Positions 1 through 64,000 of a DNA stretch of 64,000 nucleotides are shown here, in pieces. The notes below the pieces were generated by a model that was given only the letters and a program-made list of their open reading frames with translations, had not been told where the DNA came from and did no database searches. Positions within the stretch are counted from its first letter, which is position 1, and each line of letters starts with the position of its first letter. This stretch comes from Thermotoga sp. Ku-13t (GTDB taxonomy: Bacteria; Thermotogota; Thermotogae; Thermotogales; DSM-5069): contig NZ_LNFY01000001.1 in assembly GCF_011057685.1 (NCBI RefSeq), forward strand, positions 496,001-560,000, given 5' to 3'. Both the position numbers and the translations under genes were made by a program.

Positions 1-1168
1 ATTCACAGTCTTCCACGTAAGGATTTTCAAACAGTCCAAGCTTGAACTTCATCAGGAGCACCCTGTAGACTGCTTCGTCGAGCACAGTTTCAGAAAGTTC
101 TCCAGTTTCGACAAGCCTCTTCAGCTCGCGGTAGCAATCGATGCCTGGAAGTTCTATATCGATGCCCGCCTCCAGGGCGAGCTTTGCCGCCTGCGCTTTG
201 TCCTTTGCAACCCTGTGATAACTCCTGAGCACGTCCACCGCGAAATAGTCAGAAACAACTATGCCTTTGAAGCCCCATTCTTTTCTGAGCGTGTCGGTCA
301 AAAGTTCTTCCGAACACGCGCACGGAACACCGTCGATCTCGCTGTAAGCGTTCATCACGGACAGCACGTTCGCACACTTCACTGCCGCTTCGAACGGTAG
401 CATGAACACTTCACGCAGTTCTCGTGGACTCACGTTGCTTGGAGCCCAGTTCCTGCCGCCCTCCGAAGCACCGTAAGCCACAAAATGTTTCGTGGTGGCC
501 ACAACGCCATTCTCCTGTATTCCCTGTACGTAAGCAGTCGTCATGCGCGCCACGAGATAAGGTGATTCACCGAAAGTTTCTTCCGTCCTTCCCCACCTCG
601 GATCTCTCACCACGTCCGCGACGGGCGCCAGACCTTGATGAGCCCCCACCTTCTTCAGATCGCCCCCAATGGCTCTTGCCACACGGTTAACGAGTTCAGG
701 ATCCCACGTGCTCGCCATCGCTATGGGTTGCGGAAAGTTCGTTGCGCCCAGGCCCATGTACCCCGCCAGACACTCTTCGTGTATCATTGCCGGAATGCCA
801 AGCCTGGTCTTTTCAACCAGGTACCTCTGAATCTGGTTCACGAACCTGACCACTTCCGCCGGTTCCAGGTTCGTCGCCCCACCGGGTCTGGTTATCTGTC
901 CTATGCCGTGTTTCAGAAGCTGGTTGGCCCTCTGCTCGGAGAAATTTCCCTTTTCGTCGAGCAACTCGTAGCCCCAGACCGACCCGAGCTGCGCGATCTT
1001 TTCATCGAGAGTCATTCTCGAAAGCAGATCCTTCGCCCTCATCTCTGCCGGAACATCGGTCCTCCTGTAAAGCTCCATATTTCCAACCTCCCTGAAAGAT
1101 GCTTTCAGCACCATCGTTATCGTGATGATCAAAGCAACAGCAACCAAAACCACCCAGTAGCGTTTCAT
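1..1168 (-). CDS. GH3 beta-xylosidase/beta-glucosidase, N-terminal part (cut by left edge)
   Basis: This is a glycoside hydrolase family 3 enzyme that would release single sugars from xylo- or cello-oligosaccharides. It carries the family motifs LLSRMTLDEKIAQL, GIPAMIHEECL, RDPRWGRTEE and a nucleophile-type SDYFAVD, whose Asp is at about residue 277 counted from the Met at 1078. The first ATG (1168) overlaps the stop of the upstream ATPase gene (ATGA) and adds a 30-residue leader with a clear membrane helix (WVVLVAVALIITITMVL). An internal ATG at 1078, beginning MELYRR, has a strong GGGAGG site 7 bases upstream and fits where I recall Thermotoga homologues starting. Both starts may be used. 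It is the last gene of the ABC transporter operon, which suggests it acts on the imported oligosaccharides. The C-terminal part lies outside the window. Confidence 0.9.
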   Translation of the reverse strand, partial: MKRYWVVLVAVALIITITMVLKASFREVGNMELYRRTDVPAEMRAKDLLSRMTLDEKIAQLGSVWGYELLDEKGNFSEQRANQLLKHGIGQITRPGGATNLEPAEVVRFVNQIQRYLVEKTRLGIPAMIHEECLAGYMGLGATNFPQPIAMASTWDPELVNRVARAIGGDLKKVGAHQGLAPVADVVRDPRWGRTEETFGESPYLVARMTTAYVQGIQENGVVATTKHFVAYGASEGGRNWAPSNVSPRELREVFMLPFEAAVKCANVLSVMNAYSEIDGVPCACSEELLTDTLRKEWGFKGIVVSDYFAVDVLRSYHRVAKDKAQAAKLALEAGIDIELPGIDCYRELKRLVETGELSETVLDEAVYRVLLMKFKLGLFENPYVEDCE

Positions 1169-2121
1169 CTGTACAGGAAGCATTTCACCTGGACCCCATC
1201 GACCTCAAAATAAGGAGGTGATTCCTTCTTGCAGATTTCCATGGCGCTCGGACACCTTCCAGCGAACTTGCACCCTGTCCTCAGATACTCCTCATGCTCC
1301 TGGTCCGCGAGCACCACCTTCGTCGTCCAGCGCCTGGATGGATCAGGTTCTGGTACTGATTCTCTAAGCAGACGCGTGTAAGGATGTTTTGGTTCCTGCA
1401 ACACTTTTTCCGCAGGGCCGAGCTCGACGATCTCGCCGCGGAACATTATCGCCATCCGATCGCTCACGTAGTAAGCTGTGGCAAGATCGTGTGTGATGTA
1501 AATCACGCTCAAACCATATTTGTCTCTCAGATCTTTGAACAGGTTCACTATGGACATCCTCAGAGACGCGTCCACCATGGACACGGGCTCGTCCGCCACG
1601 AGCAATTTTGGATTCGTGAGAAGCGCCCTCGCGATGGAGATTCTTTGAAGCTGTCCTCCGGAGAACTCACTCGGATACTTTTCACAGAATTCCTCGAAGG
1701 CTATACCCACAGCTTCGAGCTTTTCTTCTATGATCCTTCTCGCCTCTTCTCTTTCTTGAGCCACACCGAGATTGAACAACGTGTCGTAAAAATAGCTCTC
1801 GACTTTTCTGAGCGGATTGAAAGTGGAGAACGGATTCTGAAACACCGCCTGTATTTCTTTCAAAAGCCGTCTTCTTTCCTCCGTTTTCAGATTGTCTATC
1901 CTCTTTCCCTTATAGTAGATCTCTCCCGATGTTGGCTCTTCAAAGCCAAGGATGATCCTCGCGGTCGTCGTCTTGCCACATCCGCTCTCTCCGGCGAGCG
2001 TGAATATCTCCGCCTCGTTGATCTCGAACGTCACGTTATCAACCGCGAGAATCTTCAATCTCGAAAAAATACTTCCTATGGTGAAAACTTTCGTCAGTTT
2101 CTTCACTTGCAACAGGCTCAT
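1165..2121 (-). CDS. Oligopeptide/oligosaccharide ABC transporter ATPase (OppF type)
   Basis: This is the second ATP-hydrolysing subunit of a Dpp/Opp-family importer; in Thermotogae this family often carries oligosaccharides. It has a Walker A motif GESGCGKTT at residues 44-52, an ABC signature SGGQLQR, a Walker B region ending LLVADEP, and the C-terminal oligopeptide-type extension with the CKFAGRCPSAMEICK cysteine motif that in this family can hold an Fe-S cluster. The length of 318 aa is normal. Its start overlaps the previous ATPase stop by 4 bases and its stop overlaps the GH3 start, so translation is probably coupled. The xylan context, not the sequence of this subunit, is what suggests a sugar substrate. 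Confidence 0.92.
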   Translation of the reverse strand: MSLLQVKKLTKVFTIGSIFSRLKILAVDNVTFEINEAEIFTLAGESGCGKTTTARIILGFEEPTSGEIYYKGKRIDNLKTEERRRLLKEIQAVFQNPFSTFNPLRKVESYFYDTLFNLGVAQEREEARRIIEEKLEAVGIAFEEFCEKYPSEFSGGQLQRISIARALLTNPKLLVADEPVSMVDASLRMSIVNLFKDLRDKYGLSVIYITHDLATAYYVSDRMAIMFRGEIVELGPAEKVLQEPKHPYTRLLRESVPEPDPSRRWTTKVVLADQEHEEYLRTGCKFAGRCPSAMEICKKESPPYFEVDGVQVKCFLYR

Positions 2122-3107
2122 CTCTTTCCCTCCTGAACGAGCCAGCAGGCTACCATGTGGCCTTTTTCACATTCGATGAGTACCGGCGTTTCTTCAGTGC
2201 ACCTGTCAAAAACGTGTGGGCACCTCGGATGGAACGCGCAACCACTTGGGAGCTTCTCCAAAGAAGGAGGGCTGCCCGGGACACTCTCTCTCCTCATTCT
2301 GTCTCCAAACTTCGGCAGGGAACGTATCAGATACCTGGTGTAGGGATGCATAGGGTTGTTGAAAACCGTCTCGGTGGGTCCTTCTTCGATGATCTTACCC
2401 GCGTACATGATCGCTATCCTGTCTGAAATGTTGGCGTGCACGCCCATGTCGTGAGTGACCAGAATCAGTGTGTTCCTGTTGGCCTTCTGAATGTCTCTCA
2501 GAAGCTGTATGACACCCCTCTGGGTCACGACGTCCAGCGCCGTCGTCGGCTCGTCTGCCATGATCACCTTAGGTGACAGGACCGTTGCCAGTGCTATGGT
2601 CACCCTCTGTCTCATGCCCCCAGAGAGCTGATGGGGATAGGCATCCAGCAGCGTGACGGGCAGTCCGAGCTCTCTCATGTGGACTTTGGCCATCTCGTAA
2701 GCTTCGTCTTTGGTTTTTCCTTTCACGTGACTTTCAATGAAATCCTTGAAGGTTTCCTTTATCTTCACAACCGGATTCAGCACGCTCATGGAGCCCTGTG
2801 GAACGTACGAGATGAATCTCCAGCGAAGCTTCCTCTTTTCTTCCTCACTGAGAGAGTACACATCCACGGCCTGTCCGTCGACAAAATAGTAAAGCTTTCC
2901 ATCGAATATCTTCTGTGGTGGCTCTATCGCAGCGAAGATGGCCTTCAAAAGCGTGCTCTTACCACAGCCACTCTCCCCTGCTATGCCGTAGATCTGATTC
3001 TCATCGACGGACAAACTCACATCGTCCACAGCTTTGATGATTCTTTTCCGGCCGAAGATCTCCAGCACATAATAAGATTTGAGCTGCTCAGTTCTCAACA
3101 TTTCCAT
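2118..3107 (-). CDS. Oligopeptide/oligosaccharide ABC transporter ATPase (OppD type)
   Basis: This is the first ATPase subunit of the importer. Walker A GESGCGKS is at about residues 44-51, the signature SGGMRQR follows, and Walker B reads VIMADEP. The C-terminus has the CAFHPRCPHVFDRC motif typical of OppD/DppD proteins. I place the start at the ATG at 3107 (MEMLRTEQ), five bases after a GAGGTGA ribosome site. A GTG at 3116 lies inside that site and is unlikely. The gene follows the second permease closely and overlaps the next ATPase by 4 bases. About 329 aa, normal for the family. Confidence 0.92.
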   Translation of the reverse strand: MEMLRTEQLKSYYVLEIFGRKRIIKAVDDVSLSVDENQIYGIAGESGCGKSTLLKAIFAAIEPPQKIFDGKLYYFVDGQAVDVYSLSEEEKRKLRWRFISYVPQGSMSVLNPVVKIKETFKDFIESHVKGKTKDEAYEMAKVHMRELGLPVTLLDAYPHQLSGGMRQRVTIALATVLSPKVIMADEPTTALDVVTQRGVIQLLRDIQKANRNTLILVTHDMGVHANISDRIAIMYAGKIIEEGPTETVFNNPMHPYTRYLIRSLPKFGDRMRRESVPGSPPSLEKLPSGCAFHPRCPHVFDRCTEETPVLIECEKGHMVACWLVQEGKR

Positions 3108-3117
3108 CGATCTCACC

Positions 3118-3972
3118 TCAAGCCTGTCCTATTCTCTGTATCCTCATTCTCGGGTCGAGATACGCGCTGATACTGATCGATATCAAATACAACGCTATGA
3201 AGAGGAACACGGACGTCACCACTGGAGTTAGCACCCACCACCAGTATCCCAGAAGAAGCGCCTGGTAGTTTATCGCCCACTGCAGCATTGTTCCAAGCGT
3301 AGGCAACATGAGGTTTGAAACTCCCAGAAATGCGAGTGTGACCTCCATACCTATCGCCCAGGACATGTTTCCTATAAGCGTGGCGAAGATGAGCGGGATC
3401 AAAAACGGAAGATACTCCTTTGAGACAACTGAGAACGCCTTCAAACCAGAAAGAACAGCGGTGTATGTGAAATCCCTTTCTCTCAAACTCAGAACCTGAG
3501 ACCTTATGACTCTTGCATCCCATGCCCAGCCGAACACCCCGAGCAACAGTCCGAGCATGGGCAGGCTCATTCTTCCCTTCGTTATGGTCGCCACGAGAAC
3601 GATGATGATGAACAGAGGAACCACGAGGAAAGTATCACAGAGAAACGTCAAGATTCTGTCCACAAGACCTCCTTTGTACCCGGCGATCACACCCATGATG
3701 ATCGCGATGACTCTGGAAATCAAAGCGGCGATGAGGGCCATGACGAGAGAATTCCTCACCGCGAAGGTGAGCTGCCAGAAAATGTCCTGTCCGAGGGAAT
3801 TGGTTCCCAGAATGTGTGGCCATTTCGGAGGCAGGTCGCGCATCAACGGGTTGCGTTCGTAAGGACCGTACGGGGAGAAGAACGAAAGTACAGAAAGGAA
3901 CACGAGGACCAGGAGCACAGAGAAACCGAACGCAAAGTGTCTGTCTCTAAGAAGGTCTTTCAGCACACGCAT
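3118..3972 (-). CDS. ABC transporter permease, DppC type
   Basis: This is the second membrane subunit of the importer, with about six membrane helices beginning at FGFSVLLVLVFLSVLSFF. The sequence ILGTNSLGQDIF after the first helix is the hallmark of DppC/OppC proteins. The cytoplasmic loop that contacts the ATPases contains LRERDFTYTAVLSGLK. An AAGGAG ribosome site stands just before the ATG. At 284 aa it matches the family. It sits between the DppB-type permease and the two ATPases in one leftward operon. Confidence 0.92.
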   Translation of the reverse strand: MRVLKDLLRDRHFAFGFSVLLVLVFLSVLSFFSPYGPYERNPLMRDLPPKWPHILGTNSLGQDIFWQLTFAVRNSLVMALIAALISRVIAIIMGVIAGYKGGLVDRILTFLCDTFLVVPLFIIIVLVATITKGRMSLPMLGLLLGVFGWAWDARVIRSQVLSLRERDFTYTAVLSGLKAFSVVSKEYLPFLIPLIFATLIGNMSWAIGMEVTLAFLGVSNLMLPTLGTMLQWAINYQALLLGYWWWVLTPVVTSVFLFIALYLISISISAYLDPRMRIQRIGQA

Positions 3973-3987
3973 GCTTTCACTCCTTCC

Positions 3988-4995
3988 TCATCTGTATCTC
4001 ACTCTCGGGTCGAAGAGTGGATAAAGCAGGTCTATCAGAAGAATGCTCGTCGTGACCAGAAGAATGGAAAGCGTGCTCGCACCCAGCAAGAGGTTGTAAT
4101 CGCCAGAGAAGATGGCACTGTACATGAGCATTCCGATGCCCGGATATGAGAACACCATTTCGGTGATCAAAGCACCGCTGAATATCTGGCCGAGGGACAG
4201 CGCAAGACCCGTTATCTGAGGAAGCATCGCGTTCCTTATGACGTACTTGCTGACGATCCTGTTCTCTTCTATTCCCCCCATCTTCGCGTACTTGACATAA
4301 TCTTCCGACCTGACCCCCTGGACGATGAGTTTCATGCCCTGGAACCACGCGAAGGTGCCGATCAGTACCAGAGACAGTGCCGGGAGAAATGCGTACTTGA
4401 GAAGTATCAGCACGTTCTCCAGAGTCAAGGTGAACTTGGTGCCTATCCTGAAGCCTCCACCGATGGGGAAAATGGGGACCACGTAGGCCAGCAGGATCAG
4501 GAGTGCGAGTGCTAGGATGTAGTAAGGCATGGGTCTTATCACCATTGCGATGCCGTCGAGCACCTTCCCCCAGTTTCTATTCGAATAGTACCCCGCTAGT
4601 CCACCAAGAATGTTTCCGACGATCCAGGAGATCAGGGTGGTCACGAGGAGCAACCCAGCCGTCCACGGCAGAGATTCTTTTATGAGTACGATGACAGGTG
4701 TCGGAAACTGAAAGTACGACGGACCAAAGTTTCCCGTGAAGAGTCGCTTCCAGAATCCTACGTATTGCTCCCAGAGGGTTCCTTCAAGACCGTAGAGCTG
4801 TCTCAGAGTTCTTATCGTCTCCTGTACCGCCGCCGGGTCCCAGTAAGTACCCTGTGAAGACAGACGGTCTATAAAGCTCTGAACCGGGTCTGTGGGGAGA
4901 AAACGGGGAATGAAGAACACCATGGTGATACCCAGCCAGATGACGAGAACGTAGGTCACTAAACGGGGGAGGAGATAGCGTTTGACGAAGCTCAA
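3988..4995 (-). CDS. ABC transporter permease, DppB type
   Basis: This is the first membrane subunit of the importer. It has an N-terminal helix (LVTYVLVIWLGITMVFFIPRF), a long external loop and a further set of helices, and ends DPRVRYR as DppB proteins commonly do. The EAA-like coupling loop is near VRSEDYVKYAKMGG. I choose the TTG at 4995 (LSFVKRYLL) because an AAGGAGGT site lies nine bases upstream. An ATG at 5019 in the same frame would put that site inside the coding region. The result is about 335 aa. The gene lies 74 bases after the binding-protein gene; that gap holds a GC-rich inverted repeat (GGGCCGGGG... CCCCGGCCC near 5030-5052) that could act as a partial terminator. Confidence 0.9.
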   Translation of the reverse strand: MSFVKRYLLPRLVTYVLVIWLGITMVFFIPRFLPTDPVQSFIDRLSSQGTYWDPAAVQETIRTLRQLYGLEGTLWEQYVGFWKRLFTGNFGPSYFQFPTPVIVLIKESLPWTAGLLLVTTLISWIVGNILGGLAGYYSNRNWGKVLDGIAMVIRPMPYYILALALLILLAYVVPIFPIGGGFRIGTKFTLTLENVLILLKYAFLPALSLVLIGTFAWFQGMKLIVQGVRSEDYVKYAKMGGIEENRIVSKYVIRNAMLPQITGLALSLGQIFSGALITEMVFSYPGIGMLMYSAIFSGDYNLLLGASTLSILLVTTSILLIDLLYPLFDPRVRYR

Positions 4996-5069
4996 AACTT
5001 TCAACCTCCTTGTCCACATTATTTTTAAAAGGGCCGGGGGCGACCCCGGCCCTCAGTGGGAACCGGCCA

Positions 5070-6944
5070 TCACTTCTTTCCAGTTGGTTTCAGGAATGGC
5101 AGCATGTACTTGAAGTTCGGCCAGTGTGGATAAGGCTGTGCGTACATGTTCTCAGCACCCGGGAAGTTCGTCCAGTAGTATTCATCCCAGGCGATGACGC
5201 CAGGATAGTTGAACGTTGGTATCGTTGGCATCTTTTCGACCAGGATCTTGAGAGCTTCGATACCGAGCTCGATCAACTTCTCAGTATCGTTCCAGTCAGT
5301 CACCTGCAGTTCTTCGATGATCTTGTCCATTCTCGGATCGGTGAAGCGCGCGTAGTTGCCCCACGGTGCACCTTCACCAAGTTCCGGCACGTACTCAGAA
5401 TAGTACGGCGTGAGTGTTCTGGACAGATCCGGATGACCACCCCACGGCTCTGCAGCAGGCCAATCTGTCGATACTTCGAACTCACCCTGTGCGTTCTGTG
5501 CAATTTCCAGGGACTGTGCAACGACGTCGATACCGAACTTCATCCACGCCTGAACAGCAGCGAAGGCGTTCCTCTCAGCTGGCCCAGCAGGGTTGTTACC
5601 GGTGTTGATCGTGATCTTCCAGAGTTCACCATTGGGCAGGTGCCATTTTCCTTGCGCGTCTCTGTAGAAACCGTTCTTCTTGAGGAGCTTCTCCGCTACG
5701 TCGGGTGCGTACTTCCACCAGCCGGGTCCGAAGATCTTCTTGATCTGCTCAGGATCGTCGGGCACAGGATAACCTCTCTTCTTCGCGTACTCTGCGAGCC
5801 TCAGACCTGCAGTTGGATCGTAAGGTTTGAACTTTTCACCGTTTCCGAGATCGAGTTCGAAGTTCATGAGCCACTCTTCCATGCGCTTGTAGTACCACTC
5901 GTAGTATGCCGGCACGAGTGGGATGTGTATCGGAGACAATGTAACGGCTCCGTCGAACGCGTTGGCAGCGTATTCTACGATATCGATCGCCAGCGTGAGT
6001 GCCCATCTGATCTCGGGGTTATTGAAGGGTTCTATTGCGTTGTTCAAGTGCAGACCAGTGACGCACGGGTCGATGTTCACGGTCCACGGGAAGTCTTTTC
6101 TCCACGCACGTGCGGTCTTGACCCTCCTGAGAACCACTTGCAGGGCCTCGTAGGAGAAGTCAGAGATGTCGAGGTTGTGCTGCGCCATGGCAAGCACTCT
6201 TTTTTCTGCAGCGCTGTAGAACACCATCAACACGTACTTCGGCTGCGGCATACCGTACAGCATACCGGTGGGTGTTCTCTGCCAGTCATCTCTCCTCTGC
6301 CACAGTATCCAGTATCCACCCGGATCGTAAGAGTGGAGCACGTACGGACCAGTGCCGACGGGTGGGTTGAAGTTGAAGCTCAGAGGATCCTCAACCTTTT
6401 CGAATATGTGTTTCGGAAGAGGTCTGAACGCTCCCCATCTGTCGACGAAGTTGATGTGGAACCTCGAATTCGGTTTCTCAAGTTTGATGAGGACCGTGTA
6501 GTCGTCGATCTTGACCATCTCTTTCACCTGCTGCATCTGGGTGTGATAGCCGAAACCTGATGTTTTCTTGGACAGCTCGATTGAATAAATCAAATCATCT
6601 GCGGTGAACGGCACACCATCGCTCCAGTAGACGCCCTTTCTTAGCTTGATCGTCAGTTCGGTGAAGTCTGAGTTGTAGATTGGAGGTTCTGCCGCCAGGG
6701 CGTTGATGACCTCTCCGACCGCGTACTCCATGCACCACAGCGGTTCGAGCAACAGGTTTTGAATTCCCCTGTCGTTCCAGACCCACGTCGCCCAGATGTT
6801 GAAGTTTCCAGGGTTCGCAGCCCTTCCCGTCAGCCACTCAGCGATCAGAGTTTCGTTCCTTGGAATGCCTGGAGGCAACTCTTGCGAGAAGGAAAGACCC
6901 GCGAACAATGCCAGCACTAGACCAATGAGGAGAACCTTTTTCAT
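5070..6944 (-). CDS. Family 5 extracellular solute-binding protein of the ABC importer
   Basis: This is the secreted or lipid-free periplasmic receptor of the importer. A signal peptide (MKKVLLIGLVLALFAGLSFS) precedes a mature chain with SBP_bac_5 features such as KLRKGVYWSDGVPFTADDLIYS and VGTGPYVLHSY. At 624 aa it is of the large type used for oligosaccharides and peptides. The order binding protein, two permeases, two ATPases, GH3, next to a GH10 xylanase, matches the xylo-oligosaccharide locus I recall from Thermotoga maritima (TM0071-TM0076), so xylo-oligosaccharides are the best guess for the ligand. A GGGGGTGA ribosome site precedes the ATG. Confidence 0.92.
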   Translation of the reverse strand: MKKVLLIGLVLALFAGLSFSQELPPGIPRNETLIAEWLTGRAANPGNFNIWATWVWNDRGIQNLLLEPLWCMEYAVGEVINALAAEPPIYNSDFTELTIKLRKGVYWSDGVPFTADDLIYSIELSKKTSGFGYHTQMQQVKEMVKIDDYTVLIKLEKPNSRFHINFVDRWGAFRPLPKHIFEKVEDPLSFNFNPPVGTGPYVLHSYDPGGYWILWQRRDDWQRTPTGMLYGMPQPKYVLMVFYSAAEKRVLAMAQHNLDISDFSYEALQVVLRRVKTARAWRKDFPWTVNIDPCVTGLHLNNAIEPFNNPEIRWALTLAIDIVEYAANAFDGAVTLSPIHIPLVPAYYEWYYKRMEEWLMNFELDLGNGEKFKPYDPTAGLRLAEYAKKRGYPVPDDPEQIKKIFGPGWWKYAPDVAEKLLKKNGFYRDAQGKWHLPNGELWKITINTGNNPAGPAERNAFAAVQAWMKFGIDVVAQSLEIAQNAQGEFEVSTDWPAAEPWGGHPDLSRTLTPYYSEYVPELGEGAPWGNYARFTDPRMDKIIEELQVTDWNDTEKLIELGIEALKILVEKMPTIPTFNYPGVIAWDEYYWTNFPGAENMYAQPYPHWPNFKYMLPFLKPTGKK

Positions 6945-6993
6945 CCACGCTCACCCCCTGAATGATGTGATGCTTTTTTTCCTTTCTGGAAGT

Positions 6994-7022
6994 ATCTTAA
7001 GAAAACACCGCTTAAAAATCAA
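6994..7022 (-). promoter_or_regulatory. Sigma-A-type promoter of the xylo-oligosaccharide ABC operon
   Basis: Reading leftward, TTGATT (7017-7022) and TAAGAT (6994-6999) are separated by exactly 17 bases. They lie about 50 bases upstream of the binding-protein start. The match to the consensus is good but the site is predicted by eye only. Confidence 0.6.
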
Positions 7023-7176
7023 GGCGCGTTTTCCGGATTTTCAACGATCTTTGGGAAATATTTGTTGATTTTATCCGTTACCTCACAGTTTCTTGAGCTT
7101 TGGTGAAAAATCATGGGAAACCTCCGCTTGTTACAGAACATTGAATAAATTATCCTTAGCGATGGGGGTGAAGAGC

Positions 7177-8229
7177 TTGAAAAAACTGCTGGCTGTATCT
7201 CTGCTGTTCCTCTTGACGGTGGGATTCACATCAAACGGACTGGAGGGAGAAACTTTGAGATCCCTGGCGGAAAAGTTGGGAATCTACGTCGGTTTCGCGT
7301 TGATCAACAACTTCTGGGTCCTCGCAGATGGCAGCACGTACATGGAGGTTGCGAAGCGCGAGTTCAACATACTGACGCCTGAGAACCACATGAAGTGGGA
7401 CAGCATACACCCAGAGCGTGACAGGTACGACTTTTCGAAGGCCGAAAGACACGTCAAGTTTGCACTTGAAAACGGCATGGTCGTCCACGGCCACACCTTA
7501 GTCTGGCACAACCAGCTTCCATTCTGGTTGAACAGAGAATGGACGAAGGAAGAACTGCTCCAGGTTCTTGAAGAACATATAAAAACGGTCGTGGGATATT
7601 TCAAAGGAAAAGTCAAGATATGGGACGTTGTGAACGAGGCAGTCAGCGACGCTGGGAGATACCGGGAAACGATCTGGTACAAAGTCATAGGCCCGGAGTA
7701 CATAGAAAAGGCCTTCATCTGGGCTAGGGAAGCAGATCCAGATGCCACTCTCATATACAACGACTACAACATAGAAACGATCAATCCCAAGTCGAACTTC
7801 GTTTACCAGCTTGTGAAAGATCTCAAGGAGAAGAACGTTCCGATCGACGGTGTAGGCTTTCAGATGCACATAGACATCAACGGGCTCAACTACGAGAGCT
7901 TCAGGAACAATTTGAAGAGGTTTGCCGATCTGGGACTCAAACTCTACATCACCGAGATGGACGTGAGGATTCCCAAAAACGCCACACAGGAGCATCTACA
8001 AAAGCAGGCCGAGATATACGCGAAGATATTCGAAATCTGCCTTGAAAACCCAGCAGTCGAAGCTATACAGTTCTGGGGCTTCACTGACAAATACTCCTGG
8101 GTACCGGGCTTCTTCACAGGCTACGATCACGCTCTGATTTTCGACAGAGATTATAATCCCAAACCGGCGTACTTCGCGATAAAACAGGTTCTCGAGAAGA
8201 AACTGGAAGAGAAGCTGAGCGGTAAATAA
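7177..8229 (+). CDS. xynB: Secreted GH10 endo-1,4-beta-xylanase
   Basis: This is an endoxylanase that cuts the xylan backbone outside the cell. A signal-like N-terminus (KKLLAVSLLFLLTVGF) precedes a single GH10 catalytic domain. WDVVNEA contains the acid/base Glu (about residue 154) and ITEMDVRI the nucleophile Glu (about residue 260); HGHTLVWHNQ and the C-terminal WGFTDKYSW are also GH10 hallmarks. I use the TTG at 7177 because GGGGGTGA lies five bases before it and the signal peptide then starts correctly. Upstream in-frame codons give no plausible leader. About 350 aa, like single-domain Thermotoga XynB. It is divergent from the transporter operon that would import its products. Confidence 0.93.
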   Translation: MKKLLAVSLLFLLTVGFTSNGLEGETLRSLAEKLGIYVGFALINNFWVLADGSTYMEVAKREFNILTPENHMKWDSIHPERDRYDFSKAERHVKFALENGMVVHGHTLVWHNQLPFWLNREWTKEELLQVLEEHIKTVVGYFKGKVKIWDVVNEAVSDAGRYRETIWYKVIGPEYIEKAFIWAREADPDATLIYNDYNIETINPKSNFVYQLVKDLKEKNVPIDGVGFQMHIDINGLNYESFRNNLKRFADLGLKLYITEMDVRIPKNATQEHLQKQAEIYAKIFEICLENPAVEAIQFWGFTDKYSWVPGFFTGYDHALIFDRDYNPKPAYFAIKQVLEKKLEEKLSGK

Positions 8230-8249
8230 GGTGAACTTCTCATTTTCTC

Positions 8250-8274
8250 GCCCCGCTCCTGGCGGGGCTTTTTT
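8250..8274 (+). terminator. Rho-independent terminator after the xylanase
   Basis: GCCCCGC and GCGGGGC form a perfect 7-bp stem with a 5-base loop, followed by TTTTTT. Confidence 0.85.
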
Positions 8275-8302
8275 GCTACAATCGTGAGCGTGAGGTGGCA
8301 GT

Positions 8303-11300
8303 ATGCCGCTCGCCGTTTACGATGCGCTCTGTCCAAACTGCGGTGGCAGGATCGAAGCGGAAAGGCTCCAGGAGGGTCTGGCCTGCGAAAGGTGCCTCCC
8401 GGAAATTGAGAAGGGAGAGCTGTGCGAACTTTTGAAGGAAAGAAAGTTCTACAGCTTCGTGTGCGAGCTTGCAGAGAAAGAACAGCAGTTTGTGAAGTTT
8501 TTTGAAGAAGGGGTGGGTAACCCTCCGTGGTCACTGCAGAGGCTCTGGGCGAAGCGCGTTTTTCAGAAGCAGAGCTTCGCCATCGTTGCGCCCACGGGTG
8601 TGGGAAAAACCACTTTCGGCGCGGTCATGGCGAGTTTCCTCGATGGCAAATCTTACATACTCGTTCCCACGCGGATGCTCGTCGAACAGGTGAAAAACAG
8701 ATGCGAATCCTTCACTAATAAAAGGGTGATCACCTACACTGGTAAAGAGAGCGAAAAGAAAAAAATCGAGCAGGGAGACTTCGACATCCTCATCACCACG
8801 AACATGTTCCTCGCACAGAATTTTGACATACTCGAAGACAAAAGGTTCGAATTCATCTTCGTCGACGACACAGACTCACTGCTGAAGTCAGGAAAGAATG
8901 TGGACAAAGTGCTGAGGCTGCTCGGCTTCGATCAGTCCCACATCGAACTGGCGCTGAAGAATCAGCTCGAAAGCCGGCCTGAGAACACTGCGGTGCTCGT
9001 CGTGTCCTCAGCGACCTTGAAGCCCAGGACGAACCGTGTGGTGCTGTTCAGAAAGCTTCTCGGTTTCGATGTTTCGCCCGTTCGGATCTCGGTGAGGAAT
9101 GTTCTCGACAGTTTCATCGAGGTGGGAGATGAAGAAAAGGCTCGCGCGCAACTTCTCGGCTGGATCGAGAAGTTCGGAAGAGGTGGACTTGTCTACGTGA
9201 GTTCCAGATTTGGCAAAGAAGGGGTTGAAGAGCTCGTATCGTGGTTGAAAGAACGCGGGGTGCAGGTGGTCAGTTACGAAGACTTCGATCCGGAAAGTTT
9301 CAGAAGAGGAGAATTCGAAGTCGCCGTCGGGATCTCCCTGCCCAGCAACAGCCTTGTCAGGGGGCTCGACCTGCCAGACACGATCCGCTACGCGATATTC
9401 TTCGACGTTCCTCACCTCACCTTTCCCCTGAAACTTGAGAACGAGAACGTTCAGCGTTCACTGCTTCTCGCATTGAGGAATTTTGTGGACGACGAGCGAA
9501 TCGAAAAATATTTGAAAGTCCTGTCCGGGCGCGTTTCACCGGCTCAGAGACAACAGATCGAGAACTTTCTCGGAGAACTTTTGAAGAAAGATGAAATCGT
9601 CGAAAAGCTCAAGAGCTCAGAGGACATATTGATAGAAGAAAGAGAAGGCGGACTGTACCTGAGTTTCGCGGACGCCGCAACGTACCTGCAGGCTTCCGGT
9701 AGAACCTCGCGCATGTTCGCCGGGGGTGTGAGCAGGGGGATAAGCCTGATCGTCCACTGGAACGAGAAACTGTTCAAGAACCTCAAAAAGAGGCTCAGAC
9801 TCTTCTTCGACGATATCGACTTCATCGACGCGAAAGAAATCGACTGGCAGCAGGAGCTGAAAAGGGGCGACGAGGACCGCGCGACGATCGTGAAGGTCCT
9901 CTCATCGAAAGCTGCGACGCAGATCTCTGTGAAATCGACCCTCGTGGTTGTGGAATCACCGAACAAGGCGAGGACCATCGCCCGCTTCTTCGGAACACCA
10001 CAGATGAGGTTCGTCGACGATGTTCTGGTCTGGGAAACAACCACGGGTGATCGGCTGATCGCCATCACCGCCTCACTCGGTCACGTCTTCGATCTGGTCG
10101 AGGATGAGGGCATCTACGGCGTGGTCGAGAAAGACGGTGAGTACGTTCCTGTCTACACCAGCATAAAGGTCTGCGAAGAGTGCAACGAGCAGACGACCGC
10201 TCAGGCCTGTTCGAAGAAACATTCCAGGATGAAGGACAAACTGAACCTGGTCAACGCCTTCAGAAAACTCGCCGTTCAGTTCGACGAAATATTGATCGCC
10301 ACGGACCCGGACGCGGAAGGTGAAAAGATCGCTTACGATCTAACCCTGGCGTTGAAACCTTTCAACAAAAATATCAGACGTGCTGAATTCCACGAAGTTA
10401 CGAAGCTGGCTTTCAGACGTGCCATAGATACTCCGAGAACGATCGATCTGAACCTGGTGAAGGCTCAGCTGGCACGCCGGGTCCTGGACAGATGGGTTGG
10501 GTTCGCACTCTCCGGCAAACTGTGGCGCGCTTTCAAAAGGTACGATCTGTCCGCCGGCAGGGTCCAGACTCCCGTGCTTGGATGGATCATCGAACGAAGC
10601 GAGCTTGCAAAACAGAAGAAGGCCATCGTCAAGCTCTTTGCGAAAGACGAGAGGAATAACGGTGTGTGGCTCAATCTCGAACTGGAAGATGCACGCCACG
10701 TGAAAAATCTGTTGAACAAACTTGTGGGAAAAAAACTCGGGCTCGTCGAAAGCTTTGAGGAAGAAATACACCCACCTTTACCCTACAACACCGCATCGTT
10801 GCTGAGCGAGCTGGGTGGAAAGCTAGGTTGCTCAACCCTCATGGACATCCTTCAGGAACTTTTTGAACAGGGTCTGATCACCTACCACAGAACTGACAGC
10901 TTCACCGTCTCAGAGATGGGAATAAAACTTGCCGAACAGATCATCTTGGAAGAGTTCTCTAGAGAACTCTTTTTCCCGCGAAGAAATCCATCTTCTGGGG
11001 CACACGAGTGCATCAGGATCACGAAGCGTTTGAAACCGGAAGAGCTCAAGCTCTGGATCGAACTTGGAAGGGTGGAGCTGTCGCTTCCGAAACAAGCTCA
11101 GTTCGTTTACGGCGCGATCTACAGAAGGTTCCTCGCTTCCCAGATGAAACCTGCCAGAGTGTTGAAGAAAAAATTCAGGCTCGTACTCGATTCACAAACC
11201 TTCGAATGGGAGCTGATCGATACAGTTCTTGAACACGGCTTCGATCTGATCCTTCCACTGAAAACGCAGCACACCCAAGGCGATGCAACGATAGCTTCAG

Positions 11301-11629
11301 CGGACGTCAGGTTCGTCCCGAAGGTTCTTCCGTTCACACAGGGAACCCTCACCAAACAGATGCAAGAAAGAGGACTGGGCAGGCCCTCAACGTACGCGAA
11401 GATCGTTCAAACCTTGCTCGATCGGGGCTACGTGGTCCAGAAAGGCGAATATCTCTTCCCCACCGAGCTGGGTGTGAGAGTCTTCGCCTGGTTGAAACGG
11501 CATTATCCCGCCTTTGCCAGTGAGTCTCTCACGCACGAGCTCGAAGAAAAATCCGACCTCATAGAGCGCGGTGAGATGGACCATCAGCAGCTCATCAGAT
11601 CGCTCAGGAACAGTGAACTTTTCTCCTGA
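8303..11629 (+). CDS. rgy: Reverse gyrase
   Basis: Reverse gyrase puts positive supercoils into DNA with ATP and is a marker of life at high temperature. All parts are present in one 1108-aa chain. An N-terminal zinc finger has C10, C13, C28 and C31. The SF2 helicase-like half has Walker A APTGVGKTT at 96-104, a DDTD box at 188-191 and SSAT at 235-238. The type IA topoisomerase half has the Toprim motif VVESPNKARTI, a second Cys/His cluster (CEECNEQTTAQACSKKH) and the catalytic-site motif TYHRTDS with Tyr861. The length agrees with Thermotoga reverse gyrase. GAGGTGG precedes the ATG. The gene looks intact and starts right after the xylanase terminator. Confidence 0.96.
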   Translation: MPLAVYDALCPNCGGRIEAERLQEGLACERCLPEIEKGELCELLKERKFYSFVCELAEKEQQFVKFFEEGVGNPPWSLQRLWAKRVFQKQSFAIVAPTGVGKTTFGAVMASFLDGKSYILVPTRMLVEQVKNRCESFTNKRVITYTGKESEKKKIEQGDFDILITTNMFLAQNFDILEDKRFEFIFVDDTDSLLKSGKNVDKVLRLLGFDQSHIELALKNQLESRPENTAVLVVSSATLKPRTNRVVLFRKLLGFDVSPVRISVRNVLDSFIEVGDEEKARAQLLGWIEKFGRGGLVYVSSRFGKEGVEELVSWLKERGVQVVSYEDFDPESFRRGEFEVAVGISLPSNSLVRGLDLPDTIRYAIFFDVPHLTFPLKLENENVQRSLLLALRNFVDDERIEKYLKVLSGRVSPAQRQQIENFLGELLKKDEIVEKLKSSEDILIEEREGGLYLSFADAATYLQASGRTSRMFAGGVSRGISLIVHWNEKLFKNLKKRLRLFFDDIDFIDAKEIDWQQELKRGDEDRATIVKVLSSKAATQISVKSTLVVVESPNKARTIARFFGTPQMRFVDDVLVWETTTGDRLIAITASLGHVFDLVEDEGIYGVVEKDGEYVPVYTSIKVCEECNEQTTAQACSKKHSRMKDKLNLVNAFRKLAVQFDEILIATDPDAEGEKIAYDLTLALKPFNKNIRRAEFHEVTKLAFRRAIDTPRTIDLNLVKAQLARRVLDRWVGFALSGKLWRAFKRYDLSAGRVQTPVLGWIIERSELAKQKKAIVKLFAKDERNNGVWLNLELEDARHVKNLLNKLVGKKLGLVESFEEEIHPPLPYNTASLLSELGGKLGCSTLMDILQELFEQGLITYHRTDSFTVSEMGIKLAEQIILEEFSRELFFPRRNPSSGAHECIRITKRLKPEELKLWIELGRVELSLPKQAQFVYGAIYRRFLASQMKPARVLKKKFRLVLDSQTFEWELIDTVLEHGFDLILPLKTQHTQGDATIASADVRFVPKVLPFTQGTLTKQMQERGLGRPSTYAKIVQTLLDRGYVVQKGEYLFPTELGVRVFAWLKRHYPAFASESLTHELEEKSDLIERGEMDHQQLIRSLRNSELFS

Positions 11630-11685
11630 CGCGTGCTAAAATACTATCCACAATCACATGTTTCTGAATCGAGAGGTGTTAAACG

Positions 11686-12609
11686 ATGCTGTACGTATCT
11701 GCGGCAGTTTTTCTCGGCTGGATCCTCGGTACGAACAACACTGCTTCCATCCTTGGACCCGGTATCGCCACGGGAGTGTTTCATCATAGAAAGATCACGC
11801 TGATCGCTTCCATCTTCGTCGTGCTTGGAGCGATTGTGAACGGTGATGAAGGTTTAAGGAACGTTTCCTTGCTGGGTTCAGCTGGTCCGTACGACGGTGT
11901 GATCGTGCTTCTCTGCGCTGGTATTTCCATGTTGCTTCTGACCAGACTCGGTTTTCCTGCTTCGGCCTCACAAACGGTTTTCGGCGGCCTGGTCGGAGTT
12001 GGCCTGGTACGGATCGGTGCCGAAAGCATGAACTGGCACACGATCGTGAAATTCATAGTGAGCTGGATCTTGACGCCCTTTTTCGCTGCCATGATCGCTT
12101 TTTTCATTTACCATGTGTTCGCGTTCTGGTTTCGCAGAATCCACAAAACACACCTGCAGGATGTGTTCATTTACATCGCATCGTGGTTCGCAGGCCTGTA
12201 CGATGCCTACGCGCTCGGTGCGAACAACGTTGCCAACGTGACGGGTCCTGTTCTAACCCAGTTCAACTCGATTGAACTCGCGGCCTTCCTTGGAGGTTTA
12301 TCCATAGCCTTCGGAGTTCTAACCAGCGGTAAGCGGGTCATCAACACGGTCGGCAAGCAGATCATTGCGCTTGATCATTTCTCGTCACTCGTCGCGATGC
12401 TCGCGCAGGCGACAGCACTTTTTATCTTCAGCCTCGTCGGAATACCGGTAGCGGCATCTCAGGCCATCGTGGGCGGCGTTATCGGCGCAGGTTACGCCAG
12501 GGGTGTGAAGCTGTCGAGCCGAAGGACCCTGCTCTGGATGGTGAGCGCGTGGCTCCTCGCGCCGATAGTTTCGGGCATAATTGCCGCATCGCTGTGCAGG
12601 ATTCTCTGA
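11686..12609 (+). CDS. Inorganic phosphate transporter, PiT family (short form)
   Basis: This is a membrane protein of the PiT family, which moves phosphate with H+ or Na+. The two family repeats are visible: GWILGTNNTASILGPGIATG near the N-terminus and YALGANNVANVTGP in the middle. At 307 aa it is shorter than many PiT proteins, with a reduced central loop. AGAGGTG precedes the ATG. A possible extended -10 (TGCTAAAAT, 11634-11642) lies just after the reverse gyrase stop, so the gene may have its own promoter. Direct evidence for phosphate as the substrate comes from family membership only. Confidence 0.88.
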   Translation: MLYVSAAVFLGWILGTNNTASILGPGIATGVFHHRKITLIASIFVVLGAIVNGDEGLRNVSLLGSAGPYDGVIVLLCAGISMLLLTRLGFPASASQTVFGGLVGVGLVRIGAESMNWHTIVKFIVSWILTPFFAAMIAFFIYHVFAFWFRRIHKTHLQDVFIYIASWFAGLYDAYALGANNVANVTGPVLTQFNSIELAAFLGGLSIAFGVLTSGKRVINTVGKQIIALDHFSSLVAMLAQATALFIFSLVGIPVAASQAIVGGVIGAGYARGVKLSSRRTLLWMVSAWLLAPIVSGIIAASLCRIL

Positions 12610-12615
12610 TCGAAC

Positions 12616-12624
12616 TGGTATAAT
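12616..12624 (+). promoter_or_regulatory. Extended -10 promoter of the TRAP transporter operon
   Basis: TGGTATAAT is a perfect extended -10 element placed 40 bases before the TAXI receptor start. No good -35 box is seen, which is usual for extended -10 promoters. Confidence 0.6.
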
Positions 12625-12663
12625 TTTTCTAGTTTTAAATCCATAGTTTTAGGAGGCGAGCGT

Positions 12664-13626
12664 ATGAAGAAGTTGTTGATCTTCGTACTGATGTTCAGTC
12701 TGTTCGGTTTGGTCCTGGCAGAGAAGTGGCCCGCACAGTTGAGGTTCGTCTCCGGACCGTCCGGTGGAACGTGGTTCGCACTCGGTGGTACACTCGCTGG
12801 AGTGTGGACTCAAAGCGTTGTACCCACAACCAGCGGCACGGGTGGCGGAACATCCAACATCGTCACCATCTCTAAAGGTCAGGCCGACATAGGACTAACC
12901 ACGCTCTCTGTGTTCAACGCGGCTGTGAAAGGGATCGATCCTTTCAAAGAGCCTGTTAAAGGTACGGTACTTTTCGCGAACCTCTACAGACAGTACGCGT
13001 ACTTCATCATGAGGAAAGACTACGCGACGAAGAACAACATCAAAACTCTTGGTGATGTTATCAAGAAAAAACTGCCGATTAGGTTCGCCACTCTCGCACC
13101 GGGTACGGCGTCAGAGCTCGTCATCAGACTGCTATTCGAGAAAGGATACGGTGTGAGCTGGTCGGACATCAAATCCTGGGGCGGAAGGGTTTCGTTCGCA
13201 TCCTACACGGACGGCGCGAACCAGTTGTGTGACAACCAGCTGGACATGTTCGCGTTCCAGGTAAGCAGAGTCGCGTCTGTGATCATGGACATCGAAAGCC
13301 GAACGGACGTCGTCATACTGCCTGTGGACGAGGAAGCCATACAGGCGCTCGCGGATTATCTTGGCACAACCAAGTTCTACATTGAGCCAGGAGTGTACAG
13401 AAGCGTCACCGAGCCTATTCCGACTGTTGGAGATTACACCTGTCTCGTGATCAGAGAAAACCTTCCTGAAGATCTCGTGTACAAACTCGCTGAAGCTCTC
13501 TGGAAGAACAAAGAACAGATTGCCAAAGCCTTCGCCGACATGGCCGAACTGAACCCGAACGAAGCAGTTACTGGAAACGTTCCAGCACATCCCGGTGCTC
13601 TGAAATTCTGGTCGGAACAAAAGTGA
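12664..13626 (+). CDS. TRAP transporter solute receptor, TAXI family
   Basis: This is the secreted receptor of a tripartite ATP-independent transporter. The signal peptide MKKLLIFVLMFSLFGLVLA ends at a plausible cleavage site before EKWPAQLRF. The mature chain has TAXI features: VSGPSGGTWFALGGTLAGVW, then GTGGGTSNI and QADIGLTT. At 320 aa it is normal. TAXI receptors often bind glutamate or other small organic acids, but the ligand cannot be told from sequence here. It has a GGAGG site and is followed by the fused permease gene with an intercistronic hairpin between them. Confidence 0.93.
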   Translation: MKKLLIFVLMFSLFGLVLAEKWPAQLRFVSGPSGGTWFALGGTLAGVWTQSVVPTTSGTGGGTSNIVTISKGQADIGLTTLSVFNAAVKGIDPFKEPVKGTVLFANLYRQYAYFIMRKDYATKNNIKTLGDVIKKKLPIRFATLAPGTASELVIRLLFEKGYGVSWSDIKSWGGRVSFASYTDGANQLCDNQLDMFAFQVSRVASVIMDIESRTDVVILPVDEEAIQALADYLGTTKFYIEPGVYRSVTEPIPTVGDYTCLVIRENLPEDLVYKLAEALWKNKEQIAKAFADMAELNPNEAVTGNVPAHPGALKFWSEQK

Positions 13627-13631
13627 GCCTC

Positions 13632-13651
13632 GAGGGGGCTTTTGCTCCCTC
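13632..13651 (+). promoter_or_regulatory. Intercistronic hairpin between TRAP receptor and permease
   Basis: GAGGGGGC, a TTTT loop and GCTCCCTC form an 8-bp stem with one G-T pair, immediately after the receptor stop codon. Only a weak T-run (ATTTGTT) follows, so it may be a partial terminator or an mRNA-stabilising hairpin giving more receptor than permease. It lies upstream of the permease ribosome site. Confidence 0.65.
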
Positions 13652-13670
13652 ATTTGTTGAGGTGATCAAG

Positions 13671-15521
13671 GTGCGCAAGCTTCACGGAACAACGTATTAT
13701 TTTGCATTCTTTTCGCTTGTTGCAATGGCTATCTTTCACATTTACACTGCCGTGTTTGGCACCTTTGAGGCCTACCTTCAGAGGAATATACACTTAGCCT
13801 TCGCCCTGCCTCTCGCGTTCATTTTTTATCCCGCCACGAAGAACAGCCCGAAAGACAGAGTTCCCTGGTACGACTGGCTCCTCGCAGTGCTCGCCCTGTT
13901 ACCGGGTCTGTACGCCATCGTCAACTACGAAACGATCATCTACAGAATGGTTCAGGTGGAGGAGGTCACACCCGTTCAGATCCTGCTCGGCACCATTTTG
14001 GTGATCATGATCCTGGAAGCAACAAGAAGGATCGTGGGTCTTGCACTGACCATCCTCGCAGCGGCATCGGTATTTTACATGTACATAGGCCATCTCCTGC
14101 CCGGTGAGTTCAAGGGTATGCACGTCACTTACGATAGAATTATAGAACATCTGTATCTGACTGGTGAAGGCATTTTCTCAACACCCCTTGGAGTTTCTGC
14201 CACGTTCGTGATGATATTCCTGATCCTCGGAGGTTTTCTCGAGCACAGTGGCGTGGGCGAATACTTCATGGACCTGTCGAAAGCCCTGGCCGGTAAGGCT
14301 GTCGGAGGACCTGCAAAAATTGCGGTGGTGAGCTCTGGATTGTTTGGAAGCATCTCTGGTTCTGCTGTCGCGAACGTGTACGCGACCGGCACGTTTACCA
14401 TACCGATGATGAAACAGCTTGGTTTTTCCCCCGTGTTCGCGGGTGCGGTCGAGGCTGTCGCGAGCAGCGGTGGACAGATCATGCCCCCCATCATGGGAGC
14501 CGCAGCGTTCATCATGGCGTCTTTCTTGGGGATTCCTTACAAGCAGGTGATGATCGCCGCCCTAGTTCCCGCAATCCTTTACTATTTCTATGTGTTCATG
14601 TCGGTTCATGTGAGAGCTGTCAAGCGTGGTTTGAAAGGTCTTCCCGACGAGATGATCCCCAGTGCGAAATATGTGTTGAAAAAACTCTACGTGTTCGCAC
14701 CCATCGTGGTGCTCGTCATCATGATCATGAAAGGTTACACTCCAATGAGATCAGCGTTGACAGCCTTGATCGTGAGCTGGCTCGTTTCTCTCCTCGATGA
14801 TAGATACCGTATGGGTCCGAAGAGGATTCTGAACGCTCTGTACGACGGTTCCAAAAACGTTTTCGTCGTGGCGATCGCCTGTGCCGCTGCGGGAATCGTC
14901 GTAGGCGCCGTCACCCTGACGGGCATCGGGTTCAAACTGGTCAGCTTCATATTCAGTCTTGCTCAGAACATTCCCTTCCTGGCGCTGATCATGGTCATGC
15001 TCATGGCTATAGTGCTCGGAATGGGTTTGCCAACTACCGCAGCCTACATCGTTGCTTCCGCGCTGGCGGTTCCGGCGCTGATCAATCTCGGTTTCAATCC
15101 CCTTGCGTCACACATGTTCGTCTTCTATTACGCTGTCTTTTCAGCGATCACACCGCCCGTGGCGCTCGCAGCCTACGCGGCTAGTTCCATCTCGGGAGCG
15201 AAGCCTTCCGACACGGGTTATCAGGCATTTCGCTTGGGTATGATCGCCATGATCATTCCGTTCGCGTTCATGTACGATACAAGCTTTCTGCTCCAATCGA
15301 ACTGGTTGAACAACCTTTTTGCGACCCTAGCGGGCCTAGTTTCTGCGATGGCGCTGAGCTACGCGATCGAGGGCTATTTCGAAACCAAGCTCACACTCAT
15401 GATGAGATCGTTGCTGGCTGTGCTCGGAGTTCTGGTGCTCTTTCCTGTGCTCTGGCTTAGAATCGTCTGCATCTTAGCCTTCGTGCTGGTCTATGCGATG
15501 TTCACGATCAAAAAAGCTTGA
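13671..15521 (+). CDS. TRAP transporter fused permease (DctQM type)
   Basis: This is the membrane part of the TRAP transporter with the small and large permease subunits fused, as is usual for TAXI systems. Many membrane helices are visible. The large-subunit region has the SGVGEYFMDLSKAL and SGSAVANVYATGTFTIPMM signatures, and MGLPTTAAYIVASALAVPAL further on. I take the GTG at 13671 as start because GAGGTGA stands just upstream and because the earlier GTG at 13623 would make the protein run through the intercistronic hairpin. About 616 aa. Confidence 0.92.
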   Translation: MRKLHGTTYYFAFFSLVAMAIFHIYTAVFGTFEAYLQRNIHLAFALPLAFIFYPATKNSPKDRVPWYDWLLAVLALLPGLYAIVNYETIIYRMVQVEEVTPVQILLGTILVIMILEATRRIVGLALTILAAASVFYMYIGHLLPGEFKGMHVTYDRIIEHLYLTGEGIFSTPLGVSATFVMIFLILGGFLEHSGVGEYFMDLSKALAGKAVGGPAKIAVVSSGLFGSISGSAVANVYATGTFTIPMMKQLGFSPVFAGAVEAVASSGGQIMPPIMGAAAFIMASFLGIPYKQVMIAALVPAILYYFYVFMSVHVRAVKRGLKGLPDEMIPSAKYVLKKLYVFAPIVVLVIMIMKGYTPMRSALTALIVSWLVSLLDDRYRMGPKRILNALYDGSKNVFVVAIACAAAGIVVGAVTLTGIGFKLVSFIFSLAQNIPFLALIMVMLMAIVLGMGLPTTAAYIVASALAVPALINLGFNPLASHMFVFYYAVFSAITPPVALAAYAASSISGAKPSDTGYQAFRLGMIAMIIPFAFMYDTSFLLQSNWLNNLFATLAGLVSAMALSYAIEGYFETKLTLMMRSLLAVLGVLVLFPVLWLRIVCILAFVLVYAMFTIKKA

Positions 15522-15545
15522 AGGCGCCCCACGGCGCCTTCTTTC
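15521..15545 (+). terminator. Terminator after the TRAP permease
   Basis: AAGGCGCC and GGCGCCTT form a perfect 8-bp stem around a 4-base loop, followed by CTTTCC. A T-run also follows on the other strand, so it may serve the convergent gene too. Confidence 0.75.
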
Positions 15546-15555
15546 CTCAGCTGTT

Positions 15556-16353
15556 CTATACAAAGACTTTGAGCTTCTCGAACGCTTCCTTCGCCACCTC
15601 GCACGCGCTCAACTGCCAGTAACGCTCGTTGAACAGTTCCACGCTCACAGGACCAGAATAACCTATCTTTTTCAGGGTTTTGAAAAAATCCCTCAGCGGT
15701 AAAATCCCATCACCCGGCATGAGCCTGTCAGAGTCTTTCACACCTTCGAGCTTCGGCAGATCATTCACGTGCACGATGATGATCTTCGAAGCGTCTATCT
15801 GCTCAAGACTTTCCAGCTTCGAACCACCCGCGAAGAAGTGGCACGTATCGACTATCAAACCGACGTTGTCTTCACCAACCTGCTCGACGATCTTCCAGGC
15901 GAGAGTGAGCGTGTTCACCGAGCAGTCGGAAAACCCGAGGAACTCAAAACCAAGTTTCACGTTGAACCTTCTCGCGATGCTCGCCATCTGTTTGAGCACC
16001 TCGACAGATTCTTTCACGATCGTTGCCTCATCGAGCCTTCCTCTGACAAATCCCGGCACGACCACTATGGCTTCCACGTTCAACATATTCGCAAGCTCGC
16101 ACAGCTTTTCACATTCATCGAGCTTTTCTTCTCTGCTTGAAAACGTCGCTTGCTCAATCGAATTGATCGTCACGGGCTTCAACACGTTCTGTTCGAACAA
16201 CCTTTTCACCGTTTCGACGCCACCATTCTTGATCATGTCAAACAGCTTGCTCTTCCATATCTCCAGCATCTCGAATCCAGCTCTCTTCGCACATACGATG
16301 TCTTCGGCAAGGCTTGCTCTGATCGTTGTTGCCCCGTTGAAAGCAAGCTTCAA
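15556..16353 (-). CDS. Sugar phosphate isomerase/epimerase-like TIM-barrel protein
   Basis: This belongs to the AP-endonuclease-2/xylose-isomerase-like TIM-barrel family. Metal-site motifs are visible: GFEFLGFSD, LIVDTCHFFAGGSKL, IIVHVNDLP, DRLMPGDGILPL and VSVELFNERYW. Related proteins isomerise or epimerise sugars or inositols using a divalent metal; the actual substrate is unknown. The start is taken at TTG 16353 (LKLAFNGATT) because GGGGTGA lies five bases upstream. About 265 aa. It is convergent with the TRAP operon and divergent from the polysaccharide operon. No neighbour fixes its pathway. Confidence 0.8.
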   Translation of the reverse strand: MKLAFNGATTIRASLAEDIVCAKRAGFEMLEIWKSKLFDMIKNGGVETVKRLFEQNVLKPVTINSIEQATFSSREEKLDECEKLCELANMLNVEAIVVVPGFVRGRLDEATIVKESVEVLKQMASIARRFNVKLGFEFLGFSDCSVNTLTLAWKIVEQVGEDNVGLIVDTCHFFAGGSKLESLEQIDASKIIIVHVNDLPKLEGVKDSDRLMPGDGILPLRDFFKTLKKIGYSGPVSVELFNERYWQLSACEVAKEAFEKLKVFV

Positions 16354-16418
16354 ACACCTCACCCCTGGCACTATCATAGCTCAGCATACCGGACAGTGGG
16401 AATCTCACTTCCGCGTGA

Positions 16419-16447
16419 TCGAAAATTGAAAAAGGGAGTGTTAAAAT
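16419..16447 (+). promoter_or_regulatory. Promoter of the first polysaccharide operon
   Basis: TCGAAA (16419-16424), 17 bases, then TAAAAT (16442-16447) preceded by TG in the extended -10 position. It stands about 38 bases before the first transferase gene. Confidence 0.5.
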
Positions 16448-16484
16448 TCAAGATGGATCATAAAAAAACATTGGGGGAAGATGG

Positions 16485-17753
16485 GTGAAGAGATACAGTT
16501 CCTTTGCGCTCTATCTATCGAACTACGTTGCCCTGGCGTTCATCTATCTGATCCTGACCAGATCGCTTCCAGGTTCAATTCTGACTGCCATCATCGCGTG
16601 TCTTTCCCTGTTTTCCTTCAGGACTTTCGACAAAGAAAATTTAAGCGATTTCAACCAGCTCCTGGTGAGATCTTTCATCGCGTTGCTGTTTGCAAACATT
16701 ATAAACTACGTGATCGCCCGCTTGATCTATTTATCCTTCTTCGGTGGAGTAGGTAGAGTGAGGCTGACCCCGCTGAGCGTACACACGATCGTTTCAACGT
16801 TTGCGGTATCGATTATGAGCTACTATTTTTTCAAGTTCCTCAAAAAAAGAGTCAGGCCAGGAAGCTACGCCGTGATCGGCCGCAAGAATGAACTCAATGA
16901 ATTGCTGAAAGAGATAGAGCAAAAGAGCGATGAGTACAGATTCGTCCAGTTCATCGAAAGCAAAGAAGATATCAAAAGAATTCGAGAAGATCTAGCGGGC
17001 ATAATTGTGGCGGATTATTCGATGTACGAATCGCTCCAACCATACCTTTCTCCACTGAACAACTTTGAAATCATCTTCCTTCCACACATCGCCGAGAGCG
17101 TTTTGAAGAGAATTCCACTCGCCCTGATAGACAGATTCAAAGCTTACTACGAGACTTCTTTCAACCGCGTTTTAGAAAGCGCTCCAAAGAGGATCTTGGA
17201 CATTGTCTTCGCCACCGTAGGTCTGATCGTCGCATCACCCATAATGCTGATCATCGCCATACTGATTCTGCTGGAAGACGGAAGGCCTGTCATCTACAGA
17301 CAAAAACGTGTCGGCAGAGACTCTAAAGAATTCGAATTCATAAAGTTCCGCTCGCTGAAGCAGGAAGGTTTCGATCCATCCGATCCCAACAGAAACATAG
17401 AACAGAGAATGCTCAAAATCGGCAGATTCATTCGAAAATACAGACTCGACGAACTACCCCAACTATGGCTTGTGCTCAAAGGCACGATGAGCCTAGTTGG
17501 TCCTCGCCCAGAGATGGTAGAATACCATCTGCAGTGTGCAAGCAAAATAGCTTACTATCACTACAGACTCAAGCTCAAACCCGGCCTCACAGGCTGGGCA
17601 CAGATAAACTATCGGCACACCAGTACTTTAGAAGAGTACAAAACCAAGCTCGAGTACGATCTTTACTACGTTAAGAACCACTCTGTGTGGTTAGATCTGA
17701 ACATCGTGCTCAGAACTTTTGAAGCCGTGATCTTCAAGCGAGGTGCGAGATGA
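16485..17753 (+). CDS. Initiating undecaprenyl-phosphate sugar phosphotransferase (WbaP/WcaJ-like), copy 1
   Basis: This protein would start each polysaccharide repeat by moving a sugar-1-phosphate onto the undecaprenyl-phosphate carrier in the inner membrane. N-terminal membrane helices (residues about 8-110) are followed by a CoA-binding-like region and, from about residue 235, the bacterial sugar transferase domain with KRILDIVFATVGL, RQKRVGRDSKEFEFIKFRSL, RLDELPQLW, LVGPRPE and LKPGLTGWAQINYRH. The GTG start follows GGGGGAAGATGG. It is 422 aa and overlaps the pyrophosphorylase gene by four bases. A second copy of the same gene pair begins at 24765. Confidence 0.92.
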   Translation: MKRYSSFALYLSNYVALAFIYLILTRSLPGSILTAIIACLSLFSFRTFDKENLSDFNQLLVRSFIALLFANIINYVIARLIYLSFFGGVGRVRLTPLSVHTIVSTFAVSIMSYYFFKFLKKRVRPGSYAVIGRKNELNELLKEIEQKSDEYRFVQFIESKEDIKRIREDLAGIIVADYSMYESLQPYLSPLNNFEIIFLPHIAESVLKRIPLALIDRFKAYYETSFNRVLESAPKRILDIVFATVGLIVASPIMLIIAILILLEDGRPVIYRQKRVGRDSKEFEFIKFRSLKQEGFDPSDPNRNIEQRMLKIGRFIRKYRLDELPQLWLVLKGTMSLVGPRPEMVEYHLQCASKIAYYHYRLKLKPGLTGWAQINYRHTSTLEEYKTKLEYDLYYVKNHSVWLDLNIVLRTFEAVIFKRGAR

Positions 17754-18742
17754 TGAAATGCGTCATTCTGGCAGGGGGTAGCGGGGAACGATTCTGGCCT
17801 CTGTCAACGAAAGAAACTCCGAAGCAATTTTTGAAGCTTTTCTCGAACAAAACTCTTTTGAGAGAAACTTTTGAAAGAATTTCCTTCAGACTGAAACCAC
17901 AGGACATCTACATCGTCACGAACCATTCTTACGCGGAGACCACTTACAAAGAGATACCGGAGCTTCCAAAAGAAAACGTGTTGCTCGAACCAGCGAAAAA
18001 AAACACCGCTCCCGCATGCACGTACGCAACTCTGATGTTCGATCCAGAAGAGATCGTGTTCATCGTTCCATCGGACCACTACATACCAGAGACTGAGAAA
18101 TTCTGGCGGTGCGTGGAAATCGCCGGGCGGTTTTTACAAACGCACGAAGGTATCATCACTTTTGGCATAGTGCCAACCCGTGCAGAAACAGCTTATGGAT
18201 ACATTGAGGCAGGCGAGCAGATCGAACCGGGTGTCTTCGAAGCTAAAAAGTTCCATGAGAAACCGGACCGTGACACCGCCTCCATCTACATAAAGCAGGA
18301 CAACTACTTCTGGAACAGCGGCATGTTCCTCTACAGAGTGAGCTACTTCATCGAGCAGATGAAGAAGCACGCACCACAGGTGATAGGACCTTTCCTGATG
18401 GAGAAGGACATAAAAAAAATCTACGAACAGGCTCCATCCATAAGCATAGACTACGCCCTCATGGAAAAAGCGGACAGGATCTTCATGTTGAAAGCAGATT
18501 TTGTCTGGTCAGACGTTGGCAGTTTCAGATCGCTGAAAGAACTCGGTGTGGCCAATTCGAAGCGAGCGGTTGTGATGAACGGGGAAAATCTGTTCGTGAG
18601 AACGAGCAAACCAACGATCGTGATAGGTGTTAGCGATGTCGCTGTGGTCGAGAGTGAGCACGGAATACTGGTCTGCAAGATGGACCAACTGGATAAATTG
18701 AGAGACGCTCTGAAAATGCTTGAAACAAATGCATCGACGTAG
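17750..18742 (+). CDS. manC: Mannose-1-phosphate guanylyltransferase
   Basis: This enzyme makes GDP-mannose from mannose-1-phosphate and GTP, the precursor for the GDP-fucose pathway encoded just downstream. The nucleotidyltransferase signature LAGGSGERFWPLST begins at residue 7; FIVPSDHYI, EKPDRDTA and the family-typical SIDYALMEKADRIF follow. At 330 aa it is the single-domain GMP form, without the isomerase domain found in longer ManC proteins. It is translationally coupled to the preceding transferase (ATGA). Compare the broken second copy at 26208-27190. Confidence 0.92.
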   Translation: MMKCVILAGGSGERFWPLSTKETPKQFLKLFSNKTLLRETFERISFRLKPQDIYIVTNHSYAETTYKEIPELPKENVLLEPAKKNTAPACTYATLMFDPEEIVFIVPSDHYIPETEKFWRCVEIAGRFLQTHEGIITFGIVPTRAETAYGYIEAGEQIEPGVFEAKKFHEKPDRDTASIYIKQDNYFWNSGMFLYRVSYFIEQMKKHAPQVIGPFLMEKDIKKIYEQAPSISIDYALMEKADRIFMLKADFVWSDVGSFRSLKELGVANSKRAVVMNGENLFVRTSKPTIVIGVSDVAVVESEHGILVCKMDQLDKLRDALKMLETNAST

Positions 18743-18773
18743 CGTTGGAGCATGCAACGTAGGAGGTGTTCCT

Positions 18774-19592
18774 TTGGAGACATTGATCAGCATCGTTACA
18801 CCAACCTACAACGTAAAAGAAGAGCTGCTCGATACACTGTTGTGTGTGTCCGAGCTAAAAAGGCTCCATCCATCGATCGAGTATCTGATCATCGATGGAA
18901 ACTCGCAGGACGGCACGCTGGAACTCATCACTGAGTACCACCGAAAAGGTGTGGTCGACAGATTCATCTCTGAGAAAGACAGCGGCGTGTACAACGCGCT
19001 GAACAAAGGTATAAAGATGAGTGCTGGAAAATACATCCTGATCGTCGGGGCTGGCGACACGCTCGTTCCGGGCAAGTTTAAAAAGATCGTCGAAATAATC
19101 CGTGAAGAAGCACCTGACATCGTCTACGGAGATCAGCTCATGATAGATCCGAAGACAAGAAAGATTCGCAGATGCTTCATCCCTGGGCCTTTCTCGATAG
19201 AAAAACTGAACTTTGGCTGGCATCCACCGCACGCGAGCATGCTTGTGAAAACAGATCTTTTGAAATCCATAGGCGGTTTCGACGAAAGATACCGCATCGC
19301 GTCCGACATAAAGATGCACTGGCAGGTGTTTTCGAAGGCAAAGACTGTAGTGTACGTACCCGAAATTCTGTCGATATTCCGTCTTGGTGGCATGAGCAAC
19401 GCGAGTCTCAAAAACATCGTGAAGGCGAACATTGAAAGTTACAGGATAGCGAAGGAACTCAAGTTCAAGTTCCCCGCATTCGTTGTGCTCGGCAAGATGC
19501 TGTGGAAAACCAAGATGAAATTCCTCACACCGTTCATGAAGATCGACGAGGAAATCAAACAGCTTCTCGAGAGGGGCGTCATGAGAGCATGA
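18774..19592 (+). CDS. Glycosyltransferase family 2
   Basis: This is an inverting GT-A type glycosyltransferase. It starts [18 protein letters not shown], with [16 protein letters not shown] and a [12 protein letters not shown] motif common in colanic-acid-type transferases. The TTG at 18774 is used as start because TAGGAGGTG lies five bases upstream; upstream in-frame codons run into the end of manC. About 272 aa. Its stop overlaps the start of gmd. Donor and acceptor sugars cannot be told. Confidence 0.88.
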
Positions 19593-20749
19593 AGAAAGCC
19601 CTCATAACGGGAATCACAGGCCAGGATGGCAGTTTTCTGGCAGAGTTTCTGCTCGAGAAGGGTTACGAGGTCCATGGCATAATTCGGCGAAGTTCCTCTT
19701 TCAACACGGCACGCATAGATCATCTTTACCGCGATCCTCACGAAAAGGACGTTCGTTTGTTTCTCCACTACGGTGATCTCACAGACTCCACCAACCTGAT
19801 CCGTTTGCTTCAGCAGATCCAGCCGGACGAGATCTACAACCTCGGTGCGCAGAGTCACGTGAAAGTTTCGTTCGAGACACCCGAATACACGGCCAACGCC
19901 GACGCGCTCGGTGTGCTCAGACTTCTTGAAGCTATCAGATTACTGGGTCTGGAAAAGAAAGTGAAGTTTTATCAGGCCAGCACGTCCGAATTGTTCGGAA
20001 AGGCTGTCGAAGTTCCCCAGAAAGAAACAACACCGTTCTATCCGAGGAGCCCCTACGCCGTTGCCAAGCTCTACGCCTATTGGATAACTGTCAATTATAG
20101 AGAAGCTTACGGTATCTTTGCCTGCAACGGCATACTCTTCAACCATGAGTCGGAGAGAAGGGGTGAAACCTTCGTCACCAGAAAGATCACCCGTGCCGCA
20201 ACCAGGATACTCGTCGGCACTCAGAAGAGGCTTTATCTTGGAAACCTCAACGCGGTGAGGGACTGGGGCTACGCGAAAGATTACGTCGAGGGTATGTGGC
20301 TGATGCTGCAGCAACCCGAACCTGACGATTACATCCTCGCCACCGGTGAAGGACACACCGTGAGGGAATTCTGTGAGAAGGCGTTCAGAGAGATCGGCAT
20401 CGAGCTGGAATGGGTGGGTCACGGTGTCGATGAAAAAGGCATCGTGAAAAATGTAGATGAGTATAAAACAGAGGAGTACGTTCAGAAACTGAAAGAAAAG
20501 CATCCTGATCTCAGGAACTTCAAACTCAGCGTGGACCATTTGAAAAAGGGTGACATCGTTGTGGAGATTGATCCGCGCTACTTCAGGCCAACAGAAGTGG
20601 ACCTTCTCATCGGCGATGCGACGAAGGCGAGAACAAAACTCGGCTGGAAACCGCGCGTGAACTTTGAAGAGTTGATAAAGATCATGGTCGAGCACGATCT
20701 GGGTCTGGCGATCAAGGAGAAGTGGAGAAACGAGCGTATCCATCAATGA
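19589..20749 (+). CDS. gmd: GDP-mannose 4,6-dehydratase
   Basis: First step from GDP-mannose to GDP-fucose or GDP-rhamnose: NADP-dependent 4,6-dehydration. It has the [19 protein letters not shown] nucleotide-binding motif, the Thr/Ser-Glu pair in [10 protein letters not shown], the catalytic YxxxK as [12 protein letters not shown], and [19 protein letters not shown]. At 386 aa it is slightly longer than usual because of an insert near [22 protein letters not shown]. The ATG at 19589 overlaps the stop of the glycosyltransferase gene. Confidence 0.96.
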
Positions 20750-20764
20750 TTTCGAGGTGGGATC

Positions 20765-21835
20765 GTGAAGAAAGATTCCAGGATATACGTTGCGGGCCAC
20801 AAGGGAATGGTCGGCAGTGCGATCGTGAGAAAACTGAAAGAAAAAGGATACACGAACATAATCGTCAGAACCCACCAGGAACTCGATCTGACAGACCAAA
20901 GAGCGGTGCGCGAGTTTTTCGAACAAGAAAGGCCTGAGTACATCTTCCTCGCGGCTGCGAAAGTTGGTGGCATCCTCGCGAACATGACCTACAAAGCTGA
21001 TTTCATATACCAGAACATCATGATCGCAGCCAACGTGATCGAGGCTTCGTACAGATATGGAGTCAAGAAACTCCTCAACCTGGGCTCGTCATGCATCTAT
21101 CCCAAGCACGCACCACAACCCATGAAAGAAGAATACCTGCTCACAGGCCCACTCGAACCAACAAATGAACCTTACGCGATAGCCAAGATCGCAGCGATAA
21201 AGTTGTGCCGCTACTTCAACGAGCAGTACGGAACTAACTTCATATCCGTGATGCCCACGAACCTCTACGGTCCCAACGACAACTACAATTTGGAAACGGC
21301 CCACGTAATAGCGGCGATCATGAGAAAATTCCATCTTGCAAAACTGCTCATGAAGCAAGACTGGGATGGATTAATCAAAGAGATGAAGAGATACCCACTC
21401 GGTTTTGGACTGGACGACAGGATAGACTTCAACAGTAAAGAAAGCATCCTTCAGGCGCTCGAGATGGTGGGCGTGAAAAAGAACAGTGTGGTTGTTTGGG
21501 GAACTGGAAACGTCTATCGAGAATTTCTTCACGTCGACGATCTCGCCGACGCGTGCGTTTATCTGATGGAAAACATCGATGCGAAAGATATGAGAAAGAT
21601 CTGTCCAGACTATTTCGTGAACGTCGGAACCGGCGAAGACATCATGCTCAACGATCTGTACGAGATGGTGAAGAACATCGTGGGATACGAAGGTGAGATA
21701 GAGCACGACACGAACAAACCAGATGGAGTGGCGAGAAAACTCCTGGACGTTGGTAGATTGAGAAGCCTGGGATGGAAACACAGAATCTCGTTGAGTGAGG
21801 GTGTAAGAAAGGTTTACACGGAAACTTTCAGTTGA
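20765..21835 (+). CDS. fcl: GDP-L-fucose synthase
   Basis: This is an epimerase-reductase that turns the Gmd product into GDP-L-fucose. It has the motif VAGHKGMVGSAIVRKL, the short-chain dehydrogenase catalytic residues in LGSSCIYPKHAPQPMKEE and PYAIAKIAAIKLC, and FISVMPTNLYGPNDNYN. At 356 aa it carries an extra segment between about residues 190 and 235 compared with the usual 310-320 aa. GTG start after GAGGTGGG. With manC and gmd it gives a complete path from mannose-1-phosphate to GDP-fucose. Confidence 0.94.
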   Translation: MKKDSRIYVAGHKGMVGSAIVRKLKEKGYTNIIVRTHQELDLTDQRAVREFFEQERPEYIFLAAAKVGGILANMTYKADFIYQNIMIAANVIEASYRYGVKKLLNLGSSCIYPKHAPQPMKEEYLLTGPLEPTNEPYAIAKIAAIKLCRYFNEQYGTNFISVMPTNLYGPNDNYNLETAHVIAAIMRKFHLAKLLMKQDWDGLIKEMKRYPLGFGLDDRIDFNSKESILQALEMVGVKKNSVVVWGTGNVYREFLHVDDLADACVYLMENIDAKDMRKICPDYFVNVGTGEDIMLNDLYEMVKNIVGYEGEIEHDTNKPDGVARKLLDVGRLRSLGWKHRISLSEGVRKVYTETFS

Positions 21836-21914
21836 GATGTCATCGCCTATTTGGTTTGTGAATTCCGGTGTGACCTTCCAGCTGAGTGCCTCAGGACACC
21901 ACAGGAGGTAGACG

Positions 21915-23075
21915 ATGCGTGTAGGGATCAACTTACTCTGGTTGAAACCGAAGGCCATAGGCGGAGTTGAGATATTCGTCAAGAACCTGTTGAGAGGCTT
22001 CGACGAACTGTCTCCAGATATGGAATTCGTCGTGTTTGTCAACCGCACGGCGCTCGACTACGTAAAGTCCTGGAGAATAAGCGATCGGTATCAACTGGTT
22101 GTGAAAGATGTTGATCCTTTCAACGTCTTCAGAGCGCTGGTCTACCAGCGTCTGCACATGAAGAAATTGTGCACGAAATACAGGATCGATCTACTGTTCC
22201 ATCCTACCCCGATTTATCCGATCGGAAGGATCAGGAATGTTAAACAGGTGGTCACCATTCATGATCTACAGTTTCTTCATTATCCACAGTACGCGACGAA
22301 ACTCCAAAAGCTCAAATATCTCTACTCATGGAAGAAATGCCTTCAACATGCGGACAAGGTGATCGCCATTTCCAACTTCACCAAACAAGATATACTGAAC
22401 AATTTCCACGTGAAAGAAGACAAAATCACTGTCATCCACAATCCCGTGGTTCTACCGGAAACGCCGGCAGACTTTTCAGAAATCAGTAAGCGCCTCGGGG
22501 TTGAGAAGAAGGAATATTTTTACACCATAAGCTCCCTGTTGCCACACAAGAACACAGAAGCCCTCATACAATTGATGAGGCTGATCGAACAAGAAAAACC
22601 ACCGGCAGTTCCAAACAAATTGATCATCTCTGGCATTGGAAAGTTGCAAGGAACGAGGATTGAACGAATGATCAATGAATTCGGTCTATCCGATCGGATA
22701 ATATTCACCGGTTTCGTCAGTGATGAAGAAAAACGAGCTCTTCTGGAAAACTGTTACTGTTTTCTTTTTCCAAGTCTTTTCGAAGGTTTTGGAATGCCAC
22801 CAGTTGAAGCACTGATGCTGAACGTACCGGTCGTAACGACGAAGGCAGGAGCTATTGAAGAAACTACCATGGGTCTCGCGATATATGTGGACAACCCTAC
22901 TGACGAACGAGAATGGCTTGAAAAGATTGTGCACGAAGTACCAAGATTCAGCGCGGCTGGTGCAAACCACTTGAAGGATAAGTACGACTTCAAAAATGTA
23001 TCTGAACGTTACGTGAGCGAATTCTATGAACTCATCAGTTTAGATAAAGGTACTCATCAGCAGAAGGAAGGTTGA
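21915..23075 (+). CDS. Glycosyltransferase family 4 (GT-B fold)
   Basis: This is a retaining GT-B glycosyltransferase similar to mannosyltransferases of capsule and O-antigen clusters. It begins with a glycine-rich loop (LLWLKPKAIGGVEIFVKNLL). Other marks are VVTIHDLQFLHYP, the C-terminal nucleotide-sugar region SLFEGFGMPPVEALMLNVPVV with the family Glu motif, and AGAIEET. 386 aa. CAGGAGGTAG stands before the ATG. About 80 bases separate it from fcl, so it may be in the same transcript. Sugar specificity is unknown; GDP-mannose or GDP-fucose are plausible donors. Confidence 0.88.
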   Translation: MRVGINLLWLKPKAIGGVEIFVKNLLRGFDELSPDMEFVVFVNRTALDYVKSWRISDRYQLVVKDVDPFNVFRALVYQRLHMKKLCTKYRIDLLFHPTPIYPIGRIRNVKQVVTIHDLQFLHYPQYATKLQKLKYLYSWKKCLQHADKVIAISNFTKQDILNNFHVKEDKITVIHNPVVLPETPADFSEISKRLGVEKKEYFYTISSLLPHKNTEALIQLMRLIEQEKPPAVPNKLIISGIGKLQGTRIERMINEFGLSDRIIFTGFVSDEEKRALLENCYCFLFPSLFEGFGMPPVEALMLNVPVVTTKAGAIEETTMGLAIYVDNPTDEREWLEKIVHEVPRFSAAGANHLKDKYDFKNVSERYVSEFYELISLDKGTHQQKEG

Positions 23076-23284
23076 CTCGGAGGTTGAAAGATACGTGGAT
23101 AGGATAATGTACCGTTTGAGCTTGGTTACATTTGATACCTGGCTCTTTAATTCTTTCACAGCCTGTGAGGCTCTAGCAGGTGAGTTCCTGAACGAGTAAA
23201 ACTTCTCTCGCGGTGCTGGTATGTTCGAGAGTCAGCCACTGAACCTTGAGAAACCATCATGAAAAGTGAGCGAGGTGACAAGAC

Positions 23285-24475
23285 TTGAAGATTGTACACA
23301 TCCAGATAGGGCCTTACTCTGAAAACTGGGCTTACCATGAGAATCTGCTTCCAAAATATCACAGAAAGCTTGGTTATGAAGTGACACACGTAACTTTCAG
23401 CCTGGCTTTATCGAAAAGTGGAAAACTTATCGTCAGTTCTGAGGGAATGTTCGTGAACGGGGATGGGGTAAAGGTGGTGAGATTACCCCATTCAAGGTTT
23501 TTACCCGTGAAACTTGCGTACAGACTCGGTTTAGTTAACGGATTACGAAAGATTCTCCGGGCGGAAAAACCTGACCTGATCTACGTGCATGGTGCACAAA
23601 GAATTTCTAACCTCGAGCTCGTTCGATACCTACGTGAATGTATGAAATCTCACAAGAAACCTATCCTGCTCGTTGACAATCATGCCGACGAGTTCAACTC
23701 GGCTCGTAATTGGCTGAGCAGGTTGATTCACAAAACGCTGTGGAGATTTGTAGTTAAACAGTTAGATAGGTACGCTACCGCGTTCTACGCGGTAAACGAA
23801 GCGTGTAAGAATTTTCTCATCAGGTACTACCGCCTATCGCCCGATCGCATCGAAATACTCCCAATGGGGGGTGATCCGGACTGGTTTTCTCCTCAGAACA
23901 GAAACCTGGTGCGCAGGATGCTTGGAATAAGCGACGACGATTTCGTCATGATAACCGGGGGCAAAATCGATGCCAACAAGAAGACGATCGAACTCATGGA
24001 AGTAGTATCTAAATTACCGTTTGAGAAAATAAAGTTACTCATCTTTGGCTCGGTTCATGAGTCTTTGAGAAGTAGGTTTAATGAGCTACTCGAACAGAAC
24101 AAAGATAGAATCAGGTTCGTCGGATGGCTTTCTCCTAAGGATATGTACAGCTATTTCGTCGCGGTTGATCTTGGAGTCTTTCCAGGTACCCAATCTGTGA
24201 TCTGGAACCATGCGATTTTTTGTGGCTTACCGCTTGTGCTGAAACGATGGCCTGGTATGGTTGATTTCACATTTAATGGCAAGTATTCCCCCTGCTTGCT
24301 GATAGATGATGTCTCTGAACTCGAATCGGTTCTTTACAGCGTACTGACAGATTTCAAACTGTATGAAAAGATGAAAAAAGACGCCAGTCAGGTTCGAGGC
24401 TTTTTCTCGTACGAGTACCTTGCAATGACGACATTACAAAGAGCGAATGATAAGAAAGAACATGTGGCCTATTGA
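23285..24475 (+). CDS. Glycosyltransferase, GT-B fold (GT4-like)
   Basis: This is a GT-B-type transferase of 396 aa. The middle part (SPDRIEILPMGGDPDWF, DFVMITGGKIDANKKTIELM, IRFVGWLSPKDMYSYF) follows the GT4 pattern, but the usual C-terminal EGFG...E signature is replaced by VFPGTQSVIWNHAIFCGLPLVLKR, so it is a divergent member. TTG start after GAGGTGA. The 209 bases upstream contain no gene; no clear promoter was found there. Function beyond sugar transfer is not assignable. Confidence 0.8.
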   Translation: MKIVHIQIGPYSENWAYHENLLPKYHRKLGYEVTHVTFSLALSKSGKLIVSSEGMFVNGDGVKVVRLPHSRFLPVKLAYRLGLVNGLRKILRAEKPDLIYVHGAQRISNLELVRYLRECMKSHKKPILLVDNHADEFNSARNWLSRLIHKTLWRFVVKQLDRYATAFYAVNEACKNFLIRYYRLSPDRIEILPMGGDPDWFSPQNRNLVRRMLGISDDDFVMITGGKIDANKKTIELMEVVSKLPFEKIKLLIFGSVHESLRSRFNELLEQNKDRIRFVGWLSPKDMYSYFVAVDLGVFPGTQSVIWNHAIFCGLPLVLKRWPGMVDFTFNGKYSPCLLIDDVSELESVLYSVLTDFKLYEKMKKDASQVRGFFSYEYLAMTTLQRANDKKEHVAY

Positions 24476-24632
24476 GTCGTTTGAAGCTGTCTGGCCAAGG
24501 AGATCGCGGGCAGATAGCAATCATTGATCCCCTTTTCAGTGTTGTGATATATGTTGAAATCATTTCAACACTACCTGGGCTTAGTTCAACAGGGTTGATC
24601 GTAAAACTCGTCGCATGTACCTTTCATGAAGC

Positions 24633-24660
24633 TTGACTGTTTCTTCAACAACGGTATAAA
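24633..24660 (+). promoter_or_regulatory. Promoter of the second transferase module
   Basis: TTGACT (24633-24638) and TATAAA (24655-24660) with a 16-base spacer, about 100 bases before the gene. It stands in a 289-base gap with no other feature seen. Confidence 0.55.
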
Positions 24661-24764
24661 ATCTTATTGCTCGAAGGTTAAAAAACAAAAATCGAATGCA
24701 CCCTATTCTCAGCTCAGTAGTCTAAGAAAAGACTGGAGGATTGTTTCGCAGGAGGGTTAAGCAA

Positions 24765-26000
24765 GTGAAAGAAGCGGCAGTGTTCTTTCTGGACTGGTCA
24801 GTGCTTTTTCTACTGAATTACGTTCTAAGTAACGCCCTGGCTGCCGCCATTGTGTTTTCCTTCATTTGTTGCGTTTTTCTGTTCGCTTTCAGGCTGTATG
24901 AAGATCAGCATCTGACCAATCTTGCTCAGCAATTCATAAGGACTCTGGTCGCACTGACTTTTTCAATCTTTGCAAGCTACGTTCTTTATCCCTTACTTCA
25001 TGAAGTTATCGGACTGAGACAGTTTGCTATCAATGTTCTGCTTGGAAGTGCTGTAATCAGCGTGGTCAACTACTCGGTTGGTGTATTCTTCACGAAAAGG
25101 GTCAAACCAAAAAGATGTCTGGTGATCGGAAAAGCGGAAATAGAACCCGTGCTCCAAGAGATCATGAAGAAAAGCAACGGTAGGTTTGTCTTCGTTGAAA
25201 GGATTAACCCGGATCCAGCCAGTTTGAAACAAAAAGCAGTTCAGGTCGATGCGCTCGTTGTAGCCGACTATGATCTGTTCCAGCATGTGAGAAGCCAGCT
25301 CGAAGGAAAATACCCGGTGCTCCTGCTGTCAGAACTTGCAGAGCGTATTCTCAAGAGAATACCTCTTGAAGTGATGGATTCCTTCAAGAATTACTATGAG
25401 ATGCTCTTCATACATGCGGAAGAATCATCGCTAAAGCGTGCGCTCGATATCGTTTGTGCCCTCATTGGTTTGATAGTTTTCTCTCCCCTGATGCTCGTCA
25501 CGGCTTTGTGTATATATATAGAAGATGGAAGGCCTGTGATCTTCAAACAGGAACGCGTGGGCAAAGACGGCGTGCCGTTCATCATGTATAAATTCAGAAC
25601 GATGAAGAACGAAAAACGTCACCAAGCAATGTTTGTTGATCAAGAAACACACAGAATTTTGAAGATAGGCAAGCTGATCAGACCGATACGGCTTGATGAA
25701 ACACTACAGTTCGTGAACATTTTGAAGGGTGATATGAGCATAGTTGGGCCAAGGCCAGAACAAGTACCGTTTGTGCGTGATTTCGAACAGAAGATACCGT
25801 TTTATTCATACAGACACAAGCTTAAACCTGGCCTAACTGGCTGGGCGCAGATAATGTACAAATATTCATCTAACCTGGAGGAAGTAAAAACAAAACTGTC
25901 CTACGATCTTTACTACATAAAAAACCGCACGATATTCATGGACATTCGCATAATCCTTCAGACAATCGAGGCAGTCTTTTGGAAAAGAGGGGCAAAGTAA
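24765..26000 (+). CDS. Initiating undecaprenyl-phosphate sugar phosphotransferase, copy 2
   Basis: This is a paralogue of the gene at 16485 with the same layout: N-terminal membrane helices, a middle nucleotide-binding-like region and a C-terminal bacterial sugar transferase domain (KRALDIVCALIGL, KQERVGKDGVPFIMYKFRTM, SIVGPRPEQ, LKPGLTGWAQIMY). The usual LDELPQLW is here LDETLQFV, so this copy has diverged at a conserved site although the Asp-Glu pair remains. The GTG at 24765 is chosen because AGGAGGG lies eight bases upstream. A TTG at 24741 has its own possible site too close to it. About 411 aa. Confidence 0.88.
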   Translation: MKEAAVFFLDWSVLFLLNYVLSNALAAAIVFSFICCVFLFAFRLYEDQHLTNLAQQFIRTLVALTFSIFASYVLYPLLHEVIGLRQFAINVLLGSAVISVVNYSVGVFFTKRVKPKRCLVIGKAEIEPVLQEIMKKSNGRFVFVERINPDPASLKQKAVQVDALVVADYDLFQHVRSQLEGKYPVLLLSELAERILKRIPLEVMDSFKNYYEMLFIHAEESSLKRALDIVCALIGLIVFSPLMLVTALCIYIEDGRPVIFKQERVGKDGVPFIMYKFRTMKNEKRHQAMFVDQETHRILKIGKLIRPIRLDETLQFVNILKGDMSIVGPRPEQVPFVRDFEQKIPFYSYRHKLKPGLTGWAQIMYKYSSNLEEVKTKLSYDLYYIKNRTIFMDIRIILQTIEAVFWKRGAK

Positions 26001-26024
26001 ACATGAAGTAAGTCAATTTTTCTG

Positions 26025-26071
26025 ATCTGTCACATCTGTCACAGGCTTTGGGCAACTGTCGCATAAGTCAC
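26025..26071 (+). repeat. Two pairs of iteron-like 9-base repeats upstream of manC copy 2
   Basis: ATCTGTCAC occurs twice in perfect tandem (26025-26042). Eleven bases later a weaker pair follows, AACTGTCGC and ATAAGTCAC (26054-26071). The two pairs begin 29 bases apart, close to three helical turns, as in sites for a cooperatively binding protein. No regulator gene is nearby. Confidence 0.5.
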
Positions 26072-26146
26072 AGTACTGGGCATTCTGAAAAGTGCTGGTG
26101 TGTAATAAAATTAGGGTAAAGCAGAGAAAAAACACGAATAACGATG

Positions 26147-26175
26147 TGTACAGAAAGACTGTATTAGTTTATATT
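26147..26175 (+). promoter_or_regulatory. Possible promoter before manC copy 2
   Basis: TGTACA (26147-26152), 17 bases, TATATT (26170-26175). It lies 32 bases before the ATG. The -35 match is moderate. Confidence 0.4.
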
Positions 26176-26207
26176 TATCGTTGCAGAATTTGTTCAGGAG
26201 GTGTGCG

Positions 26208-27190
26208 ATGAAAACAGTAATCTTGGCTGGGGGAAGTGGGGATCGTTTCTGGCTGCTTTCTACAGCTCAGGTGCCAAAGCAGTTTTTGAAACTCTTTGCT
26301 GAGAAGACATTGTTGAGGCAAACCTTCGAAAGGCTTTCTTTCAAAGTCAACATCGATGATATATACATCGTTACAAACAAAATCTATGAACAGGCTACAT
26401 ATTCAGAACTTCCTGAAATGCCAAAAAAGAACATTTTATTAGAGCCGTCAAAGAAAAACACCGCGCCTGCCTGCACCTTTGCAAGCCTGAATTTTCCAGG
26501 GGATGAAACAATTTTCATAGTTCCGGCAGATCACCATATACCAGACACAGAAAAATTCTGGCAGACTGTTGAAAAGACTCAAAAGTTTGTTGAAAATCAC
26601 GAAGGTATAATCACCTTCGGAATAAGTCCGTCAAGACCCGAGACTGGTTATGGCTATATAGAAATAGAGAAGCAGATCGAGCAAGATGTGTTTTCTGTGA
26701 AGATGTTCAGAGAAAAGCCAAACTACGAAACGGCTGTGGAGTATATAAACTCGAGGAAGTTCTTTTGGAACAGCGGCATGTTCATGTACAAAAACAGTTA
26801 TTTCATAAATCAAATGAAAAAACATGCACCGCAGGTAATTGTGCCATTTTTGCAGCAGACAGATATTGAAAGTATCTATCAAAAATTGCCATCTATGCTT
26901 TGATGGAAAAAGCAGACAAAATATACATGGTAAAAGGTGATTTCACGTGGTCTGATGTGGGAAATTTTAAATCGTTGAAGGACCTTGGAATAGAAAACTC
27001 ACCTGGCACAGTGTTGATAGACAGCAATGCGTTTGTGAAAACCACAAAGCCGACAGTAGTGATTGGCGTGAAAGACATAATCGTCGTTGAAACAGAAAAC
27101 GGCATACTGATCGCCGATGAAAAACAGCTTGAAAGAATAAAAGAGGGTTTGGAAAAATTGAATAAAGGTATAGGAGGAAAGATAAGTTGA
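26208..27190 (+). pseudogene. Frameshifted second mannose-1-phosphate guanylyltransferase
   Basis: The first part (26208-26903) starts MKTVILAGGSGDRFWLLST after CAGGAGGTG and follows copy 1 closely to QKLPSM, where a stop arises. The rest continues in another frame from about 26893 as YALMEKADKIYMVKGDFTWSDVG to 27190. Against copy 1, the residues that should spell SIDY are missing, which fits a deletion of about 13 bases inside the conserved IDYALMEK region. The signature RFWPLS has also become RFWLLS. Both changes suggest an inactive gene, although the two pieces remain open. A sequencing error alone would not remove 13 bases. Confidence 0.82.
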
Positions 27191-28290
27191 GGAAAGTTCT
27201 TCAAATTATCACCCGCTCAGACTGGGCAGGCGCTCAAAAAGTCATGTACAACATAGTATACGGTCTAAAAAAATACTATAGCGAAGAATTCGAAGTAGAA
27301 GTTGCTTTTGGCAAGGAAAATGGAATGTTAATTGCTGAACTTGAAAAAATAGGCATTAAATACCACATCATAAACGATTTAGTTAGGGAAGTTTCCCCCA
27401 TAAAAGACTTTAAAGCATACCTTCAAATAAAAAGCCTTATAAAGCAAAACAGATACGATGTAGTTCATACTCACTCATCAAAGGCAGGTATATTAGGTAG
27501 AATTGCGGCAAAAAGAGCAGGGGTAAAAAAAGTTATACATACATACCATGGCTTTTGGGGCATAGAGCAATACACCGGCATAAAAAGAGCGTTACTCATC
27601 TTAGCTGAGAGAATTGCAGCAAAATATGCAGATTATCTGGTTCTCTTATGCAAGCGCGACTTGGAAAAAGCCAAGAAATGGAAAATAGGTCAAGAGAGTC
27701 AATACAAGATAATACACAATGCCATAATTCCTGAAGAACGAATAGAGCGAGGATTATTGAGAAAAGAATTGAACATTCCTGACAATATAAAAATAGTAGG
27801 CAACGTAGCACGGCTTGATCGTCAAAAAAATCCAATGAGATTTCTAAGAATAGCGGAGGAAGTCGTAAAGCAAAGAGACGATGTTGTTTTTGTTTGGATA
27901 GGTGGCAGTGTAGTTGAAGATGAATACGGTGCAGAGGTTCAAAAGTATCTTCAAGAGCATGAATCGTTGAAAGATAAGGCTTACATTCTATCATTTAGAA
28001 AGGATGCCAACAAACTGATGGCAGATTTTGATGTGTTTTTGCTAACATCAGACTCGGAAGGAGCGCCATTAGTTGTGCTTGAGGCGCAAAGTCTGGGAAT
28101 ACCCGTAGTGAGCACCGATGTTGGGTGTGTGGGAGAGATGATTGGAAACCAGAACGTTACTTCAGATGTGAACAAATTAAAGCATCTTTTGTTAACCATT
28201 TTAGAAAAAGGAAAGTTCAATAACTACGTTCTTCAAAGCTATGAGGACTTTGTAGCTTTGCATGTTGATATATACAAAGGGGATAGATGA
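27187..28290 (+). CDS. Glycosyltransferase family 4
   Basis: This is a 367-aa GT-B glycosyltransferase. It has an N-terminal glycine/alanine loop (ITRSDWAGAQKVMYNIVYGL), VVHTHSSKAGILGRIAAK, IHTYHGFWG, and the C-terminal signature DVFLLTSDSEGAPLVVLEAQSLGIPVVSTDVG (given here only as pattern; the key residues are the E-x7-E pair at SEG...E). The TTG start overlaps the stop of the manC remnant by four bases and has a TAGGAGG site. From here on the DNA is clearly richer in A and T and uses more AAA/ATA codons than the genes before 26 kb. Confidence 0.88.
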   Translation: MRKVLQIITRSDWAGAQKVMYNIVYGLKKYYSEEFEVEVAFGKENGMLIAELEKIGIKYHIINDLVREVSPIKDFKAYLQIKSLIKQNRYDVVHTHSSKAGILGRIAAKRAGVKKVIHTYHGFWGIEQYTGIKRALLILAERIAAKYADYLVLLCKRDLEKAKKWKIGQESQYKIIHNAIIPEERIERGLLRKELNIPDNIKIVGNVARLDRQKNPMRFLRIAEEVVKQRDDVVFVWIGGSVVEDEYGAEVQKYLQEHESLKDKAYILSFRKDANKLMADFDVFLLTSDSEGAPLVVLEAQSLGIPVVSTDVGCVGEMIGNQNVTSDVNKLKHLLLTILEKGKFNNYVLQSYEDFVALHVDIYKGDR

Positions 28291-29453
28291 TGCGAACTGT
28301 GCAACATTCGGTTGGGTGGCGCTACAGATTTTTTGAAATCTTTACATGTGTGTACATTTTTCTCTCTGGTTTTGTGTTTATAGAACCTTCACCAGCCGAG
28401 TTTTGGTTTATCCTAGCAGTCCCTATCTTCCTGATTGGTTTCAAAACGACACACAAAATTTTAGCACTATTCGCTTTAATTTTTTTGCCAATGCTGGTAT
28501 CAACATATGTTGGTGTAGCGCAATCTGGACTGTTTAACCAAAGGTTCTTCATGATTGATATTTACCTGTTTTTGCTATTTTTTCTTTTGTCCTCATACAT
28601 GCATACGATAAGCAAAAGTGCTGACTTTGACTCATACTTAGACACACTAATGAGATTTTGGAGCATAGCAGGTGCAATAAACGTGTTGGCTGGCCTTTTC
28701 GCGTATGCTACGGGAAAAACTACGCTCTTTGGCGCCAATGTTATACGTTTCGGAGTGAGACTGACCGGTTTCTTCAAAGATCCAAATGTATTGGGACCTT
28801 TTTTGGTACCTATCGCTGTTTACTTCCTGATGCGTTTTATTGAAAGAAAGGGAAAGGCATATTTGAATCTCTTACTATTTTTCTTCTTCAGCTATGGAGT
28901 ACTTCTAACCTTTTCACGTGCTGCTTGGCTTAATTACTTTACTGCAGTAATCATACTTAATCTGGCTAGTGTCACGACTAAAAAGAAGAAAACCAGGCTT
29001 CAAGTCATTGCTCTGTTGCTTTTTATTTCAGTGATGTCAATATTCTTCTGGGAGTTAGCCGGGAATATTGAAATTTTCAACACTAATCTAAGGGAATTTA
29101 TATTAGCAAGAGCAAGGTTTCAAGGATATGACGAACAGCGCTTTGAAGCACAAAGTGAGTTTGTAAATATTCTGACAAGGAGCAACATATTTTTCGGAGC
29201 AGGCCCTGGTAACTATGAGGCTTTCACAGCTTATTCAACCCATTCTCTACTTGTCAGGTACATCGGAGAGAGGGGAATTTTCGGTTTCTGCACGTTTTTG
29301 GTATTTTTGCTTACTGTTGCATTTAAGACCAGCAAATCTAAACATAGGAACTTTCTCATCCCTGTCATCTTAGGTCAACTGGCCAATTCTTTTTTCATTG
29401 ACAGCTTACATTGGAGGCACTTATGGATACTACTAGTTTTAAGCCTGTTTTAA
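28287..29453 (+). CDS. O-antigen polymerase/ligase-like membrane protein (Wzy/WaaL type)
   Basis: This polytopic membrane protein of 388 aa has about ten helices and a larger external loop in the C-terminal half, the layout of the O-antigen ligase/polymerase family. The stretch GFFKDPNVLGPFLVP and the later FGAGPGNYEAFTAYSTHS...ERGIFG are typical for this family, whose members join or polymerise undecaprenyl-linked oligosaccharides on the outer face of the membrane. Its ATG overlaps the preceding stop (ATGATG). Whether it polymerises repeats or transfers them to another carrier cannot be said. Confidence 0.83.
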   Translation: MMRTVQHSVGWRYRFFEIFTCVYIFLSGFVFIEPSPAEFWFILAVPIFLIGFKTTHKILALFALIFLPMLVSTYVGVAQSGLFNQRFFMIDIYLFLLFFLLSSYMHTISKSADFDSYLDTLMRFWSIAGAINVLAGLFAYATGKTTLFGANVIRFGVRLTGFFKDPNVLGPFLVPIAVYFLMRFIERKGKAYLNLLLFFFFSYGVLLTFSRAAWLNYFTAVIILNLASVTTKKKKTRLQVIALLLFISVMSIFFWELAGNIEIFNTNLREFILARARFQGYDEQRFEAQSEFVNILTRSNIFFGAGPGNYEAFTAYSTHSLLVRYIGERGIFGFCTFLVFLLTVAFKTSKSKHRNFLIPVILGQLANSFFIDSLHWRHLWILLVLSLF

Positions 29454-29534
29454 GAAAATCGAATTTGAAGATCAAGAAATTAGTTTGGGGCAAGCAATCT
29501 AAAGGCCGTAACCTAAATATGGGAGGTATTTTTC

Positions 29535-30788
29535 ATGAGGAAAATTCATGTTTGGCTAGTAGATAAATATTTTCTTCCACCACCAATTCCCACAAAAAAC
29601 AGATATAAGATCTTGCTGGATATGGAGCATGTTACGCTTTTGGTGTTTTCGTCTCGATTTTCAGAATATGATAAAACTAAGAAAGTTGAAACAAAGGTTC
29701 TACAGAAAAATTATAAGAACGCTTCATGGGTATTCATACCCACCATAGGTATTTCAAGGGCAACTCTTTACATCAGTTTTGCGTTTCTCTTATTTGTAAT
29801 TGCTCTGACACTTTTGTTGAAAAATAAGTTAAAGAAACCTGACTTAATAATTGCTTCCTGTCCGGACCCTTTTCAATCTTTTGCAGCGTTTCTTGTCTCT
29901 AAGATCATTAAAGTCCCTTTTGTCGTTGATTTCAGAGATTACTGGCCTGAACTACTCGAAGATAAGGGGGTTATAAAACGGGATAGCATTTCATATAAGT
30001 CTCTCTTTCTTTTGACAAGAATCTTAGCAAAGTTCTCGAACGGTATAATGGCTGCAGAGGACACCTATTTAAAGCAGTATCTGCTTACCAGAAGGGTGTC
30101 AATAGATAAGCCTATATTCGTTCGAGATAACCTTTTTCTGGATGATCTGGATGATGATGGAGAGACCGACATTCTTCTACCAGAGAAAGAAGAGATAGAA
30201 AAGATTCTTGGGGGTATTGAGAGACTTAGGGCGAATAAAAGATTTGTGCTACTGCTGGTAGGAAGACAAAATATTAAGGATGAAAACATTGAGCGCATTC
30301 AAAAAGCATTGGAAATAATTAACCAGAAAGCTGGACTCATAGCTTTGTCTAATGATGAAAAGCTTAAGAAGCTAAGAATTTCCTGCAAAGACTTGTTTAT
30401 TGAGATATATGACATGTTGAGTAGACAAAATTACGTTAGGATAATTAACAACGTTGATGCCATGCTGCTTTTTGTCACAGACAAAAGGACAAAGTTCTCA
30501 TCTAACAAAGCATTTGATGCTATCTGCAACGGAAAACCAGTCTTAATTGGCCTTGAAAAGGCTAAACGAAAATCGGAATCTCTGGTAGAGATACCTGGCG
30601 TGATACTATTCGATTTGGATTCACCAGAAGAAATTAGTAGCTCTCTCGAAAGACTGTCGGAGCTTGTTAACGACCTTCAAGTGAAGGAAAGACTCAAGAG
30701 CTTTTGTAGAAGCACTTTTGTATATCAAAAGAAAACATTCTTTGAGTTTTTGAAGACAGTCTCGTGCAATGCTGACAAAGTGAAATAA
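29535..30788 (+). CDS. Putative glycosyltransferase (GT-B type), AT-rich island
   Basis: This 417-aa protein shows the layout of a GT-B glycosyltransferase. An early hydrophobic stretch (LYISFAFLLFVIALTLLL) resembles the membrane-associated segment of some GT4 proteins. KKPDLIIASCPDPFQSFAAFLVSK and VVDFRDYWPELLEDKG (Asp-rich motif) are typical of GT4 transferases that start a chain. In the C-terminal half, NNVDAMLLFVTDKRTKFSSNKAFDAICNGKPVL keeps the pattern without the usual Glu pair. GGGAGGT precedes the ATG. Donor and acceptor are unknown. Confidence 0.78.
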   Translation: MRKIHVWLVDKYFLPPPIPTKNRYKILLDMEHVTLLVFSSRFSEYDKTKKVETKVLQKNYKNASWVFIPTIGISRATLYISFAFLLFVIALTLLLKNKLKKPDLIIASCPDPFQSFAAFLVSKIIKVPFVVDFRDYWPELLEDKGVIKRDSISYKSLFLLTRILAKFSNGIMAAEDTYLKQYLLTRRVSIDKPIFVRDNLFLDDLDDDGETDILLPEKEEIEKILGGIERLRANKRFVLLLVGRQNIKDENIERIQKALEIINQKAGLIALSNDEKLKKLRISCKDLFIEIYDMLSRQNYVRIINNVDAMLLFVTDKRTKFSSNKAFDAICNGKPVLIGLEKAKRKSESLVEIPGVILFDLDSPEEISSSLERLSELVNDLQVKERLKSFCRSTFVYQKKTFFEFLKTVSCNADKVK

Positions 30789-31255
30789 GTGATTAAAAAC
30801 AAAACTGTATTATAAAGTGTCCAGAAACATGGATCTTTTATGAGTTTGACTTTTAGCAAGCGGTCAATAATGAAATCAACGAAATCTTTCGAAAGAGCAG
30901 ATCGCTTCAAGAAGACCACATTAAGGAATCGGATTTTTGAAAGTGAGCTTTTGTTTAGGACTTTAAAGCTCTTTTGACGCTTAATTATAACAAACGATAT
31001 AATTAAAAAGTGAATGATTTCGAAAAATAAACAGAGCCACCATAGACAGTCGAAGAAGGTAGAAAAAGAATAAGAAGGTTTTTCAATAGATAGTAAGTAC
31101 TGAGTAAGCTTGATAGCGACTACAAGAAGTTAGTTGAAGGGTTTTTGTAGATTGAGAATTTTCGTACCACCGTTTGGAAATAAAATTTATAGGGGCATAC
31201 TTCAGCAGCATAGACTGATTTCAAAAAACTCCACTCTTATTGAGTAGACTAATGT
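30789..31255. other. Non-coding stretch in AT-rich island; possible gene remnants
   Basis: No intact gene was found. The + strand from about 30857 can be read as a 40-codon stretch with many Lys/Arg codons (SIMKSTKSFERADRF...) without a start site of quality. The minus strand has a short open stretch whose sequence gave no family. The only well-formed signals are the promoter-like element and palindrome at 30974-31006. The end of this stretch leads into the decayed epimerase gene. Confidence 0.5.
30974..31006 (+). promoter_or_regulatory. Strong promoter-like element overlapping a palindrome, no gene downstream
   Basis: TTGACG (30974-30979), 18 bases, then a perfect TATAAT (30998-31003). The spacer and -10 are part of a perfect inverted repeat, TTAATTATA and TATAATTAA (30981-30989 and 30998-31006, loop of 8). 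Nothing that looks like a protein gene follows for several hundred bases. Confidence 0.45.
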
Positions 31256-32157
31256 CAAGTAACAAGGATAAAGCTTCATGGTGAAGTGACTGGAAAGATA
31301 CTTATGAATTCTAGAAATTGTGCTGAAAGAAAAGCCGGATATAATAAATATTAGTTTACGGACACACAAATACCACACTCGCTGGGGCATTAGTTGGTGC
31401 AAAATTAAAAATTCCGATTGCACACGTTGAAGCAGGTGTCAGGCAAGAGCTGAAGGACATGCCAGAGGAAATCAACAGAATACTTACTGATCACGTGTCA
31501 ACTCTTTTATTCTGTCCTTCTCAACTTGCTGTTGAGAACTTGAAAAAGGAAGGAATAACAAAAGACGTTCACTTTGTTGGAGATGTCATGTACGATTTGT
31601 ATCTGAAGATGGAGAGTTACTTCAGGTACGATGTGTATGAAAAACTTGGTCTTAAAGAAAACGAGTACATCGTTATGACACTACACAGAGATTTCAATGT
31701 TGACAATAAAGAGAAATTGCAAAAGATACTGACCCAAGTACAAAAAATTTCAAAGCAGACACCGATAGTATTTCCGATCCATCCACGAACAATAAAAAGA
31801 ATACAAGAATACGAGCTTGAAAAATACCTAACCCACGTGATAGTTACAGAACCTGTGGATTATCTGAATCTCATGGGATTAGTGAAGAAGAGCTGGAAGG
31901 TAATAACAGACAGCGGGGGGTTACAGAAAGAAGCGTACTTTGCGAAAAAGCGAGCGATAGTAGTTATGCCAGACACAGGTTGGAGAGAACTTATTGAAGT
32001 AGGATGGAATAAACTTGCAAATGAGGACGACTTGCATGAAAAGGTATTTGAGGATGATGAAACCGTGTACCCAACAAACCTGTACGGTTCGGGAGATGCT
32101 GGGCAAAGGTGCGTGATTTTGAGTTTAAGCTTCGTTGAGCAATGCAAGCGGAAATGA
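31256..32157 (+). pseudogene. Decayed UDP-N-acetylglucosamine 2-epimerase (WecB-like)
   Basis: From about 31355 the reading frame gives LVYGHTNTTLAGALVGAKLKIP, IAHVEAGVRQ, FPIHPRTIKRI, ITDSGGLQKEAYF and VMPDTGWRELIE, all hallmarks of the WecB family that interconverts UDP-GlcNAc and UDP-ManNAc. Upstream, pieces of the same family appear in other frames: RIKLHGEVTGKIL near 31268 and ILEIVLKEKPDIINI near 31306, with frame changes at about 31303 and 31350. The first 80 or so residues, which hold the start of the UDP site, are not recognisable. The gene is therefore a pseudogene with an intact-looking C-terminal two thirds. Confidence 0.8.
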
Positions 32158-32199
32158 AGGCCGAAAGTTACATTTAAAAGTCATATCTGGAGGTGAGTT

Positions 32200-32564
32200 G
32201 TGGTGAATGGTCATAATTTGAACGAGGCATTTTTTCTTAAATCAATTGAGAATTATGTTTCGAGCTTTCTGACAAGCACTCTTGACAGCGATATTTTTGT
32301 TGAAGTAAAAGGAAATGAGTATGTTGTAAACGATAGGCTATCATTTCCGATAATCCATTCTGGTCCGCAAACAAAGAAAGATTGCTGAATGATTTTTCGG
32401 ATTTTTCTTTCAAAGGAGACTATGTAGGAACAATGTTCTTCTTTCTTTCAGGATATTGGGAACACATGAATCCAATGGTAAAGGATCCGTATGGACGCTT
32501 TCCAGGTCGGGAAAGCTTTCAGTATAAATGTGGAATCCTGGAAAGGCCTGTAGCAGCTAATTAA
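32200..32564 (+). pseudogene. Truncated polysaccharide-deacetylase-family protein (N-terminal region only)
   Basis: Two overlapping frames encode one protein. The first (GTG 32200 after GGAGGTGAG) reads FFLKSIENYVSS...FPIIHSG and breaks at about 32375. The second continues NKERLLNDFSDFSF, FFFLSGYWEHMNP, DPYGRFPGRESF and ILERPVAAN, then stops at 32564. Patterns such as 'FF.L..YWE...P..D..GRFP..ES......ILERPV' are what I recall from the N-terminal domain of some polysaccharide deacetylases in polysaccharide clusters. The catalytic deacetylase domain that should follow is absent. The family call is from memory and less certain than the fact that the gene is broken. Confidence 0.55.
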
Positions 32565-32680
32565 TCATTAGTATGTAATTTTATAAAAGTTCCAAAAGTG
32601 TACGGTACATGCTAAATCGTTATACAAATGCAAATGAGGTACACGCATCGAAATCTTAAGTAACATGAGGTGGTTTACTC

Positions 32681-34107
32681 TTGATAGAATACGTAAAAAA
32701 GTTTGGGTCATATTCTTTCGGAACCTGGGTGGCGGGAGTGATAAGTTTCCTTTCCGTGCCACTTTTGACATATTGGATTGTTCCTGAAGAATTCGGAAAA
32801 GCCTCCATGTTCACACTAATTTACAACATTGTTTATCTCGTTTCTCTATTAGGTTTGGATGAAAGCTACATGCGGTATTACAATGTTCCTGAGATCAAAC
32901 GAGAACAGCTCTTTTGGGATTGCTTAGTTCCATCAGCCACTATATCGCTTTTATTTAGCTTTTAATTTTATTCAGTAGATACATAATCTTCTTGGTGTTG
33001 AACACCTCAAATCGGTATATCGCATTCTTACTTTCAGTCAGTGTTATTACAGGTGTAGTTCAAAGATACAACCAACTTTCAATCAGAATGCAGAAAAAGG
33101 GATTTGCATATTCATTTCTGGAGATAAGTAGTAAAGTTTCTAACGTTCTGGCAACATTATTTTTAGCAATCTTCGTTACAAGAAGTTTTTACGCAGTTGT
33201 ATGGGGACAAATTATTGGAAACCTCTCAGTACTTATTCTTGGTTTTGCAATTGACAAACAAAATAGGCGTTTCTACTTACCCAGTATAAAGCTTATAAAT
33301 GAATATCTCAAATATGGATTACCAATGATACCTTCGGTACTGCTTTATTGGGCTCTCTCTTCAGTTGACAGGATAGTTTTAAGGCGATTTTCTACATTTT
33401 CCGAGATTGGACTGTATAGTGCTGCTTTCAAGGTTAATATAATATTCTCAATTTTTACGACAGGTTTCTTGGCTTATTGGAAACCGCTTGCCTTTGAGAA
33501 AAATGAAAAAGATAGAAACAAACAATTTTTTAAACGGGCAACTTCTTTGGTTAACTTTATCATGTTTTTCATTGGTATGTTTGCTCTGATGCTCAAAGAT
33601 GTTATTGTACTCATTATGGACAAAAGCTATCGGAATGTTACCTATATCATGCCGTTTCTTATACTAATTCCGATCATGACAATAATCTCTGAAACGACCG
33701 TTATGGGAATTTATTTCCAAAAAAAGACATATTGGCATATAGCCATTGCTTCCATCTCAGTAGTTTTGAACTACTTAGGCAATCTTGTGCTTGTACCTTC
33801 TTTGGGTGCCAGAGGGGCCGCTATTTCAACTGGTCTGTCGTATGTTTTTCTTATGGTTTTAAGGACTTATATATCAAAGAGGATATATCCTGTTGAATAC
33901 GAGTTCGGAAAGCTAATTTCGGGAACTTTAGTCACGATAGTGGTAGCTTTTGTTTACACTTTTTCGTACTATTTGGCAGGTTTTTTGGCCTCTCTAATCG
34001 GTATCGGAGTACTTGTTTTTTTATACGGTAATGAATTTAGACTAGTCGTGTCAGTTTTGAAAGATGTAAGAAATCGTTTTGCAGGAAATAAAGTAAAAAA
34101 TAACTAG
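32681..34107 (+). pseudogene. Polysaccharide flippase (Wzx-like) with a one-base frameshift
   Basis: Together the two frames make one membrane protein of about 475 residues, the usual size of an oligosaccharide flippase of the MATE/MOP superfamily. Part one (TTG 32681, seven bases after GAGGTGG) starts MIEYVKKFGSYSFGTWVAGV and runs to SLLFSF, with a TAA at 32963-32965. Part two continues directly as LILFSRYIIFLVLNTSNRY and reaches 34107. One extra T in the TTTT run at 32960-32963 would join the frames without loss of residues. This can be a recent mutation, a slippage-prone switch or a sequencing error. Part two alone lacks the first helices and should not flip sugars. Confidence 0.83.
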
Positions 34108-34213
34108 AATGCAAAAACTCAGGTAATCTCGCAAGCTATATGGATCAGCTAATAGTTTATCATCACCTGAAAGGCTCCCTTTTTATCCTTCCTCCCCAAA
34201 TTCAGAGCAAAAC

Positions 34214-34372
34214 AATTCATTCACCTGTGCATCATCAGGTGATATGTAGTCAAATCTTAGTGGTGTGAATGGCGCATCTGTGATGTTTGAATGTTTTTAA
34301 GCCCGTCATGAGAATGTACCAAACAGTCTGCTGAAGGTCTTGGGATAAGTAAAGGTCAGCTTTGTTGGTTCC
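34214..34372. repeat. 159-bp direct repeat, copy A
   Basis: This segment is identical, base for base, to 40492-40650 and in the same orientation. It begins AATTCATTCACCTG and holds a perfect short hairpin near one end (CACCTG, 8-base loop, CAGGTG). A further 34 bases up to about 34406 are similar but not identical. On the minus strand both copies are open and would end a protein with ...LSQDLQQTVWYILMTGLKTF, which I could not place in a family. The rest of 34108-34610 contains no gene that I can support. Confidence 0.8.
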
Positions 34373-34610
34373 AAAAGTACTTTGTACATCTATCGACAAG
34401 ATGATCGCAGTTAGTTTTTTTTCGTACCATACAAAAATACCCTTGACAGCTTGTAGATATGCGCCGTATATTCTGTTCAATTCATTACTAATGTGTACTT
34501 CTACACCGGGAATTACCCTTTTTGTGACGGGAGATTTATAGTTTTCAGTGTCTTAGTTTTTGTTTGAAGACAAAATTCGGTATAAGCTATTAAATTGAGG
34601 AAAGGCACAT

Positions 34611-34638
34611 AAAAAAAGCCCCCTTGAAGGGGGCTTTT
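34611..34638 (-). terminator. Terminator of the small-gene module 1
   Basis: Leftward: AAAAGCCCCC, TTCAA loop, GGGGGCTTTT and seven Ts. A 10-bp perfect stem right after the sigma-like gene. Confidence 0.88.
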
Positions 34639-34648
34639 GTCTAAATCT

Positions 34649-35005
34649 TCATTCACATGCATACTGTTCCAAGATATCTTCCTCTAATAAATGCAACTCT
34701 ACCTTTCTGTCTTTCAAAAACGTGAATGGGCTGTTTGTACTCCAAGGTGCATATTCTCCATTCATCATAGATCTCAATTTGTACCTGAGCACTTTTTCCA
34801 AATAACCCTCAAAAGATCCTTTTTCTGGCTGCCAGATGTTGTATGCATAGATGGACAAATACTGTATCGTTTGGTATAGATCATTCCATGAATCGATCTT
34901 GTAGCAGTACTTTTCCCAGAACTCTTTACAGATCTTTTTCAGTAAGGGTTGGTATCTTTCAAAATACTCTTCAAAAGAGGAGGGGTGATCCCTCCTCTTT
35001 TTCAC
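34649..35005 (-). CDS. Small sigma-70 region-2-like protein, module 1
   Basis: This 118-aa protein has the pattern of region 2 of sigma-70 factors: YQPLLKKICKEFWEKY (like region 2.1), SWNDLYQTIQYLSIYAY, and WQPEKGSFEGYLEKVLRYKLRSM, where 'D/QPEKGSF..YL' is typical of ECF-type factors. It is too short to hold region 4, like the B. subtilis split factor partner RsoA. The end shares NGEYAP...N.PFT..K.RK with the module 2 protein at 44581. I prefer the GTG at 35005, which overlaps the stop of the 81-residue gene as its counterpart does in module 2; an ATG at 35023 is the alternative. A 12-bp hairpin lies across codons 2-11. Confidence 0.72.
   Translation of the reverse strand: MKKRRDHPSSFEEYFERYQPLLKKICKEFWEKYCYKIDSWNDLYQTIQYLSIYAYNIWQPEKGSFEGYLEKVLRYKLRSMMNGEYAPWSTNSPFTFLKDRKVELHLLEEDILEQYACE
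34973..35001 (-). promoter_or_regulatory. Hairpin over the start of the sigma-like gene
   Basis: Leftward, AAAAGAGGAGGG, a 5-base loop and CCCTCCTCTTTT form a perfect 12-bp stem. It looks like a terminator with a short T-run, and its 5' arm includes a GAGGAGG sequence that could otherwise act as a ribosome site. It is placed inside the first codons, so it could limit transcription or translation of the sigma-like gene. Module 2 has no such hairpin. Confidence 0.7.
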
Positions 35006-35247
35006 GCTGCCTGCTTTTTCCATAGAGTCTGGTTTAGAAAATCCACTAAATTGTCGATCATGAAATCAAGAACATAATCAAGAACGATATCTGGTATAGG
35101 CAGCCTTATGTCAAAATCGTCCAGAAAATCAAAAACCATCTTTTTTACTTCCTCTTTCTTGTTCACTCCATCTTTTGGCCTTTCTACAAGAAAGACGCCC
35201 AAAGACACAATTTTCCCTATAATTTGAAAAGTCTCAAACAAGTTCAT
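35002..35247 (-). CDS. 81-residue protein of unknown function, module 1
   Basis: I do not recognise a characterised family. The protein begins with a hydrophobic stretch (FETFQIIGKIVSLGVFLVERP), then a charged turn (PKDGVNKKEEVKKMV) and a second amphipathic or hydrophobic region (DIVLDYVLDFMIDNLVDFLNQ). The paralogue at 44934-45179 has exactly the same length and keeps ERPKDG.NKK.EVKKMV..FL.DF.I and DFMIDN.V..LN.TLWK. A weak resemblance to the charged part of small LL-H-type phage holins was noted but is untested. In comparable operons of Firmicutes this place is often taken by a YvrJ-type small protein. Confidence 0.75.
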   Translation of the reverse strand: MNLFETFQIIGKIVSLGVFLVERPKDGVNKKEEVKKMVFDFLDDFDIRLPIPDIVLDYVLDFMIDNLVDFLNQTLWKKQAA

Positions 35248-35258
35248 TCAATCACTTC

Positions 35259-35468
35259 CTACAGAAGATTGAAAAACTCGTTAGTAGTTGTTTCTACTAT
35301 CGCTGCTCTGTCTTTTGTGTAAGTGCTTGGTACTACTCCAAGGCTTATGAGTGTGTCCATTGCGTCTGAAACTTGCTGGCTTGTTAGATCTTCTTTTGGT
35401 GATTGAATGGTTATCCTTCTTCTTTTACCTTCCACTTGATCTACAAGATCAAGAAACAGTCTTTTCAC
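35259..35468 (-). CDS. DUF2922-like small protein, module 1
   Basis: 69 aa, GTG start after GGAGGTGTGA. The pattern KRLFLDLVDQ...GKRRRITIQSPKEDLTSQQVSDAMDTLISLGV fits DUF2922, a short family of unknown function found mostly in Firmicutes next to DUF1659. The protein is nearly identical in layout to the module 3 copy at 50221, including the C-terminal RAAIVETTTNEFFNLL. It sits 13 bases after the DUF1659-like gene. Confidence 0.82.
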   Translation of the reverse strand: MKRLFLDLVDQVEGKRRRITIQSPKEDLTSQQVSDAMDTLISLGVVPSTYTKDRAAIVETTTNEFFNLL

Positions 35469-35481
35469 TCTTCACACCTCC

Positions 35482-35679
35482 TCACATCACTTGTGTGGTG
35501 ACTATCAAATAAACTTCTTGAACAGTATAATTTGTGAGACTACCTAAGAGCTGGGAGATCTGCAAAGCTTTTGTAGAATCCACAGAATCTTCTACATCGA
35601 TGTTGTTCCTGCGCACGATAGCACGACCGGTTTCAGACAGTTCACCAGTGTTGTAGACAATCCTCAGTTGCTTCACCAT
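35482..35679 (-). CDS. DUF1659-like small protein, module 1
   Basis: 65 aa, ATG at 35679 after TAGGAGGTG. The sequence KQLRIVYNTGELSETGRAIVRR, then a region of 'qaeqi...l..LtNYTVQ..YLI' matches the DUF1659 pattern, a family of unknown function that travels with DUF2922. It is the first gene of a four-gene leftward operon and has a close paralogue at 50446-50640. Confidence 0.82.
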   Translation of the reverse strand: MVKQLRIVYNTGELSETGRAIVRRNNIDVEDSVDSTKALQISQLLGSLTNYTVQEVYLIVTTQVM

Positions 35680-35696
35680 AACACCTCCTATGTTTT

Positions 35697-35746
35697 TTGG
35701 GAGTACCCGGGTTTTGTCTCCCAATATATAGTATACGAAAGTATAC
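35697..35746 (-). promoter_or_regulatory. Composite upstream element of small-gene module 1
   Basis: Two palindromes stand in line. GTATAC-GAAA-GTATAC (35731-35746) is followed in the reading direction by a GGGAG/CTCCC palindrome whose arms TTGGGAG and CTCCCAA (35697-35703 and 35718-35724) are 14 bases apart and enclose CCCGGG. The same elements in the same order and at nearly the same spacing precede modules 2 and 3. Confidence 0.72.
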
Positions 35747-35759
35747 AAACTGTAGAATA

Positions 35760-36103
35760 CCCCTTATTTTGAATTGAACACTGAAAGAAACATTTTTCTG
35801 AAATAAACCCTTTATCTATGCTTGTTCTAAGACTTAGTTGAGGCTAATGAAGGCCATGATGTGATTGTCCTTTATTCATAACTATTTCAGCAACTGTACC
35901 AAATCAGTTAAAAGGATATGTTGTTGAAGACACACTGTTGTCTGTAGTACCACAGACCAAAAGCCCTATACTTGAAGTTATATGTAATAAGATTCCTTTA
36001 GCAGATTGCATCAAACGCATAAAGGCTGTACAATGGAGATGTAGTTGGCGTGATAGAATTCTTTTGGCAAATCACACGAAAATGTTTGGTTTTGGAGGTA
36101 AAG
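35760..36103 (+). other. Gene remnant upstream of the glycosyltransferase
   Basis: A + strand frame from about 35885 reads ISATVPNQLKGYVVEDTLLSVVPQTKSPILEVICNKIPL with no good start, and an earlier piece in another frame reads EGHDVIVLYS near 35850. Both look like the N-terminal part of a GT-B glycosyltransferase broken by indels, but the assignment is weak. No promoter was found with confidence. Confidence 0.35.
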
Positions 36104-37297
36104 ATGAAAGTTTTGGTCATTACCAATCTTGCACCAACCAAGGAAAATCCCATGTCTGGGATATTCGTGGTGAAAAGGCTTCAACAGTATGCAAAGTTTT
36201 GTGTTGATTATCTTGCAATCTCGCTGGGCTTTGAAGAACGCTGGGATGTAAGGCTTTTAAAAAAACTTCTGCGAAAGAGTTCGTATACACGTTTAGATCG
36301 ATTGCTAAATGTGAAGTTTGAACCTATTTTGATTCCATGGAACCTTGCAAAGCTGCTTTTGCACAGAACACATCTAATCGATAATGCAAAGCTAACACAA
36401 GAGTATGCGCACAGAATAGAGTTCAAGCTGAGTGACTTTCAATTTGATCTGATACACGCTCATGGTATGTATGAAATTCCTGCAGCAGAGATCGCGTATT
36501 TTTTGGCAAGAAAACATGATAAACCCTTTGTGGTAAGCCTACATGGGAGCGATGTGAACCTGCTCATGCCAAAGAGAAAACAAAGGTATATCGAAATCCT
36601 TGAGAGTGCTTCAAAGTGCATCTTTGTGAGCAATAAACTTCTTGAGACTGCGAAATCTTTTGGTTACTCTGGAAAGAACGCGGTTGTTATACCGAACGGA
36701 TACGATCCAGAAATATTCAAACCGATGGACAAAAACAAAGTGAGGAAAGAGCTGGGAATACACAAAGACAATTATAAATACGTAGGCTTTGTGGGAAATC
36801 TCATATCCATAAAGAGGGCAGATAAGTTAGAGAAGATCTTCAATCTTATTGCAAAAGAGATTCCAGAGACGTTCTTCATCGTGGTTGGAGACGGACCGTT
36901 GAGGGAAAAAATCAAAAAAGAAACAAAAGGCTTGAACATCATCTTCACAGGAAGACTTCCACAGAAAGATGTGGCAAAATATATGAATGCAATGGACGTG
37001 ATGGTACTACCAAGCAGAAATGAAGGCTTTGGTTGTGTTGTCCTTGAAGCCCAGGCTTGTGGAACGTGTGTGATAGGAAGCAGCAATGGAGGAATTCCAG
37101 AGGCGATAGGGTTTGAAGAATATGTGGTTGAGGAAGGGGACAATTTTGAAGAAAGATTTGCACAAAGGGTGGTAGAAGTTTTGAAAAAAGGTTACAATGC
37201 AGCCAAGCTTATAGCAAGAGCACAGGAATATACTTGGAGAAGAATCGTGGAAATGGAGATAGATGTTTATAGAGAAGTTTGGAGTAGGAAAATATAA
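36104..37297 (+). CDS. Glycosyltransferase family 4
   Basis: This 397-aa GT-B glycosyltransferase starts MKVLVITNLAPTKENPMSGIF, with VVKRL following as in many GT4 proteins, and has FDLIHAHGMYEIPAAEIA, VVSLHGSDVNLL, VIPNGYDPEIFKP, VGDGPLREKI and the C-terminal PSRNEGFGCVVLEAQACG with both signature Glu residues. The ATG at 36104 follows TGGAGGTAAAG; a longer upstream frame lacks a ribosome site. It looks intact, unlike the sequence just before it. Confidence 0.9.
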   Translation: MKVLVITNLAPTKENPMSGIFVVKRLQQYAKFCVDYLAISLGFEERWDVRLLKKLLRKSSYTRLDRLLNVKFEPILIPWNLAKLLLHRTHLIDNAKLTQEYAHRIEFKLSDFQFDLIHAHGMYEIPAAEIAYFLARKHDKPFVVSLHGSDVNLLMPKRKQRYIEILESASKCIFVSNKLLETAKSFGYSGKNAVVIPNGYDPEIFKPMDKNKVRKELGIHKDNYKYVGFVGNLISIKRADKLEKIFNLIAKEIPETFFIVVGDGPLREKIKKETKGLNIIFTGRLPQKDVAKYMNAMDVMVLPSRNEGFGCVVLEAQACGTCVIGSSNGGIPEAIGFEEYVVEEGDNFEERFAQRVVEVLKKGYNAAKLIARAQEYTWRRIVEMEIDVYREVWSRKI

Positions 37298-37422
37298 CGT
37301 AGGAATGTCATTTGGGGGAACTACTTAGCGACTTTTTCTTACAAAAGTTGTTTTGTTTAAAAACGTCCTCAGAGAAACTAACTGTAGGCATTCAACATTT
37401 AGAATCTAAGGAGGCAGAACAG

Positions 37423-39162
37423 ATGCCAGGATTTGTGTTAGAAATTGGAAGTGAACCACTTAAAAATTTTTCTGAAGAGAAGAGAAAGCATTTGTTAGTA
37501 GAATCGATTGAAGGTAAAAATTACTATGTTCAAAGAAGAACAATAAGGAAATTTTTGGGCGACAAACCGTTTGTTAAAACGGAAGATTTCGTAATTGTAA
37601 TCGATGGAGTGGTTCTGAACAAGAATGAGCTGCTCAGTAAATACGTGTCGGAAGATTTTGCACGCGTAATCATAGACATGTATAAGCAGAACGGCGAAAA
37701 CTTTTTCAAGGAGTTCAAGGGGAGTTTTTCTGGTGCTCTGTATGACATGAGGAATGACAAATGGATTATATGGACCAACCATTACGGAGATAAGCAAGTC
37801 TTCTATTACAAGAACAAGGGACGTTTGTTGGTAGCTTCCGAAATAAATTTCATTGTTGATTATTTAAGAAACAATAAGCTGAATTACTCGCTCAACAAGC
37901 TCGGTGCGTACTGTCTACTAACGTTTGGATACATGCTCGAAGACAATACGCTCTTCAACGAAATAAGAAAATTGAAAGCAGGCCATTACATGGTATACAA
38001 GGACGGGAATTTGGAAATCAAGCAGTATTACAAATTGGATAATACTCCAGACAAGTCACTTACAGAAGATGAAATAATAGATGGGATTGAAAAACTTTTC
38101 AGAAATGCCGTTAAGCTTGAGTACGAGAAAGACAGAGAGTATGGTTATAGGCACATCGCAAGCCTGAGTGGTGGACTAGACTCAAGAATGAGCCTTTATA
38201 TCGCGCATGAACTTGGATTCAAAGACATCCTAATATACTGCTTTTCACAATCAAACTACTTGGATGAGCAGATATCAAAGAGGATAGCTTCTGACTTGGG
38301 TTACGAATACATCTTCAAGGCTCTTGACAACGGGATTTACTTGAAAAACCTAGAAGAAGTTGTCGCAATCAATTTTGGGAATTGCATTTATTCTGGACAT
38401 TCCCATGTGAAAAATTTTGTTGACCTATTAAATTGGGATAGATTTGGCATTTTGCACACAGGACAATTGGGAGATGTTGTAGTAGGAACGTACCTCACAA
38501 AGAAAAAATCCGACCCCTTCTCAATAGCATACTCTAAAAAATTAATTGGTAAAGTAGAGAGCTTAGTCGTGGGGACGGTCAATGAGTATGAAAACGAGGA
38601 ACTGTTTAAGTTTTGTACGAGAGGATTTAATGGAATTTTACAGGGGAACCTACCAGCACAAGAATACACGGAAGTAGCGTCACCGTTTTTGGATCATGAG
38701 TTTTTGAGCTTTGCCATGAAAATACCCATAGAGTTAAGAAAAGATCACTACATCTACTTTAAATGGATACTTAAAAACCGTAGAGAAGCTGCAAAATATA
38801 AATGGGAAAAAATAAAAGCAAAGATAACTACCCCAAAGATAAAGCTCTTTGGAAGGATTGTTCCAGTTAATAGATTACCTAACTTGGTAATTAGGGTTTT
38901 ACTGAATAGAAGGCACTCGATGAAGACAAAATTTCACATGAACCCGCTTGACTACTGGTACGAAACAAGCCATGAGTTAAGAAATTTTTTAGATGAGCAT
39001 TTCAAGAGACTTATTAACTATTTTGAAGAAGACAAGGAGCTAAGGCAGGATTTAATCAATCTTTATACAAATGGTGATACAGTAGAAAAGACGCAAACAC
39101 TTACATTTTTAGAGGCATACAGAAGATATTTCTTAGGAATTGAGGATGGCGATGAATTATAA
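37423..39162 (+). CDS. Asparagine-synthetase-like protein without the glutaminase cysteine
   Basis: This 579-aa protein has an N-terminal Ntn-type glutaminase-like domain and a C-terminal asparagine synthase domain with the ATP-pyrophosphatase loop SLSGGLDSR (SGGLDS at 249-254). Active glutaminase domains need Cys2; here the chain starts MPGFVLEIG, so ammonia release from glutamine is unlikely. Such AsnB-like proteins occur in polysaccharide clusters and may amidate sugar acids, using free ammonia, but the substrate is not known. The ATG at 37423 follows AAGGAGGCAG. AT-rich like its neighbours. Confidence 0.82.
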   Translation: MPGFVLEIGSEPLKNFSEEKRKHLLVESIEGKNYYVQRRTIRKFLGDKPFVKTEDFVIVIDGVVLNKNELLSKYVSEDFARVIIDMYKQNGENFFKEFKGSFSGALYDMRNDKWIIWTNHYGDKQVFYYKNKGRLLVASEINFIVDYLRNNKLNYSLNKLGAYCLLTFGYMLEDNTLFNEIRKLKAGHYMVYKDGNLEIKQYYKLDNTPDKSLTEDEIIDGIEKLFRNAVKLEYEKDREYGYRHIASLSGGLDSRMSLYIAHELGFKDILIYCFSQSNYLDEQISKRIASDLGYEYIFKALDNGIYLKNLEEVVAINFGNCIYSGHSHVKNFVDLLNWDRFGILHTGQLGDVVVGTYLTKKKSDPFSIAYSKKLIGKVESLVVGTVNEYENEELFKFCTRGFNGILQGNLPAQEYTEVASPFLDHEFLSFAMKIPIELRKDHYIYFKWILKNRREAAKYKWEKIKAKITTPKIKLFGRIVPVNRLPNLVIRVLLNRRHSMKTKFHMNPLDYWYETSHELRNFLDEHFKRLINYFEEDKELRQDLINLYTNGDTVEKTQTLTFLEAYRRYFLGIEDGDEL

Positions 39163-39224
39163 TCAACAAGAGAGAGGTAGAGTTTCTACTAAAGAATGGC
39201 TTTTTCCACATTTTTTCTTCCCAA

Positions 39225-40418
39225 GTGATTAACAAAATAGCGCAATTTGCGCTTTCTGTCGTTGTTGTTAGGTTCCTTTCAAAATCTGACTATGGTGCTT
39301 GGGCTTATGCAAGTAACATTCTGAGTTTTTTCCTTCTCATGAGCGGTATAGGTGTAAATTCTGGTTTACTTCAATACGCAAGTAGCAGTAAAAATTTAGA
39401 TGAGAAACTGTCGTATTTTAAATACTCACTAAAAGTGGGGGGGGTTGTCAATTCGCTGATTGCCCTTGTTACATTTCTTGTAGCTCTTTTTGTTAAACTT
39501 CCGGTCGAAGGATCAAACGAGGTTTTAAGATATTTAGCACTCTTTCCAGTAACAAGCATTTTATTTGAGCTCATACAAATATTTCTTAGAGCTGATCTCA
39601 AGAACAAACAATTTTCCCTTCTTACGAATATAAATACTTCTGCGTATTTTCTGTTCACACTTATTCTGGGGTATTTCTTTTCATTAAACGGAATAGTTTT
39701 GTCAAGATACCTGTCTTATATAGTCTCTATAATATTTGGGCTATACTTTTCAAAGTATTGCTGGCAATCCTTTGGCAAAGTTCAGGAAATAAAAGCTCCT
39801 AAAAGAAAAGAATTTCTAACCTTCTCGTTTGTCAGTGCGCTCACAAATTCTATTTCGTCTATTTTGTACCTTATCGATACTTTAATTGTTGGTATGATTA
39901 TACGATCTAATGTTGCAGTTGCTGCTTACAAGACCGCAACTTTAGTACCTTTCTCCCTAAATTTCATACCACTTTCAGTAATGACTTTTGCGTATCCATA
40001 TTTTGCAATGTACAAGGAGGACAAAACGAAAATTCAGTTTTACTACAAGAAAATGATAAGGTCACTTTTTTTGATTAACCTTTTGATAAGCAGCACACTA
40101 TTCATCTTCGCTCCCCAGGTTATTAGACTCCTGTTCGGGCCTAATTACGGGGATGCTATTCTTCCGTTTAGAGTTTTGTCTATTGGTTATCTCGTAGCAG
40201 GGACATTTAGAATACCAAGTGGAAATGTTATAGCAAGCTTGGGTAAGGTTAAAGTCAACCTTTTTAATTCTATAGTTAGCGGAACGTCTAATGTAGTTTT
40301 GGATATCCTTCTTATAAAGCACTATGGTTCCGTAGGGGCAGCTGTGGCAACCGTTATTGTTTTCATAATTTCCAGCTTCATTTCGACATCGTATCTGCTG
40401 AAGTACTTAAATTCATAA
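39225..40418 (+). CDS. Polysaccharide flippase (Wzx-like) lacking a normal start codon
   Basis: This is a membrane protein of the MATE/MOP oligosaccharide flippase type; it has about 12 helices and FLSKSDYGAWAYASNI, the usual mark after the first helix. The same frame is open upstream to about 39171 and encodes FLLKNGFFHIFSSQ, the expected first residues, right after an AGAGAGGTAGAG ribosome-like site. But the codon at the expected start is TTT, and there is no ATG, GTG or TTG in that part. The first usable codon is GTG 39225, which would drop about 16 residues of helix 1 and has no ribosome site. The gene may be start-less or poorly translated. Confidence 0.8.
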   Translation: MINKIAQFALSVVVVRFLSKSDYGAWAYASNILSFFLLMSGIGVNSGLLQYASSSKNLDEKLSYFKYSLKVGGVVNSLIALVTFLVALFVKLPVEGSNEVLRYLALFPVTSILFELIQIFLRADLKNKQFSLLTNINTSAYFLFTLILGYFFSLNGIVLSRYLSYIVSIIFGLYFSKYCWQSFGKVQEIKAPKRKEFLTFSFVSALTNSISSILYLIDTLIVGMIIRSNVAVAAYKTATLVPFSLNFIPLSVMTFAYPYFAMYKEDKTKIQFYYKKMIRSLFLINLLISSTLFIFAPQVIRLLFGPNYGDAILPFRVLSIGYLVAGTFRIPSGNVIASLGKVKVNLFNSIVSGTSNVVLDILLIKHYGSVGAAVATVIVFIISSFISTSYLLKYLNS

Positions 40419-40491
40419 AAGAGTCCTGTTTAATATTTTAGAACCACATCACCGGATGAGGCTGTGGTTATTCGCCAAGCTCAGGGTAAAA

Positions 40492-40650
40492 AATTCATTC
40501 ACCTGTGCATCATCAGGTGATATGTAGTCAAATCTTAGTGGTGTGAATGGCGCATCTGTGATGTTTGAATGTTTTTAAGCCCGTCATGAGAATGTACCAA
40601 ACAGTCTGCTGAAGGTCTTGGGATAAGTAAAGGTCAGCTTTGTTGGTTCC
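40492..40650. repeat. 159-bp direct repeat, copy B
   Basis: Identical to 34214-34372 and in the same orientation, 6278 bp apart. Similarity continues with substitutions to about 40683. Between 40419 and 40872 no gene was supported apart from this repeat. The minus strand is open here (40528-40791) but the sequence outside the repeat does not resemble the corresponding region of copy A, so I do not call it a gene. Confidence 0.8.
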
Positions 40651-40872
40651 CAAAATACTTTGCACATCTTTCGACAGGATGTTGGTCAAGTTGACCTGTA
40701 AACTTGCAAAACATCTATACTGAAATCCTCGCAAAGAGCTCTGCCGCGAAACGAACCAGCACAGCAGTTCGAACCAATGTTTCGTCGCCAAGGGAGGATA
40801 TAATAAAACTGAGCTCGCTGGGCTCGAAAGCTATCATAATGTGTTTGATATTCATAAAAAGGGGGAATTTCT

Positions 40873-41613
40873 ATGAAGAAGAGTTTGCTGGTGGCACTGC
40901 TGCTTTTTGCGGTATGTGTCCTTGCATCGTTCGAGCAGGAGATGAACCAACAGTTCTACGAAGCAAGGAGAGATAGAGATGTGGCAAAGATCGAAGAGAT
41001 AATTAGAACGATCGAAGCCAGAAGCGATTTGAAGAGTAACTCACTTTTACTCACGATACTGGCAGACTGCTATTTAGAGTATGGGGACTGGGGTGTTCCA
41101 AAAGAACAGAAGGAAAAAACCCTTGAGCAGGCGAGAAAATACGCAGAAGAAGCTTTGAAACTGGATGCAAACAACGCCAGAGCGAGTTACATAGCCGGTG
41201 CGGCAATCGGAAGATTGGCTCAGTACAAAGGAATAATCCAGAGTCTTTTCATGCTCGGTGATTTCGACAAATACATAAACAAAGCGATCTCTCTTTTGAA
41301 CGAAAATGATGAGGAACAGAGACTGTACAAAACCTTTGCCCTGATCGCTTCAGGAATGAGATACAGAGACGTTCCTTGGCCATTGAACGATTACAAGAAA
41401 TCTGAAGAGTTGCTTCTATTGGCAGGACAACTTACACCGAACTATTCAAACATCTATCTGGAACTTGGGCTGCTCTATTTGAAGACAAACAGGAAAGATA
41501 AAGCAAAAGAGATGTTTCAGAAGGTTATAGACAGTGAACCCCACCCACTACTGATTGGAGCTCATCTGAATGCTGTCAAAACGGCTCAAGAAGAGCTGGA
41601 AAAATTGAAATAG
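40873..41613 (+). CDS. Secreted TPR-like helical repeat protein
   Basis: A signal peptide (KKSLLVALLLFAVCVLAS, possibly with a lipobox Cys in AVCVLA) precedes a 220-residue alpha-helical protein with at least two tetratricopeptide-like units: ARKYAEEALKLDANNARASYIAGAAIGRLAQ and SNIYLELGLLYLKTNRKDKAKEMFQKVIDSEPH (positions about 90-125 and 195-230). Its layout resembles TatT-like proteins linked to TRAP transport, but no TRAP genes adjoin it. AAGGGGGA stands before the ATG, and a perfect TATAAT (40799-40804) about 70 bases upstream may be its -10. It returns to GC-richer DNA after the AT-rich island. Confidence 0.75.
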   Translation: MKKSLLVALLLFAVCVLASFEQEMNQQFYEARRDRDVAKIEEIIRTIEARSDLKSNSLLLTILADCYLEYGDWGVPKEQKEKTLEQARKYAEEALKLDANNARASYIAGAAIGRLAQYKGIIQSLFMLGDFDKYINKAISLLNENDEEQRLYKTFALIASGMRYRDVPWPLNDYKKSEELLLLAGQLTPNYSNIYLELGLLYLKTNRKDKAKEMFQKVIDSEPHPLLIGAHLNAVKTAQEELEKLK

Positions 41614-41620
41614 CGAGTTT

Positions 41621-42730
41621 TTAAAGATTCATTCTTCTTTGAATGTATTTTTCGAACAGAGGGTCTGTTATCATATATTTTCCCCGGGCCATTTTTTCGA
41701 CGATACCGTACTCGCTGAGGACTTTAATCGTTTTGTTCACGATCGCGGGGTTCGGAATCTCGTACTTTCTCAAGACGTCCTGGCTGAATATGTCCTGACC
41801 TTCCATTGAAAGGAGCGCGAGCACGTTCTTCGCATAGCGATAGCCGAGTTGGTCGATGAGTGCATCGTAGTTGTAAGCTTCGCGGTCTAAGAGAGATTCG
41901 AAAGATTCACGAACAGTCTGGGTTGTTGCCGTGTTTTGGGTTCTGTTCCAGACCTCGAAGCACAAAAGCTGGAAAAAGTAAGGATGACCGCGGGTGAGTT
42001 CGAAGATGAGTTCGGCAGAATCATCGCTCAGGTTCTTCGAAGAGGTTTCAAACTTACTTTTTGCGTACTCAATGCATTCGTCTTTGGGAAGATAGGTCTC
42101 TATGTCCAGCCTGAGCGCGGAACGGAACAATGTGCCGGAGTTGTGGAAGAAGAGTTTTTCGAGCATGTGCCGTCTTGAGCCAGCGAATATGAAAGATACA
42201 TCGCTCTGGGACTGAAAGAAGCTTCGAAGGCTTTCTGGAAGGTTCGCGTGGATCCTCTCGTACTCCTGAAATTCGTCGATTATCACGATCACTCTTTTCT
42301 TCAACGTCGAAGCCAGGCTGGAAAGAAGATTGTAAGATTCGCTCAACAACGTCTCGTCGTCCACCTCGGGTGAGAGGCTGAAGGTGACGTTTTTGAGAAC
42401 GACTGTGAACGAGACGTACCTCGCGAGGTTTTTGAGGTATCTACCGACGAACGCCACGGGATCTTTTGCCTTCAAGATCTTGAAAGATCGATCTATTATC
42501 TGCATCGCAAAACCTTTGAGCGAGATCACTCCGAAAAGATCTACATACACGACGGTGTGGATCGTTTCTTCGGCGAACCTATGCAGGAGCCAGGTCTTTC
42601 CGAACCTTCTCGGAGCCAGAAGGACCAGATTGTTTCCACTCTCGCTCACCTGTTTCATGTACGCAAGCTCTTTCTCTCTGTCTATGAAATGTTCCCTGCT
42701 GTATTCTTTACCCACCTTGAAAGGGTTCAT
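41621..42730 (-). CDS. Archaeal-type AAA ATPase with C-terminal winged helix
   Basis: This belongs to the 'archaeal ATPase' group of STAND-like P-loop proteins that are frequent in thermophiles. Walker A is APRRFGKTWL (about residues 39-48), Walker B is VIVIIDEFQEY, and sensor-like FAGSRRHML follows. The C-terminal third (IFSQDVLRKYEIPNPAIVNKTIKVL, GIVEKMARGKYMITDPLFEKYI) looks like a winged-helix DNA-binding domain. The ATG at 42730 follows GGAGGG; a longer frame upstream has no ribosome site. About 369 aa. Role unknown; the palindrome upstream may be its own operator. Confidence 0.84.
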   Translation of the reverse strand: MNPFKVGKEYSREHFIDREKELAYMKQVSESGNNLVLLAPRRFGKTWLLHRFAEETIHTVVYVDLFGVISLKGFAMQIIDRSFKILKAKDPVAFVGRYLKNLARYVSFTVVLKNVTFSLSPEVDDETLLSESYNLLSSLASTLKKRVIVIIDEFQEYERIHANLPESLRSFFQSQSDVSFIFAGSRRHMLEKLFFHNSGTLFRSALRLDIETYLPKDECIEYAKSKFETSSKNLSDDSAELIFELTRGHPYFFQLLCFEVWNRTQNTATTQTVRESFESLLDREAYNYDALIDQLGYRYAKNVLALLSMEGQDIFSQDVLRKYEIPNPAIVNKTIKVLSEYGIVEKMARGKYMITDPLFEKYIQRRMNL

Positions 42731-42788
42731 ACCGTTCGTCCCTCCGTTCGAAGCTCTGTCACGCTGTGATTCTACCACGGACGGATTG

Positions 42789-42810
42789 TTTTAAACCATT
42801 TGGTTTAAAA
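42789..42810. promoter_or_regulatory. 22-bp palindromic operator upstream of the AAA ATPase gene
   Basis: TTTTAAACCA, TT, TGGTTTAAAA is a perfect palindrome. Leftward of it, TAGAAT at about 42770-42775 could be the -10 of the ATPase gene, placing the palindrome near the -35 box, where a repressor would block transcription. Confidence 0.62.
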
Positions 42811-42867
42811 GATTTTGTCCCTATCGGTTAGTAACCAGAGTGGCAAAATGTTCGGAACGGAAAATAA

Positions 42868-42889
42868 AAGGGCGGCTTTTGCCGCCCTT
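42868..42889 (-). terminator. Terminator of hcp
   Basis: Leftward: AAGGGCGGC, AAAA, GCCGCCCTT (9-bp perfect stem) and TTATTTTCC, 14 bases after the hcp stop codon. Confidence 0.85.
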
Positions 42890-42902
42890 CGAAAAATATT
42901 TT

Positions 42903-44198
42903 TCAGGATTTCAGGATCGCTTTGATGTCTTCCTCTGGATCACTGATCAATCTTAGATCGTAGTTGGTTTTCAGGATGTTCAGTATCTCATCGTTGACCC
43001 AGGCGGGTAGCACCGGACCTATGTATATGCCCTTGATACCCAGCGCGAGTAAAGTCCAGAGGATGGCCACCGCCTTCTGTTCCATCCAGGTGAGAACGAG
43101 CGTCAGCGGCAATTCATTGATGGGCTTGTTGAACAGGTTCGACAGAGCCTGGGCTATCTCGATGGCGACGATCGTGTCGTTGCATTGTCCAACGTCTATC
43201 AACCTTGGAACGCCTTCTATTTCACCGAAGTCGATATCGTTCAGCCTGTATTTTCCACACGCGAGAGTGATGATGACGGTATCCTTCGGCAGCTTCTGAG
43301 CAAACTCTCTGTAATAACTGCTTTTGCGCATGGGCGTATCGCAACCACCTATCACGAAGAAGTGCCTGATTTTTCCGGATTCGACCAGATGCTTTATCTT
43401 GTCCACTAAACCCAGCACCGATGTCACCGAGAAACCGGTTGTGAGTTTGTAACTGCCGGGTTTTTCTTCAAGCTCTGGCAGAGAGAGCGCCTTCTCTATG
43501 ACAGGAGAATAATCATAGCCATCGATGTGCCTCACGTTCGGAAGTCTGGCGATACTCGTCGTGAACATTCTGTCCCTGTACGCCTCGGTGGGTATGAGGA
43601 CACAGTTCGAAGTTCCCAGGATGGCCGCCGGAATCTTCGCGAACAGGGTTCTCTGGTCGTGCCATGCACCTCCGAGGTTTCCTGCAAGGTTCTTGAACTT
43701 TCTGAGTCCTGGATAGCCGTGGGCGGGCAACATTTCCGAATGGGTGTAGACATACACGTTGGTTCCTTCCACCTGCTTCAAAAGCTCCTCAAGAGCCTTC
43801 AAATTGTGACCGGTGACGATGATGGCATGACCTTTTTTCGTTCCGGTTTCCACTTGCGTTGGAGTTGGTTCACCGTAGGTTTCTATGTGTGCCTTCTTCA
43901 AAAGTTTCATTACCCTGTAGTTCATCATGCCAGCTTCGAGAGATAGCTGAACGTAGCTTTCGGCGTCGAAATTCACATTTGTGAGGGTTGAGTAGAGAGA
44001 TCTTGCATAGAACGCATCGATTTCTTCGTCTCTGTAACCGAGCTCTCTGGCGTGGTAGTAGTAGGCTGAAATACCATCCAGGATGTACACGAGATTGTCC
44101 TGAAGTCTCGTGACGGTCGGGCTCTTACCGCAGACACCAACCTTCGTGCATCCTTCGTTGTTCAGAGCCTGTGAGCACATGTAGCAGAACATGTCCAT
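42903..44198 (-). CDS. hcp: Hydroxylamine reductase / hybrid-cluster protein
   Basis: This iron-sulfur protein detoxifies nitric oxide or hydroxylamine in anaerobes. The N-terminal cluster motif is [15 protein letters not shown] with Cys at 5, 8 and 17 and another at 23 (VCGK). The hybrid-cluster ligands are visible in [15 protein letters not shown] and a distal Glu region. At 431 aa it is the short form typical of thermophiles, lacking much of the second helical domain of the 550-aa enzyme. AAGGGAGGTG precedes the ATG. It stands alone with its own promoter and terminator. Confidence 0.94.
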
Positions 44199-44233
44199 CC
44201 GAAAGCACCTCCCTTGAGAATTTCTTCACAATT

Positions 44234-44262
44234 ATGATAGCACAAAATTTCGACCATTTCAA
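44234..44262 (-). promoter_or_regulatory. Promoter of hcp
   Basis: Leftward: TTGAAA (44257-44262), 17 bases, TATCAT (44234-44239), about 36 bases before the ATG. A further 270 bases upstream (44263-44535) hold no supported gene; a short frame there ends SDLSHAEYAMRNFMEQ and may be the tail of a lost gene. Confidence 0.6.
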
Positions 44263-44535
44263 TATGTATTTCTATGCTCAACAGCACCGTCTTTGCATCC
44301 TTACAGGGTTTTCAGAGCTCATAGATGACCATAACTGTGGTAGGATTCTTTGTCAGCCTGGCTAACAAGCTTGCCGTAGAGATTCAGCCTACCAGCTGAG
44401 CGATCTCTCGCACGCCGAGTACGCAATGAGAAACTTCATGGAACAATGAGTTGCTCACAGTTCACTTTTAGAAAACTGATCGGCATGGGACTGGACATTT
44501 TTGATCGAACCGCCGGTGGAAGAAGAATTCATAAA

Positions 44536-44561
44536 AGCAAAAGCCCCCTTGCGGGGGCTTT
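44536..44561 (-). terminator. Terminator of small-gene module 2
   Basis: Leftward: AAAGCCCCC, GCAA loop, GGGGGCTTT, then TGCTTTTAT. 9-bp perfect stem, very like the terminator of module 1. Confidence 0.83.
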
Positions 44562-44580
44562 CTTGCGTTCGAACCGTCTT

Positions 44581-44934
44581 TCAACAGTGAAGGATCGAGC
44601 TGTCGTAGAGGTCCAGAGTCTCGTCTTCCATGAGATAGACCGTCGCCTGTTTTCTTTCCTTCGCGCAGGTGAACGGATGGTTGTTGTGATTCGGAGCGTA
44701 TTCGCCGTTGAAGAGCATGGCCTTCAGTTTGAGAGTGACGTAGTGATAGATGTATTTGTCTTTGTCTATCCTTCCTTCTCGGTAGGTTCTCAGCGCCATG
44801 AGCAAAAGATAGTGGCACGTCTGGAGCAGATCTTCGTAGGAGATTATGAAATAATGGTACTTTTTCCAAAAGTGGTTGCAGACCATCCTGACCGTCCCCT
44901 CATATTCTTGCCAGTTATCGTAGCGTTCGTCCAT
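44581..44934 (-). CDS. Small sigma-70 region-2-like protein, module 2
   Basis: 117 aa. The ATG at 44934 overlaps the stop of the upstream gene (TGATG) and follows AAGGAGA. The helical pattern WQEYEGTVRMVCNHFWKKYHYF, SYEDLLQTCHYLLLMALRTY, YIYHYVTLKLKAML mirrors that of the module 1 protein, and both share NGEYAP...N.PFT..K.RK near the end. It lacks the clear 'PEKG' of module 1 and is the more diverged of the two as a sigma region 2. No region 4 is present, so a partner would be needed for -35 recognition. Confidence 0.68.
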   Translation of the reverse strand: MDERYDNWQEYEGTVRMVCNHFWKKYHYFIISYEDLLQTCHYLLLMALRTYREGRIDKDKYIYHYVTLKLKAMLFNGEYAPNHNNHPFTCAKERKQATVYLMEDETLDLYDSSILHC

Positions 44935-45179
44935 CAAGCGGCATTCTCCTTCCACAGCGTCTTGTTCAGGACCTTTACGATGTTATCGATCATGAAGTCA
45001 AGCACGAAGTCGAACACGGGCTGTGGCATCGGCACTTTGATGTTGAAATCGTTCAGGAATTGATAGACCATCTTCTTCACTTCCTGTTTCTTGTTCGCAC
45101 CGTCCTTGGGCCTCTCCACGAGACAGACTCCCAGCATGACGATGCGGCCGATGAGGTTGAACAGTTCCAGCACGTTCAT
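44934..45179 (-). CDS. 81-residue protein of unknown function, module 2
   Basis: Paralogue of the gene at 35002-35247 with the same length; identical positions include LVERPKDG.NKK.EVKKMV and DFMIDN. AAGGAGGTGAG lies before the ATG at 45179. Here it is the first gene of the operon, while in module 1 it comes third after the DUF1659 and DUF2922 genes. The hydrophobic N-terminal stretch (LFNLIGRIVMLGVCLVE) could associate with the membrane. No known function. Confidence 0.74.
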   Translation of the reverse strand: MNVLELFNLIGRIVMLGVCLVERPKDGANKKQEVKKMVYQFLNDFNIKVPMPQPVFDFVLDFMIDNIVKVLNKTLWKENAA

Positions 45180-45216
45180 ACAGCTCACCTCCTTCGGGTG
45201 GGTTTGACGATACCTG

Positions 45217-45251
45217 GTGGGAGCTCCCACTTTATATATACGAAAGTATAC
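45217..45251 (-). promoter_or_regulatory. Composite upstream element of small-gene module 2
   Basis: ATATAC-GAAA-GTATAC (45236-45251), then GTGGGAGCTCCCAC (45217-45230), a perfect 14-bp palindrome. The spacing between CTCCC and ATACGAAAGTAT is 9 bases (10 in module 1, 9 in module 3). Confidence 0.72.
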
Positions 45252-45455
45252 ATGAAGGGTCTGCAACGACTTCTTTCCTAAAAAGTTTCGTTGTGTGCGG
45301 CGTGAAAAGGGGAAACAACGATCTTTCGCTTCTGAAGAGAAAAAAGAGAGCGTCAGGAAGGATGGAACGGTTCAGAGAAATTCAAACGGGGCCCTTCGGG
45401 GTGGTTCTTCGCCCTAGGGGTATACTTATGTATATGTTTGACTTCGAACGCCACG

Positions 45456-46766
45456 TTAGCTTCGCGTTTGTTCTTCTCGCCTCGGGTCTGAGATGAACTT
45501 CAGGAGGAAGAAGAAGTTGAACACGCCGATCGCGCCTGTCAGGACCATGGGGGGCGTGTAACCGAAACTGTCTACCAGCTTACCACAGATCAACGGCGCG
45601 AGGAAAGAGAAAGGAGCGGTCAGAAAATACAGTGAGCCCATGTACAGTTCCTTGCGCTTGCCAGAAGTGAGATCCAGCGTGATCGCCATACCACCCACGT
45701 TGCCCGTCGTGTTCACGATGCCCATCAACCCGTAGACCATGTAGGCCTGGCTCAAGCGCGTGCAACCGATCGCCAGTGCGAGCGCCACCACGTAAGCGAT
45801 CTTGTTCACAAGCAAGTTGAGTTTGTGACCCTTCCGATCGCCGAGTGGACCAAAGAAGAACGAAGAGATGCCCTGGGAAGCCATGACGATCGCGGTGAAG
45901 TTCGCCGCTGTGTCGTCCGGTAAGGACAGTCTCTTCAAAAGGTACACAGTTATGAAACCGCTCGCGCCGAAGGTGAAGCTACTGATGATCCTTTCAAACA
46001 GAAAGTTTCTGAAGTTTCTGTCTGTGAAAACGTTCTTCATGTTCCTGAAGTAGTTGATCACAGGTTCATCGTCGTGGAGTTTTGTATCCGGCACTTCCCT
46101 CGTGAGCGCGAGGAAGAAGAAAGAAGCCATGAAGAAAAAGAAGGCCGTGAGGAAAACGTAGCCGAAGTTCTGCGGAAACGGATTGCTTGCAAGCAGGCTC
46201 TTCGCGATCATCGAACCCCCTATGCCAAGAATCGCCCCCATGCCGCTACCCACGGCGAAGTACGTTCCACGCCTTCTAGCATCGATCACTTTCTCTATCA
46301 TGCTCATCCAGGGTGGACCAAGGAAGCCCATCGTGTACACGGTGAGTGCCATCATCAACGTTGACAGGTACAGCGAGAGCCTGGCAAAGCGAGAAGCCAG
46401 GAAGAAGCTGATCAGCGCGAGGAACAGATAGGGTAGTCTTTCTCCCATCGTGTACTTGAGAACAAGGTTCAGCTTCTTCGCGGAGCGTTCGGCCATCTTC
46501 GCGCCCCAGATGGCGGGGATACCCCAGCCGAGGTTGATGATCGCCAGGATCAAACCCAGTTCCAGGTTCGATGCTCCTAGGTTTTTCGCGAAGACTGGAA
46601 ACAGCGTGAACATAGAACCCATCGCCATGCCAACATTGAAGAGCGCGTTGTCGGTGCAGTTGACGATGAAGTTCCAGCGATAGTCTTTTTCAGTGAGCCT
46701 TTCTGGTGTGTGGCGATCGAACAGGGATTTCACCAGACTCGGTGTGCACGATCTGTTCGTTTTCAA
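45456..46766 (-). CDS. Major facilitator superfamily transporter
   Basis: This is a 12-helix secondary transporter of 436 aa. After a charged N-terminus, helix 1 begins at about residue 35 (DNALFNVGMAMGSMFTLF). The loop between helices 2 and 3 reads WGAKMAERSAKK, and the matching second-half loop is GPLGDRKGHKLNL, both variants of the MFS motif A. TTG start seven bases after GAGGTG. No partner gene gives a substrate; the family assignment rests on topology and motif A. Confidence 0.84.
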   Translation of the reverse strand: MKTNRSCTPSLVKSLFDRHTPERLTEKDYRWNFIVNCTDNALFNVGMAMGSMFTLFPVFAKNLGASNLELGLILAIINLGWGIPAIWGAKMAERSAKKLNLVLKYTMGERLPYLFLALISFFLASRFARLSLYLSTLMMALTVYTMGFLGPPWMSMIEKVIDARRRGTYFAVGSGMGAILGIGGSMIAKSLLASNPFPQNFGYVFLTAFFFFMASFFFLALTREVPDTKLHDDEPVINYFRNMKNVFTDRNFRNFLFERIISSFTFGASGFITVYLLKRLSLPDDTAANFTAIVMASQGISSFFFGPLGDRKGHKLNLLVNKIAYVVALALAIGCTRLSQAYMVYGLMGIVNTTGNVGGMAITLDLTSGKRKELYMGSLYFLTAPFSFLAPLICGKLVDSFGYTPPMVLTGAIGVFNFFFLLKFISDPRREEQTRS

Positions 46767-46786
46767 AACTGAACACCTCGAGGAAG

Positions 46787-46815
46787 ATTATAGCGTTTCA
46801 GGCTCGAATTTTCCA
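46787..46815 (-). promoter_or_regulatory. Promoter of the MFS gene
   Basis: Leftward: TGGAAA (46810-46815), 17 bases, TATAAT (46787-46792). It overlaps the end of the upstream metallo-beta-lactamase gene. Confidence 0.6.
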
Positions 46816-47670
46816 GAGCAACACGTTCTCTTTGAACACCGTTTCGATCATGTTTTCTCTCAAGAGATAACTCAAATATGCGTGAACAGTGGATCTGTAG
46901 AGAACAAGCTGCACGAAGTTTTCGACCCTCACGTTGAACGCATCAAGCAGTTCTTTCAGGAGGTTTTCCGTGGTGAGTGGGGTTTTCAAAAGCTTCAGGA
47001 TACGTTCAATAACGTCTTCGACCGCTTTTCTGTTGATCGCGAGCAGATCTTTTATGTCACCCGTCACCTCTCCGTGGGACGGGACGTAGAGATCGTAGTC
47101 TGAACGGCTCAGAAGATCGAGCGTTTCGAGGAACTTTTTCACATCGTACACGACGAAGATTCTGTGCTTTTCAATCGTCGATTCGGAGAAAAACGCGTCC
47201 CCACAGAAAAAGACGTTGTCCACAGCTACACCGATCTGGTTCACGGAATGCCCGGCGAGCGGAAGGATGTTCAGCGTGACGTCTTCAAGCTGCAGGGGGC
47301 CTTCTTCTAGCGTCTCATCGACAGTGCAGGGTTTCGCCATGAGGAACCTGGTGCGCAACTGCTCTGGGGGCGAAGCGCCGAAGAGGTAGAAGGGTTCCAA
47401 GATGGGATCTTCGATGATGTGCGATTCTATCCTCGGTGCAAGGATTTTCGCGGAAAAATGCTTTCGAAGATAAAGATTGCCGCCGCAGTGATCGGCGTGG
47501 GAATGGGTGTTTATGACGAACTTGACAGGTTTTTCCAGTTCGCGACACAGCTTCTTCACCACAGATTCGTCTATGCCGCTGTCGATCAGCACGGTGGAGT
47601 GCGATGTGTAAACCACACCGATGTTCACCAGATTTGGCGTGTAGAACACGTGTTCCTTCAACTGCTTCAA
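46798..47670 (-). CDS. Metallo-beta-lactamase-fold hydrolase
   Basis: The metal-binding motif THSHADHCGG, then LPLAGHS, FFCGDAFF and VPSHGE give the four metal-site segments of this fold. After about residue 205 there is a helical C-terminal domain (winged-helix-like, LLKELLDAFNVRVENFVQLVLYRSTVHAYLSYLL by position 225-280). 290 aa. TTG start after GAGGTGA. A TATAAT at 47705-47710 upstream fits as -10. Members hydrolyse thioesters, lactones or other compounds; no substrate can be named here. Confidence 0.84.
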   Translation of the reverse strand: MKQLKEHVFYTPNLVNIGVVYTSHSTVLIDSGIDESVVKKLCRELEKPVKFVINTHSHADHCGGNLYLRKHFSAKILAPRIESHIIEDPILEPFYLFGASPPEQLRTRFLMAKPCTVDETLEEGPLQLEDVTLNILPLAGHSVNQIGVAVDNVFFCGDAFFSESTIEKHRIFVVYDVKKFLETLDLLSRSDYDLYVPSHGEVTGDIKDLLAINRKAVEDVIERILKLLKTPLTTENLLKELLDAFNVRVENFVQLVLYRSTVHAYLSYLLRENMIETVFKENVLLWKIRA

Positions 47671-47768
47671 GCCAATGTTTCACCTCGATAGAGCGTTCAG
47701 GATCATTATACAACTCGAACCGCTCGAAGAATACCCGATCGCGTTATCATCTTCCTGGAGGGTGTCTC

Positions 47769-49301
47769 TTGGGCGGCGCTCTTGCTTTCAGTCCGGTGAT
47801 CGTGGTGTTTTTGCTGCTGCTCTTGACCGGGGCGTCGGTGTTCACCGCGGGGCTCGCTGGTTATCTTGTAACCGTTGTGTTGGCACTCGGCTATTTTTCA
47901 ACATCGCTGGAAGTGGTGCTCCGCTCGACGATCGCTGGCTTTCTGGCTTCTCTGCCTGTGTCGATCATTGTGGTCGCATCTTTATTCCAGCTCACGTTGA
48001 TGGAAACTGCCGGGGCGATGAGTACGATCGTCGGGTTTTCGAAAAAGCTCTGCGAAAAAGACGAGTTGTTTCAGATCCTGATCATCGTCATCGGGGTGGG
48101 TACGTTGCTTTCTTCCGCCGGTGCGGTGCCCGTGACGGTGATAACACCGATCCTGGTGGCGCTGGGCTATTCACCCATGGCAAGCATCGCACTTTCGGCT
48201 CTGGGATACGACGCGCTCTGTACCTACACGATCCTCGGTGTTCCGCTGGTTGTGTACGCAGAGATGGTGGAGACAGATTTGATCACAGCGGCTAGGTATT
48301 TTTTGCCGTTCGTGGGAATCGTTTCGTTCGCGATCTCGCTGGCGGTGCTCTATCTGGCTGGAGGGACGAACTTTCTCAAGCGTGGTTTTTCCCTGGCAGT
48401 ACTGGTTGGTGTCATGGCGTTTTTCGGTGCACTGGCTGGGATATGGATCAGGGCGCCGGTGCTGACAGGTTTGATCGCCGGATTCTTGATAATCGTGAGT
48501 CTGTCCATCGTCTACAGGTTCAAAAATCGGGTGAGCATTGTCACCGAGAAGCTGGATGTGAAACGCCTGCTGGTTGCTTCATCACCGTGGCTTTTGCTCA
48601 TATTCTTCATTGTTTTCGTGAACCTCGTAAAGCCCGTGCACGAACTTTTCTACCAGAAGTGGTCGATGCCGATCGATGTATTGAAAGGAAAGCCGGTGCA
48701 TCTGAGAGTTCTGTGGCAGGCGTACACGTGGATCTTCGTGAGCGCTCTTCTGGCGATCTTCATCTACAGGGTGGATAGAAAACAGCTGAGAGACGTCTTC
48801 ACCAGAACGAAGAAGAGAGCCGTTCAGCCTTTCTGGTCCGCGACGGTTTTCTTTCTGATCGCCTATGTGATGCTGCATTCTGGTTATGAAATAACACCGC
48901 ACGGATTGAAACTGGTCCAGATCGAGAAGAACATGATACACGCGATGGCGGTCTCTTCCGCGAAGCTGTTTGGAAGCTTCTACGCGTTCTTCACACCTTT
49001 TCTGGGCGTGCTCGGAGGTTTCGTGACGGGTACACAGACTTCGGCTACGGCTATGTTCGCACGCTACACAGTGGAGACTTCGAAACTTCTGGATCTTTCA
49101 GGACTCTACATGGCGGCAGCCGTAGCCTTTGGTAGTGGGCTTGCGTCGGCGATATCGCCCTCGAAGCTTCAGAACGCGGCCGCATCGATCGATAAGATAG
49201 GTGAAGAGAAGAAAGTATTGCCACGCAACATTCTGATCGTTCTTCTTATGGCATTACTGACGGCCATCGTTGCGTACATGTTGAGAAGACGGATAGTGTG
49301 A
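47769..49301 (+). CDS. L-lactate permease-family transporter (LctP type)
   Basis: This 510-aa protein has at least 12 hydrophobic segments and motifs of the LctP family: ALGYSPMASIALSALGYD, GVLGGFVTGTQTSATAMF and ASAISPSKLQNAAASI near the C-terminus, where family members have a G-x-S-x-N/K-Q-N-A-type signature. LctP proteins import lactate or glycolate with protons. I use TTG 47769 since GGAGGGTG stands four bases upstream; an earlier in-frame start would overlap the divergent gene heavily. Substrate is inferred from family only. Confidence 0.78.
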   Translation: MGGALAFSPVIVVFLLLLLTGASVFTAGLAGYLVTVVLALGYFSTSLEVVLRSTIAGFLASLPVSIIVVASLFQLTLMETAGAMSTIVGFSKKLCEKDELFQILIIVIGVGTLLSSAGAVPVTVITPILVALGYSPMASIALSALGYDALCTYTILGVPLVVYAEMVETDLITAARYFLPFVGIVSFAISLAVLYLAGGTNFLKRGFSLAVLVGVMAFFGALAGIWIRAPVLTGLIAGFLIIVSLSIVYRFKNRVSIVTEKLDVKRLLVASSPWLLLIFFIVFVNLVKPVHELFYQKWSMPIDVLKGKPVHLRVLWQAYTWIFVSALLAIFIYRVDRKQLRDVFTRTKKRAVQPFWSATVFFLIAYVMLHSGYEITPHGLKLVQIEKNMIHAMAVSSAKLFGSFYAFFTPFLGVLGGFVTGTQTSATAMFARYTVETSKLLDLSGLYMAAAVAFGSGLASAISPSKLQNAAASIDKIGEEKKVLPRNILIVLLMALLTAIVAYMLRRRIV

Positions 49302-49311
49302 GGTGTGAAGG

Positions 49312-50193
49312 GTGAAAAAGTTACTGTGGCTCTTTTCTCTTCTGAGTCTGAATCTTGTTCTGGCGAATCCTCTGATCTTTGTGAGTGAGCCTGCAAAGGA
49401 TGTTTCTGTCACGTACCAGGCTGAACAGTTCAGGCTCGCGGTGCTTTTGCCAGTGGTTCACCCTGTCGCACCGATCGATTGGTTTTTGCCGAAAGACAAC
49501 ACAAAAATTCTCAAGGGCCTGATCAGCGTAGAATCGAACTTTTTCGTCCACGCAGTTTCCGAAAAAGGTGCGATGGGTTTGACTCAGCTGATGCCAGCCA
49601 CGGCGAAAGAACTCGGCGTTCTGAACGCTTTCAACGTGCTCTCTTCGATCGATGGTGCGAACAGGTATTTGAACCAGTTGCTCACAAGATTCGAAAGCAT
49701 CCAGCTTGCGCTCGCCGCCTATTATGAAGGGCCAGGCAGAGTTGCGAGGCAGGGACCAAGCATAGAGGGGTTCACTTATGCTCAAAAAGTTTTGGCACGT
49801 TCGCAGCAGCTTGAAGATAAAACCGTTTTCTTTAGAGACGTGACCTATTTTGAACCGTACGTGGAACTTGGGAAAAACGTTTCAGGCGGATTGAACGTGT
49901 ATTTCTCAGTGCTTGGTGCAGGCTATGTAGTGGGTGGGTTTGAGGTTTCCAGCAGTGTTTCGCACCAGGTACTGTTTTATCCAGCCATAACGCACGATTT
50001 CAGTTTGATCGTCGGAGAGAAGAATCTCAAAATGGTTGGGGGATTTCTCTACAGGAAGATTCCGGACTTTGGGCTTCAGGTTCTTTTCGGTGAGCACAGT
50101 TTCGATGCGAGTGGAATTGTGCGCGTGTGGAAATTTTATGTGACGGCGGGCTTTTCCAACGAGGGATTGCGTGTGGGAATGATTCTCAAATGA
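49312..50193 (+). CDS. Lytic transglycosylase (SLT domain) with extra C-terminal domain
   Basis: This secreted enzyme cuts peptidoglycan. A signal peptide (KKLLWLFSLLSLNLVLA) precedes an SLT domain (about residues 60-165): LISVESNFFVHAVSEKGAMGLTQLMPATA, with the catalytic Glu in VESNF, and ALAAYYEGPGRV. The last 110 residues (from about ELGKNVSGGLNVYF) are rich in alternating hydrophobic residues, like beta strands of an outer-membrane-type barrel, and were not recognised. GTG start after GAGGTGTGAAG. 293 aa; it follows the permease gene by 10 bases. Confidence 0.84.
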   Translation: MKKLLWLFSLLSLNLVLANPLIFVSEPAKDVSVTYQAEQFRLAVLLPVVHPVAPIDWFLPKDNTKILKGLISVESNFFVHAVSEKGAMGLTQLMPATAKELGVLNAFNVLSSIDGANRYLNQLLTRFESIQLALAAYYEGPGRVARQGPSIEGFTYAQKVLARSQQLEDKTVFFRDVTYFEPYVELGKNVSGGLNVYFSVLGAGYVVGGFEVSSSVSHQVLFYPAITHDFSLIVGEKNLKMVGGFLYRKIPDFGLQVLFGEHSFDASGIVRVWKFYVTAGFSNEGLRVGMILK

Positions 50194-50194
50194 A

Positions 50195-50218
50195 GAAGGC
50201 CCCCTCGCGGGGGCCTTC
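50195..50218. terminator. Bidirectional terminator
   Basis: GAAGGCCCCC, TCGC, GGGGGCCTTC is a perfect 10-bp stem between convergent genes. T-runs are poor on both sides (CTTCGATC on the + strand, CTTCATTTG on the other). Confidence 0.7.
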
Positions 50219-50220
50219 GA

Positions 50221-50430
50221 TCAGAGCAAGTTGAAGAACTCGTTCGTGGTCGTTTCGACTATCGCCGCTCTGTCTTTGACGTAGCCAGACGGGATCGCTC
50301 CGAGACTTATCAACATGTCCATCGCTTGAGACACCTGTTCGCTCGTGAGATCCAGCTTCGGGTTGGGTACGGTGATCCTGCGTCTTTTTCCATCAGTCTG
50401 GTTCACAAAGTCTAGAAAGAGCCTTTTCAT
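50221..50430 (-). CDS. DUF2922-like small protein, module 3
   Basis: 69 aa with the same layout as the module 1 gene: KRLFLDFVNQTDGKRRRIT, DLTSEQVSQAMDMLISLGAI, and the shared tail RAAIVETTTNEFFNLL. ATG after AAAGGAGGTG. It is the last gene of a two-gene operon; the other half of the four-gene set (81-residue protein and sigma-like protein) lies 5 kb further along the same strand at 44581-45179. Confidence 0.82.
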   Translation of the reverse strand: MKRLFLDFVNQTDGKRRRITVPNPKLDLTSEQVSQAMDMLISLGAIPSGYVKDRAAIVETTTNEFFNLL

Positions 50431-50445
50431 ACATCACACCTCCTT

Positions 50446-50640
50446 TTAGACAACCTGGACGGTGGTGATCAGATAAGCTCCCTGAACCGTGTAGTTCGTG
50501 AGCGAATCGATGACGCTGGTGATCTGCTCAGCCTGAGCCATCGTGACGGAATCTTCCACGGCGAAGCTGGCGCGTCTGAGGATGGGTCTGCCCGATTCGT
50601 TCACCTCGCCCGTGTTGTAAACGATCCTGAGCTGTTTCAT
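50446..50640 (-). CDS. DUF1659-like small protein, module 3
   Basis: 64 aa, ATG at 50640 after GGGAGGTG. It shares KQLRIVYNTGE, ...RR..F.VEDSV and SLTNYTVQGAYLIT with the module 1 copy. Family of unknown function. Confidence 0.82.
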   Translation of the reverse strand: MKQLRIVYNTGEVNESGRPILRRASFAVEDSVTMAQAEQITSVIDSLTNYTVQGAYLITTVQVV

Positions 50641-50661
50641 AACAGCACCTCCCTTCGGTTT

Positions 50662-50697
50662 TGGGAGCGCTCCCACTTAATAGATACGGAGGTAGGC
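50662..50697 (-). promoter_or_regulatory. Composite upstream element of small-gene module 3
   Basis: ATACGGAGGTA (50684-50694) is a weaker version of the ATACGAAAGTA half of the module 1 and 2 palindromes. Nine bases further, TGGGAGCGCTCCCA (50662-50675) is a perfect 14-bp palindrome. Order and spacing agree with modules 1 and 2. Confidence 0.65.
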
Positions 50698-50734
50698 TGT
50701 TACCGGAAGGAAACGGTTCTTTGAAGATCGCCCC

Positions 50735-50763
50735 TTGACACGCTCGAAGCCCCGTGGTATCTT
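50735..50763 (+). promoter_or_regulatory. Promoter of the his operon
   Basis: TTGACA (perfect -35, 50735-50740), 17 bases, TATCTT (50758-50763). The start of transcription would be near 50770, just before the leader peptide. Confidence 0.75.
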
Positions 50764-50785
50764 ATAACCAAACAGGTGAATGCAT

Positions 50786-50878
50786 ATGGGTTTGGTTGAA
50801 AGGTTCTTCAACAGTGTATTGAACCTCGTTCACCATCACGTGTTCGACCCGGTAGCTTCTCCACCGGGTGTTGCGTGA
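50786..50878 (+). CDS. hisL: his operon leader peptide
   Basis: A 30-codon frame, MGLVERFFNSVLNLV then HHH (codons 16-18: CAC CAT CAC at 50831-50839) and VFDPVASPPGVA, with an AGGTGA ribosome site seven bases before the ATG. Three neighbouring His codons in front of a terminator are the hallmark of ribosome-mediated attenuation in his operons. The assignment rests on this arrangement, not on sequence similarity. Confidence 0.75.
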   Translation: MGLVERFFNSVLNLVHHHVFDPVASPPGVA

Positions 50879-50937
50879 TGGTGGAACGTTGAGAGGCTAC
50901 CGGGTCACATCCGAAAGGGTGTGACCCTTTTCTTTTT
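50828..50937 (+). promoter_or_regulatory. his operon attenuator (antiterminator and terminator)
   Basis: Terminator: GGGTCACA (50902-50909) pairs with TGTGACCC (50920-50927), then TTTTCTTTTT. Antiterminator: GACCCGGTAGC (50846-50856) pairs perfectly over 11 bp with GCTACCGGGTC (50896-50906) and takes away the 5' arm of the terminator. The same upstream arm can instead pair locally with ACCGGGT (50863-50869), enclosed by a longer helix between the His codon region (50828-50840) and 50874-50887 (one bulged G). A ribosome stalled at the His codons would block the outer helix and favour the antiterminator. Confidence 0.78.
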
Positions 50938-50951
50938 AAGGAGGGGGTTCG

Positions 50952-51797
50952 TTGAAAAAGCTCGACAGATTGTTTCAGAACTTCACAGAGGCGTGCGGGC
51001 AGAACGGGTTCGAACTGTTTCTGAGTCCGGAGACGGAGCCGATGAAGGATCTGTCCCGGATAGGGAACGATACCGTCTTCTTTCAGGCGAGGAACGGGCA
51101 GCTGTTCAAACTCAGAAACGATTACACCGCCTCGATCGTCGAGTTCTTCAACAGGAACGTGCCCGATTCTCTCAGGGTCTGGTACTCGGGCTTCGTGTAC
51201 CGTTACGATCCGCTGGGACAGATTCAGCCCGTCTTCCAGATCGGAATCGAGACGATCCCGTACGGTTCGCTCCAAGACAGCCTCCTGGTTCTGAAGATAC
51301 TTGTCGAACCGATTCTTTCCTGTCTGACGGGCGGAGTGCTCGTCGAGATAGGCGATTCCAGGGTAATAGAAAGGTGCGTTCGGCATGTGCCCAAGAGCTT
51401 CAGAAAAAAGCTTTTCGAACTCATAGACAGAAAGGACATCTCCGAGCTGGAACTGTTCGCTTTCCTGAACGGTCTGGATCTGTCCGAGGTGCTGAAGCTC
51501 GTCGAAGCGAGCTTCACGAAAAGGAGTGTGGAGCAGCTGGAATACTTCGAACTCGAACCCTCGATCGAAAAAGAAATCGTACAGGTGGTGGATTTTCTCT
51601 CGAACTTTCCCGGGGTGCGCGTCGAGATTGACTTCTCCATAGCGAGAACCGTGGAAGAGTACGACGGACTCACGTTCACGATCTTCGATCTGAGAGAACC
51701 CGCGCTGATCGCCGCCGGTGGCAGGTACAGCGTGAACGAGAAAGTGCTCGGTGTGGGCGGAACGATTTTTCTGGAGGAGAGAGCATGGTCAAGGTAG
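50952..51797 (+). CDS. hisZ: ATP phosphoribosyltransferase regulatory subunit
   Basis: This is a histidyl-tRNA-synthetase-like protein that has lost tRNA charging and activates the short HisG. Class II synthetase-like pieces are visible: FQARNGQLFKLRNDYTASIVEFF, RVWYSGFVYRYDPLGQIQPVFQIGIE (motif 2 region), and a C-terminal AAGGRYSVNEKVLGVGG. At 281 aa it is shorter than many HisZ (about 320-400). TTG start after GGAGGGGG. It is the first gene after the attenuator and overlaps hisG by 13 bases. Confidence 0.9.
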   Translation: MKKLDRLFQNFTEACGQNGFELFLSPETEPMKDLSRIGNDTVFFQARNGQLFKLRNDYTASIVEFFNRNVPDSLRVWYSGFVYRYDPLGQIQPVFQIGIETIPYGSLQDSLLVLKILVEPILSCLTGGVLVEIGDSRVIERCVRHVPKSFRKKLFELIDRKDISELELFAFLNGLDLSEVLKLVEASFTKRSVEQLEYFELEPSIEKEIVQVVDFLSNFPGVRVEIDFSIARTVEEYDGLTFTIFDLREPALIAAGGRYSVNEKVLGVGGTIFLEERAWSR

Positions 51798-52420
51798 CGC
51801 TCGCGAAAGGGAGGCTGGAAGAGGAAGCTTTCGCCTTTCTCGAAAGGTGTGGCTTTCAGTTCAAAGAAAAGAGTGAGAGGTCGCTGATCGTCACAGACAT
51901 CGAGGAGAGTTTGAAACTCTTCATCGTGAAACCTTCGGACGTTCCAACGTACGTGTCCAGCGGTGTGGCGGACGTGGGCATCTGCGGCACAGATTCGATC
52001 GTCGAATCGCAGCTCAAACTGATCCAGCCGATGAAGCTCCCCTTCGGGAGGGCGAGGATGGTCGTGGCGGGTTTCGAAGGTTTCAGGATGAAGAACGGCA
52101 CCGTGACAGTGGCGACGAAGTTTCCCGTGAGCGCGAAAATGTATTTCGATTCGAAAGGTGTGGATGTGAAGATCGTCAAGCTGAACGGCTCTGTCGAACT
52201 CGCACCGCTTGTGGGTCTGGCACCATTGATAGTGGACATCGTTCAAACTGGAAGGACGCTGAGAGAAAACGGGCTCTCAATTCTGGACGAGATCTATCCC
52301 ATCAACGCCATTGTGGCACTGAACGACGTTTCTTACAGGATCAAGCGCGAAGAGATCCTGAGCTTTTTGGAAAGGCTCGAAAGGGGGTGCGGACGTGAAG
52401 ATCTTGATAGAACCCGCTGA
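51785..52420 (+). CDS. hisG: ATP phosphoribosyltransferase, short form
   Basis: Catalyses the first step of histidine synthesis, joining ATP and PRPP. LALAKGRL-type start (VKVALAKGRLEEEAFAF), ADVGICGTDSIVE, and the PRPP loop VDIVQTGRTLRENGL are clear. At 211 aa it is the short form without the C-terminal His-sensing domain, which agrees with the presence of HisZ just upstream. Confidence 0.96.
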   Translation: MVKVALAKGRLEEEAFAFLERCGFQFKEKSERSLIVTDIEESLKLFIVKPSDVPTYVSSGVADVGICGTDSIVESQLKLIQPMKLPFGRARMVVAGFEGFRMKNGTVTVATKFPVSAKMYFDSKGVDVKIVKLNGSVELAPLVGLAPLIVDIVQTGRTLRENGLSILDEIYPINAIVALNDVSYRIKREEILSFLERLERGCGREDLDRTR

Positions 52421-53684
52421 ACAGCAACTGCTTGAGATACTCGAAGAGAGAAGGCTGGACTTCGCGAACATCGAAAAGACAGTGAGAGAAATTGTGGAGG
52501 ACGTGAAGCACAACGGGCAGGCCGCGCTGGAAAAGTACATCGCGCTGTACGAGAAATGCGCCCTGAAGGGTGAAAGGATCCTGATCAGTGAGGAAGAACT
52601 CGATGCCGTGAAGGTCGAGGAAGAGTTCAAGGATCTGTGCGAAAAGTTCATCGAAAAACTCGAAAGGTTCCACTCGATGCAGCTGCAGGCTTCCATGTGG
52701 AATCTGACTCCGCACGGTTCTTTTGTGGGATGTCTGGTGAGACCGATCGAAAGCGTCGCGATCTATGTGCCAGCTGGCAGGAGGGTGTACTTCACGACGT
52801 TGCTCATGTGCGCGGTTCCGGCGAAGATAGCGGGGGTCGAAAGGATCGTCGTGGTGTGCCCACCGAACGAAGATGGAAAGGTTCCAGATCGAATACTGTA
52901 TCTGTGCAGAAGGTTGAACATTCGAGAGATCTACAAAATCGGTGGAGCACACGCGATCGCCGCTCTGGCTTACGGCACGAGCATCGTGAAGAAGGTCGAC
53001 AAGATCGTCGGACCGGGGAACGCGTACGTGTCGTGCGCGAAAAAACTCGTGTTTGGAGATTGCGGGATCGATTCCGTGGCAGGACCGACGGAGCTTCTCA
53101 TCGTCGCCGACTCCACCGCGAAGCCCGCGTTCGTGGCGGCGGATATGCTCGCCCAGGCGGAGCACGACGAGATGGCCATGAGCGCGCTCGTCACGGACGA
53201 TGAAAACCTGCTGGATGGAGTGCTCGAAGAACTCGCAAGACAGCTCAACTCTTTGGGCGAGCCGAACAGGTCCGTGGCGAAGGTTTCGCTCGAGAAAAAC
53301 GGCCTCGCGGTACTGGTGAGAGATCTGAAAGACGCGATCGAGGTGGTGAACCTGCTGGCTCCGGAACATCTCGAACTGTTCGTGGAAGATCCTTTCTCCT
53401 GGCTCGGTAGGGTGAAGAACGCAGGTTCCACCTTCGTTGGCAACAGCTCCGCCGAGGCGTTCGGTGATTACGGTGTTGGACCGAACCACGTGCTTCCCAC
53501 GTTGCAGAACGCCAGGTTCACTTCTGGTTTGAGCGTTCAGGACTTTTTGAAGAAGATCTTCGTGACCCTGGTGAGCGAAGAAGAGGTGAAAAAGCAGGGT
53601 GAGTTCTATGTGAAGCTGGCGAGGCTCGAAGGTTTCGAAGCGCACGCACGCTCGATCGAAGTGAGAATGGAGGGAGCAAGGTGA
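52395..53684 (+). CDS. hisD: Histidinol dehydrogenase
   Basis: Last two oxidation steps of histidine synthesis, zinc-dependent. Recognisable segments: RPIESVAIYVPAGRRVYFTTLLM, GAHAIAALAYGT, VDKIVGPGNAYV, AGPTELLIVAD, DMLAQAEHDEMA and GDYGVGPNHVLPT. 429 aa, full length. GTG start; overlaps hisG by 26 bases. Confidence 0.96.
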   Translation: MKILIEPAEQQLLEILEERRLDFANIEKTVREIVEDVKHNGQAALEKYIALYEKCALKGERILISEEELDAVKVEEEFKDLCEKFIEKLERFHSMQLQASMWNLTPHGSFVGCLVRPIESVAIYVPAGRRVYFTTLLMCAVPAKIAGVERIVVVCPPNEDGKVPDRILYLCRRLNIREIYKIGGAHAIAALAYGTSIVKKVDKIVGPGNAYVSCAKKLVFGDCGIDSVAGPTELLIVADSTAKPAFVAADMLAQAEHDEMAMSALVTDDENLLDGVLEELARQLNSLGEPNRSVAKVSLEKNGLAVLVRDLKDAIEVVNLLAPEHLELFVEDPFSWLGRVKNAGSTFVGNSSAEAFGDYGVGPNHVLPTLQNARFTSGLSVQDFLKKIFVTLVSEEEVKKQGEFYVKLARLEGFEAHARSIEVRMEGAR

Positions 53685-54715
53685 GTTTCTGTTCGATCGT
53701 TGAAGAGATCAGAAGGAATGTCGAAGCGTACCAATCTGAACCGAGGACTCCCACGTACCTTGCGCTGAACGAAAATCCTTATCCTTTTCCGGAAGAACTG
53801 GTGCGGGAGTGTTTCGAACGGATCGACGTGAGCAGGTTGCCGACCTATGTCGATTCGCCGTCCGAAGAGTTGTTGAATGAACTGGTCGACTACGTTTCCA
53901 TCGGAGGGTGGAAGGCGCAGAGAGGACAAATCAGCGTCGGAAACGGTGCCGATGAAATCATCTACGTGCTTTTGAGCATGTTCAAAGACCTCTCCATCTA
54001 CGTCTTTCCACCGACCTACAGCTGTTACGAAATCTTCGCCAGCGCCGTCGGGGTGAAACTGAACAGGGTGCCGCTGGCTGGCGAGAGGATCGATGTCGAG
54101 AGATTGAAAGATCTCAACGAGAACTGCGTGGTTTTCTTACCGAATCCAAACAATCCGACGGGACATCTCTTCTCGGACGAAGAGATCTTCTGGCTTTTAG
54201 AAAAAGGTGCGCTGCTCGTTCTCGACGAGGCTTACTACGAATTCTCTGGCAAAACCTATGCACCTTTGATAGACAATTATTCCAACCTGATCGTCGTTCG
54301 AACCTTCTCCAAAGCCTTCGGTCTGGCCTCACAGAGGGTAGGTTACCTCATAGCGAATCCCGCGCTGATCGACGCATACAACAGGATTCGACTGCCTTAC
54401 AACGTGAGCTATCTGGGACAGCTCTTCGCGACGGTCGCGCTGAAGAACAGACGCATCTTCCAGGAGAGGGTGGAAAACATCGTCGAAGAGAGAGAAAGGC
54501 TCAAGAGTGCGTTACGGAAACTTGGCTTCAACGTGAGCGATTCGAGGGCGAACTTCGTTTTCGTCTATCTGAGCCAGAAAGAAACTGAGAGGATCTATCG
54601 AGCGCTACTGGAATGCGGAATAACTGTCAGAATGACTCAGTGTGGACTTCGTATCACTGTTGGACAGGCTCACCAGAACGATCTTCTGATCGAAACGATG
54701 GAGAGGCTGATATGA
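53681..54715 (+). CDS. hisC: Histidinol-phosphate aminotransferase
   Basis: PLP-dependent fold-type I aminotransferase of 344 aa. LNENPYPFPEELV, VGNGADEIIYVLL, FLPNPNNPTGHLF, VLDEAYYEF and the PLP lysine in TFSKAFGLASQRVGY are visible. The GTG start overlaps the hisD stop by four bases. Confidence 0.95.
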   Translation: MSFCSIVEEIRRNVEAYQSEPRTPTYLALNENPYPFPEELVRECFERIDVSRLPTYVDSPSEELLNELVDYVSIGGWKAQRGQISVGNGADEIIYVLLSMFKDLSIYVFPPTYSCYEIFASAVGVKLNRVPLAGERIDVERLKDLNENCVVFLPNPNNPTGHLFSDEEIFWLLEKGALLVLDEAYYEFSGKTYAPLIDNYSNLIVVRTFSKAFGLASQRVGYLIANPALIDAYNRIRLPYNVSYLGQLFATVALKNRRIFQERVENIVEERERLKSALRKLGFNVSDSRANFVFVYLSQKETERIYRALLECGITVRMTQCGLRITVGQAHQNDLLIETMERLI

Positions 54716-55308
54716 AAGTGGAAAGAGAAGGAAATAGTTGCTCTGTCGAACGAGAGACGTCGGAAACCAGGATCAAGCTTAAACTCATCAGCAATGGAAA
54801 AGGAATCTTCTTCGGTTCGACCAGGATCGGTTTTCTCGATCACATGCTGAACACTTTTTGCAGATTTTCAACGTTGTCTCTGGATATAGAACTGTTCGAC
54901 GCAGATCTCCAGGTGGACATGCACCATGGGGTTGAAGATCTTGCGATCACGCTGGGTGCGGCGTTCAGAGAAATCTTCGATTATGGTCGTACTGCGCGCT
55001 TCTCACACGCCATCGTCCCTATGGACGAAGCACTCACACTGTGCTCGGTGGATCTCTCTGGAAGGAGTTTCCTCAACTTCCAGGTATCTTTCGAAACCGA
55101 ACGTATTGGGGAGTTTCCCACAGAGTTGATAGAGGAATTCTTCAAAAGTTTTGTTAACAACGCGAAGATCACACTGCACGTTGTGAAACTGGCGGGGAAA
55201 AACTCCCACCACATCGCCGAATCCGTCTTCAAAGCTTTTGCCATCGCTGTGAAAAACGCAATTCAGCAGGTTGATTCCGTTCAGAGCACGAAAGGGGTGA
55301 TAGATTGA
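54712..55308 (+). CDS. hisB: Imidazoleglycerol-phosphate dehydratase
   Basis: Manganese enzyme of 198 aa. Metal-binding histidine motifs: GFLDHMLNTFCRF, DMHHGVEDLAITLG and KNSHHIAESVFKAFA. It is the single-function form, not fused to a phosphatase. The ATG overlaps the hisC stop (ATGA). Several usual residues at the N-terminus are changed, but the catalytic core is complete. Confidence 0.94.
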   Translation: MKVEREGNSCSVERETSETRIKLKLISNGKGIFFGSTRIGFLDHMLNTFCRFSTLSLDIELFDADLQVDMHHGVEDLAITLGAAFREIFDYGRTARFSHAIVPMDEALTLCSVDLSGRSFLNFQVSFETERIGEFPTELIEEFFKSFVNNAKITLHVVKLAGKNSHHIAESVFKAFAIAVKNAIQQVDSVQSTKGVID

Positions 55309-55919
55309 ACATCGCGATCGTTTCCTGCGTACCCGGAAACGTTATGAACCTGTACAGGGCGATCGTCAGGCTGGATGAAAATCTCTGCGTGGAGCTGCTG
55401 GAAAGGCCTCAAAAAAAGTTCTTCAGTGCGATCTTTTTACCAGGGGTTGGGCATTTCGAAGAAGCGATGAAGAGTTTGAAGGAAAGCCAGATGGATGAAT
55501 TCATATTGCGTCACTGGCGAGCCGGCAGTCTCATCGTCGGTGTGTGCCTGGGTATGCAGTTGCTGTTCGAGGAGAGTGAGGAGAGCACGACTAACAGAAC
55601 GGTCAGGGGATTGGGCTTGCTCGAAGGTCGCGTGGTACGTTTGAGGGCAAGCATGTTGCCTCATGTTGGCTGGAACGTTGTCAAGTTTTCCAGAGAAATT
55701 TTCAGCGATCTGAATGGAAGATACTTCTACTTCGTTCATTCTTACAGAGCAGTCTGTGAACAGCAAATCGTTGCTGGTGAGTGTGAGTACGAGGAAGTTT
55801 TCCCTGCGGTAGTGATGAAAGACAATGTCATCGGCGTACAGTTCCATCCCGAGAAGAGTCACACGGTGGGTAAGGTATTTCTGAAGAAGGTGATAGAATG
55901 CGCGTTCTACCAGCGATAG
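55305..55919 (+). CDS. hisH: Imidazole glycerol phosphate synthase, glutaminase subunit
   Basis: Class I glutamine amidotransferase of 204 aa that feeds ammonia to HisF. Nucleophile Cys in VGVCLGMQLLFEES; His and Glu in IGVQFHPEKSH; oxyanion region in PGVGHFEEAM. TTG start overlapping the hisB stop. Confidence 0.95.
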   Translation: MNIAIVSCVPGNVMNLYRAIVRLDENLCVELLERPQKKFFSAIFLPGVGHFEEAMKSLKESQMDEFILRHWRAGSLIVGVCLGMQLLFEESEESTTNRTVRGLGLLEGRVVRLRASMLPHVGWNVVKFSREIFSDLNGRYFYFVHSYRAVCEQQIVAGECEYEEVFPAVVMKDNVIGVQFHPEKSHTVGKVFLKKVIECAFYQR

Positions 55920-56626
55920 ATCTGTATCAGGGAAGAGTTGTGAGGATGGAAAAGGGTCGAAAAGAACGCTGCCACATCTACGATTTCGATCCGGTTGAGC
56001 TAACGATGCACTTTGTGGAAGAAGGTTTCAAGCTGGTGCACCTGATCGATCTGTCGGCAGCCATGGATGGTTCCGACGAGAACAGGGAGATACTCAAAAG
56101 ACTTTCAGCGAAAGGTCTGGCCAACCACGTGCAGATCGGGGGTGGTATCAGAACGATCGAGCGAGCACTGGAATTGTTAAAGATGGGATTTCAAAGGCAG
56201 TTGCTCAGTTCGGCGCTGATCGAGCAACCATACTTTTTGAACGAACTGCTGGACAGAGGCATCGATGTGGTGTTCTCACTCGATACATCCTCTTCGGGTG
56301 TGTGCCTGGCCGGCTGGTCGGCGGCACGGAACATCGAAGTGGTAGGATTTTTGAAACTGCTCAGGTCTCTGGGATTGAAAGAGATCGTCCACACGGATGT
56401 GGAAGCCGACGGTTCGTTGCTGGGAAGGGATTTGAAACTCAGCAGGGCAATCGCTGTTGAAACAGGTTTGAACGTTGTCGTGGCGGGAGGCATCGCAAGT
56501 GCTCACGATCTGGAATTGGTGAGACAGCTGAATCGCGAAGTTTCCAACATTGTTGGTGTCATCGTGGGAAGGGCTTTCTACGAGGGAAAGATCAGCATCA
56601 AGGAGATGAAAGATTATGCTGGCTAA
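55898..56626 (+). CDS. hisA: ProFAR isomerase
   Basis: TIM-barrel isomerase of 242 aa. [17 protein letters not shown] holds the first catalytic Asp, [11 protein letters not shown] and VVAGGIAS the phosphate-binding loops, and [12 protein letters not shown] the second Asp. Overlaps hisH by 22 bases. Confidence 0.95.
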
Positions 56627-57386
56627 GAGGATCATAGCCTGTCTGGACGTAAAGGATGGCGTTGTGGTTAAAGGCAAGCACTTCGAAGACCTTGTCTACG
56701 GAGGTGATCCTGTCGAGCTGGCTGAAAGATATTCCCGTCAATGCATCGATGAGATAGTGTTTCTGGACATCACCGCTTCGTTCGAATCCAGAAAAACAAT
56801 GATAGATCTTGTCAAGAAAGTTGCGGAACGCGTAGATGTGCCGTTCACTGTCGGGGGCGGTATAAGGGACCTGGAGACTGCCATGGAGCTGATCTACGCC
56901 GGGGCAGACAAGGTGAGCGTGAATACCGCGGCGGTGGAAAATCCACGGCTTGTAGAGAAGATCGCAACCAGGTTCGGGTCGCAGGCTGTTGTAGTGGCAA
57001 TCGACACAAAGAGAACAGAAATCGGTTTTGAAGTGTTTGTGATGTCTGGAAAGAAGGCCACAGGTATCAGGCTCGAAGACTGGCTGGTCGAGATCCAGCA
57101 ACGCGGTGCGGGAGAAATCCTTTTGACGAGCATAGACACAGATGGCACGAAAGATGGGTTCGACATCGAATTGATCCGCAGGGCTCGACAGATTTCAAAG
57201 CTCCCGCTCATCGCATCTGGTGGGGCTGGGAGACAGCAACATTTTCTCGAAGCATTCAGAGCCGGTGCCGACGCCGCACTTGGAGCATCGGTTTTCCACT
57301 TCGGTTTGCTCGACGTGATACAGCTTAAGAGATACCTTTTCGAAAATGGTGTGAACGTCAGACTGGATTGCGTGGAGGTAGATTGA
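56616..57386 (+). CDS. hisF: Imidazole glycerol phosphate synthase, cyclase subunit
   Basis: TIM-barrel partner of HisH, 256 aa. [16 protein letters not shown] with the catalytic Asp, [24 protein letters not shown] with the second Asp, and [11 protein letters not shown] are visible. Overlaps hisA by 11 bases. Confidence 0.96.
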
Positions 57387-57387
57387 A

Positions 57388-57978
57388 GTGCTCAGACCCG
57401 TTGTAGTTCAGGAAGTCCATACGAAGGAGATTCTCATGCTCGCCTACACAAACGAAGAAGCGCTCCAATTGACGAAAGAAACTGGCTTTGCGCACTTCTA
57501 CTCAAGATCGAGAAAAAGGATCTGGAAAAAAGGGGAGCAATCAGGCAACACAATGCGTGTGGTCCAGATCCTTGAAGACTGTGACAGCGATGCGCTGCTC
57601 TATCTTGTGGATTTCCCCCACGGAAAGGTGGCGTGCCACACGGGAAGGAGGAGCTGTTTCTTCAACGTTGTGCACGGAGACGATGCCGAGGAGAATGGCC
57701 TTTCGTTTCTCGAAAAACTGTATGGCATCGTCGAGGACAGGAAGAAGAACCCGGTTCAGGGTTCCTACACGGCGAAGCTGTTCGAAGAGGGACTGGATAA
57801 GATTTTGAAGAAATTCGGAGAGGAAGCGATAGAGGTGATCCTGGCGGCGAAGCACCAAACGAAGGAGAGATTGATCGAAGAACTGGCGGATTTGATGTAC
57901 CACCTCACTGTGCTTTTGAGCGCCGAAGAAATCCGCTGGAGCGACGTGGTGAGAGAGCTAAAGAGAAGATCCAGGTGA
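57388..57978 (+). CDS. hisI: Bifunctional phosphoribosyl-AMP cyclohydrolase / phosphoribosyl-ATP pyrophosphatase
   Basis: HisIE fusion of 196 aa. The cyclohydrolase half has EILMLAYTNEEAL, FYSRSRKRIWKKGEQSGN and the zinc motif ACHTGRRSCF. The pyrophosphatase half (from about residue 105) has LEKLYGIVEDRKKN and LDKILKKFGEEAIEVILAAK. GTG start one base after the hisF stop. The histidinol-phosphate phosphatase gene is not in this window. Confidence 0.95.
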   Translation: MLRPVVVQEVHTKEILMLAYTNEEALQLTKETGFAHFYSRSRKRIWKKGEQSGNTMRVVQILEDCDSDALLYLVDFPHGKVACHTGRRSCFFNVVHGDDAEENGLSFLEKLYGIVEDRKKNPVQGSYTAKLFEEGLDKILKKFGEEAIEVILAAKHQTKERLIEELADLMYHLTVLLSAEEIRWSDVVRELKRRSR

Positions 57979-57981
57979 GTT

Positions 57982-58740
57982 TCAGCTTCCTCTGTAATAG
58001 CTCTGGTTCTCCAGAAGTTGTTCCGGCGGAACATCCCGGACGACCCTTGCTGGCACTCCCATGACAATCTTTCTGGCTGGAACGTCCTTCGTGACGACGG
58101 ATCCTGCGGCAACGAGCGCGTCCTCACCGATGACCACGCCCGGAAGGATGGTGGCGTTCGCGCCTATCCTGGCGCCCTTTTTCACGGTGGGGCCTTTGAA
58201 GTACTTTCTTCTCTCTTCGGTTCTTCCCAGGAAATTGTCGTTGGTGAAGGTGACCTCGGGGGCTATGAAACAGTAATCTTCTATGGTGGAGAGCGCTGTT
58301 ATGTACGCGTTCGTTTCTATCTTGACATACTCGCCGATGGTCGCTTTGTTCTCCACAGTCGCACCCTTGCCAATGATGGTGAACTGGCCTATCTTTACCT
58401 CTTCCCTTATCACGACCAGATCTCCAACAAAAACGTTGTCTTCCAGAACGCTCCCCCTGTATACAACGCTTCCGGCTCCTATCGCAACGTTTTTACCGAG
58501 GGTCAGAGGTGGTAGCTGTTTTTCTTCCGTCACAGCGGACATGGCCGACCTGAAGGGTTTCTTTCCCAGCACGGCGTTGTCGAAGATCACGCAACCATCG
58601 TTGATCACAGTGTCTTCCCTTATCACAACGTTGTGACCAATGATCACGTTGTCACCGATCGACACGTTCCGTTCGATGATCACGCCGTAACCAATGCTAA
58701 CGTTCTTCCCGATCTGAGCACACGGATCGATGTAGCCCAT
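57982..58740 (-). CDS. Hexapeptide-repeat acyltransferase (sugar N-acetyltransferase-like)
   Basis: A left-handed beta-helix protein of 252 aa made of isoleucine-patch hexapeptides (IGKNVSIGYGVIIERNVSIG, then GDNVIIGHNVVI and many more). The central part, IAPEVTFTNDNFLGR, resembles WbpD-type enzymes that acetylate UDP-amino sugars. The end GVPARVVRDVPPE is typical for the family. It is divergent from the export gene at 58820, which supports a role in polysaccharide synthesis; GlmU- or DapH-like roles are less likely from the context. A TATAAT at 58759-58764 may be its -10. Confidence 0.8.
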   Translation of the reverse strand: MGYIDPCAQIGKNVSIGYGVIIERNVSIGDNVIIGHNVVIREDTVINDGCVIFDNAVLGKKPFRSAMSAVTEEKQLPPLTLGKNVAIGAGSVVYRGSVLEDNVFVGDLVVIREEVKIGQFTIIGKGATVENKATIGEYVKIETNAYITALSTIEDYCFIAPEVTFTNDNFLGRTEERRKYFKGPTVKKGARIGANATILPGVVIGEDALVAAGSVVTKDVPARKIVMGVPARVVRDVPPEQLLENQSYYRGS

Positions 58741-58754
58741 GAACTTCCCTCCAA

Positions 58755-58782
58755 TTCAATTATACGTTTCACATGCTAATAT
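58755..58782 (+). promoter_or_regulatory. Promoter of the multi-SLBB export gene
   Basis: TTCAAT (58755-58760), 16 bases, TAATAT (58777-58782) with TG in extended -10 position (TGCTAATAT). It overlaps the divergent promoter of the acyltransferase gene. Confidence 0.5.
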
Positions 58783-58819
58783 TTTGATGAAAGACGAGCG
58801 CGGTGCGGGGTGATGAACT

Positions 58820-61801
58820 ATGAAAAGAGAAATCTTTTCGCTGATTGTAATTTTGATCACGGCATTGTCTTTCGCTTACTCGATCCGCGTGGGTGATGTT
58901 CTTGCCGTCGAAGTGCTCGGCTATCAGGAGCTAACGAGAGAATGCTCCGTCGACGTGGAAGGTTGCATCAGCTTCCCGCTCGTTGGCAGAGTCAAGGTCG
59001 AAGGCATGACGGTGGATCAGCTGACGAAACGTCTGACGGAACTGCTTGGAAAGCACATACCTGAACCAGAGGTTTACATAAGTTTGGTGAAGATCGCTCC
59101 GAGGAATGTCTACGTCAGCGGCGTTGTGAACACTGTTGTGGACCTCGGCATGCTGGATCTGACTCTCTCGAAGCTCGTGGCGCTCGTCGGGGCAGATCTT
59201 TCCATGGTCGATCTGAGCAAAGTGAAACTGATCCGGGATGGGAAGATTCAGCAGATAGATCTTTCCGGTCTTATCTTCGGAGAGGTGCCCAGCCATGACG
59301 TGTTGTTGAAAGAGAACGATCAGATCGTTCTACCTGAAAAGACTTACGCGGAGATGGTGAAGATCGTTGGAGCTGTGAAAGACCCTGGTGTCTATCCTTT
59401 CAAAAAGAACATGACCCTGCTCGATCTGGTATCCGCTGCTGGCGGTATCACGAACGAGGGTTCCGGGAGGATCGTTCTGATCTCAGACAGAGTGGAGGTC
59501 TTCAATGAGAAGGACGTTTTCGAAAAGACGATTCTTTTGAAACCCGGCGATACGGTGCACGTTGAAAAGTACACCGAGAGGTTCGCCTACGTGGTCGGCG
59601 CTGTTCAAACGCCTGGAATGTACCAGTTTTCACGCGAAGAAACGCTCACACTGAAGAATCTGCTGGCGAAGGCCGGCGGACTTTCACTGGAAAAGAAATT
59701 CATCGAGAAAGTGCGGATAGTAAGGCAGGGCGAGATTGTGGGAGAGTACGGGGCGGACATCGTCGATCAGAACGTGCCGATCGAGGTTGGCGATCTGGTT
59801 GAGATAAAAGCCTTCGAAGATACAGAAGTTTACGTGCTGGGGTATGTGAGAAATCCGGGTTCTTACAGGATCTCACCGGCCGAGCACATGACGCTGCAGA
59901 AACTCATCTCGCTGGCTGGAGGTCTGAGAGGCAATGCCGAAGAAGTTGAGAAGATCTCGATAAAGCGCGGTGAACAGCGACTCAACCTGGGTGTGGACCA
60001 GCTCGATTTCGAGGTCAAACCCGGCGATGTGGTCCACGTGGAAGAGTACGTGCCCAGGAGGGCGTACGTGCTGGGATACGTGAGGAACCCGGGACTGTAC
60101 ACGTTTGCCAAGAAGGAAACGTTCAGTCTGCGCAACTTGATAGCCAAAGCCGGAGGATTCGTTGACGAAAACGATGTGGAATCCATCAGAATAGGCGATC
60201 GTTCATTCGCATTCGATGAGGTAATCAACCAGGACGTTCCGCTCGAAGATGGGGCGTTCGTTTACGTCGAAAGGTTCTCGGGAAGGTTCGTCTACATGGC
60301 CGGGGACAACGCGAGCAGAAACGGTCGCATGGCGTTCGAACGCGACGAACCTTTCACGCTGCTCACCGCGGTGAAGAAGTACGGTGTGGGAGATCTTTCT
60401 TCGATAAAGAAACTCGCACTGTTGAGGAACAGTAAGGAGATTCTGTTCGAACCTTCGACGCTGATCCAGAACGATGTAACTCTTGAAGCCGGCGACACGG
60501 TGATAGTTCGCTTCGTGGAATCGAGAAGGGTCTACTTCACAGGTGACGTGTACGGCTACGTCGAGTTCTCGAAGGAGGAGCAGATGGATCTGGAACGGGC
60601 GATGGCGAAGTTCGGCAAGGTAGAAAACAGATACATCGAACGGCTCAGGGTGTTCTCCCCGAACGGCCCGATCGAACTCGAGGCGGTCAAACCGCTGGCA
60701 CTGAACGATGGTGACGTAGTGGAAGTGAAGCTCAGAAAATCCGTGCGCGTTTATGTGGACGGATTCGTCAACGTTCCAGGGAGGGTTGTGTTCGAACCGG
60801 ACGAGAAGGCAACGGTGGAACTGGCGATCGTCAAAGCGGGAAGTTTCGTAAAAAGTGAGGTTTTCGAACCGAAGGATGTCCTGCTGTTCAGAGACGGCTC
60901 ACAACAAGAGATCGGGCTGAACGAGTGGGGAACGTTCGCGCTGCAGGACGGAGATTACGTGTTTGTGCGCCGGAAAGAGAAGGTGCACGTGTACGTCTTT
61001 GGAGAAGGTGCGAACAACGCACTGGTCAGCTTCGAAAAAGAGCAAGCGCCTACGCTCAGGAACGTGCTCAGCAGAGTGGGAGGTCTGAAGCCTTCCGCGT
61101 CGAGGAGGCTGGTCCTGATCTCTCCGGAAGGCACGGTTAGAGAGGTCGAGTATGAAGAAGTGGTGAAAGGCACTGACCTGGTTCTCGAAAGTGGGACGGT
61201 CGTGCTGGTTCCCATCGAGACGGAGAACTTCGCGTACGTGGTTGGGGAAGTCGCGAGGCCCGGCGCGTACGAGCTGATCGGGGACGTGGATCTGGTCAAG
61301 CTGATCGCGCAGGCCGGTGGACTGAGCAACTGGGCGATGAAAACGAGGATCGTCCTGAAGCGCGGAAATCAGGAATTCACATACGATTTCACTGACTTGT
61401 CCATCGTGCAGCAGGTGAAGGTGCTGCCGGGAGACGTCGTGTACGTGCCATCGATTGAAACGAATGTGGCCTACGTTCTTGGAAACGTGAGGAACCCCGG
61501 GGTGGTCAGGATCGACAGGTTCAGCACGCTGTTCGATGCAATCATGAGGGCCGGCGGGTTCACGCAGTCTGCTGCGGTGAACAGGGTCTTTCTCTTCAAA
61601 GGAGGACTCGAAGGAGAGGTACAGATCTGCGATCTCTCCGGAATAATCATGGGCAAGGGTTCGAGCGTGAACCCAAACGTTTCGCCAGGCGATGTGATCT
61701 ATGTGCCGAGCAGTCCAGCGGCACAGCTGAGCGACGTGCTCCCGATCGTGAGAGATGTTCTGAGCATAATCGTAACATCGAAGAATCTGTTTGGATGGTG
61801 A
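58820..61801 (+). CDS. Polysaccharide export protein with about eleven SLBB-type repeats
   Basis: A signal peptide (KREIFSLIVILITALSFAYS) is followed by a Wza-like polysaccharide export domain (RVGDVLAVEVLGYQELTRECSVD...GCISFPLVGRVKVEGMT). Then a long series of SLBB beta-grasp units follows, each starting like 'VYVLGYVRNPGSY' and ending like 'LISLAGG'; I count about eleven, the middle ones degenerate (for example VYFTGDVYGYVEF, VYVFGEGANNALVSF). At 993 aa it is far longer than the usual 350-400 aa Wza with two or three units. The C-terminus (LPIVRDVLSIIVTSKNLFGW) could be an amphipathic or membrane helix. GGGGTGATG precedes the ATG. Probably forms the outer part of the export channel through the toga. 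Confidence 0.88.
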   Translation: MKREIFSLIVILITALSFAYSIRVGDVLAVEVLGYQELTRECSVDVEGCISFPLVGRVKVEGMTVDQLTKRLTELLGKHIPEPEVYISLVKIAPRNVYVSGVVNTVVDLGMLDLTLSKLVALVGADLSMVDLSKVKLIRDGKIQQIDLSGLIFGEVPSHDVLLKENDQIVLPEKTYAEMVKIVGAVKDPGVYPFKKNMTLLDLVSAAGGITNEGSGRIVLISDRVEVFNEKDVFEKTILLKPGDTVHVEKYTERFAYVVGAVQTPGMYQFSREETLTLKNLLAKAGGLSLEKKFIEKVRIVRQGEIVGEYGADIVDQNVPIEVGDLVEIKAFEDTEVYVLGYVRNPGSYRISPAEHMTLQKLISLAGGLRGNAEEVEKISIKRGEQRLNLGVDQLDFEVKPGDVVHVEEYVPRRAYVLGYVRNPGLYTFAKKETFSLRNLIAKAGGFVDENDVESIRIGDRSFAFDEVINQDVPLEDGAFVYVERFSGRFVYMAGDNASRNGRMAFERDEPFTLLTAVKKYGVGDLSSIKKLALLRNSKEILFEPSTLIQNDVTLEAGDTVIVRFVESRRVYFTGDVYGYVEFSKEEQMDLERAMAKFGKVENRYIERLRVFSPNGPIELEAVKPLALNDGDVVEVKLRKSVRVYVDGFVNVPGRVVFEPDEKATVELAIVKAGSFVKSEVFEPKDVLLFRDGSQQEIGLNEWGTFALQDGDYVFVRRKEKVHVYVFGEGANNALVSFEKEQAPTLRNVLSRVGGLKPSASRRLVLISPEGTVREVEYEEVVKGTDLVLESGTVVLVPIETENFAYVVGEVARPGAYELIGDVDLVKLIAQAGGLSNWAMKTRIVLKRGNQEFTYDFTDLSIVQQVKVLPGDVVYVPSIETNVAYVLGNVRNPGVVRIDRFSTLFDAIMRAGGFTQSAAVNRVFLFKGGLEGEVQICDLSGIIMGKGSSVNPNVSPGDVIYVPSSPAAQLSDVLPIVRDVLSIIVTSKNLFGW

Positions 61802-61812
61802 GACACAGCCTG

Positions 61813-63729
61813 TTATGCGACCGAAGCGGAATTTTTCGATGTCAAACCGTTGAGCAAGAAGCCGTGGACCTTTTCCAGGTTGGGAATAAGTTTGAGTTTT
61901 TCGCGTGGTGTGTGCTCGAGCCGCACGACCATGTAGACTGTGTCAGATAGATCCATCAGTTCGGCAATGTGCGGTGTTTCCACCGTCGGACCGTCAATGA
62001 CGATGTGCTGGTAGTGGTCTTTAAGGTCGGTGAGGAGCGCCGGGTTAGACATGAGTTCCAGCAACTTTCTGACATCGTACGTCGGGTTGCTGTGTTCTTC
62101 GTCGGTGAACAGGAGTGTCCTACCTTTCTGAGCCAGCAACGAGGCCAGTCGCTGAGAAACGAAAGATTTACCTGCCCCAGCCTCGAGGCTCGTCACGAGG
62201 ATGGTCTTCCCCGCTCTGACTGCCGCGATAGCTAAAGATTTCTCCACGGCGCGTCGATCTCTGGATATGGGAACTCTTGCGATGATTCTGTCTGCACCCA
62301 GCAAGTATTCGGCTTCGCTCTCGAGCTTCACAGTTTTATCGAGGGCTTCCAGCAGGAAGACGAACAGAACTCCCAGAAACAGTCCAAGCACTCCCCCGAT
62401 CGCGAGCGTAAGCTTCTTGTTCGGTTTCGAAGGTGAAAGAGGAACAACGGCGCGGTCCACAACGCTGAACGTGCCAGCCATAGAAACCTCGGTGATCAGG
62501 TTCTGATATTTTCCCTGCAGGAGAGTCGTGTATATGGTCTCTTTCACCCTGTAGTCTCTTTCAAGGTTGATGAGCTCCTGTTCGAGGGCGGGCAGTTTCG
62601 AAAGCTCAGCCTGCGCTTGTTCGTATAGCTTCCTGTACGCCTCGTACTGAACCTGATGGACCAGCAGATCGGCCTGAGTTTGAACGTAACTGGAAATCAC
62701 CTGCTGATACACCGGGCTCAGCGACTTTCTGAGGCGGGAGTTCAAAAGATTTTTGATCTCCTGCTCCAGCTGTTTTTTGACTTCTTCCAGTTCCGCCTTC
62801 CTCTGCCTGAGCTCGGCGCTCCCGGCAGGGTACTTCTCTGAAACTCCCGCCATCTCTATCTGGAGTGAAACGAACTTGCTTTTCAGCTGAGTAACTACAG
62901 GATCGAAAGTCACGCTCTCGCCGATGCGCTGAATCTCTGCATCGTACTGCTCGAGTTGCTTTGAAAGAAAAGAAAGCTGTGACGAGAGTTCTTCCAGTGC
63001 TATTCTTTCTTCTTCGATGCGCTTCGCCAGCTCAAAAAATCTTTGAACCATTACTTCGCTCTGGGCACTCAGCTGGTAAATCTTGTTCTGCTCCTTGAAA
63101 GCTCTGAGCCTCATCTGGGCTTCCTGAAGCTCTTTCTCGAGCTTGGGGATCTGTTCCTCTATGTACGCTCGTTTGACGGCGGTTTGATCCTTGATGATCT
63201 GCTCTCTCACTTCCGCGTAATGATCAATGAACGCGTTCACGACGTCTGCTGCGAGCTTCGGATCGGTCCAGCTGAATTTCACTTCCAGTATGTTTGTGTT
63301 CTTGATAGGATTAATGGAGATGAGATTCTTGCCGACCAGATAGTTGTACAGCGAGAGCTTCAACTGATCGATGGTCAGACCTCTCTTCAGCGCTTTTTCT
63401 ATGTCTTCTTTTTTCATCATTCTGTTCACCAGATCGAGCTTTTCTATGACAGGCAGCAAGCTGGTCTTCGAGAGCATGACCTCGATTTCTTCCTGAGCAC
63501 CACCCGAAGTGCCGGTACCGAGCAAGGAACTTATGGCGGAGGAACTGGAGTTGCTCACACTTGTGGCAGGTTGAATTCTCACCTTTGCGACCGCTTCGTA
63601 CTGTGGCTTCGCGATGAACAGGTAAGCTCCGGTGGCGAACAACGTTAGAACGAAGACGAACCAGAAGATTTTCTGTCTCCGTTTGAACATCAAAAGCAGA
63701 TCGCTCAACGTCAGTTCTCTTTCTTCCAC
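61813..63729 (-). CDS. Chain-length determinant / BY-kinase-like protein (Wzz-Wzc type)
   Basis: 638 aa. An N-terminal Wzz domain (helix at about 20-38; PQYEAVAKVRIQPA), a long coiled coil (about residues 170-390), a second membrane helix (LTLAIGGVLGLFLGVLFVFLLEAL by position 450-473) and a cytoplasmic P-loop domain with TSLEAGAGKSFVSQRLA (Walker A) and HIVIDGPTV (Walker B). The Walker A' region is weak (FTDEEHSNPTYDV), and no tyrosine-rich tail is present (it ends SKNSASVA). It would set chain length and link to the export protein, convergent with it. GTG start after GGGAGGG. Confidence 0.87.
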   Translation of the reverse strand: MEERELTLSDLLLMFKRRQKIFWFVFVLTLFATGAYLFIAKPQYEAVAKVRIQPATSVSNSSSSAISSLLGTGTSGGAQEEIEVMLSKTSLLPVIEKLDLVNRMMKKEDIEKALKRGLTIDQLKLSLYNYLVGKNLISINPIKNTNILEVKFSWTDPKLAADVVNAFIDHYAEVREQIIKDQTAVKRAYIEEQIPKLEKELQEAQMRLRAFKEQNKIYQLSAQSEVMVQRFFELAKRIEEERIALEELSSQLSFLSKQLEQYDAEIQRIGESVTFDPVVTQLKSKFVSLQIEMAGVSEKYPAGSAELRQRKAELEEVKKQLEQEIKNLLNSRLRKSLSPVYQQVISSYVQTQADLLVHQVQYEAYRKLYEQAQAELSKLPALEQELINLERDYRVKETIYTTLLQGKYQNLITEVSMAGTFSVVDRAVVPLSPSKPNKKLTLAIGGVLGLFLGVLFVFLLEALDKTVKLESEAEYLLGADRIIARVPISRDRRAVEKSLAIAAVRAGKTILVTSLEAGAGKSFVSQRLASLLAQKGRTLLFTDEEHSNPTYDVRKLLELMSNPALLTDLKDHYQHIVIDGPTVETPHIAELMDLSDTVYMVVRLEHTPREKLKLIPNLEKVHGFLLNGLTSKNSASVA

Positions 63730-63769
63730 GCACGTTCCCTCCCGGTGGATGAATGACCATCAACGTATT

Positions 63770-64000
63770 TTACAACAGAAAACTCTTTGGAATCCTCGCC
63801 TTCGCTGTCAGGTTCGGATCGACGAGCTGGCTGATGCCCACATCGACGATCAGGCTAGCAAGCATGTAAGCATCCTCGAAGGAAAGTTTCCTCGCCTCGC
63901 TGAGCATTTTCACTGCTACACGCGTGGCTTCCTCGCATGCTTTTTCCAGACCCGGTAGAGAAACGAGCACGTAGAAATCTCGATCCGTTTCCACCATGGG
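63770..64000 (-). CDS. Acetamidase/formamidase-family protein, C-terminal end (cut by right edge)
   Basis: The last 76 or so residues are seen: VETDRDFYVLVSLPGLEKACEEA, then LSFEDAYMLASLIVDVGISQLVDPNLTAKARIPKSF. 'L...DAYML.S...D..I.QLVD......A.IPKS' is the conserved C-terminus of the FmdA/AmdA family that hydrolyses formamide or acetamide. The frame is open to the window edge, so the start is outside. It reads toward the Wzz gene and ends 40 bases before its start. Confidence 0.78.
   Translation of the reverse strand, partial: PMVETDRDFYVLVSLPGLEKACEEATRVAVKMLSEARKLSFEDAYMLASLIVDVGISQLVDPNLTAKARIPKSFLL

Follow-up and report, generated by a model that had tools for sequence, protein, structure and literature searches.

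The window analysed here is a 64,000-nucleotide stretch of a 2.08 Mb genome that belongs to Pseudothermotoga (Thermotogota). It contains a full his operon on the + strand, in the order hisZ-G-D-C-B-H-A-F-IE. The first gene, hisZ (ATP phosphoribosyltransferase regulatory subunit; 50952–51797), has a TTG start, and hisG, hisD, hisC, hisB, hisH, hisA, hisF and hisIE follow as overlapping or closely spaced genes (51785–57978, + strand). The closest match of HisZ is T. maritima HisZ (1usy, E = 1.6e-57); its best profile is TIGR00443, at a score below the cut-off of that profile. HisG scores above its NCBIfam cut-off (TIGR00070). The names of hisD to hisIE come from reading the translations and from a gene order that is conserved in relatives.

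A sigma-70-type promoter with an extended −10 TG (TTGACA-17-TATCTT; 10/12 matches) lies upstream of the operon at 50735–50763 (+ strand). The genes 5′ of this promoter (50221–50430 and 50446–50676) are both on the minus strand, which leaves it as the closest promoter of the his operon; for the same reason, the terminator described below cannot derive from an upstream transcript. A predicted leader peptide ORF (MGLVERFFNSVLNLVHHHVFDPVASPPGVA; 50786–50878, + strand) ends with the stop codon TGA at 50876–50878 and is preceded by a putative ribosome binding site, GGTGA (50775–50779, + strand), at a position where relatives retain AGGTGA or GGAG. If translation starts at ATG 50786, the ORF has 30 codons and its spacing from GGTGA is 6; a second in-frame ATG (50780) immediately abuts the GGTGA. 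Three consecutive His codons (CAC CAT CAC; 50831–50839, + strand) would serve as the sensor. A 30-codon leader peptide with a run of three His codons had been proposed in an earlier note on this DNA, and the proposal is borne out: most relatives have 3 or 4 His codons, and the His run is conserved in homologous leaders 5′ of hisZ.

Three helices compete within the leader RNA, all on the + strand. The outer helix, identified by folding and covariation, joins the His-codon arm (arm 1, 50831–50840) to arm 1′ (50874–50883), which contains the leader stop codon; it is the helix that the earlier note had expected the His-codon region to form. It encloses an inner stem (ACCCGGU/ACCGGGU), and outer helix and inner stem together have a folding energy of −32.8 kcal/mol (z = −5.8). 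The antiterminator is a 16-bp helix with one U·G pair between arm 2 (50846–50861) and arm 3 (50891–50906), both supported by arm energies and covariation. The first part of arm 2 also pairs locally with 50863–50869 to form the inner stem, and arm 2 is thereby common to the outer hairpin and the antiterminator. The intrinsic terminator (50902–50937; −21.7 kcal/mol, z = −5.7) consists of an 11-bp stem (50902–50912/50917–50927) with a GAAA loop, followed by TTTTCTTTTT, and 50902–50906 is common to arm 3 and the 5′ arm of the terminator. Each helix has a z near −5.7, with 0/200 shuffles equally stable, and the entire leader has a folding z of −5.0. The overlap of antiterminator and terminator and the strength of the terminator were thus correctly recognised before; the lengths were not, since the antiterminator had been given as 11 bp, five fewer than found here, and the terminator stem as 8 bp.

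We regard as confirmed the observation that 50735–50937 holds a complete ribosome-mediated his attenuator. A predicted ORF with cognate codons and a putative ribosome site of its own, both conserved, is followed by an exclusive antiterminator that starts just 3′ of the sensor codons and overlaps an intrinsic terminator; the terminator lies between the promoter and the first structural gene, and the operon under control synthesises the sensed amino acid.

The arms of the antiterminator coevolve. Duplex energies between arm 2 and arm 3 averaged −31 kcal/mol within the same genome and −10 to −28 kcal/mol (mostly −12 to −20) across seven lineages, the milder cross-lineage values (−25 to −28) being those of the Thermotoga arm 2 with GC-rich partners. 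The strongest partner of each lineage's arm 3 was the arm 2 of that lineage, except in family f10 and its relative G054, which have partners in common. A MAFFT alignment of all Thermotogales leaders shifts the Thermotoga arm 3 by one bulged base; pairs were therefore counted on explicit arms, with this base taken out beforehand. Among 12 Pseudothermotoga and Thermotoga leaders, 189 of the 192 antiterminator cells were paired, and 6 of the 16 pairs carried Watson-Crick double substitutions (3 of these vary inside Pseudothermotoga), a covariation signal that stems from a small number of independent events, chiefly the Pseudothermotoga/Thermotoga split and three within Pseudothermotoga. For the 7 distinct rows, 97.3% of cells were paired compared with 90.5% in shuffles (0/500), and sliding the arms as a control lowered pairing to 32–57% of cells. 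The terminating conformation, counted in 15 leaders, was 95.7% paired compared with 87.5% in shuffles (0/500), with 7 pairs doubly changed. In these leaders the terminator had 100% of cells paired and three doubly changed pairs, and the outer helix (helix 2 of the count) had 85% of cells paired and all four of its pairs doubly changed. The earlier note had suggested looking for conservation and covariation of the pairing regions in other Thermotogota, and both the arm energies and the doubly substituted pairs show them.

These parts suggest the following switch. Transcription would start near 50770, and a ribosome would translate the leader ORF behind RNA polymerase. Under a shortage of charged His-tRNA, the ribosome is predicted to stall at 50831–50839 and cover arm 1, which would block the outer helix (1:1′); the emerging arm 3 could then pair with arm 2, occupying the 5′ arm of the terminator and allowing readthrough into hisZ. 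When His is abundant, the ribosome would pass through arm 2 as arm 3 emerges, and the terminator (3:4) would form. If the leader is not translated, 1:1′ and the inner stem would capture arm 2 first, again favouring the terminator. From the arrangement of the parts we infer this response to histidine together with its timing, a pause after the outer hairpin, the positions of ribosome and polymerase, and the masking of arm 2 by a moving ribosome.

Folding of the nascent RNA up to the 5′ arm of the terminator gave an arm 2 that held 5 of the 11 terminator-arm bases when the ribosome was stalled at the first His codon, and 0 of 11 when it was at the stop codon. The folding model predicted antitermination for a stall at the first His codon, less for the second and none for the third, because arm 2 then falls under a footprint of ~14 nt. 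With the stop codon 15 nt past arm 2, a ribosome resting there would leave most of arm 2 uncovered, so masking must occur during passage. Equilibrium folding of the nascent RNA without a ribosome also yielded 2:3; the outcome predicted without translation therefore needs 1:1′ to form first. For the finished leader, equilibrium folding favoured the terminator in most ribosome positions. Because the terminator wins at equilibrium here, as it does in E. coli hisL, the switch must be kinetic and decided during transcription. Equilibrium folding was rejected as a test of the switch; it is uninformative, as the E. coli hisL control behaves alike.

hisG is present in 34 of 103 Thermotogota genomes. 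A leader ORF with a His run, together with a strong terminator, was found 5′ of hisZ in families f1, f2 (two species), f3, f5, f7 and f10; among the his loci mapped, it was absent from genome G057 and family f11. The C-terminus of the peptide varies along with the RNA helix (DPVASPPGV, GPAVSPPGV, APGVTPPG, HTWRGR), as expected if selection acts on the RNA and not on the peptide. In the his operon of f11, a promoter, a small hairpin (CTATCCCCCCTTGGATAG) and a terminator precede hisZ (L024, ~6000–6080; L022, ~5990–6075; hisG orientation), and these two leaders contain no His ORF ahead of hisZ. In the his leaders of f10 (L026–L036) the arm occurs a third time (CATACATGGC, GCCATGTATG or CATACAAGGC), giving an extra alternative helix that is absent from the window. 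In L009 (G060, contig C10) the his leader occurs twice, flanking a run of N, which is probably an assembly artefact.

Leaders of this kind were also sought by a scan that required a Shine-Dalgarno sequence (SD), an ORF of 8–60 codons, at least 3 His in 4 codons and a terminator within 190 nt. Applied to 21 Thermotogota loci in both orientations, the scan returned the expected leaders only, with zero off-target hits; it overlooks several f10 leaders, in which the ribosome site is non-canonical. It returned 0 of 78 in non-Thermotogota hisG loci (Firmicutes and other), a negative control derived from a HisG scan of named genomes whose hits were mostly Firmicutes, with two Thermotogota names. An Rfam search of the related loci gave no family at gathering score, and for the window it gave a chance match only; the RF00514 His_leader covariance model was unmatched in the window stretch and in three related his loci.

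In G090, a T. maritima-like genome matching MSB8 in size, the his leader is intact (MKMWDAIMKMFFGEHHHHCYGPAVSPPGV) and a tnpB/OrfB_IS605 gene separates the attenuator from hisZ (L019). In G093 (L018) the his leader sits at the end of one contig; hisZ is on another, which begins within the same tnpB gene, directly 5′ of hisZ, an arrangement consistent with the same insertion as in G090. With tnpB intervening, his expression in these two genomes may have escaped attenuation control. The presence of tnpB between attenuator and hisZ in a genome that matches MSB8 in size is also a possible reason why the attenuator may have stayed unnoticed.

A covariance model built from fifteen his leaders (R1) was searched against the 103 genomes. 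It matched its own his leaders with E values of 1e-16 to 1e-27 and the one remaining Thermotoga his leader, that of G093, with 8e-26. It also matched weaker, non-his sites (E 1e-9 to 1e-2 per genome), many of which, on reading, are leader ORFs whose codon run suits the next gene. Arg-codon leaders lie before argG in f1, f5 and f9 and before argJ; none was found before argG in Thermotoga (f3), f4 or f11. The source genome has at least three such leaders (his, trp and arg). Its Arg leader, with a peptide ending in SIRRRAGCRRVQVVGT and a terminator, precedes argG (L144; G000:C11:152543–152601), and its Trp leader, with a peptide ending in VENNWWWCCPDSTG, an antiterminator and a terminator, precedes a TrpB-like gene, trpB2 (L164; G000:C1:838597–838614, minus strand). 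Trp (WWW) leaders before trpB2 are found in four Pseudothermotoga genomes (the source genome, G058, G059 and G060).

Possible methionine attenuators are seen as Met-codon leaders (MIM/MIMC) before metQ, a MetH-like gene (a relative of 1j6r) or another gene (L140, L143, L156, L157, L160, L166); in T. maritima-like genomes, searches with the gene that follows the Met leader gave neither a family nor a solved structure as a match. Lys-codon leaders before dapF, lysC and the gene of an amino acid binding protein in family f8 (L131, L135, L139) are likewise candidate lysine attenuators. To our knowledge, Arg, Lys and Met have rarely or never been described as sensors in leader-peptide transcription attenuation of biosynthetic genes. 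Less clear R1 sites include some with R/H or K/H codons ahead of amino acid transporters, one with V/I/L codons ahead of an amidohydrolase and one ahead of citrate synthase. At L125 (G043:C2:2067337), a leader-like ORF with Asn, Gln and Glu codons (NNQPEPKG) and a terminator are followed by citrate synthase. Six weak sites (L145, L147, L155, L158, L159, L163) were discarded, being plain terminators or lying in unrelated places.

Among the leaders examined, the distance from the first sensor base is 9–27 nt to the start of arm 2 and 63–95 nt to that of the terminator. The his, trp and other leaders of the set had no match in Rfam. The terminator cores look alike (GGCCAYATC), and kinship between the his leaders and those with Arg, Trp, Met or Lys codons was judged from these cores and from the R1 matches to several of them. 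We lean slightly towards a single transplantable design of common descent, fitted to matching biosynthesis or uptake genes by an exchange of the sensor codons (His, Arg, Trp, Met or Lys).

We read the window leader as a classical ribosome-mediated histidine transcription attenuator, one of a phylum-wide set with pathway-matched sensor codons, and put the probability of this reading at roughly 93%. A leader this highly structured could instead belong to another class of histidine- or tRNA-sensing RNA, such as a T-box or an aptamer riboswitch, with the short ORF incidental, and the hairpin and terminator that precede hisZ without a His ORF in f11 would fit such a class. We consider this very improbable given the absence of any Rfam family at gathering score in the related loci, T-box included, with the window giving the chance match only. 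Nor is there a conserved aptamer core; across lineages the helices stay paired while their sequence changes. Moreover, the His run is in frame with the ribosome site, and in the other leaders codon identity tracks the downstream pathway.

Just as small a chance attaches to a plain terminator or partial attenuator that fixes a constant basal level, with the other pairings as GC-rich by-products. Such an element would account for the strong stem (−21.7 kcal/mol) and for the dominance of the terminator conformation at equilibrium, but not for the coevolution of arms 2 and 3 over seven lineages or for the gap between the slid controls and the true arms (32–57% against 97% of cells); its location between the promoter and hisZ, on a strand without an upstream gene, also argues against it. 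Least probable of all is that a protein, either an RNA-binding antiterminator or a factor resembling a ribosomal protein, and not the ribosome, chooses the conformation. Protein-controlled antitermination occurs in other operons, and the short glp-like leaders of the source genome (see below) could belong to such a kind; control by a protein, however, leaves unexplained both the in-frame run of cognate codons and the swap of codons between operons of the same geometry.

Read as a ribosome-mediated attenuator, the window leader resembles hisL of E. coli and Salmonella (RF00514) in its His leader peptide, its alternative antiterminator and terminator hairpins, and its T-run before the first his gene. 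It differs from hisL in that leaders of the window type have 3–4 His codons instead of 7, in the lack of any sequence or covariance-model match, in preceding hisZ and not hisG, and in an ORF that crosses the antiterminator arm and ends inside the outer helix. T-box leaders also sense amino acid shortage and control a terminator; unlike the window leader, they sense uncharged tRNA directly, without translation, and the T-box model was unmatched here.

Proteobacteria, Actinobacteria and a few Firmicutes are known to use leader-peptide attenuation. Histidine leader attenuators in particular have been described in Firmicutes, in the Bacillus cereus group, Peptostreptococcaceae and Erysipelotrichales (PMC2965389, PMC9413887). 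These also have 3–5 consecutive His codons and attenuator, antiterminator and terminator hairpins, and in bacilli they too lie 5′ of hisZ (PMC2965389, PMC9413887), but they belong to another phylum; the scan found no such leader in the 78 Firmicutes hisG loci, which gives no hint of recent exchange with them. The leader-peptide attenuators described for amino acid operons of Actinobacteria (PMC1262725), compared here by description, are likewise ribosome-mediated, found outside the Proteobacteria and used for several amino acids, and differ in phylum. The earlier note had singled out the locus as a complete attenuator outside the Proteobacteria. The full set of parts is present, but attenuators of this kind were already described in Firmicutes (PMC2965389, PMC9413887) and Actinobacteria (PMC1262725), which limits the novelty to the phylum within the literature searched. 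The open literature searched contained no reports of leader peptides or attenuators in Thermotogota; since a broad survey of attenuation by Lopatovskaya et al. (2010) exists, considered here as it is cited in PMC4833913, priority for Thermotogota is not certain. The his leader adds to a known type of attenuator, and the multi-amino-acid family is the newer part.

If Thermotogota as a whole use attenuation as standard for five or more amino acids, it would account for the control of many operons in a phylum that serves as a model of thermophily. Its use as a standard device implies tight transcription-translation coupling there, and the shared design, if true, needs close coupling of ribosome and polymerase at 65–80 °C in a deep-branching phylum. 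B. subtilis lacks such coupling, according to work cited in PMC7819879, and this contrast makes coupling in Thermotogota directly testable.

The source genome also contains a short conserved leader of another kind, GTGGTAGAGA..GGAGAAAGCCACATCCC..GGGGTGTGGC-TTTTT, placed right after a promoter at G000:C1:203851–203944 (L148) and 209053–209128 (L146). The same leader occurs in G058, G060 and G100. Downstream frames point to glycerol 3-phosphate metabolism, and our guess is that a GlpP-type antiterminator acts on it.
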